A stretch of 64,000 nt of DNA from Dermatemys mawii (lineage: Eukaryota > Chordata > Testudines > Dermatemydidae), in the NCBI GenBank assembly GCA_007922305.1, contig ML677374.1, positions 5,249,991 through 5,313,990 of the forward strand. The letters are read 5' to 3'. The notes under the pieces are model-generated. The model saw nothing but the letters and a program-made list of their open reading frames with translations, was not told the origin of the DNA and did no database searches. Both the position numbers and the translations under genes were made by a program. The stretch's first letter is position 1. Each line of letters starts with the position of its first letter. This document shows positions 1 to 64,000 of this stretch, piece by piece.

Positions 1-1340
1 GTGAATAGCATGTTTATTCTGTATGGGTATTATACATTATTTAAAGTCTTTTCAGCCAATTTTATTTTAAAATGCTTTAAATTAGGACAGTCACTTCAGC
101 TGGGATAACAGGCTACTCCACAAGTTGTCCCACCGAAGAGGCATTTTTGTGGTAAAACAACGAGTACAGGCAGAAGTAAGAGAGGAGTGCCAAATTCAGA
201 AGGTAGTAGAATCTGGCCAGCAAGAAAAAGGGCCAGCAAGGCCACCTCCACCCTGTTCTGTTTCATTTTCTGCCCAGTACCCTCTGAATCAGAGGGCTGC
301 GAGCAAGAATGAGGTAGTTTGACTGGCTGGCTAGAGGCAAACCAATCTGCAGATGGTAGACCTGAGGCTAACAAATCTGAAAAATACGGGCATGTGGGCC
401 TGAATTGCCAAGAATTGTTGCTAACAGGTGGCTCATGTTGAACTAGTCCACCAGGATAATGGTAAGGTGCCCAGGAGGAGGCTTCCAGCACAGGCTTTTG
501 AGGAATCCTGGTTCACATAAGCCACCAGCGCCCAGTTCTCACAACTCCCAAGGACATGCTGCAGATGGAGAGGTAGCCAGGACTAAATAACCAGGCATAT
601 GGCTGGAAGTTCCTGCAGGGTGGTGCTGAGGTGGGAATGGACTTGATGTTCAGCGCTGATGAGGTAGGTCGCTAATTGAAGAGGCTGCCTGTCACCGTGT
701 TGCTCCAGTGGCCAGGAAGCAAGGACACCCCAGCAATTTGTCCCAAAGACATGCCCAGGTGGGAAATTTCACAAGAGGCAATTCCTGTCAATAAGGAGAA
801 AGGAAAGACCCAAAAGATAACAAGGACCCATATCTTTTGACTTATACACTGGAGGAACTGACTGGGCAAGAAAATCCTATATGTAAATCCAAATTTACCA
901 ATATGTGGATCTCCACCTGAGAAGGATGGGCAATGAGGACTATTAGAAACCTTGTACATATCAGGGGGACCAACCCAACTGAATGAGAAGGAGAAAAATG
1001 GAGGTGACTGTTTTCCAAGGGAAAAACAAGGTAGTGCCAGTGCTTGAAGGGGCAGGGATGTGGGTGCTGGTAAAGCAAAGATGCCCTAAATATGCTCTAA
1101 TTATTCAGAATAATCACAGTAAAAATATTCTTAATTTCCTACCCAGTGATACGCAATGTAACTGCCATGAGACTGAAGTGTCATAACAAATATATACAAA
1201 TAATAATTCATTCTTCTATCGCAGAGTTTACACTGTGATTGCATGGGTGGCTTTTGATTGTCAGTTTGTTTTTCCTTTATTTTTGCCATTTGGACTGCTG
1301 TCTGTACTGCACATGGAAAAGTTATTTTATTCCAGACCTG
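1..1340. other. No supported gene; possible decayed retroelement sequence
   Basis: This stretch is less AT-rich than what follows, and no reading frame is long or recognisable. Reading the plus strand in the frame through 367-408 gives a spacing that fits a retroviral or LTR-retrotransposon gag zinc knuckle of the C-x2-C-x4-H-x4-C type. The His codon is at 391-393 and the last Cys at 406-408, but the first two Cys positions (367-369 and 376-378) read Ala and Ser, each reachable from a Cys codon by one or two base changes. Stops follow soon after. The resemblance could be chance. The opposite strand has a 131-codon open frame at 96-491 that looks like nothing I know. Confidence 0.2.
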
Positions 1341-1349
1341 AATAGAATG

Positions 1350-1420
1350 AATCTAATCCTGCTCCTACTGAAATCCGTGGGAGTTCTCACACTGACTTCA
1401 GTGAAAGCAAGGAAAGGCCC
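1350..1420. repeat. Short palindromic interspersed repeat (CCTGCTCC type)
   Basis: The segment reads as a decayed palindrome. It starts near AATCCTGCTCCTACTGAAAT, has a central GGGAGTTCTCACACTGACTT, and resembles the copies at 2749-2818 and around 43975-44030. The core contains the near-dyad motif that in better preserved copies reads like CCATTGAAGTCAATGG. No coding potential is seen. I infer a small non-autonomous element; its class is unknown to me. Confidence 0.4.
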
Positions 1421-1488
1421 ATCATGTACTTTGACTCACAGCTCTAACTGCTTTGTAGCATAAATTGCCTATCATTTTCTAGACATTC

Positions 1489-1800
1489 TCTGAACATAAG
1501 ACTGGCCATACTGGGTCCATCTAGCCTAGTATCGTGTCTTCTGACAGTGGCCAGTGCCAGGTGCTTTAGAGGGAGTGAACAGAACAGGGAATCATCAAGT
1601 GATCCATCCCTGTCATTCCCTCCCAGCTTCTGGCAAACAGAAGCTAGGGACACTCAGGGCATGGTGTTGCATCCCTGTCCACCCTGCCTAATAGCCGTTG
1701 ATGGATCTATCCTTCAGGAACTTCTCTAGCTCTTTTTTTAACCTTGCTATAGTGTTGGCCATCACAACATCCGCTGGAAAATAATTTACTTGTTCCTCTA
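1489..1800 (-). mobile_element. CR1 LINE 3' fragment (minus strand)
   Basis: The block beginning ACTGGCCATACTGGGTCCAT and running through CAGTGGCCAGTGCCAGGTGC, then a segment with TCTGGCAAACAGAAGCTAGG and AGCCGTTGATGGATCTATCC, matches what I remember of a 3' region common to reptile CR1 subfamilies. It is read on the minus strand with the 3' end at the left. No open frame remains and the 5' part is missing, which is usual for CR1 because reverse transcription normally stops early. It could belong to a CR1-like relative such as L3; a RepeatMasker run with a turtle library would decide. Confidence 0.7.
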
Positions 1801-1879
1801 GTTTGAAAATTAAGAGGGGAAAAAGACATAAGTTTAGAAAGTTGCAGGGTTATTCTACGATAATTACGCAGAAGATAAT

Positions 1880-1949
1880 GGGTCAAAATTCATCTCTAGT
1901 TTAACTCCTTTGAAGTCAATGTTGGTAAACCAGGGATGAATTTGGACCC
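1880..1949. repeat. 70-bp palindromic interspersed repeat
   Basis: The left arm GGGTCAAAATTCATCTCTAG pairs with the right arm reading CCAGGGATGAATTTGGACCC, with only a few mismatches. The centre holds TTTGAAGTCAATG, a near-dyad core. Such a structure can fold into a hairpin. Related palindromes lie at 2749, 7275, 31024, 33320 and 63586. It is probably a tiny non-autonomous element. The family has no protein and I do not know its mobilising enzyme. Confidence 0.6.
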
Positions 1950-2413
1950 ATCTGCTTCCAACATTCAGAGACTATACTGATAGATTTTTTCACTTCCCAC
2001 CCACTGAGGAAAGGAGTTCTAGGCTCTGCCAGGATTCACCAATGCACTCAAAGCCACAGGCCATTTACATGTACTCATTGCAAACCCCGGCTCTGAATGG
2101 CAAGGTCTACAGGAAACAGTAAATGATACCACAGCATGATCAACTAGTAATCCCAACAAGATAATCACAGATGTTGTGACCCACTTAAAAAAATCCCACT
2201 CATTTTCCAGATATCCTGTTTCAGCCGACTTATTGGGACATTACCCATCTGAAGGTTTATGCACAAATCAGGGGTCAGCTTATCCAACAATGTTTTCCCC
2301 ACTAGTAGTGGTTCTGAATATATTAAGTGTGAAATTGGCATATAATCTTCAAGCCATCTTGTTTTCAGGATGACAGACACTTTCTTTGTAATTTAACTCT
2401 AGCCTTCTTGCAG

Positions 2414-2438
2414 GCCTGTGCCCTGGATGAACCAAATG
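2414..2438 (+). other. Candidate 25-nt micro-exon, low confidence
   Basis: A pyrimidine-rich acceptor (CTCTAGCCTTCTTGCAG, ending at 2413) is followed after 25 nt by a strong donor, GTAAGT, at 2439-2444. Two of the three frames are open across the segment. Nothing recognisable is encoded. Strong splice motifs arise by chance several times in 64 kb, so the evidence is thin without transcript support. Confidence 0.15.
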
Positions 2439-2748
2439 GTAAGTCAGACACAGCAAAAATTAATATGTGGACAAATTTGCTTGCAATGCATGCATGCAAA
2501 GGATGGTGGGGTCTTCTCTACTAGGTGGTATTTCAAAGCTTCATGCCCAACCAGTGCTACATGACAGACTCTCTGTCCGATTGCTATTCTTCTGAGCTAT
2601 TTAGTTCACTACCACAAAAGAACTTTAATATCATGATAGGGGAGTTCGGTGATGTACTGACACAACATACATTAATCATTATTCTTAAAGAAACAGTGCA
2701 CCATTGCAATACAGAAAGAGAACCAACTCCTACTGGTCTGAACTGTAA

Positions 2749-2818
2749 GGGCTTGATCCTACTACAGGCAGCTTAATGGGAGTTTTTTCATTGTTTTGAT
2801 AGGGAGCAGGATCAAGCT
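2749..2818. repeat. Palindromic interspersed repeat (GGGCTTGATCCT type)
   Basis: GGGCTTGATCCT at the left end pairs with AGGATCAAGC at the right end around a degenerate core with AATGGGAGTTTT. The arms and core follow the pattern I recall for a very common short palindromic repeat in turtle DNA with ends reading GGGCCTGATCCT. It has no coding capacity. Confidence 0.55.
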
Positions 2819-2829
2819 TGCAAGAGAAA

Positions 2830-5800
2830 ACGCAGCAATTGCATTCTCTGTTCTAATATCCAAAGCACATAACATTTTCCTCTTGAAATTGCTACAAAAG
2901 AGTGGTGCTGAAGCTGGCACAGGTGGAAGAAGGTTTGAGATGAGGAAGAACGATTTCCTTTCACACAGCAGAGCTTGTTCTTTATTCATCTGTGTCAATG
3001 TCATCAGGTGGGTACTTTAAAGTCAATTCATTGCAAGACAGTAGTTGACAGTGGCAATTTGGATTTCCTAATTTTATTTCTGCACGTGCTTTTTCACAAA
3101 ATATAATTGGCATGGAATTTTTTAATAACAAAAGGAATTCCAAACACTTAGTGTAACTGTTTTGGTTCTGCTCCTGGTACAAATAAATTCAAATGGAAGA
3201 TTTGCTTGTTTTTGGTGATTTTTGCAGTACTGGATCCCTTCCCCCGTTGCTGGGCAGCAATAAAGCCAGCAGGTTAATTCTGAATCTTTGTCTTTTACAG
3301 CATATTTCTATTGTCCCTGCACCAGGGGACATGCAGAAGGAGAGATCATATTGCTGCTTTCTATTCAGTAAAGCTAATAATTCCTCTCTGGTTAGTTCTG
3401 GTTGAACATTCTTCTGTAACATCTTTTTCCTTCAGAGATAACTTTTTAGTGAGAAATACAAATAAAGCATTTTCATGTATTCCTATGAATATTCTCTTTT
3501 ATTCCAGACATGGTAATCCTCCCTTCTGCGAGCGATGGGTTATTTTCAGCCATTATCATCTTCAATCTTCATCATGAACTAGGGAACCTACAACTCCTAT
3601 ATTTGGCTGATCTTTTTGTCTAACTAGAAGCACCATCCTGTCTGCTTTTTTAACTATGCTGAATTCCTCTTCTTGCTCACTGGTGATCACTTTCATGTGA
3701 CTTGTAACTTACAGAAATGTTGTCTCTAGACTATCACACACTCACTCTGGAAGATTCAGCTTCCTCTCCCCAATCTGTCCTGCTGGCCTGTTTTTTGTTT
3801 TGTTTTTCTATGCAACGTTCTCACACGATCCTCTGCATCACATGTCCAAAAAGATCTACTTGTACTGATCTTATTTCCTTCACAAGTTACTCGGTTTTAG
3901 ACAGACATTGGCTAAACTAAAGTCCTTAATGTTCCAGAATTTGCTGTTTCTAAAAACCTCACTCTTTCTGTTAGATTTGCAAATGCTCAGTAACTCTCAT
4001 GATTTGAACCATAGTTTCAGTGGCAGGGAAAGAGAGCGGAGAGAACTATCCAATAAATGATACAATGTAGTATTCTTCTCTAACATAGTTGACTAATGAT
4101 TGATTTATGAAAGAAAAATGGGGGATTTTTAAAACCACAATTATTCAATGTGACATAATTACTCATTTTTAGTAGGAATTTTGGGACAGGAAGAATAGGT
4201 TGTTGTGTCCTTTTAGTAGTATTTTAAAACAATTCTGAATCATGGCATTCTGATTTCTCAAAATGGCCTTTCCTGGAAACATTTGCTTACAACAGCAAAC
4301 ACCCTCTATAAATACAAATTACCTCACTTCATAGCTAACATTTTATTCACTTTCTTTCCAACCTGAACCACTGATCTGGTTCTCAGTTCCTACTTTCCCC
4401 CAAACCACTTTCAGAAATGAGAACACAAAAACATCTTTCCCAGTTTTGACTCCGTGTGTGGTAACCAACTCCTAACCTGAATTTTCAGTGGAACATTATG
4501 GATCTTCTCCAGAACACAAACCCGCAGAGCTATGGCAGGTTCTGCTTTTTCCAAAATGATTTAACCAGCTGCAGTATATTAGTTGTGGCAACTTTTCTTG
4601 GCTCTTAAATGGTTTTTGAAGCCATGCTGTCAGCTGCCTTCATGTCACCCCACTATATTATGATTGAATCTCCTGTTCCTTTTATAGAGTTGTTCTCTCC
4701 TAATAAAACACTAACTGCTGGGCTAAGAGTCTGCTTCAGGACCACTGGTTATAATCTTACGATAACCTTCTCCTCCTTTCCTTTTTCAACTAAAAATTAT
4801 ATTTGAGAAATATTAATCACTGAATCTGTACTGTTAAATATTCACATCTACAGTCCCAGATATTTGTCCTGTTTATACAGGATCTTAGCTCCACCTCCAT
4901 TTCCAGTTCTTTTAAGAGCTCATATTTGCAAACTGGGCAATATTCCTGAAAACATGAAAGAACACAGAGAGCACACAAAGAGTTATAAATGAATATCTGC
5001 AATTCATTGTGGCAGACGCCTATGAAGGTGATACCTTCAAGCTGTTTGTCAGAATAAACTAGCAGCGAAGCTGTTACTTGTCAACTTTTGGACAAGATAC
5101 ATTGCAAAACAATATTAATTTCTCCTGGCAAATGCAAAGTCACATTTTATAGGTGTGAACTATTTTCAGACGTCAAAATACACATGAAAACTGTACCATA
5201 AATGAGCTGTGAAGGGGTACAAAACACACTGAACAGGAGTAAAAGCAAAGAAATGACTCTACATACACAAAACTGAAACAATCAGCTTACTCAAATATAT
5301 TTAGAGACTGAAAATATTTTCACCTTTTAGTTTCCCATATTTGAATATAATATATCAACACAAGTTTACAAATCTGTTACTCTTAATTGGGTTCATGGCA
5401 GAGTTGTATTTAAAGTCATAAGACTAAAAGAAAACTACATTTGCGGGGCATGATATGCCACAATTAAAAAAGAAATGCATGGTTAAAACCTAACTTGACA
5501 ACATTTGTGGTTAGGATTTCTACGAGTTTCATCAAGGATGTTTATAACAGAATCCTGTCTCTTAGAAATTGGTTTGCTGTAGTAACAGACTTGACTACTA
5601 ATGAGAAAACAGTAAGAAGCTTTAGGCCCTAATGGATACTAAATGACTTGGAGGATCTGAAACATTTAAGTGCAGAAAAATACATATGTGCAATTCCTTT
5701 AAACTCAAAATATTTGTATGGGGCTAGGGATGCACTCAACCAAAGAAGATACATAGAGACATCCAGATAATCAATTGATAAACAAACTAAAACTACAAAA

Positions 5801-7260
5801 TTTTAAATCTAAACTATCATACTAACTATGTGGATTTTAAAATCAGTTTTGCTGAAGTATCTTCATGTTGTCTCAGTAGGTTCTTAATAATCAGAAGAAA
5901 ATACAACCATAATGGTAGATAAATACTCAATGAGCAGAGACCTCTTTATGCCCTCAAGATGAAACTAAGAGCAAACACTGACATTTGACACAGATACAGC
6001 TGTTTAAAATATGTCTTCATTCTAGTCAGATGGAGATAAATCCAGAATAAAGATCAGACTGAATAAATTCAAAGTTATACCAAACATTTTTAAAATCTAA
6101 AACCAGATGTTGAAAAATATGCAAAATGAAGTGGCAAGCTTAATTTTGCAAACCTTAAAGCCAACACAAGTGAGTGTTCACACTCTTGTCAGTCTCTGCT
6201 AGGAATCCTGGGAAGCTCAGGCAAAGTCAAAAGCAATCAATATTTTTAAGGAAGAAACCTTTACATTTTAGTTTCAGAAATGGTGCAAAAATGTTACCTA
6301 CTCCCTGTACAGTTATTAGTCTCAGTAATGTAACATAACAAATACATTCTAAATCCTTTTAGGCCTTCTCCCCTTTACTGGAAAGATGATCATTTTTTTT
6401 ATTTCAAAGTGGATTTAATAAAGAAAAGGAGTGCTGTTAAAGTAATACGTGAGGCTTTGACATTAAGCAGTGCAACCCTGCAGAGTCGGCAAGAACAGGA
6501 TCTCTAATCTCCAGTGATTTATAGAGGGCTCTTCCTTCATCTCTGCACTTGGGGAGGGCCAAAAAGTTTAGAGACAGCCTGGCGTCCCCCTTACTCCACA
6601 CTGCCAACTCCTGCTGGCCAGTCTGTGTGCTAAAACTTTTAACCATTTCACTGCTGGGATATAATGCTCCCATTAAAGTGGTCTTTATTTGTTTGTATTT
6701 ATAGAACAAAGTGATCTCAGAGTTAAGTAATGCCTATGGAGGTAAATGTTTATGTCTGTCATCAGAAATTTATAAGCAGAAAAAGAGACGCTAATAGGCA
6801 CAGAGTAAAGACCCAAACAGTGTAGTGTTTGATGCTCATCTAAATAAGCTCTGAAATGTGCAGAGTAAAAACACATCTTAATTAGAAACTTACAAATATA
6901 TACAGTTAATTTTAAAGCTAAATAATTGAATTACAGATACCAGACAGCTGATTACCAACTAGAAAAGAATGTTAGCCCTGCACTGGTGGAATGTTACACC
7001 AAAGTACAAAGAATACCTTTCCAAACATGGCTCCAAGAAAGTATTAACTTCATGTCGCAGGGCAGAAATATGCTATTTTATTGGGTTTCAAATACACCAT
7101 TTTTTAGGAAAAGGACAAGTTACTTCAGTGGTTCTTTGCAATTAAAACTGTATGATCGTCCTCTAGTAATTTTATAAATTAAAAAGCATTTCTAACATGA
7201 GCTTGATACCAGGAGATACATGTATCAACTTCAAAGAAGTTCAGATAGACTAGAATTGGA
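2830..7260. other. AT-rich, no supported gene or recognised repeat
   Basis: Only short scattered open frames occur here, with no domain or motif I recognise. The one item worth a note is a minus-strand acceptor-like site near 4946 (see 4850-4945). Poly-A and poly-T runs are short. The stretch may contain ancient decayed repeats that cannot be seen without alignment. Confidence 0.5.
4850..4945 (-). other. Candidate exon on the minus strand, low confidence
   Basis: On the minus strand a long pyrimidine-rich run ends in GTTTTCAG just before position 4945. The following frame stays open for about 45 codons, starts EYCPVCKYELLKE and ends at a stop near 4817. The CPVC motif suggests a metal- or disulfide-forming Cys pair, but no family is recognised. 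No convincing donor is present, so it could only be a terminal exon or chance. Confidence 0.15.
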
Positions 7261-7274
7261 CAGAATAAAGTTTA

Positions 7275-7385
7275 AGGCCCAACCCTGCAAACACTTATTC
7301 ATATACACAGTCTCACTGAGATCAACGGGGTCTACCCCCCGGCTTAAAGTTAAGCATGTGTGTAAGCATTTGGGGATTGAAGCCT
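7275..7385. repeat. Palindromic repeat (CTGCAAACACTTA type)
   Basis: The left part AACCCTGCAAACACTTATTC pairs with the right part TAAGCATGTGTGTAAGCATT, which is followed by TGGGGATTGAAGCCT. The core around CTGAGATCAACGGGG matches a decayed central dyad. The same family is better preserved at 63586-63710 and weaker at 61914-62020. It is non-coding. Confidence 0.55.
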
Positions 7386-8013
7386 AAATCAGCATATAAA
7401 AGTCCTCTTCCTCAAGGGACAACATTCATAATGTACCTTAGAGAAGGTCTGATAAGTAAAGGTGACACTATACCTAGCCCTCCAAGCACTGTTAATACTG
7501 CAGCCTTCAGAACACACTGTATTGGAACTGCACATATGTGGGGAGGGGGAGACACACCAAATTTGGTCCTATATAATACATCAACGGCTTAATAGTAGGC
7601 CTTCCCTGTACACATTATCAGATGCCTGAACCCTTTCCCTTCTCTAGCATCCTTACCTGGAATTCAGCCATACTATATCTCCCAGGGCTGGTGAGAACAA
7701 AGCAGCCAGACTAGCACTGACAGTAGCACTAGCTGGTCTGGATTTCTCTGGAGTGGGGAAACATTGGGTACACTTGTTGAACCAGGTGTAGAACGAAGAG
7801 TCCCTCCCTCTGCTTTCCCTAGAGGTGGATATTACACTCTTCAGCCATCACTACTTGGACTGTGTGCCTTCAGCCCAATACTGTCCAACTCTGAAGAGCC
7901 ATAATTAGCCCTGTATAAATAATTTTTAGCTGTTTGAATTGACACTGAGTCACCGTCCATCCTAAACTGTTGGGACTGCAAATATGGATTTGCTAGTTTA
8001 AATTCATTAAATA

Positions 8014-8167
8014 CACCGGACTCTCGCTATAGCGTGTCGCTATGTGTGGGTTCGTGTACAGAGTGGTCGTTTAAATATTTAAATTGGGATCCATGGCAAC
8101 GCGTTCCCCGCTTTAGCATGGGACCATGCATGGATCCTGAATCCCAGGCTATAGCAAGGGTCCGGTG
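8014..8167. mobile_element. 154-bp TA-flanked MITE, mariner/Tigger-like
   Basis: The left end CACCGGACTCTCGCTATAGC and the right end, whose reverse complement is CACCGGACCCTTGCTATAGC, form a terminal inverted repeat with two mismatches in 20. The dinucleotide TA lies directly outside each end (8012-8013 and 8168-8169), as expected for a Tc1/mariner-type target duplication. There is no transposase. The element is relatively CpG-rich compared with its AT-rich surroundings, and an internal GTTCCCCGCTTTAGC segment recalls Tigger-type sequence. The superfamily call is inferred from the ends and the TA. Confidence 0.7.
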
Positions 8168-8729
8168 TATACTGCAACCCATCCAAACTCTTTGCATGAA
8201 GATGCATTACTATCTAGCATGCTGTATTTTATTTTGAGCAAACTAACTTATCCCTTGTCCCTGTCCTGCCACTATGCTCAATGAGACTGAAATCACTTCA
8301 CAAAGAGATACAGTGCTCCTGGAAAAGCTGATAAGACAGGCTCATGCCATTCCTACCCCCAAAGATTCTTCCTGTTTTTCACCTGCCTATGTACAAACAT
8401 TTCCCGCCTCTTATTTCTTTAAAGTAGCAATATGAGGAACATATGCAGTGCTGACACATAGATAAATATGGTCTGCAAAGACACAGCATAGGATTTTTGT
8501 ATACCATGGTATAGTGGCTTTTGCAGACTAGTAATGATTGTCCATATGGGAAATAATGTTAAGGCAAAGTATAATCCTTTATTTTTACCCAGAATATCTT
8601 TTGTTTAATGTGGTGAGTGACCGTAATTTGGCATGTGTTGATGCTTTGTGGGAGCGGGGAAAGATTGGTACTAAACAAGCTAAACACAGGAAATAATTCA
8701 AGTGTCACAAATGTTTCCTGTAGTTTCAG

Positions 8730-8772
8730 TTTCATAATGCAGCAGCAGTTTGGATATTGCTGCATTATGAAA
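8730..8772. repeat. Perfect 15-bp hairpin with 13-nt loop
   Basis: TTTCATAATGCAGCA at 8730-8744 is followed 13 nt later by its exact reverse complement at 8758-8772. The outer flanks do not extend the stem well, so a miRNA precursor is unlikely. It may be the centre of a small palindromic repeat whose outer parts have decayed. Confidence 0.5.
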
Positions 8773-9189
8773 TTACCCAAGACTGGCACTGAGAAATTTG
8801 AGAGAGGCTTTATAAACATCAACTAAGATCCAGTCTTACAGGAGGAACAGTTCTGAAGTATTGTTTCCTTTCCTAACAACAGTGGCCAACTATATTTGAA
8901 GTATAACGTTCTTGTAGGCACTAATAATTTGGATTCTGTTTGAGAATAAATCCATTTACTGTAGGTGTCCAGATAGCTGCTCAAAACCAGCTAGATCCAC
9001 AAACCAAGGCAGATCAGCAGTGATGAGATCAGCAGAGAGAGAGACACACACACACTAATGTCACAGCTGTCAGCTAGTGCCCTGCTGCCACATATGTAAA
9101 CATGTATCCAATGGTACGATGGCATCATGGGAAAAGATTACACTACCTAGATCCAGGCATGACAGGGACCCTCTGGGTGAAGAAGGGTG

Positions 9190-9545
9190 GCTCAGTTGCC
9201 TCCCCAGTCTCTGCCTCCAGATCTTGTGCAGGCCGATCTGTCTGATCTGGAATCTGTGCTGGGGGAGGAAGTGGAGACTGAGGAGGCTGGAGGGAAGAGT
9301 GCTGACTGCGGTGGGATGACGGACAAATCAGCCTCCCTTTTCGCCCCGTGGAAGTGAGTTCAAAAAGATAGTAGAGGCAGGCATTTATGGGCTTTCCTAT
9401 GGAATCCCTCTCTGCCAGTGGTTCGAGGAAGCTGAACCCAGGACAAAGGCACAGGGCCTCTGTATGGACGAGCCCTTGGGATATGCTAGGCTTCCCTTGA
9501 AGAACCCATTCTGCATTTTTCTCCATAGGCTGATCTGGTTCATGG
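9190..9545 (+). pseudogene. Unidentified broken coding-like segment
   Basis: On the plus strand one frame reads open from about 9187 to a stop at 9354-9356. It includes QADLSDLESVLGEEVETEE (about 9231-9287) and continues to a Phe-Ala-Pro-Trp-Lys stretch. A shift of one base then opens a second frame from about 9355 to 9550, including KKIVEAGIYGLSYGIPL. Composition is GC-richer and acidic, like real protein sequence rather than AT-rich chance ORFs. The minus strand is also open at 9143-9526, which weakens the case. I do not recognise the family; a retroelement ORF or a decayed processed gene copy are both possible. Confidence 0.3.
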
Positions 9546-10375
9546 TGATTTAGTGGGATGCCATATGATCTCCTCTCGCAGGGTTACTAAGTTCCGGGGT
9601 GGCAGAAAGAAGCAGCCATAATAGGAGGGCAGATTCAAGCCCCCTTTGCAGCTCCCTTTTCTCCAAAAAGGTCAGTGCCTGTAGAGTTGTTTAATTATTT
9701 GATAAAAATGATCAATATTTTATAGCTGTATCCAGAATGCTGCTTCATTAATATCTTCTCTGCAAAGAAGAATCTGACATAGGAATTTTAGATCAGCAGT
9801 GACAGAAGGCACTTTGTAACACACATTGTGAAATGAAGAAGAAATCCAAAGTGCACAAACTAGGGAATCAGCTTTGAAATCTTGAAGTTCTCATGCTCTC
9901 CAGGTCTACAACAAACCAATCTGGCAGTAAACAAAGCTTATCAGTAACCCCCCACTTAACCAGCACAGCTATGTAAATCACTCTCTCTCAGAAGTGTGAT
10001 CCTAATTTGCTCTTCATCCAAGACAACTAGATATACATGATTTATGCAAAAATCATGTATTAAAATTGTACCTGTTGTTAGAGTAATGTCTATATTTTAC
10101 ACAACGATAGGAGAAATATACTTTAGAACTAAGAAAAAAATCTCCTCCCTAAAATCTCAACTAAACACTCAACTCCATATTAAGTTTAAACTTAAATTTC
10201 ACACCGGTTTTATTTTTGCATATTAAAAAAAACTAGGAAAACGATGCAATTCTACACAATATATATTTTCTTTTTGTAGTTATGTGATATCTTTAAAACT
10301 TTAAAATATCAAAATATTTTAAAAATTCTATTAGTGGCGCCTATATTTACTAGGTCATCAACAATTTATTAAGCC

Positions 10376-10497
10376 ACAAAGCTCTGGGGCAGGGACTGTC
10401 ATTTTGTTCTATATTTGTACAGCACCAAGCACGACTGGGAACTGGTCCATGAACGGGGCTTGTAGGCGCTATCACAAGACACATAATAAATAATAGT
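10376..10497 (+). mobile_element. L2/MIR-type 3' tail
   Basis: The run GCTCTGGGGCAGGGACTGTC, then TTTGTACAGCACCAAGCACG, then GGCGCTATCACAAGACACAT, ending in AATAAATAATAG, is the conserved tail pattern shared by amniote MIR SINEs and L2-like LINEs, followed by the usual ATAATA-type end. It lies in plus orientation. No body of the element is visible upstream. Confidence 0.65.
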
Positions 10498-10815
10498 CAT
10501 ATAAAAGCCAGAATGCAAACAAGTTTCCCTTTCTAGTAATTAGAAATCTCATATTTTTTGGAATCATGTCTCTGTGTGATAAGATGATTTACATGGGGCC
10601 TAAACTTGAGAGCACTAACAATGTAGCTATTTGACTTCATTATATAAAACAGTTTTATACATGTTATTTATCTCAAACATAATCTCCAAAAAATGCTCTG
10701 CCTCTTGGAGGCTTGGCCCCAGGTGCTAAAATGCTTTTTAAAAAGAAATCAGTCATCCCTTAATCTCCATTGGTTAGAATAGCTGATAAATGAGCTACAG
10801 TTATAGCTGTCCACA

Positions 10816-12830
10816 ATGACTAAAGCAGCTCCTGAACACACAAAGCCACCTGAAACAGAGACATCTTGTTGTCAGAGACGTCTGAAAACAAGAAAAATAG
10901 GTGCCGCATCTTCTGGGAGTGCAAAAACCCAATATGCCCCAAGTAAAGCAAGTGTCGGGGGAAGTTCACATAACTCTGACTAACGTGCTAAAGGCAGAGA
11001 GAGAGCCCCTGTCGAACCTAGAAGGTTGTGATGAAAAGGAATATTGTATGCTGCTGTTATACTGGAACATTCGCCTTTACCTCCTGGCCCAAACAAAATA
11101 TAATCTGCCAACAAGAACGATCACAACAAACCTAGTAACCCATTTGACACTATGAAGTTGCTATAATGAGGAAGCGGTAGCTTCAGACGGGAGGCTGTGG
11201 AGAAAAAAAAGCCTAATCTCTCATTAAGATGATGCGTTTCTGCCAGCGTCGACCAGCCAAACCAAGCAAACAGTTAACTTTGAGGGAGACCATTGAGCGG
11301 AAAGCAAAGGACTGCACTACCACAATCATTCAGTCTCCCTAAAAGATAGCCAACTCCATGGCTTGTGGTTACCTGCCATATTCTTTGTTGCATAACAGGA
11401 GGTTCGAACAACCCCTAGCCATTGTGGCACCATGGTTTAGTATACTCTTAGGAACATATTTTGCAGCCCACATAATAAACAGTCTATCCAACTTAGTAAA
11501 ACAAAGCAGAGTGAATGTAAACATATGTACAAAACAACTGATATGTGGACAAATACTTGACAGTGCAAATGTCACAATTTGCCAACTGTCACTCTGAAAA
11601 GCCCGTGACTTCCAGAGACAAGCTACACTTTTTCTCTTTGGTTTACCAACGTTTACATGCAGCAGCCAATATGATATCAAAATTTAAACCTCAAGTCAAT
11701 TCCTCGTCCTATTCATCACAATCTTTCCATGGTTTTATTAGCACTAACAATGCAACCAATCATATAAAAGTTGTGTTAGAAGGCCAAGGCCAAAGCTCTC
11801 ACAATACCATATATGGCACACTGTTTGAACCTTTGCACATAGAAATTTTCATGACAGTATCAGAAAGTAGCACCCAGCAGAGAGAGGATGCCAACAATTT
11901 CTACCAATTTTTTTCACATGGCAAAGGCCTGTAAAATTGCAAAAAAAGCTACAGGCGAAAAAAAATACTACCTATACGATGGGCACATGAAACAGAATCT
12001 GAAAAGACCACTGGGAGTAGTCAAAAGCCATACACGTCTACTACAGGTACAAGAATCAGCTATTTTAAAACTCCTTTGCAATAGACGGCTAGGCTTTTGA
12101 AAACCAGCTGGAGATCTGTCAGCGAAACCCCCACTGCTATCTTCTGAGAATCAATTTAAAACCGCAAGGAAAGATTCTCAAAAGGACAGCATTAACTTTT
12201 GCTGTCAAGCGGATGGATGTTTTATGTACCAAATTTAACAGCAGTGTAGTGAAGAGTTCCTCCCATTACATCTGCGCTCCCTTACCTGATCCAAGATTTA
12301 CCAATAGCAATGAAGCCTTACTGCATAACAGTGCCAAGCAGGAAATATCTAAAGATACACTGAAAGAAGAAGTTGCTTCATCCAGTAATGATCAAAAGAA
12401 AGAAGAATCAGCCATCCCCACTCTAGCATCAACTGCTTCTTCTCACAGCTGCTGTTATGAATGGTGATGGAGAGCCACACAGCACCGTGTACTGTAACAC
12501 AAAAATAAAATCCCCAAACAAACCAGAAAAGGCCCCTAACTGTAACAGCGGAAGGCTATATGATAAAGCATTAAAAGTATCAAAAGCTCACCTTATGGTT
12601 TCTCAAACCTGACCTGATTTAAACCTTAAGCTTCCTTTCCTTTAGTGTTCACTGTGGACCCACTTTCAATGCAGCTGAATGCCGTTCAACAGCCAACACC
12701 ACATCCAGAAAGTGTAGAATTCTTGGAAAAACGCCTTGTTTACCTTGAAGAATGCCATCTGGAAGATGCTGCTGCTTCACGGACTGACACTGCTAATGAT
12801 GACTTACATGGCACGTAGTGTCAGTTGCTA
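10816..12830 (+). pseudogene. Decayed hAT transposase (ZBED-like)
   Basis: The hAT transposase signature appears in order on the plus strand, across several frames. A BED-finger second half with TTNLVTHL lies at about 11125-11150. A linker reading KQLTLRETIERKAKD lies at about 11265-11310. A segment LPYSLLHNRRFEQPL at about 11370-11420 corresponds to the family's QPFSVVEDxGF region. A PLPDPRFTN motif at about 12280-12305, the counterpart of the LDPRFK motif, is followed by an acidic EEVASSS stretch. Many stops and frame changes separate these pieces, so it is not functional. In this family the transposase cuts DNA through an RNase H-like DDE core, but the first catalytic Asp regions cannot be placed here. 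Terminal inverted repeats were not found. A hAT MITE starts 15 bp downstream. Domestication is unlikely given the breaks. Confidence 0.7.
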
Positions 12831-12844
12831 ATGACAAGATAGAT

Positions 12845-13140
12845 CAGTGGCTCTCAACCTATTTACCATTCTGAGCTGCATCCAATACTACAAATCAGAG
12901 GGGTAGCCGTGTTAGTCTGGAACTGCAGAAGTGACAGAGAGTCCTGTGGCACCTTAAAGACTAACTAAAGTATTAGAGCATAAGCTTTTGTGGGCTAATA
13001 CCCACTTCATTGGATGTATGCAGTGGCCACAGGACTCTTTATCCAATATTACATGTATAGCCCTGAGGATGTAACATGGGCCGCAGCTCTGTGCTGATTG
13101 GGGCGCAAGTGGCCCGTGGGCCTTCAGTTGAGAACCACTG
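12845..13140. mobile_element. hAT-type MITE with near-perfect 8-bp target duplication
   Basis: The left end CAGTGGCTCTCAACCT and the right end, ending CAGTTGAGAACCACTG, form a 16-bp terminal inverted repeat with two mismatches, of the classic hAT type. The flanking octamers are AGATAGAT (left) and AGACAGAT (right), seven of eight identical, as expected for a hAT 8-bp duplication. The interior includes CCCTGAGGATGTAACATGGG and is non-coding. It is interrupted at 12892-13040 by another insertion. Mobilisation by a hAT transposase such as the decayed one next to it is inference. Confidence 0.8.
12892..13040. mobile_element. Nested GTAGCCGTGTTAGTCTG-type repeat
   Basis: This 149-bp block lies inside the hAT MITE between two copies of ATCCAATA(C/T)TAC (12880-12891 and 13041-13052; 11 of 12 identical), which look like a target-site duplication. 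It begins AAATCAGAGGGGTAGCCGTG and contains AGTCCTGTGGCACCTTAAAG and TACCCACTTCATTGGATG. I remember this as a very abundant turtle repeat of uncertain class. A 13-bp inverted repeat, AGAGTCCTGTGGC (12938-12950) and its complement (13026-13038), makes the right end look rearranged. A 12-bp duplication favours LINE-type integration over a hAT mechanism. Confidence 0.65.
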
Positions 13141-13385
13141 AGACAGATGATAGTGAAAAGTAACCAGAGTAGCCAAGACCAGTCCTCACTGGGAGACAGC
13201 TGAGAAGTTACATGAGTTAATATCACAAGGGTGATTAACAAACAACATTCTCTCACCACTTACTAGTAGTTTTTTTCCTTTTTCCTCATTACTGTTAGGG
13301 ATGTTTTTGTGTTTTGTCAGAACGATAATTATAGCTGGGAATACAATGTGGAACATTTCTGACATTCTGCCTCACCCTAATACCT

Positions 13386-13575
13386 AACTCTTATACAACA
13401 CTTTTCATCATAGCACTTTGCAAAGCATCATTACCCCTATTTTCCAGATGGGGAACCAGAGGCAGAGGGAGGGAAAGTGACTTGCCTAAGGTCACCCAGC
13501 AACTAAGTCAGGAATAGAACCTAGGTCTCCGAAGTCCGACTCCAGGGCTTTATCCATTAGGCACTACTGCCGCCT
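13386..13575 (-). mobile_element. MIR-type SINE (minus strand)
   Basis: On the plus strand it reads CCAGATGGGGAACCAGAGGC, then AAAGTGACTTGCCTAAGGTC, then a stretch with GGAATAGAACCTAGGTCTCC and TCCATTAGGCACTACTGC. This is the reverse complement of the tRNA-derived MIR core (box B region GGTTCRAATCC and the GTGACCTTGGGCAAGTCAC segment). MIR copies are ancient and inactive. The element is nearly full length on the tRNA side. Confidence 0.75.
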
Positions 13576-13579
13576 TAAT

Positions 13580-15240
13580 AATATCAAGCTGTTTCTGTAT
13601 ATCTACATGCTATCATGCAATGTCAGGCCTCTGTACTCCCCCAAGTCGTCTGATAGTCATTTTCATAATACATGACACTCCCTAAATGAGATACATTCCA
13701 AACTTCCACGGAACAGAAGGCCAACAGATGATCTTCTGGCTTTTGACTGTATTCAACTCTCAAAGCTCACTCTCAGTGTAACTGAAAAAAACAAGAAAAG
13801 CTACAAAATGAGCTGGGTTATCTCAGACCTTATTCCAAAGTGAAAAGGTCCCTTCTCCACAGTGGACTGTCAATGAATTATAAGTTCTAGCACTTGCTTC
13901 TCTTATGCTTCTACTTGTATTTCTTTGATCCACGAAAGACTTTCTAAAAGGCTTGACTACAGAGTGAATCAGCATGGCAGCCCCAACTTCTTTTCAGACG
14001 TGCTTGAGATTTATTTTAAACATGCATTCTTGTCCATTCATATGACTACATTAAATGCTTTTCAGGAGGACCCTCCTGGCTACAATATGAATTGTACCGA
14101 AGAGCCATGGTATTTTCTCCTTTTGCAGTATTTTTGCTGGACACTGTAGATTTAATTCCTTCCTGCAAGTACGTGCCCATACATCATATACATATATTAT
14201 ATGAACAAGATTCCATAAAGGATCTGGCCCTCCATTTCTGTATAAAAGAATGATTTAAATGAGGTTCATGGTACTTGTGAATTGATAGCCCTTACTTGGA
14301 CAAAGGGCCCAATAAGTCTGCAGTTCCAATTCCTCCGGATTGGAAGGAGGTAAAGATTGCCTCTGTTTACAGCTGTTGCACTGCATTTTAGCAGAGACGT
14401 TTGGGATCCTACAAAGTTTTTAATTTTCAGCAAGCCTTTGCAGGTCACTTTTAAACAATCCTGGACTTGGCTGTCAGGCTCTCTCATCCCCAGATAAGAG
14501 TTATTTGTGTACTTGCAGCTGCATGGCCAGAAACCATCTGATGGCGTCTATCCTTCTCTAGTACTGGCTTAGCACTTCTAATCGGAAAGCTAATGTATAA
14601 AACTCAAATGTTTTGCTTAGCTTGGAAAGTGTATCTTCTGAATACTAAATCAGGACACAAAGTGGCTTACAACCTATTATATCAAACTTCCAGTGTCACA
14701 AATGATGACATGTTTTGGATGAGACAGCTGCAGCCCATAGTAGGCTCTGAAATACCAACAGTAATTCTAACCTCTATTTACAATTTGACTGTGTGGTTTA
14801 TTCAGGGCAAAAGTGCTTTGAACTTCTAAATAGCTAGGTTGAACAAAATGGAGGAAATTTTCCCTCTGAATTTTCAACAGTTTACAGGCCACTTGTTTTA
14901 GGATTCATGTTTCTTCATTAGCTGCAGAGGAGAGGCTGCCCGAGGACACTGCTTATTAAAGTCTTTTGTTCAATTTACAAATGGAAACAAATAATTGGGA
15001 AGACATTTGCAGAGATGGAAAAAACATGTTTACAAAGCAGAATAAAATACAGACTAAATACATTTGGATGACGCTAGATCAAAACACATGAGCTTCTAAC
15101 ATAGCATAAAGGATTGTCAGCACCAGGATCACCGACCACTATGAGTCATGTTTCTTATAACAATCAAGTCACTTCAAAGGTTTTGGAATGGTTGTATACA
15201 CAGAGATTTTTGAATTTACATCCACCAGTGCCATCACAGG
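13580..15240. other. AT-rich, nothing recognised
   Basis: No reading frame or repeat with a recognisable signature is seen. Short AT runs are present. Several short open frames on both strands have no motif and look like chance. Confidence 0.5.
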
Positions 15241-15249
15241 TGATCAATC

Positions 15250-15640
15250 TCGGGGTATGTCCACCTACTCCTAACTGATGCTCAAGAGGAAGGGAGAAAA
15301 AATGCTTAAATCCCATCCGATATCCCTTGAGGGATATTCCTTTCTAACCCTAAACCTGGTGGTAAGTTCAGCTCTATGTATGTGATCCCACCTACAAGCA
15401 TCTGATCAAAATCAGACTGAAAAACCCTATTGGACTACTTAGTCCATCCCACCTTCTAATGCAGAATTGTTCCCTACCATAGCATTTTGTTCGGTCTTAA
15501 ATGTCTTACAATGGGGCCTCTGTCCCTTGGACTATTCCACAGTCCAATAGAATTCACTGATCAGAATTATTTTCCTGATATTTGGATTACATTTTCTCAA
15601 AAACACCTGCTTTCTTATGAGGTTATTCAGTTCAAAATCT
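15250..15640 (-). mobile_element. CR1-like LINE fragment (minus strand)
   Basis: Segments such as GGGATATTCCTTTCTAACCC, GCAGAATTGTTCCCTACC, GGGCCTCTGTCCCTTGG and GACTATTCCACAGTCCAATA, then TTTTCCTGATATTTGGATTA, follow the order of a reptile CR1 3' region as I recall it. It is read on the minus strand. It is strongly decayed, with no open frame. Confidence 0.55.
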
Positions 15641-15649
15641 AAAAAACCT

Positions 15650-15800
15650 CAGAGCCTGATTTTCCTCCCATGTAGAGCCCAGTGCACTGCCCACTGAGCT
15701 TTGTAGCAGTTCTTCCATTGGCACCAGTTTAGGCCATTATACCAGGTGTAAATCTGCAGGAACTCCATTAAGTCAATGGAACTACACCAGTGAAAAAGTT
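15650..15800. repeat. Decayed palindromic repeat (GTGTAAATCTG core)
   Basis: The right half contains ACCAGGTGTAAATCTGCAGG, then AACTCCATTAAGTCAATGGA and ACTACACCAG. This is the arm-core-arm order of the same palindrome class seen at 31024 and 33320. The left half is unclear. It is non-coding. Confidence 0.4.
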
Positions 15801-15953
15801 GTGTGAGAGGAAATTCATTGGGCCCTTTGAATACAAACATGTGGAGCCGCATCCACCATAATTAACCTGGATCAGACCCATGATCCACACTCACCATTTA
15901 TATGTATCCGCATCCACATCTGCACCCGCAGCAGCACCCTATCACCACACTGT

Positions 15954-16084
15954 TAGAGCCCTGCACGGATATAAAAATTTGGATCTGCATCTCATCTGCG
16001 AGCCGTAAAGATGGTAAAAATGCAACCACACCCACGGATGCAGGTATCTGCAAACATAAAGCGGATATCTGTCCATTTGCTCTA
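15954..16084. mobile_element. 131-bp MITE with GGATAT-rich interior
   Basis: The left end TAGAGCCCTGCACGGATATA and the right end, whose reverse complement starts TAGAGCAAATGGACAGATAT, form a degenerate inverted repeat. The interior has many ATCTGC / GCGGATAT type units (GATCTGCATCTCATCTGC, ACGGATGCAGGTATCTGC). CpG content is higher than in the surroundings. I remember a turtle repeat with the same TAGAGCCCTGC end and think it is hAT-like, but no clear 8-bp duplication is visible here. Confidence 0.5.
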
Positions 16085-16089
16085 AAAAT

Positions 16090-17355
16090 TCGGGACCCAG
16101 TTCTGGAAAGCTATGTCAATGGTTACTTCCAGTACTTAAAAATATGGTGATCAACCTCCCCCTGTATAAATGTAACAGGTATTTCTAATAAATGATTTCC
16201 ATCCTGATTTTAAAATGGCGAGAAACGGAACGAATCAGAAATTATTCTGCTAACTAAGAAACTATATATAAACCCACCCAGCTATTACACCAAAATGAAT
16301 ATCACGGCCAATGGTAGCTTATGCTGCAGAGAAAAGTATTTTCTTCACCTCAGTAAAATATGTTAACTAATATTATATTCAGTTAGTTGAGCTCCTCAAG
16401 GAATAAAAGTCCCACTGTGCCTAACAAAACTTTGTTTTGAATCAGACTAGCAAATGTTATTTTAATACAGAGCATATGATAGCTGATCATGCTATAAAAC
16501 TATAAAATAAAAGTTGTGTTTATTGGTTGAATTAATCCTGCTGTAGCCCACAGGGCCCCATAAGAACATGTGGGAGACTGGGGACGGGTATGGAGGGGAG
16601 AGAAGATGTTGGCAATGCTGTGGGGACAGGATCAGAGAAGCTGACTCAGTGAGAGCAGCTATTACTCAGGGCTCCACTACAACCAACCACACTGTTTCTA
16701 TCAGGATGTCAGAGAAACACAGTTTGATAAGCACAGAGAAGGAAAAATACCTCCAGCCATACTCAAACCTGTACTGAAAGGTTTACAAAAACCTAACCAA
16801 ATATTGGAGTCTGAAGCATCAGCATCCACATTAGGGCACAGAAAAAGGAAATGCAAACAGATATATGGCCTATGATACTGCAAAGCTAATTCCTTTCCAT
16901 CATGTGACAACATATCATTTTGTTAAAGTGCTTTCCTATTAAGAATAACCTGAATAGAGTGTAAGAGAAAAATATTTGCTGTGAAAGGATCATGTGCTTG
17001 AAACCTAACTATTATTTTAATTCTATTTAATAACTAAGGCATATTAGGAATGTAAATACTGGCAATAGTTAACATCTGAATGCTTTACATTTTAATTTTC
17101 ATATGTTGAGCATTAAAAGGCCAGCATTTGCCTACCATTATCACACATTGGTACTTAAGGGGATCACAGCTTTCCCTGTACTTAGTAAGGGGCCTGTGGT
17201 GATTGTGTGGTAATGGATAGCAAATGTTTTCCAGCCAGACTTTCTCTTGCCCTCCACCTTATGTAGTTAGCTTCACCAGAGTAAAGTGTGTGGAAAATGA
17301 TACAATTCTAATATCACTACATGGAGTGCAGGGCAACAGAAAGTCAGGCCCAATG
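16090..17355. other. AT-rich, nothing recognised
   Basis: No gene, RNA or repeat could be supported. The open frame at 16568-16777 has no recognisable motif and is treated as chance. Confidence 0.5.
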
Positions 17356-17359
17356 CTTT

Positions 17360-17582
17360 CAATGGCTTCTGGTGAAAATAATCCTCAGGATAGCCTTGTG
17401 AGGTAGGTGTAATCCTCATTTTACACACTGGGTAACCCGGACATACAGGCATGAATCCCTGTTCTCATTCCTGGCATAACACCATTTGCTCCATTCATTA
17501 TCTAGCGAGGAATGGCCCAGAGAGACCTGTGTGGCTTTTCCAAGACTACACAGCAAGTCACTGCCAAAGCTGGCATTAGAAC
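17360..17582 (-). mobile_element. MIR-type SINE fragment (minus strand)
   Basis: The plus strand reads CCTTGTGAGGTAGGTGTAAT and CATTTTACACACTGGGTAAC, and later TTTTCCAAGACTACACAGCA and AGTCACTGCCAAAGC. These match the reverse complement of MIR central and tRNA-side sequence with an extra segment between them. It abuts the C-rich repeat at 17585, which probably inserted into it or truncated it. Confidence 0.6.
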
Positions 17583-17584
17583 AA

Positions 17585-17985
17585 GGGTGGGCTAGCTTTT
17601 TGGCCCGAGTGCCACATCGCGGTTTCAAAATTATATGGCGGACTGGGTAGGGAATGCTATGCCTCGCCCCCATCTGATCCCCTCCCACTTCTTGCCCCCC
17701 TCAGAATACCCAACCCATCTGACCCGACCTGTTCCTTGTCCCCTGACTGCTCCCTCCCGAGACTCCCCCGACCATAATCATCCCCTAGAACTCCACCCCC
17801 TTTCCAACTCCCCCTGCTCCTTGTCTCCTGACCACCCCCCATCCAGAGACTCCCTGCCCCTAACCACCCCCCGGGACCCCACACCCTATTTAAGCCCCCC
17901 TGCTCCTTGTCCCTTGACCACCTCCTCCTGAGACCCCCCACCCTAACTGCCCTCCAGCACCCCACCCCCTACCCAACCCCAAACA
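17585..17985. repeat. C-rich interspersed repeat with internal minisatellite
   Basis: The block starts AAGGGTGGGCTAGCTTTTTG and GCCCGAGTGCCACATCGCGG, then runs into about 300 bp of C-rich sequence made of loosely repeated units of the form CCCCCTGCTCCTTGTCCCCTGAC-like, alternating with CCACCCC and GACTCCC. The first part resembles a common turtle element beginning GGGTGGGCAAACTTTTTGG. Unit length is variable. The open frames on both strands here (17635-17931 and 17657-17965) are a by-product of skewed composition. Confidence 0.6.
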
Positions 17986-17993
17986 GGATAAGA

Positions 17994-18085
17994 ACCAAAC
18001 TGTGCCAAGTGCTGTACAGACAAAGAATGAGACACGTCCTCTGTCCCAGAGAGCTTACCATCTTATTTAAGACACAATGTCACAA
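17994..18085 (-). mobile_element. MIR/L2-type tail fragment (minus strand)
   Basis: CTGTGCCAAGTGCTGTACAG, then GTCCCAGAGAGCTTACCATC, is the reverse complement of the conserved AGCTCTTTGGGGCAGGGAC...CTGTACAGCGCCTAGCACA-type tail. Only about 90 bp is kept. Confidence 0.55.
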
Positions 18086-18099
18086 GGGAGAGCAATAAA

Positions 18100-21000
18100 C
18101 CATAGCATGGAAAGTGGGAGGCAGGAGAAAGGTAACAGCAATGTTACGGGCACAGACTGATCGCCTTTGACTTAGTCTTCATGTAGATACAGTAGTTTTT
18201 TCTTCACCAGACTGGTTATGAGCAGTCTTTCCAACACACTGATAGCAGACTCCTCACAAAGATGCTGTTAGCAACACTTCTGCTGCTGAGTAGTAACCTT
18301 TTAACATAAATAATCTGCTGTAGTAAATCCTGCTGAATGATAAAAATTAACTTGCGGGATGGAAATTAACACAACTTTTACAAAAATGAATGTAAACAAC
18401 ACAAGTTTGGAAAACAGATGTGGACAAAGGAAAGCAAATGCTACTAGACACCCCAAACAACCTGGCAAGGAATGATAAAAAAAATTTACAAGCTGTTTTG
18501 AGTCAGGAATAAAAAGGTTAATCAAGCCAGGCTGACTTATAAATGCGCAGGGTGCAGCATCCTGCAACAGAGACTAAGCAGAACACCTCGGCCGGTTTTA
18601 CTGTATATGCAGGTTTCCCCATGTTGTAGCAACTCCAGCCTAATTTTTGATTCAACAGTTAATAATTCACGTCACATACTGTAAAGCCCTGTCATTCATT
18701 ATTTTCCTTGTGTTTCTTTGATCTTTTGCATTCTCTTAAGGCAGCAAACTGCTCATGTGCTTCAGTCTCTGACAAATTTTGGGGCAAGAGGTGAAATATC
18801 AGGAGAAAAATCAAATCAAATGGTAATGTAATATCCTAAAGGAAGATACCTCTTTCCAAGACACAGCACACATACAGATTATTTCCACGCTGCACAGTGG
18901 GCTTTCTTGTTAATCATGATTTATGGTAACATCTATGTAAGAGACCCATCAGTTAGCAAAACCATGTTACTCTGTACAAAGTGACTTCTCAAAGTGGTAC
19001 TGTGAGAAAGCTGTCTTTTCTGCAGTTGTTTTACTTTGCCTCTGAAAGCTTTCAAATTGAACGATCAAAGTTCAGCCAGCGTCTAATTTTAACCGTGAGT
19101 TCCAGGGGAGAGTAAAGCTGGTGGGAAGATTACAGAGTTTCTTGAAGCTCTGACCTACAACAGGAAGAGAGTTGTCAGCCTTCATGTCTCTCACTCTCAG
19201 TCTCTAGGGAAACAACACTGGCAGAATGTTTTATAACACGTTCCCACTGTAAAATTTTGTATTTAAGAAATATAATGCTTGCTCATTTGTTTTCCTAGAC
19301 TTCTATGTCAGTAAAAACAGATGACTGTAAATGAATAATTTTAATTTTGCCTTTATGTTGAAGTTTGCATATTTAGGGCTTATTGGGTTCCATTTCAAAA
19401 ACAACAGAGATCTTGCATTAAACAAGAGCAATCCATGCACCCACACCTTGAAATCTTAGTACTGATTTTGCAGCTTGTACTTGAACAAACGGAACCTTGG
19501 TAACAGTATTATTCTACCTCCAATTGCTAATTAAACAACACAAGAAATCTAAACACAGAAGACTCTAGTCAGGAAACTGAATGATCCTTATAAGAGAGAC
19601 AAAAAGGTGTCTGCCAAGGAACAAGGGCATGATCTCTGTTCACAAGGTAGCAGCAAGGGAGATGTTAAAAAGAAAGCTACTGGATTGTGATATCTCATCT
19701 GATTAAATTACATCCCATGCTTTTTCTTCTCCCAATTTTCCTCTGAGATAACACATGATGGTGCACTACAGTACCTCACTGGATAATTAACTGTCAAAAT
19801 TAATCACAAAGCAATGGGCTTCATACAATTGTGGAGTGAAGTGGGGATGCTAACGGCAGAGAAATCAAACATTTGTATCTTGTCAGTGTAGGACTTCTTC
19901 ACACCACAAAGGAGTGGAGACTAAAGCTGCAAACAATGAACAGGAGAGAATATGAATGATAAATACTGAAAAATAGGAATTGTTTAGTTACAAGTTTTCA
20001 AGTACACAGGTCAGTGGTCGCCTTAGAAACTATAATAGCTTGAAACATAAGAAAGGGGCATGGCTGAGCAAAGCTATTTCATTTTCTCTAGTGTTTAAAC
20101 AATCACTCATCACGCAGCTCCTTCAATTCCTACAGATGGGTGCTAGCAGCAAGAGATATTGAAATTATAGCCGATGTCTAATAAAGGAGAAGAAAACTCG
20201 TACTTGAAACAATGACCATAACTGTGTGCCAAACGCAGTTGGCTGAGCCTAACAGGACTTGGATACCTATCTCCTCAAGAAGATAACACGGATTAGTTTT
20301 CCTGTGAACTTTCTACTCCCTTCCACTACTCTTGGTAATGAAAAACAGAAGTACCATTCTAATGCAGATTTAGAAATATTCAGAATCATTCAGTAATTTT
20401 TTAGATCTCAAGATAGCTGCTGCTAGCGAGATGTTTGTGAGAGAGGGCTGAAGACTTTTGCACTAAATAATTAGTCTTGCCGGGTTAAGAACAAAATATC
20501 TTTTAATCAGAAACTAAATGAAAAATGTCTTGAGCTAAAAGCTAGTCCCCAACATCTGCCAGTTTAGCATAGATTTACAAATAAAAATCTAGAGGTATAG
20601 TCTCATCTCAGGGAATTATGCGTGCAAATCCTGTTGCATGGAGATGAGAATTTAAGTGTTAACATTTAGATAGTCTTCTGCTGCATGTACAAAGCATTAG
20701 GATGGCTTAATCAGCTATTGTCTGAAACCAATAACAAGTTAAGCATCCTCACACACATTCAATTTTGTACACAGTTATTCAGTTCTGAATTATGACAAGC
20801 AACAGGTTCCATCAAATGCAGATGTGATCAATGCATTATGTTTTAGTAATATACTACACACCTCTTCCAAGAAAGGCAAGAGTTATTAATGTACTAAATA
20901 TTAATGTAACCATTCATGGTAGCCCTTGTCTTCTCTCTTCAAATGTATTTTTAAAAAGTGGAATTACTGCCCATGAAAGGTAGATACAAGATCCTCCTGG

Positions 21001-22680
21001 TCAGAGGTAAGTATTAAAAAGTAGGTCCATCTCCGTGCCTGTTATCTTTGTAAGGGTATCAGAATGGGGCCAAGCGATTAATAATGAAGGAGATTTTGGT
21101 GATGTGGAATTGAATGGAGTTCACCAGCTTATTTCTTATAAGGCCAAAGATCTATCAGATGGCTAACATCGTAGAATCCAGCCCAGGTCACTATGACAAA
21201 AGAAGGATTCAAACTATGAAAATCTGAAAGCAAAGAATTTGCCTTTAATGATCAACATATAACAACGCATAAGGAAAAACTAATTTTAGAAAAATAAAAA
21301 CCTGCTGTGGTACATAATACTACTTTCACACTATAAATGCATCTAGCCATAACATGGAGGAGTCAGAGGAATCATGGATATGCATATATGATCTGAAGTA
21401 CATTAATGCTGGCATTTTAAAATATGATGTAGTAGTGAAAAATGAATCAGACTAAAGTGAAAAAAATCCCAACTATGCCAAAGTGTTATTAAATTAAGTA
21501 ATCCAAACTGGTTAGAGCTTGATTCGTCAAAGCTTGTGGAAGAGGAAGTAATGTTCTTTTGGGACTCCCCACATCTAACATTATACACAGGCTTACATAC
21601 CTTGCTGCACCAGGGCCTTCATGTGCTTAATGAGCTACAAGTCAATTATTAAATTCTTGGCAATATGATATTTGTCTTCGAAAGCAGTGCTAACACTCCC
21701 ATTTTACAAGCAACACACTTGAGCATTGGGATACTATGGTCATCAACTTCAGGGATACCTATAGTTGGCAATATTTGTGTCAGTTTCAGAGGAGGATGAG
21801 GAGTTTTGCAGTATCACTACAGAAATAAGGAATAAGGACTCTAGGATACCCCAAGCTATGGTCCAGTGAGGGAAAAGCTTTCTTTGAATGTTTGGTGGGT
21901 CACCCTGGAAAAATCCAAAAGTTTAATAATGGGCCTTTAACAAAAATTTGTACAGAATGTAGCTACCTTTCAAGAATAGAACAGGTTAAGAGGAGATTTG
22001 TCAGGGTAACTTCCATAAGAAACCAGACAGCTGTAGCACAGGAATGATTCTCAAACGGACAGAAAAAAGGAAACAGATGTTGACAGAACCTATCAACGCT
22101 GAGTTTTCAATTAAAATTATTTTAATTGTCACTAGAAAATATTACAGCTCAATATTTTCTTCTAAGGGCAAATCCACAACATTCATTTTTGAACTCTTTC
22201 AGTGTTAGGATGAGTCTAGGTAAGATTCCTTGAGCAACTAATGGATTTTAACATGCCAGACCTTTCCAGCAACTAGATGCTGTATTGATCTGCTGGGTAA
22301 AACACTGTACTTTTAAAAAAATCTAGTCATATAGATTTGCTTGATCAAGGAGCTCAAAAAGACAAGGAAAATGATTTGGGGGAGTGGAAAAAGGTAACGG
22401 AGACAAATTCAGACTAGAAACAAATTATTTTAGGTTTCACTTGAGAATGCACAGTAATTTTCTAAACAGACCTGACTTCAGTTAATCATCTTCTCCCCCA
22501 ATCTCACAACATTTAAAAAAAGGCAACATAATGTGGATGAAGTACTGCGGGATGAATGCATAAGAATTTATATGTCACATCTGCAATGTTGCCAATGTGG
22601 CAATAGCCTACTTATTTTACTTACTGGGCACCTTTTGCACTTGGAGTGAATTTCTTGGGATACTGTAGCCACTAAAGAAG
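18100..22680. other. AT-rich, nothing recognised
   Basis: No gene or repeat could be supported over about 4.6 kb, the longest plain stretch in the left half. It contains one strong donor-like site, CAGAGGTAAGTATT at about 21002, preceded by an open stretch from about 20959, but the matching acceptor (TTTTTAAAAAG) is poor. Short open frames on both strands lack motifs. Confidence 0.5.
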
Positions 22681-22682
22681 AA

Positions 22683-22797
22683 TATACATACACATATATA
22701 CACACACACACACACACATATATATATACACACATATATACACACACACACACACATATATATACACACATATATACACACACACACACATATATAT

Positions 22798-22828
<31 letters not shown>

Positions 22829-22851
22829 TCTATACACACACTTTAAAGCAT
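22683..22851. repeat. Compound CA/TA microsatellite
   Basis: Alternating (CA)n and (TA)n blocks cover about 170 bp. The blocks recur as CACACA followed by TATATA with an intervening ACACATATATAC, giving a higher-order period of roughly 40-50 bp repeated about three times. Alternating purine-pyrimidine DNA of this kind can adopt Z-form or slip during replication. The open frames of 70-105 codons on the minus strand here encode Cys-Val and Tyr-Ile repeats and are artefacts. Confidence 0.95.
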
Positions 22852-22879
22852 CAGAATAGCAGCTAGAGGCTACAATCAG

Positions 22880-23135
22880 GATCAAGTCTACATTGTGCTA
22901 GGCACTGTACAAATAAATATCAAAAGATAGTCCCTTCCTCCTTACAATGAAAGTAGGCAAGACAGACAAAGAGTGGCCGGGGTGGGATGAGGTGGCAGGG
23001 AGAAACAGAGGCACAGAAAGATGAAATGACTTACATAAGATTGCACTGTAGATCACTGGCAGAGAGAGGAAGAGAACCCAGATCCCATGACACCCAGTCA
23101 AATGCCCTACCCATTAGACAATACTGCCTTCTTTA
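22880..23135 (-). mobile_element. MIR-type SINE with L2-like tail (minus strand)
   Basis: The plus strand begins TGTGCTAGGCACTGTACAAA and continues to AGTCCCTTCCTCCTTACA, then ACAGAGGCACAGAAAGATGA, ATGACTTACATAAGATTGCA, CCCAGATCCCATGACACC and CCTACCCATTAGACAATACT. The tail lies to the left and the tRNA-like part to the right, so the element reads on the minus strand and is nearly complete. Confidence 0.75.
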
Positions 23136-23283
23136 ACTACCTTTAAGTGGTGTATATTTCCCAGCAACATTCTAGTGCTTGACATTGATTGGATTTTAAA
23201 AACAAAACACAAAAGAACATTACTTCCTTGCCTCATGTTTTGTCACTCCTTGCTTGACATCTTTACTCATGGCATTACCTTTC

Positions 23284-23395
23284 TATAATAGACTGTGAGC
23301 TTCTTGGGACAAGGACCTTATTTTCCAGGTCTCTACAGAACCAGGCCCTGTGGAAGTGCTATATACATCCATGATAATAATGTAGTACATGTATT
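23284..23395 (+). mobile_element. L2/MIR-type 3' tail
   Basis: ATAGACTGTGAGCTTCTTGG, then ACAAGGACCTTATTTTCC, then CCTGTGGAAGTGCTATATAC and an ATGATAATAATGT end show the common tail order in plus orientation. Confidence 0.6.
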
Positions 23396-23454
23396 TCTAT
23401 GTTGCTGAATATACAACTCTTGCAACAAAGAACAGAAAGAATAGAACAACATTG

Positions 23455-23519
23455 CTTAAAAAGAGGGTGGCTTCTCTCTTAAAAAGAGGCTTCTCTCTTA
23501 AAAAGAGGGTGACTTCTCT
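23455..23519. repeat. Three tandem units of 19-23 bp
   Basis: Units are 23455-23477, 23478-23496 and 23497-23519. Each begins CTTAAAAAGAGG and ends CTTCTCT. Units 1 and 3 are 23 bp and differ by one base; unit 2 lacks four bases (GGTG type). The pattern suggests replication slippage that was followed by, or produced, a 4-bp loss in the middle copy. Confidence 0.9.
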
Positions 23520-23679
23520 CCCTCAGCACCCGTGAGCCCTCCTCTGTGAAAATGGCCAGTTTTGCTCTGTGGAATGGATGCTGCTAAATGTGGCAAATGG
23601 ACTAAACAAATGTTTGATTCCCATGCTTTTTTTTTTTTCCTGTATTCTTTTCTATTTTAAAAAGTAACATGTTCCCTAG

Positions 23680-23912
23680 GCCCTGGAATGCCTGCCTCCC
23701 TCCCCTTTGGAGCCCTGGGTTATGTGAAAATGTTTGTGCCAAGCTGGTCCGTAGGCGTGGCAAAACCTCCCTGGCTCGCTTGTGACATGTTCCTGACGTA
23801 CTGTGTGGTCAAGGAACTGGGACTGGGGGGCCTGAATGAGGGCCAAGCCTTGCACTTCAGCTTCCTGACCTGGCAGCCATTCAGAGAGACCCTGCTAAGT
23901 GCTATTTCCTAA
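23680..23912 (+). other. GC-rich patch with 75-codon open frame, unidentified
   Basis: Base composition changes sharply from the poly-T and AT-rich left flank to GC-rich sequence with CpGs (GTCCGTAGGCGTGGC, CCTGACGTAC), and back to AT-rich after 23915. One plus frame is open from 23688 to the stop at 23910-23912 and reads as plausible hydrophobic protein, including FVPSWSVGVAKPPW, but other frames are also fairly open. A pyrimidine-rich acceptor-like site (GTTCCCTAG) lies before 23680. I do not recognise it; a decayed gene copy, an exon or a conserved element are all possible. Confidence 0.3.
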
Positions 23913-23919
23913 ATACACT

Positions 23920-26440
23920 AGCTTTTCATAACAATCTTACCACATTGCTTTCCTTTACAAGCTCTCTTAAAAGAGAACTGGACTCCTTCTGGTTAATCTA
24001 CACAGACTGCATTTGGAAGCCATCAGAAACTGAACTCTAAACAAAACGTTATTAATGTGTTGTAATCTGCCCTCAACGTTCCAGATGAAAAGAAAATGTT
24101 TTATAGTTTTGGAGTATACGTTTTAATTGCCTTTTAAGAGTGCATATACTTTTAGTGCTCTCTGTTATAAAACTGCAGTATCTGTTTCTTGATAACTGTA
24201 GAATGATCTCAGCTATTTTTATTAGGTTTTCTCCTGCCCTGACATCCCCATCCCCCCACTTTCTTAAACTGCCACCATTGTAATGCTTTTTCAGATCATT
24301 TCTGATATAAGGCTGGCAAACACTTTGGGTTTAAGACAAACTCCATTATAAACAGCTTCTTTACAGTCTCTACCCCACTGTTAAACACCTGGATCCAGAA
24401 AATCAGTTCTGTAAATGATGATAGTTTGAGGCTGCTTTATGTAAGAATCCTGTATACCTCTGGCTAAAATAACTGTGTTTCTTAACTGAGTTCTTAGGCT
24501 GCCTGTACTTTACCCATAGCTGGTACCCCTGCCTTCTCACAACGACAGCCATTTGGGCCAAGGACGGATTTCAGATCCCTTAGACTGGAGGGGCTGTCAC
24601 TGAGAAACAGGAGCGTGCTGGAAGCTCAGCACTCCCTATTCCCCACCAAAAGTGGAGAGTGAGGGTTTGGGACTATGGGTTGAATACGGGGAGAATCCTT
24701 AGAGTTTCAGGGCGTTGAATCTGTAAGGTGATCAGAACCCTCATCTCCCAGTGACTACACTAGGAGTTGAAGAGGCTGAGTACCTTACAGGATCAGGCCC
24801 TTAAATAATACGTAACAGGTAGATGAGGGAGCTGACAGAAAGGTAATTTGGGATGCTTTCCAGGGCCCTCTTGATTTACAAAGATACTTGCTAATGTATG
24901 TAGAAATCCCGATTTGTGTGTCCACCTGGATTTTTTTTTAAATGTTGCTTTTTAAAATGAATGAACTCTCAAGGACTGGATACTGGACACTCAAGCAGCT
25001 GTTTGTTTAAACAAAAGTCAAGCATCTGCACAACACTATTACTAATTTAATATCAATACATATGCCAGAAAAGCACTGAGAGATCGCTCTATGCCTATCT
25101 CGACATATTATAAATAGCAGCAGTTTGTTTTCCAAATGTTGAAGTTTTATCCTTTTCAATTTTCATTTATTTTAAACGTAATAAGCTCCCCCCTCAGCCC
25201 TTCAAACATTAACTCCAACCTTCCTGTCTCTGGCACCTCCCTAGTACCTTCTTGACTTGTGGGATATTTTTGCCTGATAGAGTACAGGGCAGGATACTTC
25301 TCAGTTGTAACTGTGGTTGTTTCATGAAGAACAATCCCTTTTCAAAGTTTTCCTCTCATACCTAAAATATTGTAAATGGCAAAAGCCTCTCTCACACAGT
25401 GGTCTGGGAGTCATGTAATGTAAGTGAACTACAGTTCATCTGACTTTTTATCCTCAAAATTATCAGCACTTGTACCTTTTTTATGTTGTTTTACAAATAT
25501 TTTTCAGTACATACATACATTTGTGAAGATTAATGAACTGGGAGCCATGAAGTCTTGTATTAATCAAGTAAAGTACAATTGTTAAGCAAAATTTTCCATA
25601 ATGCTGTACACGTGAACTTAGCTGATCTGTACAGAACACAGAGAAAACTCCCGCCTCATGTGAAATTACTCCTGTGCCTTCCCTAAGCCAGTTTACCACA
25701 TTTAAAAATATATATATATGCTGGTTGCTATTACTTCTGCTGAGCACTGTTCTGAATACTCTGAACTCAGATCATCTGGAACCTAGGTACGTTTAAGGTG
25801 GACTCTGTGATTATAAATTGCTGATTGATCTAATGTGCCAGCTGGAATTTCAGCACTGTGTGCTTATAGTAAAGAATCACTGCCCATTTTGGGCTCAATA
25901 CTGCAAAGCGCCCATGCCATTCACAGAAGTAAAATCAAAGATGCTCAGCATCTCAGAGCTTCAGGTCCTGGCTTACCAATAAAGTCATTTTTAAAAGAAC
26001 ACTCAATCACCACTGCTTGCTTCCCTGCAGGATTCATACCACAGCGTGCTTTAACATGGATTCTACAGGGACACCCAGCCCCCTACTGCACAACATACAT
26101 TCCCTAATGGTGAGACACACAGAACACTGATTCATGAACAAAAATAGTTTAAAAATTTGGGTGTGCAAGTTCAATTATCATCTAGGTCAATCTAACTTAG
26201 TACAACAAACTAATACGTCAGACACAAATTCTACCATCATTACAAAAACAATGTTTTCATGAACTGCATTTGAATAATTCTTCCAACACGCAAATTGTAT
26301 ATCAGGCATACCCCTTACCTTACCCACTTTTGGTGACATATCATTTATGAATGTTGATGCTGAGAAAAATCCAACCTGTTACTTATTCTGGTGTGTCCAG
26401 AAGTTCCAAAACCAAGTCTGTGGTTTTCTGAAATGCCCAT
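23920..26440. other. AT-rich, nothing recognised
   Basis: No gene or named repeat could be supported. A less AT-rich section at about 24530-24830 has no signature. A TATATATATA run lies near 25710. Confidence 0.5.
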
Positions 26441-26445
26441 TTAAG

Positions 26446-26753
26446 AGACTCTCTACACAAGAGAATTTTACCAGTTATACTGGTATAATTGTATTGGAAT
26501 ACTTAAAACAGTATAATTATATTGGTTTAACTATATCAGTAAAAGCTCCCATGTCAACACTTGTATTCTAGTATAAGAGTAGCTGTTGTGGTTTAGCTTA
26601 ACTCCCAAGTGACATAAGGTAAACAAAAGAAGAGGACATACTGATATCAGAACAATAGTTTTCACATGGGAGGGATTATACCAGTATAACTATATTGGTT
26701 TAAAGTCACACCTTAGCTTATACTGGTATACTATTCCCATGCAGACAAGCACT
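26446..26753. mobile_element. Palindromic MITE with TCTACAC / TGCAGAC ends
   Basis: The left end AGACTCTCTACACAAGAGAA, followed by TTTTACCAGTTATACTGGTA, pairs with the right end, whose reverse complement is AGTGCTTGTCTGCATGGGAA followed by TAGTATACCAGTATAAGC. The interior contains several further copies of the dyad ACTGGTATA / TATACCAGT. No coding region is present. It belongs to the same broad group as the elements at 35201, 39151, 44097 and 48640. Confidence 0.65.
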
Positions 26754-26759
26754 AAAAGA

Positions 26760-29700
26760 CTTCACTGACATGTAGTAACTGGTAGAAGTGTGTTTTCTTT
26801 TACCAGCTGTAATGTCTTTAGGAGAATGAGAGTGATTTTCCTCATTTTAGTTTATGGGGTTCTAAGCTATTAGAAGCCTTGTAAGAAGAAACATCAAGAA
26901 TCTTAATATCAGTAGACTGTGCCAATTCAGTTCTTCCATTCGGTGTTATGAAACTGAACTGCTTGAGGTCGTATCTTCGTTGCTGATGAAAGAATACTGC
27001 ATGTGGTGACACTGTTTTAACTACCAGCTGAATTTCTTCTACTCAGATACAATATTACTGAATTTTGTGTTTGTGGACATTATTCAAGCTACACTTACAT
27101 CTGTGTACAACTGGATGTAGTAAGCCAAATATGGAGGAATGAGACTTGCAGTAGTTATGAGAGAACTGGTTCTGTGAAAAAGGTTCTGATAAAATAAGAC
27201 CTGGCTTAAACCTTCATTTGTCCCTTCAGTACAAACTTCTGAAATGGAAAGGCTAGGGAGAGGGTGAGGGATGGGAAAAATAGATACTGCAAAGGTTGTT
27301 GTTTTTTGACATTATAGCCCAATATGACCTTGAGCTGCCATTTAGATAGAGCATGTTGCTCTTGATGTTGAGCTGTTCAATAAAGTTTTACTGGCCAGCC
27401 TGAAAGGAGAAACATCTGCGAAAGTTAAGAGCAGCTGTGGTTAGCAATAAAGCAGCTGGCCTATGATCAGTTCTGCTCTCACCAGTAGGTGGTATTGTGG
27501 TCAACAGTAATTACTACAGAGAATTTCATGAGAATAAATGAATAGACAAAGAACATTATATTTTATTTGCTATTTTTAGCTAGCTAGAAAAAAGTAAACC
27601 AGTCATGTTCTGTAGAACTCAACACTCAGCTACGTTCATGTGTTTGCATGGCAGCCATTTTCTATTCAAAGACTGGAAACCTTTAAAGACAAGTATTTTG
27701 AACAATATGTCCCTGATAAGTGATTTCTCCACACATTAATTCTGATTGAACAATTCCTATAGACAACATTAGCCCTCAAGTGTTTCCTCGTTCATGGAAG
27801 AGACTATGGAGCAGCATGTGAAAGCAAATTCAAAAAAAATATATTTAGCTGATCTCTAAATTGTACAGATTCATCTTTAGGATCTCTCTACCACTATATC
27901 TACATAGAAGATTTTACATGTAATTTTTGAAATCAAATAATGTTCTATCAATATTTAGAGTCCAATAATAAACCAGTATTAAGAGGCAACCGTTCTCCAT
28001 GTAATTAATAATGCACATTATAAACAAGTGGATGAAATAAAATACATTGCACATGTAAAATACACTGCTTGGGAAATAACCTTTTGAGCAACTGGAAAAT
28101 TACAAAGTTCAGTCAACTTTATTTCCGGGACAATTAATCATCCCAAGCACCCCTCCTCCCCATTCCATCCCTATCAGCAGCCAGATCAAGAAATAAATAA
28201 AATTTGCCATGATGTAAATTCTTAACTGTGGACAGAAATAGAATATACTTAGTAGCATATTAGCACCTTCCCCCAAACAGACTTCAAAAAAGCAGTCATG
28301 ATTTTAAGGAATAGTATATGGCTATAGGAGATACCTTCATTTAAATTAGAATGTCCTGTGTATCTTCAACAAAAGACAACATTTTTCTTTTTAACCAAAT
28401 AACAAAAATAAGTCCTTAAAAAACCCCAAAACAACAACATTGGGCTGTTGCCTGAAGATACAATCTTTGGATCCAATCCTGTGACTTCAACTGCTATTGC
28501 AAGATCAAACCATTTTATCGTTGTTATTTAAAATCCAAGGCAGCTGAACGTATCCTTATTTTTGAGTGTGCATAATTTGCTATTACAAATCAAAACAAAA
28601 TCGACAACACAATCATATACCAAAACAAGCCATTTCACAGTGGTTTATAATATCCATTAAACATTCAATAAACTAAAACACCCCAAAATAATACTACTTA
28701 TTATAATGCAGCTGGACTATGAACAATGAATAATTATGAGTACAGCAGCTTTTATAGTAATCATATTTCTGCCAAAATTGTTCACAACTTTTTTTGGAAT
28801 TAGTATTATCATCAAATACCAGGCACACTTGCCAAATGCATCTTTTGTAGGAAAAATTCTGTGGATTGATTTAAAATACTTTTCACAGCAGGCTGCCTTA
28901 TACTGTGCTTGAACTAGGGGACTTCTCCCAGCCCCGTGCAGCACAGTCAGAGTACAAAGGTTGTAGACAGAACCTGACCCATTGGTGGGGAAGTATGAAT
29001 CACACGTCCTATTAGAAATCTCCTCTTTTCTCTTCCCAAGCATAGCTCTAAGCGGCTGGAGGAATTTATTCTACTCAGGGTTTCCTTTTACTTCTAATGA
29101 AGTTTGGGACACAACTTGCACATTCTTCCTTCATCTCCGGGTTACTCAGTCTGAGCTTTTTAAATATTAAAGTAAATATTTCAATGAGGGAAAGAAGGGA
29201 AGGAAATTCTATGGTGGGAACTCTGAGCAAGAGGGGTAGAAAGACTCCTACCATGGTTAATAATTTTCTTCTCACAGCCTATCCTTCACTCCCTTGGTGA
29301 CCTTGGGATAAATCTACTGAAAGAAGAAGGGAGAGGAGGAAAAGAAAATTAATTATATGAGACAACAGATGAGAGAATGGAAGCAGAGATTCCTGAATAT
29401 GCATGTTGTTTTGGCTCCTGAAGGTCTAATCCAGGAGCTCTGCTAAATGGTGTTGAGGGACACATTTTAAAAGCGTGGCTGTTGGACTGAAATTTAGTTT
29501 CTCGCAGAGATAATAAGTTGCTTTCATTTACATGTTGACCGCATTTGTCAACTCCCTTTTGGCAGCTGAAAAGATTTTTATAACATCTGAAGAGTGGTTG
29601 TAAAATTTTAGATTCTTTCTGTCAACCATTAGGCCATCATCAACCTATCTTCAATACTTAATTTGATCAGTCTAACCTTCTTTCTGTTTTATTACCAATG

Positions 29701-31020
29701 GTATTTTCCTGATGGGTGTTGTAGGTGCAAGAGACGTGTACTTAAGTCAGAAAGCTCTTAAATCACAAGAGCACTATTTCAATCATCTCACAGTGGCATA
29801 AGATGAGACAATTCAATGGAGAAATAAAAGGTAGTGAAGATAAAGACCTCTTTTTGGCCAGAGATCCGATACTGTTTCTTGAAATTAAATTCTGAGTTAC
29901 TAAGTGATCCTGCTCGTGAAAAAAGGCTAATGTGGGGAATCCCCACTTCTTCACTAGCCTGTTTGTCCAATGGCAAGAATTAATGGAGCAAGTTACATGG
30001 GGAGCACAGGCCAGGATCTGTGCACTGCGAGAAGAAAGAATAGAAACTTCTTACCCTTGTCTAATTCCCTGTACATGAGCTATAAAAGCATCCACTTCCT
30101 AGCTATTAATCAATCAGAAACCAGTCTATTTCAAATTTTAGATCTAGCTGTCACCATTATTCAAGGGTCTCCTCTGAGTGTCACGAGTTCCATGGAACAC
30201 AACTGCTGCAGAAGATCATGGTTGCAGAAATCAAGGTGATCTCTTAGGCAATTAGAGCAAATACCATGGAAGACTTTCAATATCAGTCTAGAGACCATGA
30301 ATTAGACTCTGTATTCAACATGGAGCCAGTGCAGAGAGCAGAGCATCAGAGTGATGAGTTTGCGGTGCCCCATATTGCTTTGTAGATTGATTATTGTACT
30401 CTGAACCAGTTGGAGCTCACCAGTAGGTGTGTAGTGTGAGTGTTCTTTTTAAAATAGCTACAATTCAAAAGGTCAGTTGTAAAGTCATTTGATTAAAATA
30501 GTAATAAAAAAGTAAACATTAACTCACAATTTCTCCTTAGGTCTTTCTTATTTCCCAGTTGGTCCTCTTTCTCTCAGAATCAGTTGCACCTTATGAATCT
30601 GTAAGTTTATCTTGATTTAAAATCTTTAACTTCTCAGTCATAAATAGGAGAAAACTAATTCCCTTCCATTCAATAAACTAAAGCTCAGAACTTCTACAGT
30701 ATCTTGATCCCAGCAATTACATATTATCCACTACCACTTCATGACAGAACTTTCAAAATAAAGTTCACATATTCATGTGAGGAGTGATTATACACTGCAT
30801 TTATAATGAAAAGTAAAGATTAATTATTAAATTTCTGGTATATCCTGGTATAACGGAGGTTACCTAGGCCCTAAAATAATTCTAGAAAGTTTTGATTACT
30901 GAAGTCTCAGTCATTAGTACTTAACAAATAGTTTCTCTGAATGAGGCAGGTGCTAAATGATTTTCATGTTATTTTAAAAAAATGCAGATAAGCAATTCAC
31001 TTGTGAGCAAAAAGCCACTG
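26760..31020. other. AT-rich, no supported gene
   Basis: No recognisable protein motif or RNA gene is found. The segment at about 30270-30420 (GACCATGAATTAGACTCTGT, then CATGGAGCCAGTGCAGAGAG) resembles an interspersed repeat I have seen but cannot name. The remaining open frames are short and without motifs. Confidence 0.45.
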
Positions 31021-31023
31021 GAC

Positions 31024-31101
31024 AGATCCTTAGTGGGTGTAAAATGGCATAGCACCAAATAAGTTAATGAAACTATGCTGACTTATACCAGCTAGTGATC
31101 T
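31024..31101. repeat. Palindromic repeat (AGATCCTTAG..CTAGTGATCT)
   Basis: AGATCCTTAGTGGGTGTAAA at the left pairs with the right end, whose reverse complement reads AGATCACTAGCTGGTATAAG, around a core with GCATAGCACC and its partner ACTATGCTGA. It is the same family as 33320-33397 and part of 15650-15800. It is non-coding. Confidence 0.55.
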
Positions 31102-31104
31102 GGT

Positions 31105-32940
31105 TCCCTGGTCCCTCCTCCCCTATGTTTAGTTTCAGAAAAAGAACATTAATTTTCAGAGCCAACAATCATGACTTTTTTAAATGAATGAAGAGCCACA
31201 TATACTGTTTTTGTGAGGCATCTACATCGGTCTTTAAGTTGACTAACCCAAAACCAACCTACTTCTGTGCTCTGTGCAAAAGGAAAACAAGAATGAAGTG
31301 GCCAAGACCACTTTTGCTAATATCAAACCCTTACATGTCTGCATTTCCTGTGCCACCTATTAATTCCAGAATTAATCCCGCAGCAATTGCAATGGATAAC
31401 TGCAGAATCAACCAGAAAGGCTTAAGAAGAGTCCAGTCAAGGAGCCTGCCTACAACCAGTGTTTTCTGCCTGAAAGAACATTTGAGATCCTAATAGTTGA
31501 CTGACCCACTGATCACTCATATGCATAGATGCCAGTCTTAGTTTCAGTGACAGAAAACATGAAGAAGAGCCATGTAAAGAAAAACAAATAATACTGTCAC
31601 AATAAGGGGGAATAAAAGGTGTTCAAGTGACAAGATGCTCATGTTCCCTTTACTTATCTCAAATACTGAAGGACAATTAATGCCCACATTAGTGACATTT
31701 GTCACAAAAAGTATACCAGTGTTGGCATGCAATTTAGAAGATCTAAAATAGTTTCTTTTTTTTGCCCCATGTACTACAGAACACAAATACAAATCATGTT
31801 TACAGTGGTAAAGAGGAATGGCTTTCCCAAGCAGTAACTGTAATACTTGGCACTTACATCTCTGTATTCAAAGAGTTAAGCTTGGTCCAGTAAAGATAAA
31901 AATCTCCAGTTTTATTATTTTGTAAGGCTGCCTAACAAATGAGGATCCAGCTGTAATTGTAACATTCCAAGCTCCGAAGGCGCCAAGTTTTACTAACTAT
32001 AATTTAAGCTGGTCCAGTTGATGCAGTCCAAATTCTTGTTTGGATAATCAGCCTTTGTTTAAATATGTACAAAAAAAGCATAGGCCAGCATTAGCCTTTA
32101 GGCATGTCATGTGAGCTTATTACCCTGAAGCTTGCAGTAGCAGAAACTCATACATAAGAGGAGGATTATTTTGCTAGTATTACTGTTACGGTAACATATA
32201 ATCAGTGCTCCTCTCCCTCCTCCCCACCGCCTTACAATTCACAAGTCTTCTTTCCAAGTTCAAATAAAGTTTAAAGGTGAAAAGGTCAAGGAAGTTTCAT
32301 AGCTGGCTGTTGAAAGAGGTAGAAATAACCAAGGTCTCCAAGTTTGCATCTATTAAGGGCTCAACAATTTTATATTTTGCTGCAATTCTTAAGTGTGTGA
32401 TCCCTTATGTATGATCGATTTGGATAGAAATTAAACATTTGTTAATAATTTATAACATAGTATAATTAGAAAATAATAATACATGTCAAGCAACTATATT
32501 CAATCCATAAAGCAACTTGAGTGGCTCATTAGCCTATCTGTCAAAGCAACAAAAAAATTTTCATCTCATTTCTGCTGAGGGAACAACAGTTCAAGAACCA
32601 CCCAGCTTGCTTGGAAGTAATTTCTCCATCAGCTGGGAGTGATTTCCAAATTGCTTTGCCTCACCCACATCCAAGTCATGCTGGAGTGGCTTTAAAGGCT
32701 GACTCTGGTTGACGTTCTGACCAGGAGGTGCCAGAACAGTCACTATAAATAGAAAAAGAGGAGGTACAGCCAGGGGATAAAGTCTTGCTACAAACAGAAT
32801 GTGGATCCCACAATAATGTGCTGCACATCATTAACTCTAAATCTGAGGTTTGAATGCAAAGTGCCAATATAAGGCCCACAAAAATGGCAGTCGAAACGAG
32901 CCATTTAATAAACAGCAAATTCTACACTATTTATATGTTT
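31105..32940. other. AT-rich, nothing recognised
   Basis: No supported gene or repeat. The open frame at 31188-31493 (101 codons) has no motif and is treated as chance. Confidence 0.5.
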
Positions 32941-32944
32941 GCAG

Positions 32945-33026
32945 ACACACCCTCTCAGCTCATTAGAAAGGGCAAGCCAAGGAGGAGTTGTGTTGGTTAC
33001 TCAGTACATGGTGCTCTGCCCTCTAA
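32945..33026 (+). other. Candidate 82-nt exon, low confidence
   Basis: A good acceptor (CTATTTATATGTTTGCAG, ending at 32944) and a strong donor, GTAAGT at 33027-33032, bound a segment that is open in two of three frames. In frame 1 it would start at phase 0 and end at phase 1, which is compatible with the candidate exon at 62224, but they are 29 kb apart and no function is recognisable. Chance pairing cannot be excluded. Confidence 0.2.
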
Positions 33027-33319
33027 GTAAGTACCAACGAGACACAGAAGATCCCATTTTTCTTTTGAAATGTGAAATCGAATTCCTTGGCCCCTTCTGA
33101 AAAGTATGCATGCCACTGGCCTCTTTAGGGAGAGAAGATGTCACGGCTAGCAGGGCTAGGCCAAATTCCAAGTTGGGTAATTACATTACTTGGTCTATAT
33201 TAAAATTCCCCCATAGTCCCCTGGATATATACAATGGCCCTGAATCATTGATTAATCTTTCTGTGAGAGGTGGCTGTATTTCTGTTGAGTAAAATGATTC
33301 TTACTGTATATATTAGTCC

Positions 33320-33397
33320 AGATTCTCAATGGGTGAAAACGGTCCTAGCTCCACTGAAGTTATGAAGCTATGCCAATTTACTACAGCTGCAGAATCT
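33320..33397. repeat. Palindromic repeat (AGATTCTC..GCAGAATCT)
   Basis: AGATTCTCAATGGGTGAAAA pairs with the right end (reverse complement AGATTCTGCAGCTGTAGTAA), and the core CTAGCTCCACTGAAGTTATG pairs partly with AAGCTATGCC. It is the second decayed copy of the 31024 family. Confidence 0.5.
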
Positions 33398-33424
33398 ACT
33401 CCATTATCTTTATACAGCACTCAT

Positions 33425-33800
33425 TTGTTATTCATAGCTTCCAAGGCCAGAAGGAACCATTGTGATTATTTAGTTGACCTCAAGTATAATATAGGCCACA
33501 GAACTTCCCCCAAATAATTCCTAACGCACATCATTGTTTTCTAATTCCTTTTCCAAATAATTTTCTAATTCCAAATAATTCTTAATGCACATCATTGTTT
33601 TCTAATCTAAGTTTTCTAATTCTTTATTCATTATTGTGCTCTTCTCTGAACCCTTTCCAATTTATAAATATCCTTCTTGAATCGTGAGTTCAGAATTGGA
33701 CACAGTATTCCAGCAGCTAGTGCCAAATATAAAAGTAAAATAACCTCTTGACTCCTACTTGAGATTCCCTTGTTTCTGCACGGCATATCATTTAGAAGCT
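33425..33800 (-). mobile_element. CR1 LINE fragment with internal deletion and duplication (minus strand)
   Basis: The left part has ATTCATAGCTTCCAAGGCCA, GAAGGAACCATTGTGATTAT and CCACAGAACTTCCCCCAAAT. The right part has TGCTCTTCTCTGAACCCTTT, then GACACAGTATTCCAGCAGCT, AAAATAACCTCTTGACTCCT and ACTTGAGATTCCCTTGTTTC. Both match, in order, a turtle CR1 subfamily read on the minus strand with a large middle piece missing. Within it lies the 36-bp duplication at 33510-33606. Confidence 0.7.
33510..33606. repeat. 36-bp direct duplication inside a CR1 copy
   Basis: Copy 1 (33510-33545) and copy 2 (33571-33606) begin CCAAATAATTC and end CATTGTTTTCTAAT; they differ at two of 36 positions (C to T in both). 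The 25-bp spacer holds a partial extra copy, CCAAATAATTTTCTAATT. It is a local tandem event after CR1 insertion. Confidence 0.85.
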
Positions 33801-33904
33801 AACAGCTCAGACACTCCTTGACATCAAGACAATTCTGTAGTGGACAGTGGCCTAATTTATAATTTCCCACCTAGATGCTCAGTCCCATGTTTAGCATTAG
33901 ATTT

Positions 33905-33980
33905 TCATAGAATCAAAGAACTAGAAGGGACCTTGAGAGGTCATCTAGTCCAGTCCCCTGCACTCAAGGCAGGACTAAGT
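33905..33980 (-). mobile_element. CR1 3' end fragment (minus strand)
   Basis: TCATAGAATCAAAGAACTAG, GGACCTTGAGAGGTCATCTA and GTCCAGTCCCCTGCACTCAA form the highly conserved CR1 terminal sequence, which tRNA-derived turtle SINEs also share as their tail. It is read on the minus strand, and only about 75 bp is kept. Confidence 0.75.
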
Positions 33981-33984
33981 ATTT

Positions 33985-35195
33985 ATTTTTCACTTGTTTC
34001 AAATCAATTACCAATCTATTTTAAAAGGTTAGATTTAAATAGAAAAAACAAGGAAGGGCAGATTAAGGATGAAATGTGGACTTAATTCATCCTTTTCAAA
34101 TTCCTTGTGTCAGATCATCAACTGGGATAAGCTGTCATTGTTATACATACAGTAATAATAGTTTAAACCAGCTGAGGATCTGCTCTCTTAGGCTTTGCAT
34201 AAACTTGTTCTCACATATATAACTGATTTCTTTTCTTTTCACTTGCTGCCTGTGCGTCTTGTCTACCTGTTTTCTTCATTTCCCTGTTTTCTCTTCTCTT
34301 TGTACCTTCTCTCATTCTGCCCCTAGGCTGGAACAGTTTCCAGTGATTTCCCCTACAGTCTAGCTTCATCCAAAAATCTTTCTTTTTACTTCTCACCTAT
34401 CATCTCTCCCTGTCCTTTCTTCCCTGAATTGTTGCTCCATGTTTTGCTCATGTGCCTGGTCTTTGTAAATCTTTGTAAGATTTTTAAGGCAGGGAATGTG
34501 TGACTTGAAATAACAATACATACATTTAACAACATACCCGATCACCAAATTTAAACACTCATTACTTTAAAGCTATAGCTTATTGATAGTTCAAGCTAAG
34601 AAGCTACCCCCACTTCATTAACTTAAGGGCTAAGCTGAACAGATCTTCAGCTCTTTTCTGACAGAGTGATCAAGTCTTTAAAAAAAAATGAAGTCATTGC
34701 AGTGGGGGCTGAGTTGAAAAAAAGTACTACTTTCCTAAGCTCTACCCAAAACCTAAATCACCAGCAGGAGATTTTATTCAGAGTAGATTGTACAGCTCTT
34801 CATAACATAATAAGCACATCTCTTCTTTCTTGCATTATTGGATCACTAGTAAAATAGTTTATTTTTTAAATTGTCTTTCCTAAGCAAATTAAAAACCAGA
34901 TCTGAATAATAAGAACCTAATTTTAACATGGACTCTTAAGAAGATTTTTACCTGAGTAAAGTCTACAGGATTTGGCTCTCACATTATTTATCTAAAATAT
35001 CTTCTTGTACTACTACCCTCATGGTTCTACATTTTGGAAACAAGAACCCCAATCCCCCAGTGCACCACCTGTTTGATGCCGGTCTCGCAGTACAAAACAG
35101 ATTTAAACCCAGAGGAAATGGTCTGAGGACTCCCCAGCACAGGGAAATCTTTAAATGATGTGAGTGCAGCCATAACAGCTCCAACATCACCTTCT
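33985..35195. other. AT-rich, nothing recognised
   Basis: No supported gene or repeat. A pyrimidine-rich stretch at about 34225-34440 gives open minus-strand frames rich in Lys and Arg, which reflect composition. Confidence 0.5.
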
Positions 35196-35200
35196 TCCTA

Positions 35201-35377
35201 GGGCCTTGCTTACATGGGGCAATTACCAACAATTCTAGTGGAATAAATTGTACCACAATAATTATGCTGCTATAAATCACCTGAATGGACACACTAATCC
35301 AGAATAAAAATGACTTTATTCCAGAATAATTATTCTGCTATAGATTTGCTGGTCAATTTTCCAGCGTAGACATGTCC
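35201..35377. mobile_element. 177-bp palindromic MITE
   Basis: GGGCCTTGCTTACATGGGGC at the left and the right end, whose reverse complement reads GGACATGTCTACGCTGGAAA, form a degenerate terminal inverted repeat. Inside, AATAATTATGCTGCTATA and ATTCCAGAATAATTATTCTG give further dyads. It has no ORF. It shares the GTAGAC-type right end with the other MITEs listed here. Confidence 0.6.
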
Positions 35378-35379
35378 AA

Positions 35380-38050
35380 TACTCAGAATACGCGGTGTGC
35401 TTGTGGCCTTAGGTCCCAGGGGAACTGGCATAATGTAGAGCAGCATGCAGGAGTTTCTATATTTTGTTCAGGGCTTGGACTACTATTTGATGACCCCAGG
35501 ATTCACAGAAGGCCAGAGTGATTTTAAAGCTACATTTGCACACATACATTACTACTGAGCTGCACTGGGAGTATTAATAGGCAGGGCCCCACAATCTGTC
35601 TCTGTATCACCTTATAATGCAGGGAGTAACATTCTAGGTATTAGAGTACAGCCATATAGGCAGGGACTCCAGATTTATCTGAAAAATGTCATGCTCATTC
35701 TTGGAATTTCATAGATAAAAATATTATTATTTACATATTGACAAATATTTATTTTTGTTCAATAGGATGTTTTAAGGGTCAAGATCTATATTTGTCTAAC
35801 AAGACATCATATAATACAGGATTATTTTTGGTAAATAGCTGACTGGTCAACAAAGATTTAAAAATGCCAGCTTTATTAGGCTCCTCATTTAGTGGAAAGA
35901 TATTTTATCAATCATCACCACTGCAAAAAAACCCCAAACCCCTGGATTTTCAGGATACTTCAAAATCCCACCATCTCTGATAAAGTAGGATACATAAGCT
36001 AAGCACAGAAGTATATATTTAATACAGCGTAACTGCTGTTGGCTAAAGTTTACCACCACCAAATCCTATGAGAATTCAACAGGCACATTAGAACTGCATG
36101 AAGTTTGCTCTGAAATGACATAGCATAGATAGAAAGTTTAATGATACATGCTTTAAGCCATAGGTAAAATATATTATGCCTAAATATATTTACAATTTTC
36201 TGTATCACTTTTCTTTTTACTTTATACATTGGCAGTACATTATAAACCACAATTACAAATGACATCTCGTGCAAATATTTAACTCATATAAAAGTGCAAG
36301 TAACAGCCATTTAGCTTTCCAGCAAAGAAATAAGCCCCAAACTGCTAATGGACATCTAGGGCAGTAAAATCACTTCTGCAAAATCCATTAGTCATTAAAA
36401 GTTCTGTCAAGCTCAGTTTTTACAGCAAAACCTGTAAAAACTCAATATCTGATTTCTCTACTGAGACACTGAGGTGCTAAGATCCAAATGATGCTGGGAC
36501 TGAATTTGTATATTTGAACCGTCTGAACTCAGTCTGCCCTTCACAAATTATTTTACCACTAACTTTTACAGAGGTCTAGACTACTGTACTACAAAAATAA
36601 AGAAACATTCAAATAATTATAAATATAACCAACTTTAGAACCTTTCCCCTGAAATCTGTCTTATTTGCTCACAAAGAGGAACAGTTACGAAAGAATTTCA
36701 GAAATGAAAGCCTCCACATACTCCCAGAGAATAACATCTCATAGCATACTATTGAAAAAAACACTGAAACTAAATGAAGATTGCACTGAACAAAGAAGGC
36801 AGTTGCTTATTTCCATCTGGAAACACTGTCAAATGGAAGCAAATTCCACAAAATTCCCAACTGATAGAGGAAACATAATTTTGCATCTTGCATTATCAAC
36901 ACACACTAGCTGCAGCAGTCTGTTGCATCTCACCCCACTAGGAAAACATTTCTATTTGTCTTACATCAAGGTTTCAAGAGGTGCCAAAACAGAGGCACAG
37001 AAGCAGCATCTAGGATACAGTGTTAGTTGATGAGATTTTCCATTCCTTTGTTAGATTTCTCCTTTATTTTTAAGTACTTCTGTGCTGTGTAGTTAGGGTA
37101 AAATCTGGTAACATATGGTAGCTGGGCACTACGTTACATTTCAAAACTAACTAACAATTCCTGCTATCCTAAGCTTGTTTGGGCCAAATCTCACCCCATG
37201 TTATGCATCTAAGAGAAAAGAAGGCAGGGTGAGCTTTTATAGACCCTAGTGAACCCAGCAGAGCTACATACCAAATTGACCTATGTGAGTGAGCTTGGAG
37301 AGGAGACTGGATGCTTTGCCTAATGCAATTCCACTTGCCCAAGAAGTTAAAAGTCCTGCAACTAGTAGGCATGGCTGGCCGTAAGCTGTGGAGGGCCACA
37401 CATGGAGGCTGAAGATGATACTAGCATATTGCTACTCCACTATGCATTTCCTCTACTGGCTGAACAGCTCTGGTAAATACCATTTCGTCCTAGACTTGCA
37501 CAAAACCAAGAGGTAAAGACAGGCTTTAGCCCTTGTTAGGTTTTGATGGGGTTTCTATGGCATACACTTGCGATTAATATCTTTTTAAAAAGTTGGTTAT
37601 TCTAATGCATGTTCTGAATAATTAGTTCTGGCTCAGGTCCAAATTCTTCGCTGTGCTTCCATGTTCATGGCCTGTGGCAGTTCTCTGATCCTCAGTCCCA
37701 TGGTCCTGGTGGAAGTCAGAGCCTCAAGAGGCTTGCTCTAATTTCTACCACAGGTGGAAGCTCTGTATATCAGCAGAGGACCAGTTGTAATGAAGCTTGG
37801 CTCTCCCATGCCCTCTCTCATCCTGCCTCCAGACCACATCCAACACATCTCCTCTTAAGTAGGCCAAAGGTTAGTACTGGTGTACTATAATACACAACAC
37901 TGGAACTCACATAAGGTAAATAAAATATATTTGGGTTATAATATTAAATATTCAAAACATAAGGGAACCCTCCTGCTCCATGGCTTAAGCCAATCTCTCG
38001 CCACTGGGAGCTAGAAAGTAACTTTCTCTGGGGACACGTTATCCCATAAC
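35380..38050. other. AT-rich, nothing recognised
   Basis: No supported gene. The 121-codon open frame at 36665-37030 has no recognised domain and a composition typical of chance ORFs in AT-rich DNA. Confidence 0.5.
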
Positions 38051-38054
38051 TGCA

Positions 38055-38170
38055 GAATTTTTTGCACGTATTCTGAAGCAACTAATACTGGCTATTGTTG
38101 GTAACGGACTATGGGATTGGATGGATGACAGATCTGATCCAGTCTGCCAATCCATAGGGTTCCTGGGATA
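38055..38170 (+). mobile_element. CR1/L3-like 3' fragment
   Basis: TTCTGAAGCAACTAATACTG, GCTATTGTTGGTAACGGACT, ATGGGATTGGATGGATGACA and GATCTGATCCAGTCTGCC follow the order of the CR1-like terminal region (GAAGCATCTGG.. then GATACTGGGCTAGATGGACC.. then TGACCCAGTATGGC) in plus orientation, strongly diverged. Confidence 0.5.
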
Positions 38171-38204
38171 GGAGTTAAATGATCATTTAATTTATCTTTT
38201 TGTT

Positions 38205-38335
38205 TTCTAGATTGCGCTGTTTTTAGGGAAAGGACTGTTTCTTACTATGTATTTGTACAGAGCCTAGCTCAACAGGTCTCAAACAGGATATCTAGGCAAT
38301 ATCATCATACAAATAATAAACAACAAGAAAAGAAA
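38205..38335 (+). mobile_element. L2/MIR-type 3' tail
   Basis: AGGGAAAGGACTGTTTCTTA, then TATTTGTACAGAGCCTAGCT, then an end in ACAAATAATAAACAACA. This is the same tail pattern as at 10376, plus orientation. Confidence 0.6.
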
Positions 38336-38929
38336 GGATGAGCAGTTAAGCACATAGCATCAGAAAGCACAGCCTCATATGCCAATGGATTAAATATTGC
38401 AAGCAAACCAATTACAATCAAGCTTATGCTCAATTATTTTGCTTTGTTGGTAGGTAGCCTTATAGAGCTAGCACAGACACAATGGTGATGGGTACAGAAT
38501 AAAGGCTTATATAATTAGAGAGAGATACAGCTAGATACAATAGATATCTACTGTAGACCATATGCAACCTTTCAAATCCAGCATTCTGATTTAGGGTAGA
38601 AAGAGCATTTTGTAACACACATGGACAACAGTTCATAAACCAACCAATCACTCAGTGATGGTTCATTTTGGGATACTAGGCCTCTATAACAACCCCACAC
38701 ACACCCAGAAGTCCCCAGATTCAGCTAAAGCATCTCCATCAGACAACTCACCTGTTCACTGCTATCCGGTAGCTAATTCTCATTCGGGGGCTAATAGGTA
38801 CACAACTTCTTTCTCAGTCATCACAGCTGTGACTCAGAGGTCCAGCTACATAACCTGACTAGTGCAGATGAACCTGTGTGTTCTCCCCATAACGGTCTAT
38901 GACTGCAATGTGATTAACTGTATTTATGA

Positions 38930-39480
38930 TTATTATCATTTGTGCTGCAGTAGTGTCTAGAGGGTCCAATTGGTACCGGGGCCCTATTGTGCTAGGTGCC
39001 GTACATACACATAACAACAGACAGTATCTGCTTCAAAGAATTTATACTGTAATTATACAAAACTGTCAACAAGTAGGAGAAAATAAGCATTATCCTCATC
39101 TGGGGACCTGAGATGCACAGAGATTTGGGAACTAAGAAGCAGAAAGATTCAGCCTTTTTCTAGACCCAGAAGTTAGACCAGTTTGACTTAAATAGATTTT
39201 AAAACCAGTTTAGTTAAACCAGTTTAGTTAAATCAGAACAGAAAGCTATGGCAATTCCTGATCAAATTAATGCTAAACTGCTTTATACTGAACTAACAGT
39301 GTCCATATAACCTTTTGCACCACTGGGTTTAAAATCACACCTAAAGTTAAACCAGTGCAACTTTCTCACATAGATAAACCCTCAGTGACTTGGCCAAGGC
39401 CACATAAGGATTCTGTGGCACAGCCAGCAACAGAACCCCTATTACCCGAGTCTCAGTCCAGTGGCTTGAACACAACTCCA
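38930..39480 (-). mobile_element. MIR-type SINE split by a MITE (minus strand)
   Basis: The left part (38930-39145) reads TGTGCTGCAGTAGTGTCTAG, CTATTGTGCTAGGTGCCGTA, ATCTGGGGACCTGAGATGCA. The right part (39385-39480) continues with AGTGACTTGGCCAAGGCCAC, GAACCCCTATTACCCGAGTC and CAGTCCAGTGGCTTGAACAC. Together they give the normal order of a minus-strand MIR; the break falls where the MITE at 39151-39384 sits. The SINE is therefore the older of the two. Confidence 0.7.
39151..39384. mobile_element. Palindromic MITE nested in a SINE
   Basis: The left end AGCCTTTTTCTAGACCCAGA, followed by AGTTAGACCAGTTTGACTTA, pairs with the right end, whose reverse complement reads CTGAGGGTTTATCTATGTGA followed by AAGTTGCACTGGTTTAACTT. 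Internal repeated units CCAGTTTAGTTAAA occur twice. It is non-coding. Confidence 0.6.
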
Positions 39481-39489
39481 ACTTTATTC

Positions 39490-41425
39490 TCCCCACTGAA
39501 CATGCTCACTGTGTGCACTAACATGACAACTGGTAGATGTTTTCTTTTTCAGCCTTTCAATAAACCTGTAACCACTCAACTGTGAAGACGCAGCGAGAAT
39601 AGTTTTATAGTTCTAGCAAAAGTACAGAAAAAAGGCAAAAAATAATTTCTGATGGGGGCTATGTAGTCAATGGAAAAATATGTTTACCAAAAAAAGGTGC
39701 CGTCTTCTCTTATCTCCTGCCAGCCTTGAAGAGAGATCAAGATTCAAAGTCAGACATCCCCATGCAAAAATGTACAGGAATTCCTCAGTTCTGTTCCTAG
39801 GTCTGATACAGACTCTCTCTCTGAGGCCTTGTGGAAGTCAGTTAATAATCTTCCTTGCTCATTTTCCTCATCTGTTCATGGAGAAATTGATGATCTTCCC
39901 CTCACAAGAAAGGTGTGAACTAACTTATGTTTATAATGTGCTTTGAACAGGCAAAATGCTACATAAGTTCTTAATATTACTAATATATTAGATTTATTAT
40001 GCTATCATGAGGTATCCTGGCCTTGTACTTCAGTTTCTTCTAATGATGATCCAGCTAAGCAGCAAAAGGACAGCTTCCATTTACAGGTCACCCCAGGTCT
40101 CCTGAACCAAATATGCCCCTGGCTTCTAATGAAACATATGAATTCCAAAGTGAAGCCTACTATCCTTAGTACACAGAATGCCTCATATCTGCAGAATGTC
40201 AAAAATGTACAAGAAAAAGGATCTCTGATTATTGTTGTAATGGATGGGTCTTTTATGGACAAAATACGTGTGCGCACTTTTAAAATCAAGAAATAGCACG
40301 GTTTTTAAGAAAGGCCTTGTGTGAAATGTTACTTATTTATCAATACGGAGTCCTCGAAAAAGATATTTTAGAAGTCTAACTCTCACTGTTTCTTCAGTCC
40401 AGAATAGAATAAGATGTTACAGCACAAAGGCACACACTCAGTCTAATATGTATTATGTGAAGGAAACATGTCAAAATGTAAGCTCCAGATTTATTACATT
40501 CTGAAAATTTATGCTGCAACAGTTATTTTAATGCATCTAGATTAATAGGTTCAGATACAGGAATTCTGCTTTTAGATATATATTTTAAATCAAACACAAC
40601 AATAAGCAAATGAGCTGCTTATTTTAAACTATATGTGAAGCTTTCCAAGTTACATAATTTTTGCATAAACGTCTATGTCCCAACTTGCCCATTTAGATAA
40701 GTGATGATATATATATAGAGAGATATGCAAAATAAGATGAATGTGTCTTACACTTTTTTTGCTTCTATCTCAGCCTGTTAAAGTTTACCTGCAAAGAATC
40801 TGTTTTAAAATTGGGCTTGTGCCATTTATTTTTTCCTCCATAATGTATAAAGAAAGTCTAAAAAATATGGCAAAGGTCATTTGTTGTTAAGCTGGTTTTT
40901 GCTTGTTTCCCACATTAGAAATATCAGGAGTGTCAACTACGGGCTTCACTAGTTTTGCTAGAGGACTTCTTCGGAATCATATAGGATGTACATTGATAGC
41001 ACATGCATCTTAACTGGAGGGACACAGGTGTCAAATCTTTAACAAAGTCTTCTTTTGTCCAGAATGTTCATTAATCACTTACATTAAAGAGGCATTACCA
41101 AAATCAAACTCCAGAAAATTTTAAACAGTATGATGAAAAATCTTTCCCTCTCTTAAGTGTTCAACTTTCAATTTCCTGTCTCTTTTGATGTCACCTTCTT
41201 CTTAGTTTTCCAGCCATTATATCTTCCAGGCTAGACAGCACTCACATTTCTAACCCATAAAAAAAGAGAGAAAACCCCCCCAAACCGTTTAAGTTCTTCT
41301 TTGTAGATCAGGAAATAGCAAAAAAGTGAACAAATACAATTTTTTCCCCTTTGGAGTTTGCCCTTGAGCTATTATGATTACTAACAGTAGTAAAAGTAGT
41401 AAACTGTATATTATGAGAGCATCCA
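39490..41425. other. AT-rich, nothing recognised
   Basis: No supported gene or repeat. A TATATATATAGAGAGA run occurs near 40710. Confidence 0.5.
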
Positions 41426-41429
41426 AAAT

Positions 41430-41515
41430 CCTATGGCTCCATTATGCTGGGTGCTGTATTATCATAGAAAACAGAAAATTCCTGTGCTGAAAGGCTACTG
41501 TAACAGCTAATAGCA
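41430..41515 (-). mobile_element. MIR/L2-type tail fragment (minus strand)
   Basis: TATGGCTCCATTATGCTGGG and TGCTGTATTATCATAGAAAA, then AAATTCCTGTGCTGAAAGGC, follow the reverse-complement tail order CCATTGTGCTAGGCGCTGTA.. then ..CCTGCCCCAAAG. It is diverged. Confidence 0.45.
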
Positions 41516-41519
41516 AAAC

Positions 41520-44090
41520 AACAATCTAACACAAATGAAACCTAATGTTAATTTTTGGGAAGTGCAATAATATTCTAAAGCACATTTATGACACAAAGGA
41601 AGACGGAATGAGACTAATAAGATGCTTTTTAATCTTCCAGCATCCTGAGCTTTTTTTTCATCATTTTGTTTCACTCAGTGATGATCTTAGAGAGAAGAAC
41701 AAACATACCCTTCATTTTAGTATTAGATCACACCAAAAGAGCTAAGGTTTTAGATGAAACAAGAAGCTGAAAGTAAACTGATTACACATGCATCAAGTAT
41801 ACCAGTCACTAAGCATTTCTGGATTGTAGGGATAAGATACTCTCTTTGCTTATTACTGCCTTCCTGATCCAAAGAGATTTAAGCAACTGGTTTCAATTAG
41901 ATGTTTTTAAGCTAGTAAAACTACATCCATAAAGACATATTTATAGAACAACGTAAAACTGGAAGAATTAAAATGACTACAAAACTGATGAATTCCATTC
42001 CCCCATCCCTCAGAATCATTTACTGACTATTAACGAGGAAAAAGCACTGCAATTTTAAGAATTAATCCACTGCAGCAAAATTAAATCAGATACACTAGCA
42101 GAGACAATGATAAACTGATGGCTCCAGTGTTGTCAGTCTGCGGGTGATACAAGTTCATGTTGTCTGTGCTAGTGGTCACTCTGTTCGAACAAACATGAAC
42201 ATAAAAGGTAACATTAAAAGTGCAGCAGCACCAACTGGAATCAATTCTGTCAGTGAATATGTAGGTTTGTAATTAGTAGTATAGTGTAAATATTATATTT
42301 AATACATAATCTGTCTGATTCCAAGTCTGCCACCCTCAGCACGTGGAAACAAAGGAAGACATAGTGATGACTGTAAATGAGAGAGAAATGATACTCATCT
42401 CCCTCAAAATTCCAGAACACAAAAGTACACCAGTGTGGCTTTGCTACACGTGTTTGCTTTCATCCTCATTAATGAATGACGAATATTCTGAGATTTATAG
42501 AAATGAAAATTAGTTTTGATAGGGTTTTATCTGGTAGTTGCTTAATAAAATTTGTCTAAAAAACTCTGCAGCATGTGACCACAAATATTTACCCAATGAA
42601 TCTTTTCATTTGTAGCCTAATGAATACACAGCAATGGCAGAGTTTTTTCATTTTGGCCTAGTAAAAAGTAGAAGAAAAGGAGTCTGAATGCCAGTCCAGA
42701 TGGATTAATCGTTCTCTGTTTTATGGGCAAACAAAAGCCCCAATCTGCTAAAGCTGTGAACACAATTAATCATGTATATCCTGCTCCTGAATATCCAAAT
42801 ACTGAATAAAATAATCAGCTAGTGGTCCCCAACTACCATCCTAAATTTTAACTTCATAATGCAGGAAACATTTATAACCCAATGAAATCACTGGGGCTAG
42901 GAGCAGGCCCAAAGCCATTCATTATGGGAACTGTTGTGAGCTAATCAGATGTATGGGCACAATCCTGAGAAACTGAAACTGCCATTCAGAGTTACATGTC
43001 AATTAATTTTTCAGGTTCTCAGAATCTCCCAGAATTGGGCCAAATGTAAACATACATACTGAACCTTATGAGTGTTGTGTGCATGTCATTTTTAATACTA
43101 TTATTATTATTATTAAGTTACTGCTGTGAAGCTTACATTTTTCTTCATTTGTTTAGTAAAAATTAAAAACTAGATAAGAAAAGAATTCTTAGAAATCTTT
43201 TTGATTTGATTAATCTCTTCAGTCTTCTATCCAGAAACTAGAGCTGGGAAAACATTTCCGATGTGGATGGTAGTATTCCATATAGCATGCATCTGTAGGA
43301 CTAAAAGAATGCCCTGTATTGGATATTCAGTATCTTGCTGTCCCAAGGCACTTAGGATAAAGATATGTTTGTTTTGCCTTAGCATCTTGCAAAGTCTTCT
43401 CTATTACCTCTCCACACCCAAAAGAGTCTTTTCTTTTCAACATGTCAAGAATAAAGACTAAAATATTATTTGTAAATGGGAAACTCGCTGATCACAAGTT
43501 TAATCCTACTATCTTTATTCACACACACATTCTCGCTAACTTCAATACCACATCCTGAACGCTTAAGGCTTACTTATGTGAGTAAAGGTTGCAGGCAAAA
43601 ACCCGAAGTGATATTTCATACAATCGTATCCAAATTAGCAAAGCAAAACTATAGGATGGAAGTGAACATAAAAGCAAGGGAAATAACATGAACAGTGGAG
43701 CAGTAAACAATTTAGCCTGAAGGCACGACACTAATGCAAAAGTAATTTCAAAGCACCAACTGAACCAACTAAGGTGACAAAATACATGTTATAATAAACT
43801 TAAAACAACACTTGCTGCCATTTCTGCCATTCATCAAGATCAACATAAAATACAAACTAAAACTGCAAAACGTCATCAGCATCATCATGAAGGGTACAAA
43901 CATTAAGCAATATATCACTTGTTCCTACAAGAAAGGAGGACTACAGCAAGTATCCTGAACCGGAGGCCAGGTCTAAAGACCATTGAAGCCAATGAAAAGA
44001 CTCTCACTGACTCAGTGGATTAGGCCCTAGTCATCATACTGAAATTACAGCATCCCAGGCAAAAAATCCTGTACTCATGGAAGGATGTGT
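41520..44090. other. AT-rich; one weak palindromic repeat near 43975-44030
   Basis: There is no supported gene. CCATTGAAGCCAATGAAAAG, followed by TCTCACTGACTCAGTGGATT and AGGCCCT, near 43980-44030 is a half-copy of the same palindrome family as 2749. An (ATT)n run of about 16 bp lies near 43100. Confidence 0.45.
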
Positions 44091-44096
44091 AAATAT

Positions 44097-44369
44097 CCAC
44101 TATCTACAATGCAATAAAAGACTCGGGACTGCTGACTTGGACTTGTGGGGCTGGGTTGCAGGGCTATAAAACTGCAGTGTAGCTGTTCGAGTTCGGGCTG
44201 GAGCATTGGCTCTGAGACTGATGGGGGATAATCTCAGAACCTGGGCTCCAGCCCCAGCCGGAATTGCTATGCTGCTATTTTTAGCTCTGCAACTCAAGCC
44301 CGAGTTAGCTGACATAAACTCCGAGACTTGATGCTGTTGTGTTTTTGATCGCAGTGCAGATGTACCCTT
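44097..44369. mobile_element. 273-bp imperfect-palindrome MITE
   Basis: The whole element is an imperfect inverted repeat centred near 44232. The left arm has CTATCTACAATGCAATAAAA, GGGTTGCAGGGCTATAAAAC and GAGTTCGGGCTGGAGCATTG. The right arm reads, on the opposite strand, GGGTACATCTGCACTGCGAT, GAGTTGCAGAGCTAAAAATA and CGGCTGGGGCTGGAGCCCAG. GC and CpG content are higher than in the flanks. The minus-strand open frame inside (44100-44315) has no protein meaning. Confidence 0.7.
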
Positions 44370-44461
44370 AGAGAGACAAAGAAAAGAATCACCAATGGTT
44401 TTTCACTTAACCCACTAAAGAAATGTTTGAAAAAACAGATATGTGGGGCTTCTCCTCTAAT

Positions 44462-44590
44462 CTTTATGATTATTATTTGTATTACAATAGCACCTAAATA
44501 TTCCAACTGAGTTAAGGATCCCATTGTGCCATCCTTTATACTAGAGGTACATACATTCAGTAAGAGACAATCTAATGACTCTCTCTCCTT
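44462..44590 (-). mobile_element. MIR/L2-type tail (minus strand)
   Basis: TTTATGATTATTATTTGTAT, TACAATAGCACCTAAATATT, GGATCCCATTGTGCCATCC and AGTAAGAGACAATCTAATG fit the minus-strand tail with its ATTATT-type end at the left. Confidence 0.55.
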
Positions 44591-44599
44591 CTGCCTACT

Positions 44600-47500
44600 C
44601 ACTATTCTGTTTAGATATGTACCTAATTACACATTACTTATATGTACACAATGCAAATATCTTAACTTATATGTTTACATGAGAAATAAAAGAAGGTAAG
44701 ACAGACTGAACTGGGACATACAATACTTTCATTTGATGCAGGCTACTGAAAAGATTAAATTTCACTAGTAGGTACAAAAAATACATCCCAAAACAAGCCT
44801 TCATGGCTTCCTCACAAATAATATTTCAAACTCTAACACAAGGTATATTTTTGGCTGTACAAAGCTGAGATGCTACATAATTTATGGGAGGTTGAATATC
44901 TTATAGTGTATTCTCTCTCAAGAATGTACATGAGAATACTGGTTCTGAAGAAGTCACAGAAACTATTAAATTGAGGACACAAACCTTCAATGAAAACCTA
45001 TAATTTTAAAATTAAGTTTACATGTCAGTGGATCGTCTGAGCTTGGTCTGTACGGTTTTTCTAATCTGGGTTTCTAGTCTTACTTCCCATGGGTATTGTA
45101 CACTGATTTTTTTTCTAGGCTGGAATTACTCAACTTGAAATGTGATGGAGGGCACATTAGTTACAGTAAACATAATAGGAAGTAGAAAGTTTATGCATAT
45201 TCCAGACAAAGCGATGTCCATAGCATCATTTCTGATCATGAGAAGAACAGGGCAATCAATTAACAAGAAACTGGCCCAATCCAATCAGTGCCTGCCTTGA
45301 GCAGTACTGATTTTTTTTTACAAGTTATGTCTTCTGCTAAAGGGGAAAAGACAGTTGTCATCAACCTGCATATAAAATGATTTAAAACAGTTAATGATGG
45401 TCCTGCAATGTCATCAGCAGTATGCTGATATGATTAACAGATATATTTAGAGAACTGTTGTAGTCGGATCAAAATAATCCACACTATTTATCTCCAAATG
45501 AGCTGATGGAGAGAATGAAATGTTGAACTCTCTTTTCAGAATGTTATTTCCCCCCAGTGATTTCAAAGCTATGGATTTATTCTTCAAAATGGACTCTTAG
45601 GATGCAGAGTCTTGTCTGGGTTGCAGTCTCAACAGTGCCCAGCCCAAAGACGTCCTTGTCACCAGTGCTGCAGTCACATAAACAAGCAGCAGCTGGATGA
45701 GAAAAGGAGGCCATGTCAGCTCAGAGTGGCAGAAAAGGTTTTTCGCGGCAGCTATTTGCAACCCTCCAAGGAGCTACAGAGGCTGCCCATTAAAACCCTG
45801 TTAAAACACTTCTGATGTTGTCAGCAGTGGAGAGCTGAAAGAGCACAGTGATCACTGAGATGCTATCTGCCTCAAGCAGTTCAGTGGTACTGTCAATACT
45901 ATGAGCAAGAAGGTACAAGATGAGCAACAACCTAATTTCTCCATCAAAATTTCATAAACTCCCTGAGCTGGTAGAAACTAGAGATATGGGCAAACACATG
46001 ACAGCTGATAAGCTGATCATTCAGGAAAGATGACCATTGATCTGGAATCTTTTCCGAAACCTTTGACGTTTTAAGTCAATTTACACTCTGAAACCAATGG
46101 AGTGTAAGTCCGCATCTAAAGGGAAGCCCATTAATCAAATGCCCATAATCATCTTCCCACCCTCATGCTTACTGTGAAAAGTTTTCTTAAATATATATAA
46201 TATGAGAAGGAAACCTTGTGCAATTGTGTGTCTGTGTACACACACACACTTCAAAACATCTCAAAGTATTACATTTGATACACACACACACAAATGTAAA
46301 TATATAAATGGGGCAATTATACATATAAATATAGTATATGTGTATTTCTTCTCACATTTCTCTGCATTGAGTTATAAAAAGCCTGATTTGGTAGCCATTA
46401 AAGCATTTACACATTGGGCTACAGTGTGCACTTTTTACTTGCTATGAAAGCAACCATACTGAAATGCAAAGGGGTACTCACAAAACAAGGTGTTAGAGTG
46501 AATAATCTGAATCTGGTCCATTTACTTCCATGCTATTATTTGCATGAATAAGTGCTTCCCCTGGTAAGTAATGGCTATAGAAACAGAGCCAACGTGAAAG
46601 ATTATTTATGATACAGTAAGGAATACGTGCTTAATTATGAATTCAATGTCTTGGTTATAATTTCCTGAGAAAAATAACAGTCACCCACCTCTCAGCTTTC
46701 CAGCTTTAGATGAAGACACCCATTGTTACAGAACGATGAAAAATAATTCTGGTAGGAATGGCTTAATTATTTATACAGGCACCATAACAAATGTTCTTAT
46801 GTTCTTAAGAATTCAAATTGTGTGAAACTGAATGCAAATTAATCAACAATGCCATTGTTTCCTGGACATTCTCTGCAGGATCTCAATGTAAAAGATAGCG
46901 AAACTTCTAGACTCATTGTCCCCTAGACCAACGTCTTATGTTCCTTTCCATATATGCAGCCTAACACGCATTGCAGAGAGCCAAAAGATGTGGAGTGCTT
47001 GTTGGGGACAAAGCAGAGAACTGTATGTCACCTTTGGTGTAGAGAGACAGTTTAGATGCCCACTGTCCAATATACAGTGACTTTTCCCACCCTCTTATAG
47101 TCAGAGTTTTTGAGCACATACACCCAGCATTTGCAAATGGCCCCTGCATGCAGTGGACGTGCTTATTTCATTTCATAACAAGTTGACGATTTCTGCTCAG
47201 AACACATTACTGTTTCCTACAGCAACGATGATTTATTTGGACCAGACTGGTAGTTCCTATGCAGGAAAAAAAAACCCTACAGAATCAAGGCTAGTCACAT
47301 TATGCGTCTTCCATAGTAAAGTACATTATTCCTCAGTGCATTATACATAATAATTTGGTTTTCCTCTGATTCATCCCTCATATTCACAGGCCACAACTTT
47401 GTGCAAATTTGGGTTCTACTGAGGAACTTTGCAGGGGAACAATATTTGGTGATGCAAGTTTGGATGGCATGATACCATGAAAGACATCCTGGCTTGTGGT

Positions 47501-47860
47501 TAGTTTTGTGGCTGGTGCATAAAATACCTACCTTTTACTCCATTGTATAGCTTCCCCCCAACTCGAATGGAACATATGACTCAGCTCTCAGAGAAACAGG
47601 AGCAGGAAAAGCATCTATTCAAGACAGTAATTTCTTTATGAAGTGCAGACCCAGTAACAATGATTTCTTGTGAAATTTAAAAAGCCAAGTGCTGGCCTCA
47701 GCAATCCCTTCTAGGTTGAAGAGGCCTGGTGGGTATATTTTCTCCGTGATGTGCAAAGAGTTATACATGAGACTGTACTCCTCAATCTTTCTGCAGGGAA
47801 TTGGTGTTAGCTTCATTAATTCAGTGCCACTGAACTCTATGGAACTGGACTAACATCACA
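44600..47860. other. AT-rich, no supported gene; short CA tracts
   Basis: Two short CA runs occur at about 46238-46250 and 46282-46293. The open frame at 45612-45815, rich in Gln and Arg, lies in a slightly GC-richer patch with no recognised motif. Confidence 0.5.
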
Positions 47861-47864
47861 TTGG

Positions 47865-47982
47865 ACAGCAATTAGGCCAATAAATGGGAGTTAAGTGCCT
47901 AACCTGCTTAGGTGCTTTTGAAAATCCCACTAGGTGCCTACATGCATCTTCAGGAACCTACATACTTTTGAAAATCTGGCCT
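47865..47982. repeat. Interspersed repeat with repeated AGGTGCCT units
   Basis: Units around TTAAGTGCCTAACCTGCTTA, GGTGCTTTTGAAAATCCCAC, TAGGTGCCTACATGCATCTT and ACTTTTGAAAATCTGGCC alternate CTTAGGTGCT with TTTTGAAAAT. I recall a similar repeat built of TTAGGAGCCTAA and TTTTGAAAATG units in turtles and other reptiles. Its class is unknown to me. Confidence 0.45.
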
Positions 47983-48639
47983 TTAGTCTTTTCTTTCTAT
48001 GTGAGGAAAAAGCTTAAAACTACTCAAAATTAGGACACAGAAATCAACACATGATGGTTGATTTATTCACCCTGGTCCCACAAGCCCAAAAATTAAATGA
48101 CTGCCTTTATCCACCCAGCTTTCTCTGCCTGTATTGGATAAAGATTATGACCATGAAACTAGAATATAAACAAGATCACAACAATTTTAAGATGAGCACA
48201 ACTTTTACGGGATCAAATAACCTTAATAACACAGGCAGTAAATAACTAGTGCAAATAAACTGTGGTAAATAATAGCTGTGCTAACACTAAAAGCATGTGT
48301 AATATTCATGAGGTAATGAAATCTTCAGAATAGTTTGACACTTCTGTAATACAATATATTTTGTTCTATGGGCAAAGAAATTGTTAAAAGATCTTAAAAA
48401 AAGCTCTAGTTAATTATTCAAAATTATAGAGGCAGATTATCAGCAAACACTAAAAAGGAAACAAACAAGTTGCAACAAGTAATCTGCCTGTTGATATTAA
48501 GATTGTAAAGCCACAATATTTTTGGATAAAAAGCAAAGCTCTCTAACAGGAAGTGGGGGCTTGGGAACTGTGCCTCCCCAACCTCCCACTCTTTCTACAG
48601 CTCTACAACAACACTTTCTTTCCTTCCTAATGCAACTTT

Positions 48640-48923
48640 GGGCTTGTATCCACTTACTGGGGGATTGATGCACTGGGGGGGTCAGTTTAGCAGATCTAGT
48701 GAAGACCCACTAAAATCAACTGCCAATTGCTCTCCCTTTGAGTCTGGTACTCCATCAGAATGAGAAGCTTACAGTAAGTCAATGGGAGAGTTTCTCCCAT
48801 CAACCAAGCACGGTTTAGACTCTGTAATAAGTCAACCTAAGGTATGTCAACTCCAGGTACATTATTCACATAGCTGGAGTTGCATAACTTAGGTCGATTT
48901 AGCCCTTCAGTGTAGACCTACCC
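48640..48923. mobile_element. 284-bp MITE with GTGTAGAC right end
   Basis: The element starts GGGCTTGTATCCACTTACTG and ends CAGTGTAGACCTACCC, whose reverse complement reads GGGTAGGTCTACACTG. It contains strong internal dyads: AATGGGAGAGTTTCTCCCAT near 48782-48801, and ACCTAAGGTATGTCAACTCC pairing with GGAGTTGCATAACTTAGGT at about 48836-48895. I recall this as a common turtle repeat; the superfamily is uncertain (hAT or Harbinger-like). Confidence 0.65.
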
Positions 48924-48929
48924 TTTGTG

Positions 48930-51185
48930 TTAAGGATACTTTCCAGGTAAAGCAGTGTTGTCATATTGTGGAGTGATGGCAGTAAAATCTGATCCAACAG
49001 TGTCTAATTATTTAGTTCCATGACAATAAAAATATGTTTTTCAATATACAAAGCTATCTTCTATTTTTGCAAAATTTTATTTTCTTGTGAGATTTACAAC
49101 CTTAGCAGAATTCAAGCACAAATTATTATTCAAAAGCTTTGCCCTTACTTTGGGAATGTCTGTTTTTAATTTTTATTTCCCAAAGAAAAACACAGAAATT
49201 ATTTAGAGAAAATTTGTTCAAAATTCAAAAAGAACACACAAAGATAAATTATTACATTGAGAAGAAATATTTTATGGCTTGAGAATAAATCTCTCACTTC
49301 CTGAGTCCTGAAAATCTTGCTGACATACGTGGAAGCTAGTTTGCCAAGAAAACATTATATACTGAGAAACGTAATTAATAAAATTGTCAACCTTCCATAG
49401 AATTTGCAGGATTTATACTTGCCTCATATTAAAATTACTTTGCAAATGTCATGCAGCCCAGCAAACACATGGGTACATTACCAGGCAGGAGTTAGGAAGG
49501 GTTCAAGACACAAATAGGTTTCATAATCAATGGCCAACAACAACATATTTTGCAAGTGAAGTGTTTATATGATCATAAAAATGTGTAGCACACTATTCTG
49601 TTATTGTGCCCTTTGAAAGAAGGAAGGAGATATAAAATGTATATAGAAAAGGAAGGCATACGGAAACTAAAACAAAATGTCAATATGTAACATCCTACTA
49701 GAACAGACATTTAATTTTGGGAAGCAAATTAAGTCAATTACAATGCATTCATAATAAACTATTCTGCAAATCAAATCTATGTTCTTAGACAGGTTACCTA
49801 TTTTAAGCAAAAGATGTACTTTCTCTTTAGTTTGTGCTTCAAGCTTTTGTTCTATGAGAAGTCAAGTAATTAACTTGCCCAGGGAAGAAATTTTCCTCTT
49901 CAATACCTTTACATTTGTGTAAAGCAAAATTATACAAAATGCTGATGTAAGTCCCACAGGGAAAATACTTCTGTTGTAAAGCAAACACTTGTCTATACCA
50001 CCTTAAATCCATTCATGTGCCTTGTTCTGTGCTCAAAATCTGGACACTCCCATGATGCACTTGGGTAGAGTGTCTGCCTGCTGGGATGAAGTTTATTCAC
50101 AGGAAATATGAAGGGAAAATTCATGTTCTGCTGCTTAACCAGAACTGACATGGCATCTCCAGAGAGAGAGAAACTTAGGATGTCAGGCAGGTTAGCATAG
50201 GGCAAGCAGACGGTCAATAAAATATTCAATAAAGTCCTCTGATATCATAGACCTAATACTGTGGAAAAAAGACAGAATTCCTCTTTTTGATAAAAAAACA
50301 CCACAAGTTTAAAATGAGTTGTTAAAATGTCTATACAACATTAACCTGTTAAAATTTGAAGACAATTGTGACTGTTTTTTAAATGTGTTATAAAAAGCAA
50401 AACCAAAAGCAAATTGATAAAACACAAGATGTGCTCATGCTGACACATAACGGAGACTGATTATTCAGAACAAGCAAAATGTTATTTAGCTTCTCTAGAA
50501 TAATTACATTGTTTTGTTGTCTACTAAACCTCATATGACTTTTCCTTACTCGGCACAAACTATCAGAAAACAAGCATACGTTTAAACAAAATATCCACTG
50601 AATGCATTAAAATATATTCTGCTTAGGCCAAAAGACACAAAACCCACCCAATATGTAATGTATTTTCATCTGTATGACTTAATACCATAGACATCCTAGT
50701 ATTAGAAATGTATAATTGATCAGTTTTCAGCATAGAAATACAAAGGATGTAACCCTGACACAACATTAAAAATGCCATCCGCAGCTCATATTTATTGACA
50801 AAATTCATACTCGCACAACTCTATTTTTTACTATCCGATCCAATGTTTCATGACACTTGTTTCAAGTTTTGATATCAAGGACTTCTTAAATATTTCCCCA
50901 ACAGATTTAAGAGAGTTTGGTAAGAAAACCCAGGAGGGATAAAGAAAGCAATAGAGTCCATATGCAAAGAGCCCTTGAAATCATTCTGGTGAAGCTGGAT
51001 CTGAGTTTACATAAAGGGAAAATTAAATCAAGCATTGGAGTGGATTAGGAAGAACTATACCAGGAGATGTGTAACGTTAATCACGTTTAGTTAGGGGAGT
51101 GCTTATCTACTCAAGCTTATCTTGGAGATCCTTCTTACTTACTGAAAGTTTTATCTATATAGCACTAATTGGTTTAAATAACATG
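48930..51185. other. AT-rich, nothing recognised
   Basis: No supported gene or repeat over about 2.2 kb. Short chance open frames are present on both strands. Confidence 0.5.
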
Positions 51186-51187
51186 CT

Positions 51188-51247
51188 GACACACGTACAT
51201 ATGTATATATACTGAATATATAAACACACTAACACATATATATATAG
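51188..51247. repeat. TA/CA-rich low-complexity DNA
   Basis: Short ACACAC and TATATA runs (CATATGTATATATACTGAAT, CACATATATATATAG) directly border the left end of the inverted LTR structure and prevent a clear target-site duplication from being read there. Confidence 0.8.
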
Positions 51248-51471
51248 TGTGATGGGGCAAGGCCGGATGGCTATAGGAAAGTGCTAAAGAATAGATATGT
51301 TAGTCTCAGGCTAAACAAATCCCTGGTACCAATGGAACCTTCTAGAAAGGAGTAGAAACAGCTAGCCTAATTGGGACACCTGAAGCCAATCAGGTACTGG
51401 CTGAAACCAGTTAAAAACCTCCCAGTTAGTCAGGTGGGTGTGGGTGTCAGGAGCTGTGGAAGGAAGTTGTG
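51248..51471 (+). mobile_element. Inverted extra copy of an LTR 5' end (224 bp)
   Basis: This segment starts TGTGATGGGGCAAGGCCGGA and is the reverse complement of 51907-52130 with 222 of 224 identities and no gaps; the differences are at 51264 (partner 52114) and 51460 (partner 51918). It does not continue into the rest of the element on its own strand. It shares its last four bases, TGTG, with the 3' terminus of the minus-strand LTR at 51468-51471. The arrangement suggests a fold-back or template-switch event at a TGTG microhomology. The near-identity points to recent formation or to gene conversion between the arms. Confidence 0.85.
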
Positions 51472-52130
51472 ACAAAGCTCTTTCCTTATCTTTGTGGATC
51501 CTGCGTTTCCTGGCGGATTTTCACTAGCCTCAGAGGCTCACTGTGACCCTCCACGTAGCCCTTCTCTCTCTAGAGACAAGGTCACAGCCTATTGAGCCAC
51601 TTTCATCACAAGCCAGTGAGGAGAAGCTATCCTTCCTGGCACAGTCTCTATTGTCTCCCAATCTCAGAAACTAATTAAGGGAGGCAGAAATGGGGGAGCC
51701 TGGGCCCGCCCTCTACTCTGGGCTCCAGCCCAGGGACCCTAATAGTATTAGCTAAGGTGGCTGACCTTTTATCCACAAAACACAATATAATTCCCTGGGC
51801 TACTTCCCCACAGCAGTCCCCACTTCTTCAAACTCCACTTCACCCTTACCTCAGGGCCTCCTTCCTTGCGTACGATATGTTGTCCACTACTCAGTCTCAC
51901 CAACAGCACAACTTCCTCCCACAGCTCCTGACACCCACACCCACCTGACTAACTGGGAGGTTTTTAACTGGTTTCAGCCAGTACCTGATTGGCTTCAGGT
52001 GTCCCAATTAGGCTAGCTGTTTCTACTCCTTTCTAGAAGGTTCCATTGGTACCAGGGATTTGTTTAGCCTGAGACTAACATATCTATTCTTTAGCACTTT
52101 CCTATAGCCATCCAGCCTTGCCCCATCACA
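51468..52130 (-). mobile_element. Solo-LTR-like element (663 bp, minus strand)
   Basis: Read on the minus strand it begins TGTGATGGGGCAAGGCTGGA and ends AGAGCTTTGTCACA, so it has TG..CA termini and a short TGTGA/TCACA inverted end, as in LTRs of retrotransposons. Interior landmarks on the plus strand include CTCTGGGCTCCAGCCCAGGG and ACCTCAGGGCCTCCTTCCTT. No gag, protease, polymerase or primer-binding site flanks it, so it looks like a solo LTR. I recall a similar turtle LTR of about 0.7-1 kb, possibly Gypsy-like. With the inverted arm it forms a possible 224-bp stem and 435-nt loop. Confidence 0.6.
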
Positions 52131-52179
52131 ATACACACATATAACGATGAGATGGTACAGAAACCCCAAGGGCAGATAA

Positions 52180-52400
52180 CAACATTTAGCACTTTAACAA
52201 TGTTTGACATGGTATGGAAATAGTAATTCAGCCTCATGAAACCACTGTGGTATAGGTAAGTGTTAGATATAGAAAAAAACGATAGATATAGAGTAAGTCA
52301 CTTATAAAGACCAGACCACAAGTCATTGGCAGAGGTATGTGTAGAACTCTGGGATACCTGCTGCCCAGCTCTGTGCTCAGACCACTAGACCCGAGAGACA
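52180..52400 (-). mobile_element. MIR-type SINE, decayed (minus strand)
   Basis: TAGCACTTTAACAATGTTTG, CCTCATGAAACCACTGTGGT, ATAGGTAAGTG and later CATTGGCAGAGGTATGTGTA, TGCTGCCCAGCTCTGTGCTC, AGACCACTAGACCCGAG give the minus-strand order of MIR from its 3' part to its tRNA-side GACCACTAGAC end. Confidence 0.55.
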
Positions 52401-52657
52401 GACACATTAACCTCTTAGTAAAACAAAGGAGCACAAAACTCCTACAGAGTAGCATAGTCATTAAGGCAAAATTTGATTTTCCGGGGAAAAAAATTCTTCT
52501 AGCAGGTGTATTCCCTCAAAGAGAACGAATCCAGATTTTGAGTGAAGAGCTACAAGAGTGCGTGGAATTGTCTTCACCATGTGATCTACACGCAGTCCAC
52601 AGTGGCAAGTGTTCCATCGTACAGGCTGTGAGAGCAGCTGCCACTTCTCTTTTGCAG

Positions 52658-52771
52658 TGGTTTGGGGCCACTGAATCTATAAATACAGAGCTCAGGACTC
52701 CCTTCTTGATTTATCTCCAGTGGTCCTTTACCCCATCTCTCGGACTTAAGCCCCACTGCAAGCTTTAAAAG
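52658..52771 (+). other. Candidate 114-nt exon, non-coding or terminal
   Basis: A strong acceptor (GCCACTTCTCTTTTGCAG, ending at 52657) and a strong donor (AAAAG then GTAAGG at 52772) bound the segment. The only mostly open frame ends in TAA at 52766-52768, just before the donor, and the other two frames have early stops. If real it is an exon of a non-coding RNA or UTR. It could be chance. Confidence 0.2.
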
Positions 52772-52779
52772 GTAAGGAT

Positions 52780-55700
52780 GGCTTAGCATGGACTCTCCAC
52801 ACTTGCATGAATGTCTCGGTATCACCCTGGCCATTGTACTTAAAGAGTCTCCATTGTTTATGATCACAGAAAATGTGTTCATTTAACCCAGCTATTCTCT
52901 TAGCAGATACATGCATGTAGACATGTATCAAAATCAAGTGGGCCTGTGACCAGTCTATCACTAGGGAAAGCCAAAAGAGAAACTACACAAAGGAGAACCC
53001 ACATGGGGATTCCAATTCCCCAAGACTCTTTCTCTGAGATCCAATAAGGAGACCAGGGGTAGGGAATGTAAAATGGAAGAGAGCTGGCTGGTGCACAAAG
53101 AGTACTTGTCTCTTCCACCTTGTTTTTCTTTACACGACAGCGTGGGAAATTGGGTAACCTATTTCAACTACCCTTTCTGCAGGTTTTCCCAGGGCCTTCC
53201 CAGTGACACACTGCAGCAACTATACATCTATGCTGCATTTTTTATGCATCTATGCTGCATACAGTTCAAAGTTGATCTACCTTCAACATGAGAAATGTGG
53301 GTATTTCTGTAATAATCACACTGATTTTACACAAAGTTTTAACTATGTCAAATAAAGACGATGTGGATAACTGGAGAGATTTTATTAACTTCCTTGTATC
53401 TTGAAAAACTAATGAATCAGATTTCTGTTTTTATCCAGCCCTTCTAATGTGTTTGACCTTTTAGAGATTCTTTTTAACAGGATTATTTCTCTAACAGATA
53501 TTCATTTTAGAAAGTTTTATTCTATTTTTTAAAATGTTTACTTCGTGCACAGAAAGTACAGATCTGTTCCTTTAATTGGTATTGCTTTAACTGAGCCCTT
53601 CTGTCGAAACCACACAGTTCTCTGATGAACGAGCAAAAGGGTTAGGATATGAATCTGTCAAGTTTGGAATATTTTCTTCTATGGAGTTTTGTAAAATGAC
53701 TGAAAACAATAATGCTTCAGTATTTTCTGAGAATAGCTCATTTGTTCTTTATTTCAGTGTTACAGAAAAGATTATTTGCGACTATTCACTTCCTTACAAA
53801 ATATTCAGATTCTTCAATGAAAAAAGTTTCCCACATTATGTAGACACCCACACAGCTACATTTGAAAGTGAATGAAAAGCTGTGCTATAAAATGACGACT
53901 ATGATAATCTCTCGCTATGCTCCAGCTTTGCTTAGGCACTTTCATTCTGCATCTGTATTGGGAAAAGTGTGGAGCAGATACTTGATTTGGCTGATTAAAC
54001 ACAAACATGGAAAATGGAAGCAACCATGGGATGGTTGAAGCAAATTAGCAAGAATATTGTTAAGTGTCTGAAAACTGTTCTACTTATGGTTAACTAAAAC
54101 CCTCATATAATTTTTTGCTTCATGGGAATCCATTGTAATGTACAACAGTATATAACTGGTTATATGATGGGGAGTATTTCACCTCTACTCTCAGCCACTG
54201 TTTTGAAGTCAGACCAGTCCAGATTTAACCAGAAGTTGTTACCATCTGGAGCGTGTTTAATGATTTACATGAAATCACTTGGTGGTCTAAGTCCCGTTCC
54301 TAATCATAAATACCACCATTATAATTGGAACCCTTCTTAGTAGTCTCAGCTTAGACACCAAGGATTCAGTGGGCAGTGGACATGTGACTGAGGATGGATG
54401 AACCAAGCCATCCAATCAACATGGATTCCAACCTTCAGGTCTTTCAATCCAGCACCAGAAAAGCCTTTCAATTACAGAATTTTTAAAATGTACAGTTATA
54501 TTGCTGCTTTCTGCAAAGTCAGCTGCAAGGTTATCACACTATAATTATAAAGCCACCAGAAGATCGCTATATTTTAGGCCCACATAAGCATGAAGAATCA
54601 AAAACCTTGCATTGCATTTGAGAGGGAAATGGACAAGTTAGAATAGCTGCTACAGCCCCAGTCATCACAGCAGTATGCCACAGATTAAACTGTGCAATGG
54701 GGCAGGAGAACTGAAAGTTAGATCTGGTTAAAGGCAAGGGAACCAGCCCTGTTCAACACATGCATTGATAGATGACTGTAAAGGAAGACCTCCACCACTA
54801 GAAGGAAAAACTGAATACAAAAGCACATCACATTTGTTAAGCCCAATTTACTAGACTTCTTTTATTAAACCCCCCCAATCAAGTCAGTTTCACAATTACA
54901 GTCAAATCCATACCCCACCGATCCTTGCAATTTCAGGACTTTACTGTATTCAATATAGTTAACTTACATTAAAAAGCCACTAGCTTGCTATCTTCTTATC
55001 CACAGCAGTAATGAATTTCCCATAATACAGTATAGATGGGCTTATATTGCACCAATGTCTGATACTACCTTCCACTTAAGGAATGGTTGTCAGTTCTTCA
55101 TTAACTCTTTTCTTTGTAATTTTTCTCCCATTTTCACTTGTTTTCCTCCTCACATACCTCTACAAGGTTAATCCAGATGTGGTATGTAAGGCTTAGGCCA
55201 GCGAATAAGTTTTCTCTTCCTCTCATTCCATGTCTCTGAAATGTAATTCCACCCATTTCCTCCCCATCTGAGGAAATAGTTAGCTGTCTTAATAATACAA
55301 TCTAATGGCTACTACTAAGATTTGAACCAGGTTTGTAATGCAGCATGGCTACTCAGCTTCGTAAAGAGATTGTGAAAAGAGATGTTGTTACAATGAAGAA
55401 ATTCAGAAAACAAAAAGTTGTTCTGCTTTAAAAGCTGGCTGGAATAAAGAGCTATCTTCAAAAATAGACAGGAAACAGAAAAGACTAATGTTGGGCAGAT
55501 GACAGATCCCTGAATTCAGTTAACTGGCCTTCAAGATATGAGTGTTCTATTAAACATAGAGGCATTATGCTGGTCGTCCTCTTTAAACCCAAGAGTGATT
55601 AAAATGCTGGCAGAAAATAAAAACTGGCTATTGAAGGGCCTGCCCTGAGGTCCTAATTTCAAATCAAATTTTACAGCACTGCACAGGAACAATGGTAGCC

Positions 55701-55975
55701 CAGTACTCTAAGTCTTCTTTTTGTCACTTTGTACAAAGAAACCCCCTCAAACTCTCTCAAAGAACAATGGCCCCTCTTGATTCACAACTACGCCAAGAAT
55801 GGGCTCAAACCATACAAAAACACATTTTAAAAATACATTTTACACTGCCCTTGACATTTGAGATAAATAGAAGCCAATGTATTGAAATTCCAAGTATTTT
55901 TTTTATATCCATTCACAATGTGAATTTTTATTTCCCCCAGTCTACTTGATCTTTGACATTTTGGCCTCTGTAAAA
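52780..55975. other. AT-rich, nothing recognised
   Basis: No supported gene. A small direct duplication CATCTATGCTGCAT occurs twice near 53226-53260 with a T-rich spacer. Other open frames are short and without motifs. Confidence 0.5.
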
Positions 55976-55979
55976 GGAG

Positions 55980-56195
55980 GACACAGCAGAGCAGTCAAAG
56001 AAATTAATTATGCAGATAATTGCATTTTATTAAAATGATTACTGTAACAGAGAACACAACAAATGGCAGCTGCGTGAACCTGGCCCACAGTAGAAAGCAA
56101 GAGGACAGAAGCAGTTCATTTTTAATTGAAAATCATCAAAGTTATTAACATGTAATTATCTGTTATTGATATATTACACTGGATTAATTAGGATT
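55980..56195. promoter_or_regulatory. Cluster of homeodomain-type TAATTA motifs, possible enhancer
   Basis: Within about 200 bp there are many TAAT/ATTA cores (AAATTAATTATGCAGATAAT, TTAATTGAAAATC, CATGTAATTATC, GGATTAATTAGG) and one E-box-like GGCAGCTGCG. The density is high even for AT-rich DNA. The sequence has the look of a conserved non-coding element, but conservation cannot be seen from one sequence. Confidence 0.2.
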
Positions 56196-56199
56196 TTTC

Positions 56200-57495
56200 T
56201 AAATCTTCAGGTTTGCTTTCTGTTAAAAACACTTTCCATATTTCTGCTGAGCTGCTTCAGACTCTCTTTTTATATAGGGCGAGTTTATTTGAATTTGGCA
56301 GCTTAGTTGCAGACAGTTGTTTCCTAGCGAACAGAACATAAGACCATATGTTTCAACGTTTAAGCAATTTAGAATCATAGGTATAATTCTGAGTGTCCTT
56401 AGAAGAAATTGTACGTTAAATACCCAAAGGATCTGAGCACTACACAAGATACAGCCTTTTTTAGCACTTTTCCCATAGCAACAAAACCACTCTACACTAC
56501 TTATATCATATACTTGAACCACAAGCATGCTGAGAGCATTGGTGAGCTGACTATAGTTTGCATTCAGCCCCTTCAGGGGCTTGCTGTGTTTCCAACAGGA
56601 AGAGATGGATAAGTATACCCTTTTTTCCCCTTGTCTGGAAGTGAATTCATCCAGAGTTGTCTTCAAAAAACATCTACAGTCAAGAGTCAGACCTGCCTTC
56701 TTGATTTGTGGGCATCTAACCTACTTTGTAAATGGGAATATCATCAATGGCTTCCTTTAAGAACAAAAACCAAGACTAAACACATCACAATTTCTTCATC
56801 AATTTTGCTGCGCCACAAAGACAAGTTTTTAGCTTCATGAGGGACATGAATCTAGCAAAAGCAAAAAAAGAAAGTTTTCCATCACTAGAGCAAAAACATT
56901 TGTATAATCCTGAAAATAAGTCATCTGTGCTCCTTTCTCATTTCTTTGGGATGATGAACACCACCAACAATGATTTAAACCAAGAGAAAGCCAAGGCAAC
57001 CCCTTCTTCCCGCCCCTGGGTTTTACCACAGTGCATGCCCTTGCACCAGTATGGCAGTATTATTTTCCTGACATGAAGTCACACAACCTCCAAATTACTT
57101 GAAAACATTTTAAGACTAGTCTTAGAGAAAACTGTTTCAATGCTTCACTGAATCAGTTAGAAAGTGTTATCTTCACAGCTTTAATCACAGTAGCTGAAAG
57201 AAAACACCACCACATGAAAAGAAAAATGACTATTTGAAGTTAGAATTTAGTGATATCTTTCTTTTTGAAAAAAAAAAACAAAAACAAGAAATCCCATTTT
57301 AGGCAATTCCTTCACAGATTAAATGTTACTCGGATCTAGTCTCCAAATTTTTGGTCAGGTTTTGTACAACAGGGTGGTAAGCATATGATCCACTCAATTG
57401 TTTGGGGGTTGAAACAGTAAGGGCCAAATCTGGTCCTCTGATAGAATCATGAGGGTTTCACTGACTTAAATGAAACCTATGCCCAGCAAAATGCC
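56200..57495. other. AT-rich, nothing recognised
   Basis: The minus-strand open frame at 56223-56666 (147 codons) is the second longest in the window but has no recognised motif, and its codon make-up looks random. A poly-A run (AAAAAAAAAACAAAAAC) lies near 57270. No gene is supported. Confidence 0.5.
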
Positions 57496-57499
57496 TGCT

Positions 57500-58258
57500 C
57501 AGAATTATAGAACTGGAAGGGACCACGAGAGGTCATCTAATCTACTAACTAAGTAGTATCTAGACCATTCCTGACAAGTGTTTGTCTAACCTGCTCTTAA
57601 AATCTTCAGTGATGGAAATTTCACAACCTCCCTAGGCAATTTGTTCCAGTGCTTCACCATCCTGATAGTTAAGAAGTTTTTCCTAATGTCAAATTTAAGC
57701 CTCCCCTTGCTACAATTTAAGCCTATTGCTTCTTGTTCTATCCTCAGAGGTTAAGAACAATTTTTCTCTCTCCTCCTTATAACCTTTTATGTATTTGAAA
57801 ATTGTTATGTCCCTTCTCAGTCTTCTCTTTTCCAGACTAAACAAACCCAATCTTTTCAATCTTCCCTTAGAGATCATGTTTTCTAGACCTTTAGTCCAGA
57901 GAAGAGCCACAAAAATGACTCTCTCCAATTTGTCCACATCTTTTCCGAGATGTGGTGCCCAGTACTCCAGTTGAGGCCTAATCAATGTGGAGCAAAGCAG
58001 CAGAATTACTTGTTGTGTCTTGCTTATAACACTCTGGCTAATACATCCCAGAATGATGTTTGAGTGGTTTTTGTTTGTTTGTTTTTTTGCAACAGTGTTA
58101 CACTGTTGACTAATATTTAGCTTGTGGTCCATTACGACCCCCAGATCCTTTTTCACAGTACGCCTTCCTAGGCCATCATTTTCCATTTTGTATGTGTGCA
58201 ATTGATTGTTCCTTCCTAAGTGGAGTATTTTGCATTTATCCTTATTAAATTTCATCCA
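57500..58258 (-). mobile_element. 5'-truncated CR1 LINE (minus strand)
   Basis: The 3' terminal sequence lies at the left (AGAATTATAGAACTGGAAGG, GACCACGAGAGGTCATCTAA), then GATGGAAATTTCACAACCTC, CTAGGCAATTTGTTCCAGTG, and then the C-terminal part of the reverse transcriptase frame. The right edge near 58258 is where the match stops, so only the last roughly 760 bp was inserted. CR1 copies move by target-primed reverse transcription and commonly lack their 5' end. This is the best preserved LINE in the window. Confidence 0.9.
57710..58255 (-). pseudogene. CR1 ORF2 C-terminal fragment (reverse transcriptase end), 181 codons
   Basis: The frame is open for 181 codons and carries the conserved end of the CR1/jockey-clade polymerase: FNKDKCKILHLGR near the start, KKDLGVVMDHKLNISQQC, an ILGCIS stretch, a segment with RPQLEYWAP, and GLFSLEKRRLRRDI near the C-terminus. 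This region follows the catalytic YADD motif, which is missing with all upstream sequence, as are the endonuclease and ORF1. The initiator Met is incidental. A T-rich segment (GTTTGTTTGTTTTTTTGC on the plus strand) has added residues in a K/N-rich spot. It cannot make a working enzyme. Confidence 0.9.
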
Positions 58259-58264
58259 TATATA

Positions 58265-60265
58265 AGAGAAGCAATTGCAAAAGTGACTAAGCTGTGCTCC
58301 TAAATCCCTTAAACAGACATTTAATGGGACTTGTGCACTTCACTTCCTTAGGCACTGTTGAAAATCTCCCTTATAAAGATTAAATAGTTTAAAGGATCAA
58401 ACAAACCCAAATGTGCCAAAAAAATTTACACATTTACATTGAAACAAAGCATGCCACCTATTATCTGCAACAGTCACAGGAGGCAAGGCTAAGAATAACC
58501 ACTGGAGAGCCAAATCCCTTGGATAGAGATGATGCTTACATATGTTGCCAAATGAGTATCTACAACTGAAGGAGGAGACTAGGATGTACCTGAGTGTGCT
58601 GCCAGCTTTTTCAAACCCTTTGCACTCTGAGATCAATTTCACTACGTTTTCAAATGGACCATGTGTTAACGTCAATCCACTCATATATCCCTGATGTAAG
58701 TGCAAAACTCATCTCAACCTTAATTATGTAGGCACAACCTACATGTCCATAAAAATGCACTACCAAGGTTCATATGATTCCTAAATTACAATTCACTGTT
58801 TCTTATTTTATGACAACTAACCCTTCTTCTCTTGCCCAATTTACGATGAACTGACAACAGATCTGGAAAGCATGATGAAACCTGACCTAGTCATACAGTC
58901 CAATATGTCAAATCCAATAAAATTCTGCATGAAGACCTTGCTATATGAAAAAATGGACCTGATCCTGCTCTCACAGAAGTCCAGAGCAACATTTCCGTTT
59001 GCTTGACGGAATGCCCCTTGGTATGGTTTTCTACCAGCATCTGTTTAAAAAAAGTTTCTTGTCTAGAGAATGTAGCTCAGTGTTGAAGTAGGAATGAAAA
59101 AATTGAGACTCTGTTTTTATGTTTGTTTGTGTTTGTGTGTATCTATTTATCTATCTTCTGACTGGGAAAAAGTGAGGATCAGTTAGTAATGCCTGTTGCT
59201 CTTCCACTCCTGCTGCTGCTTTTGCTAAAAGGAATGGATTTTATGAGACAGGAACCTAAATTCACAAGTCTCCATGGGATCAAAGGGAGGTGCTATGAAA
59301 GCTCTCAAAACACCACCTGATGGCAAAAATGTGTTCAGGGACTTTAGCGAACTCTTAATATTGAGCTTCTTTTCAAACATTTTTGTACTACATACTGGTT
59401 ACTTACTCTTCACCCTTAGTACTGTCTATGGAAAACTGAAAGAGCTACCAGGTGATATCAGATGGCTCTATCTAGAGTGGGAACATTCACTGTTGTGTAT
59501 ACAAAACTGTCACATTTCCTCTGCTTTCTAACAACCAGGAAACTGATGTTGCTCTTTGTACACACACAATGCTGCAACTATGCTCATCAACTTCATTCAT
59601 ATTGATTTACTAAAGAAATTTAGTACTATAAAAACGGTGCAGTATAATACTATTGAGCTGGTGAATAAAATGACAATACTAAATGATACTTGAAAATTAT
59701 TACATCTTGTGTCAAGTGAATTATCTGAGATAAGATAAATACACAAGCATTGTTGAGTGATGTGCCAAACACCCACTGAAATATCAAATCTTAAATCCTG
59801 TTAGGCCACCCAGTTTGAGAGTCACACTTTTACCACCTCATGGACTTAATCCTACACCCAATGAAATCCATCCATCTATTTCAGGCATTTCTAATATACC
59901 AATCACAGCAGTAGCTAGATGTCAGATACAAAATTGCACAAGCTCTCTGGGAAGCACTGTAGTCAAGTAGTTTAAGCAGTGCCTTGCTGGCTTTGAAACC
60001 TGGGTTCTGACAACAAATTATCCTGTGACCCAGGGGTAGGGAAGGGAAAGTTTTGAATTTCTTTGCAAAGGACCTTCTCCTTCTCTCCTTGCACAGATAT
60101 GAAGGAGCATCCAAAGACAAACCTATAGAATGACCTTCCCTTCATAAAAGACCAGTGTTGCAAAACACTTTTCTCCTAAAACACCTAAGTAACTTTTTTC
60201 AAGTAGTCCAGGCTGGGCCTGGAGCTGTCCCTAGGGGAGTTACTTCAGATCTAATGTTATTGTTT
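58265..60265. other. AT-rich, nothing firmly recognised
   Basis: A GTTTGTTTGTGTTTGTGTGT low-complexity tract lies near 59120-59140, followed by ATCTATTTATCTATCT. The segment 59955-60035 (CTTTGAAACCTGGGTTCTGA) may be a very decayed plus-strand MIR. The open frame at 59274-59531 has no motif. Confidence 0.45.
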
Positions 60266-60269
60266 CTAG

Positions 60270-60404
60270 GGCAAACTGCAAAGCACCACGTACCAAGAAG
60301 AAATGTCCCATGAAAGTTTACAGAGGGTCTCTTCTTCCAGGGCTGCTATGCAACTGCCCAATAGGAAACTGGAAGATGGAGGGCTTTCAAGTCTTTCACC
60401 ATAA
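60270..60404 (+). other. Open 44-codon stretch after an acceptor-like site, low confidence
   Basis: After TTATTGTTTCTAG (ending at 60269) one frame is open for 44 codons to TAA at 60402-60404. It reads as plausible polar protein (QEEMSHESLQRVSSSRA within it). There is no recognisable domain, and no polyadenylation signal close by was noted. Chance is possible. Confidence 0.15.
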
Positions 60405-60409
60405 ACCTA

Positions 60410-61905
60410 GGAGACCTTCTCCTGCCATGGATTGAGCTTCTGCAGGGCTGAAAATGGATTGGAACCAAATGAATCAGGTCTATAGTGTTTCAATTTTTTA
60501 TACGCAAGAGAAATAAGGAGCTGTTAAATCTTGGAGCTAAGAAACAAATATTAAATGTTACATAGTATAGCTTAAAATATTGAAAGTATGCCTTTATAGG
60601 TCATTTGCTTAATTTTAAAACTAGTTATTTATCAATTTATAAAAGGTTTTACTATTGCAAAGATTCTGCCTTTGCTACTTGATACACTCAGAGAAATTCA
60701 TGTCAGTGCATGAACAGTTTTAAGTGATTCTTTTAAAAAGTGAGTCAATCCATTTGTGATATTTTCTTTAACAGCATGACACTTAAATACAATTAAAAGT
60801 AAGCTTTAGAATTATGAGTCAATTATCTGAATTAAATATATAAATCTATTCACTGGGTATAAACAGTCTGGGCCAGGACATGACTCTTACCAGGAAGGTA
60901 CTTTGTCTCTACCCTTTTTTCCTATGTTGTTTCAATGGGAACATTTTAGTGGATCATTCAAATTTTATTTCACCCGTTTACTTTAATGATGTAAAATTCT
61001 AAGCGTAAAGAAGGGGCTTAAATTTTTATTATTCAAATGGCCTTGAAAGCACATTTTGAATAGGATATCACTGACAAAATATACTGATCAGCATACGGTA
61101 CTGTAAGTGTATACTGTATGAGAAAAAAATGTTTACTATAATACACTGACCTGTATCATGTGATGGAGTATTAATCTTTTATTACCATTGCCCATTCTAA
61201 AGGGATTGGGACTGGACACAAACTTAATTACCTCATCACCACCCATCAGGCATTGCAACTCTATTACAAATTAATATTATTTAGTAAAACAATTGATTTT
61301 GTGTTTTTATTTTGAAATCTTATTAAATGTGAGAAGTGATCACTTTTAGCATTTAGAATAAGGCAGGTAAGAGGGGGAGAGTGTCTAGTTGCTGTAGGTA
61401 CCCTCTGTATGTCTTGCAATGCTAACTATTAATGTAATTGATAGCAGTTTAAGTACTGGCTGTAAAAAGAGCAATTTAAACAAAGGTTTGTAATTACACT
61501 TTTAAGATTAGTCCCTAGGTATATCAGAAATGTGATTCTGAATATGCCTTGTATGTATCATATTAATTACAAATCAGTATGTAATATGGAGTGGCAGGAC
61601 TAGCTAACTAGGGAAGATCTGATCTGGTTCTGAACTCTAGATCAATTCCATCTCTAGGGATACGAAACACTGAAAGCTTTTAAAGGCATAGTAATGGGCC
61701 AATTCCTGTTCTTCTTACTCAGAAAAGTAGTCCCACTCAAGTCACTTTGTGGTCTCTGCACCTCTTATTAAGTCTAGAACAATCACTAAAAGCTCATTTT
61801 GAAAAAAATTAATTTTATTATTTTTGTTCTACCTCAGAATCCAGCAAAATTAAATCTCATTTAGGGAAATCAAAAATTAGATAAAATTTTTGACATCACA
61901 TTAAA
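60410..61905. other. AT-rich, nothing recognised
   Basis: No supported gene or repeat in this stretch. Confidence 0.5.
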
Positions 61906-61913
61906 AATGTGTA

Positions 61914-62020
61914 GACCTCAGGCTACACATACCTCACCAAGAAGCTTAACTCCTGTCAAACTCCCATTGAATCCCATGATTGCAGTTACTCATGTACTTA
62001 AGTGTTTGCAGGTTGAGGTC
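61914..62020. repeat. Decayed palindromic repeat (GACCTCA..TGAGGTC)
   Basis: GACCTCAGGC at the left pairs with GGTTGAGGTC at the right, around GAAGCTTAACTCCTG, CTCCCATTGAATCCCATGAT and TACTTAAGTGTTTGCAGG. It is the same family as 7275 and 63586, more diverged. Confidence 0.45.
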
Positions 62021-62223
62021 CTTAGTCGTTAAACACACCATAACATTTAATTCATCTCAAGTTTCCACAGGTTTCAAAGCAATTTGGTTGCATAATCAAA
62101 ATCCAGGGTGTCCTGAAGGAAGCTGAAATGTGGAAGTTTGGTCCTGACTTGAACTAAGCTTTTACTCTGTCAATGCAAATATTTTACTAATGACACAGAG
62201 TGCTATTTCTTCATCCTTTGCAG

Positions 62224-62264
62224 ACGGATTTTTCAGCGACCGAATACTTGAAACTCTCAATGAA
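62224..62264 (+). CDS. Candidate internal exon, 41 nt, gene unknown
   Basis: Splice signals are strong on both sides. There is a branch-like TTTTACTAATGAC about 35 nt upstream, a pyrimidine-rich tract and acceptor CTTCATCCTTTGCAG, and the donor GTAAGT at 62265-62270. The third frame is open and reads GFFSDRILETLNE after two bases of a split codon. Three CpGs in 41 nt stand out in AT-rich DNA and suggest selection. It would join in phase with the segment at 62516. The protein is not recognised. Without a transcript it remains a prediction. Confidence 0.4.
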
Positions 62265-62515
62265 GTAAGTGGAACTTTAAGGTTCCCCAACCAATCCAGT
62301 ACTGGATCCAGTCTGAAGTTTAGCAAAATAAATCTCATTTAAATATTATTTTACTCTTTGGATATGTTTAATAAGAAGCCTGCTAAACAAAGCCTTTATA
62401 AGAAAAAAAAACACTCTGGGGAAAAGAGATATTTAGTTATTTTTAACACTGATAATCTTGTGCAAAAGAAATTTCTTTCCTGTGTTTCAACATTTTACAT
62501 TATGTTCTATTATAG

Positions 62516-62590
62516 ACACTGATGTGGGAAAAAAAGTTTAGAAAAATCCAGGACTGGAAAAAAGAACTACCAAATGTAAAGGTCTTTTAA
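62516..62590 (+). CDS. Candidate terminal coding exon with stop, gene unknown
   Basis: A T-rich tract and acceptor (TATGTTCTATTATAG, ending at 62515) precede a frame open from its first base, reading TLMWEKKFRKIQDWKKELPN and ending at TAA (62588-62590). It starts at phase 0, matching the end of the 62224 exon, so the joined peptide would be about 37 residues from the two exons. The sequence is basic and would form a helix. The intron would be 251 nt. A possible alternative donor GTAAAG follows the CCAAAT at 62576. No family is recognised. Confidence 0.35.
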   Translation, partial: TLMWEKKFRKIQDWKKELPNVKVF

Positions 62591-62730
62591 AATTCGGTAG
62601 CTCTAGATTCTTCTGTACTGGTTCGCATGACCCCCATTTTATTTTTAGAAAGGCGTTAATTCCCATTTGGATACGGTGCAATACTTTGTATCCCAGTGCT
62701 GTTTTGCACAAATAAACTAAAGAAAGTGTT
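62591..62730 (+). other. Possible 3' UTR with AATAAA signal
   Basis: Downstream of the TAA at 62588 there is an AATAAA hexamer at 62711-62716, about 120 nt after the stop. Another AATAAA lies about 25 nt further on. This is a normal layout for a vertebrate last exon, but AATAAA is frequent in AT-rich DNA, so it is only supporting evidence. Confidence 0.3.
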
Positions 62731-62734
62731 GACT

Positions 62735-63580
62735 TAAAAATAAAACATTGGAAGAGGAGACATTTTTTTTCTCTGTGAAAATTTCCGGAAAAGCTGTAAA
62801 CAAAGGCAGGTTTGGCTCAGTAGTTGAGTGACTCTGTTGAGCTGTTGAGGATGGAGAACATATCAAACCTCACAGAGTGAGGAAATGTTTGTAAAACAGT
62901 TAGTAAATCATGGACAGCAAGGTCACCATGTTTAACAGCAGGAATGACACGTTGCCAAAACCCCAGCTGTGAAAGGGCGTATATATACATGGTTTGGTGT
63001 CTCATTTATTCTTCACATCCTATTTTTTAATTTTTTTAAAATGTATTCTTTAAAATCTATTAGAGAAAAAAATCAAGAGATTTCAAACTGATGAGACCTG
63101 TGTGCACTGCAATGCAAGCCACTGAAGTCAAATTTTGGAACTAACGCCTTCTTCAGTTTTGCCAAAGAGAACACAAGATGTGAAAGCACTAAAGTTATCT
63201 GTAGCCTGAACGATTTCTCTAAAGATTGATACTGACTGATCTCTGGGCTTGGATGACAAAGTTTAAAGTTTCAGCTGAGGATTCAAATTCACATTGAGAA
63301 AGAAAACAGTTTGTAGATATTGAAAACCGGCACAGAAAGAGGGTAAGAGGATACAGTTATAAATAACATACATCACACACATTCACATACTGTAATTAAT
63401 GTTTGTATACTTTACAGCATTATGTTTATACTTTAGTGAATGTTTGTACTTACAAAAGCTATTATTTTATTAAAAGATGATGTGTTCGCTATTTGATTTA
63501 GAATGCAAATCACATGCTGTTGCAGACATCAGTGACTCTGGTGGCGTCACACAGTAATTTGTGTGTGGCCTTCTATAAAG
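62735..63580. other. AT-rich, nothing recognised
   Basis: No gene or named repeat could be supported. Confidence 0.5.
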
Positions 63581-63585
63581 CATTA

Positions 63586-63710
63586 AGGCCCTCATACAGC
63601 CAAGTAGGCATTTAAGCTTTTGCTTAACTTTAAGCGTGTGAATAGTTTAATTAAATTCAACAGAACTACTCACATGCTTAAAGTTAAGTATGTGCTTCGC
63701 TGGAACAAGG
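63586..63710. repeat. Palindromic repeat with TTGCTTAACTTTAAGC arms
   Basis: The left arm CTTTTGCTTAACTTTAAGCG, followed by TGTGAATAGT, pairs with the right arm ACTACTCACATGCTTAAAGT, followed by TAAGTATGTGCTTCGCTGG. The core is AT-rich (TTTAATTAAATTCAACAG). It is the best preserved copy of the family at 7275 and 61914. Confidence 0.65.
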
Positions 63711-63714
63711 TTCA

Positions 63715-64000
63715 TACGCTGAAATAACACAAAGTAAAGAAAAATTTCAGATTAATTCTTGCCGATTAAACACCACCCCCCACCATACCAAAACATTAAT
63801 GATTTATGATATTTTTAAGTATCCCCTTTCCCTGGAGCCCCCCAGAGACACAGCTACGACCTTCATTGGTATTTTAATTGCAGCTGTATCATTTTTACCT
63901 TTACATTATGATTGGGAGAAGGGGGAAGCCTTGGAATTGAATGCTTTCCATTTATAGTCATGGGCTGTGTCGATGCCAGTGGGATTAGTCACGTGCATAA
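63715..64000. other. Right edge, nothing recognised
   Basis: A short C-rich run (CACCACCCCCCACC) lies near 63770. No gene or repeat could be supported up to the window end. Confidence 0.5.

What the first reader, a model, noticed from the sequence alone, without database searches (positions are those of the whole stretch)
51248..52130. LTR with a 224-bp inverted copy of its own 5' end, arms 222/224 identical
The first 224 bases of a minus-strand LTR-like element are repeated, inverted, beyond its 3' end with two mismatches and no gaps. Every other repeat in the window is strongly decayed, so this near-identity means recent formation, arm-to-arm conversion or some constraint. The two parts meet at a four-base TGTG overlap, which fits fold-back synthesis or template switching rather than two independent insertions. 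A transcript across it would fold into a 224-bp stem with a 435-nt loop and could feed small-RNA pathways.
Basis: partly seen in the sequence, partly recalled or inferred. Interest (0 to 1): 0.75.

Follow-up and report, generated by a model that had tools for sequence, protein, structure and literature searches.

The report
LTR-like repeat with fold-back inverted copy
A lone retroelement end-repeat in what looks like turtle DNA carries, joined to its tail, a near-perfect mirror copy of its own first 224 bases, most simply explained by one DNA strand folding back and copying itself; it is a neat molecular scar with no shown function.

Summary
Window 51248-51471 is the reverse complement of 51907-52130 at 222 of 224 bases, no gaps, 435 bases between the arms. 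The core is an LTR-like unit on the minus strand, 52130 to 51468, 663 bp, with TGTGA...TCACA ends. Joined to its 3' end is an inverted copy of its bases 1-224, sharing four bases (51468-51471). Both outer ends of the 883-bp unit are therefore the same LTR start. An overlap of 4 or more occurs at 9 of 620 possible junctions in this LTR. Two independent insertions are unlikely: LTR bases 225-663 of a second copy lie in neither 5-kb flank. One fold-back copying event explains the anatomy. Exact use of both LTR termini suggests an LTR-length cDNA before integration (about 0.4). A later round-trip template switch inside a resident LTR (about 0.27) is favoured by the imperfect target duplication and CpG-poor arms. 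A multi-copy family with both arms (about 0.2) could not be tested: no other copy was reachable. Recency, conversion and small-RNA production are unproven.

The parts
51248..52130 (.). whole 883-bp unit; both outer ends are the same LTR start (TGTGATGGGG / CCCCATCACA)
51468..52130 (-). LTR-like element, 663 bp, TGTGA...TCACA 5-bp inverted termini; TTAAAAA at LTR 164, ATAAAA at 359, CCAAT at 82 and 139; no AATAAA, ATTAAA or TATAWAW
51248..51471 (+). inverted copy of LTR bases 1-224 joined to the LTR 3' end
   Evidence: 222 of 224 identical
51907..52130 (-). source arm, LTR bases 1-224
51468..51471 (.). TGTG/CACA four-base overlap at the inner junction, shared by the LTR 3' terminus and the arm
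   Evidence: 9 of 620 possible junctions (the real one included) have an overlap of 4 or more
51472..51906 (-). 435-base spacer, the single-copy part of the LTR
51244..51247 (.). left flank ATAG, candidate target duplication with one mismatch
   Evidence: 3 of 4; at least 3 of 4 occurs in 8.9% of position pairs from the 100-base flanks
52131..52134 (.). right flank ATAC, candidate partner of the left ATAG

Best explanation
A single fold-back copying event on an LTR-length strand before integration. The 3' end of an LTR strand (...GTCACA-3') paired through its last four bases with the TGTG at LTR 221-224 of the same strand and was extended back to the strand's 5' end at LTR base 1. The 883-base product carries the LTR start at both ends and was then inserted as one unit. 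Shown: the anatomy, the junction overlap, the use of both termini and the absence of the rest of a second LTR nearby. Inferred: that the template ended at LTR base 1, as a plus-strand fragment begun at the polypurine tract would (recalled retroviral biology, not from a call), and that integrase or end joining inserted the product. No function is shown. Each arm holds the promoter-like motifs pointing inward, so convergent transcription and a hairpin RNA are possible but unproven.
For: Arm ends at LTR base 1 and leaves from LTR base 663. The terminal pair is only one of 333 maximal inverted matches of 5 bp or more in the inferred single-LTR locus with 100-base flanks, and 87 of the 333 are longer than 5 bp, so a random later switch would seldom pick it. 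Overlap of 4 bases, 9 of 620 possible junctions. Fold-back inside single ssDNA molecules followed by capture is shown in yeast: 16% of 342 barcoded inverted insertions from transformed ssDNA carried identical barcodes (PMC11724301, section 20 read). Human fold-back duplications show 2-8 bp inverted microhomology at 13 of 21 sequenced junctions; 3 more lie in homologous repeats and 5 have insertions (PMC3907307, passages).
Against: No perfect target duplication at any length 3-10. With arms 0.9% diverged, a 4-bp duplication of the same age should be intact about 96% of the time, 88% at the upper bound of 3.2%. The arms share a CpG-poor state (0 and 1 CpG in 224 bases; LTR observed/expected 0.16, window 0.19), as an LTR already long resident would, though the source may have been CpG-poor. 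TGTG 221 is not the structurally favoured partner of the 3' CACA: four of the other nine TGTG sites cost less. The LTR 3' end, an LTR-only substrate and integration through two LTR-start ends are all unverified.
Confidence: 0.4

Rival explanations
1. Post-integration round-trip template switch. During replication or repair of a resident LTR, the growing strand jumped between the inverted ends TGTGA/TCACA, copied 220 bases of the opposite strand and returned at TGTG to the point of departure, inserting an inverted copy without loss of sequence.
For: Both switch points have microhomology, 5 bp and 4 bp. An older LTR would explain the imperfect ATAG/ATAC duplication (1 mismatch of 4 has probability 0.29 at 10% divergence) and the CpG-poor arms. 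Template switching inserts inverted copies in great ape genomes (PMC7954356, passages).
Against: 220 copied bases exceeds the maximum of 128 in the great ape gold-standard set (median 12). The exact LTR termini are one of 333 available inverted matches of 5 bp or more, 87 of them longer.
Confidence: 0.27
2. A multi-copy element family in which every copy has both arms; this locus is one ordinary member, and the fold-back happened in the founder.
For: Both outer ends are clean LTR starts, as a mobile unit would have; meeting one in a 64-kb window would be lucky if it were unique in a genome (inference).
Against: No second copy in the window (E 0.01; best residual nhmmer hit E 0.039). No perfect target duplication. 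Otherwise untested.
Confidence: 0.2
3. Two independent head-to-head insertions of the same LTR.
For: LTR elements do nest (PMC6911290, abstract start in a listing).
Against: LTR 225-663 of the plus copy is absent from both 5-kb flanks (nothing at E 1); at 4-6 bp neither part alone has a target duplication (best 4 of 6); 99.1% arm identity and the 4-base overlap would be coincidences.
Confidence: 0.04
4. Autointegration: the processed CA end attacked the element's own LTR at 220/221, giving an inverted joint.
For: Autointegration yields deletion or inversion circles (PMC2644782, passages).
Against: Strand transfer needs no four-base overlap, and the product would be a circle rather than a linear unit with two LTR-start ends (inference).
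Confidence: 0.04
5. Assembly or library artefact, a false palindrome.
For: Long inverted repeats are hard to clone and sequence (PMC4057610, abstract start in a listing); reads were not available.
Against: The copy stops at the LTR terminus and does not run on into the flank, and the arms differ at two transitions.
Confidence: 0.05

Closest known systems
Solo LTR of an endogenous retrovirus or Gypsy-like element
   Same: TG..CA ends, short inverted termini, promoter-like motifs
   Different: has an inverted copy of its own first 224 bases at its 3' end; no AATAAA or ATTAAA; family not identified
Fold-back inverted duplications (PMC3907307, abstract and passages; PMC11724301, abstract and sections 19-20)
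   Same: unduplicated spacer between inverted copies, short inverted microhomology at the junction
   Different: spacer 435 bases against 766-70,466 bp stated in the human study; bounded by LTR termini
Template switch mutations (PMC7954356 and PMC8794818, passages)
   Same: inverted insertion with a nearby source, can make a perfect hairpin in one step
   Different: copied tract 220-224 bases against a maximum of 128 in the great ape gold-standard set
Retroviral autointegration products (PMC2644782, passages)
   Same: LTR end joined to an internal site, inversions among the products
   Different: circular, and integrase joining needs no microhomology (inference)

Membership tests
LTR of a retroelement | TG...CA ends with short inverted termini | tested here: met
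   TGTGA...TCACA on 663 bp
LTR of a retroelement | 4-6 bp target site duplication | tested here: inconclusive
   ATAG/ATAC 3 of 4; no perfect match at 3-10 bp
LTR of a retroelement | promoter and polyadenylation signals | tested here: inconclusive
   TTAAAAA and CCAAT present; AATAAA, ATTAAA and TATAWAW absent
LTR of a retroelement | other copies, also flanking an internal coding region | tested here: inconclusive
Fold-back inverted duplication | inverted copy separated by a unique spacer | tested here: met
   224-base arms, 435-base spacer
Fold-back inverted duplication | inverted microhomology at the junction above chance | tested here: met
   4 bases; 9 of 620 possible junctions reach 4
Template switch mutation in a resident LTR | pre-event orthologous LTR without the inverted arm | not testable with these tools
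   no related genome reached
Nested double insertion | remainder of the interrupted LTR on the other side | tested here: not met
   nothing at E 1 in 5 kb of either flank

The most novel reading that the evidence does not exclude
An LTR-length plus-strand cDNA snapped back on itself at a four-base match, was copied to its 5' end and was integrated as a palindromic mini-element with two LTR-start ends, showing that reverse-transcription by-products consisting of one LTR can enter a germ line as ready-made inverted repeats with two inward-facing promoters.
Probability: 0.3. Interest if true: 0.55.

Novelty: new variant of a known kind. Interest (0 to 1): 0.33.

Why it matters
If the event preceded integration, it is a route by which retroelements seed long hairpins in one step, which could feed double-stranded RNA pathways. 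If it came later, it is an unusually long template-switch insertion with both switch points readable. Either way one orthologue comparison would decide.

Tried and rejected
Relatives were sought and not found: exact patterns in viral contigs and genome contigs, blastn against phages and plasmids, translated open stretches in the protein collection (no candidate shares three words; 432 candidates, none at E 10 or below), sequence strings in papers (0 papers). The DNA collections hold viruses, phages, plasmids and prokaryotes, and the protein search admits only a window of lengths, so the nulls say little about turtles. The protein collection does hold turtle proteins.

Rfam (gathering) and tRNA scans of the window were empty. 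Pfam gave nothing for five window ORFs at 1e-3. A structural preference for TGTG 221 as fold-back site was tested and not found. Nested insertion was rejected. Paper searches for the structure and for turtle LTRs showed capped lists: 20 of 117, 15 of 31, 15 of 3,216, 10 of 35, 10 of 27, 15 of 20, 10 of 11, 20 of 53 and 11 of 11 papers. Among the titles and abstract starts shown I saw none that describes an LTR with an inverted copy of its own start; that is not proof of absence from print. Of papers I saw abstracts, passages or named sections of six, none in whole.

Full report
What is there. Bases 51248-51471 are the reverse complement of 51907-52130 at 222 of 224 positions without gaps; the arms are 435 bases apart. 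Read on the minus strand, the unit starts TGTGATGGGG, runs 663 bases to ...TTTGTCACA at window 51468, and continues with the inverted copy of its own bases 224 to 1, ending ...CCCCATCACA at 51248. The LTR 3' end and the arm share four bases, 51468-51471. The LTR-like part has 5-bp inverted termini TGTGA/TCACA, a TATA-like TTAAAAA at 164, ATAAAA at 359 and CCAAT at 82 and 139, but no AATAAA, ATTAAA or TATAWAW. Calling it an LTR rests on these features; no relative was found.

Borders. The arms end at the LTR terminus. The reverse complement of the left flank and the right flank agree at 6 of the first 10 bases, both being AT/AC-rich, then at 3 of 10. Candidate target duplication: ATAG on the left, ATAC on the right, 3 of 4. 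At least 3 of 4 is met by 8.9% of position pairs from the 100-base flanks, and no length from 3 to 10 matches perfectly. A crocodilian ERV study gives typical lengths of 4 bp for ERV1, 6 for ERV2 and 5 for ERV3 and ERV4, with exceptions (PMC4299795, passages).

Two insertions? If a minus LTR had landed inside a plus LTR, bases 225-663 of the plus copy should lie beyond 52130. An nhmmer search of 5 kb on either side finds nothing at E 1. In the rest of the window only two weak hits appear (38791-38994, E 0.039; 13923-13993, E 0.82), and blastn finds no other copy at E 0.01. At 4-6 bp neither part alone has a target duplication, best 4 of 6.

Junction. With one side fixed at the LTR 3' end, 9 of 620 possible arm ends, the real one included, give an overlap of 4 or more. 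Human fold-back duplications show 2-8 bp at 13 of 21 sequenced junctions (PMC3907307, passages), and inverted double insertions in yeast mutants a median of 6 bp, range 2-11 (PMC11724301 section 19). So the overlap fits fold-back synthesis.

Before or after integration? For before: both LTR termini are used, though they are one of 333 maximal inverted matches of 5 bp or more in the inferred single-LTR locus, 87 of which are longer. A plus-strand fragment that starts at the polypurine tract and ends at the end of U5 would have these ends (recalled biology). For after: the TGTGA termini themselves offer 5 bp of microhomology. The target duplication is imperfect, which for a 4-bp duplication of the same age as arms 0.9% apart has probability about 0.035 (0.116 at the upper bound of 3.2%), against 0.29 at 10% divergence. 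The arms share a nearly CpG-free state (0 and 1 CpG; LTR observed/expected 0.16, rest of window 0.19). Against after: the longest template switch in the great ape gold-standard set copies 128 bases, median 12 (PMC7954356, passages). DNA folding does not single out TGTG 221: enforcing that pairing costs 9.0 kcal/mol, and four of the other nine TGTG sites cost less. I lean to before, weakly.

Age. Two differences in 224 bases give 0.9% (95% 0.1-3.2%), 4.5 My at an assumed 1e-9 per site per year, 0.5-16 My from counting error alone. Conversion between the arms could hide a greater age.

Host and function. A 181-codon ORF at 57710-58255 has 3231 matches, of which 120 were listed: first, second and fourth are from Chelydra, Pelodiscus and Caretta at 63-65% identity, third a crane at 47%. 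So a turtle host is likely. The single strand as RNA folds at -616.6 kcal/mol against -300.8 (sd 9.0) in 20 shuffles, which restates the inverted repeat. Both arms hold the promoter-like motifs (plus arm 51329, 51386, 51411; minus arm 52049, 51992, 51967) facing inward, so convergent transcripts are conceivable. Nothing here shows transcription.

Limits. No other copy of the repeat was reached, and the window's own genome search did not complete (ten tries). The family reading, the orthologous site and read support therefore stay open.

Noticed in passing
window 57710-58255, minus: 181-codon ORF with 63-65% identity to hypothetical or reverse-transcriptase-domain proteins of turtles; no Pfam match at 1e-3. 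Probably a CR1-type LINE fragment (name recalled).
   Followed up: partly
window 63623-63688: 66-base self-complementary stretch, 82%, possibly part of a small DNA transposon (guess).
   Followed up: no
window 17728-17971: Tandem array of an 86-base unit, 2.9 copies, 74% matches, C-rich.
   Followed up: no
window 22682-22841: AT/AC microsatellite of about 160 bases, similar in kind to the AT/AC-rich run around the unit.
   Followed up: no
window 38791-38994, minus: Weak nhmmer match to LTR 61-256, E 0.039, 6.7 bits; perhaps an old relative, perhaps chance.
   Followed up: no
window 33909-33950 and 57501-57542: Direct repeat of 42 bases, 86% identical.
   Followed up: no
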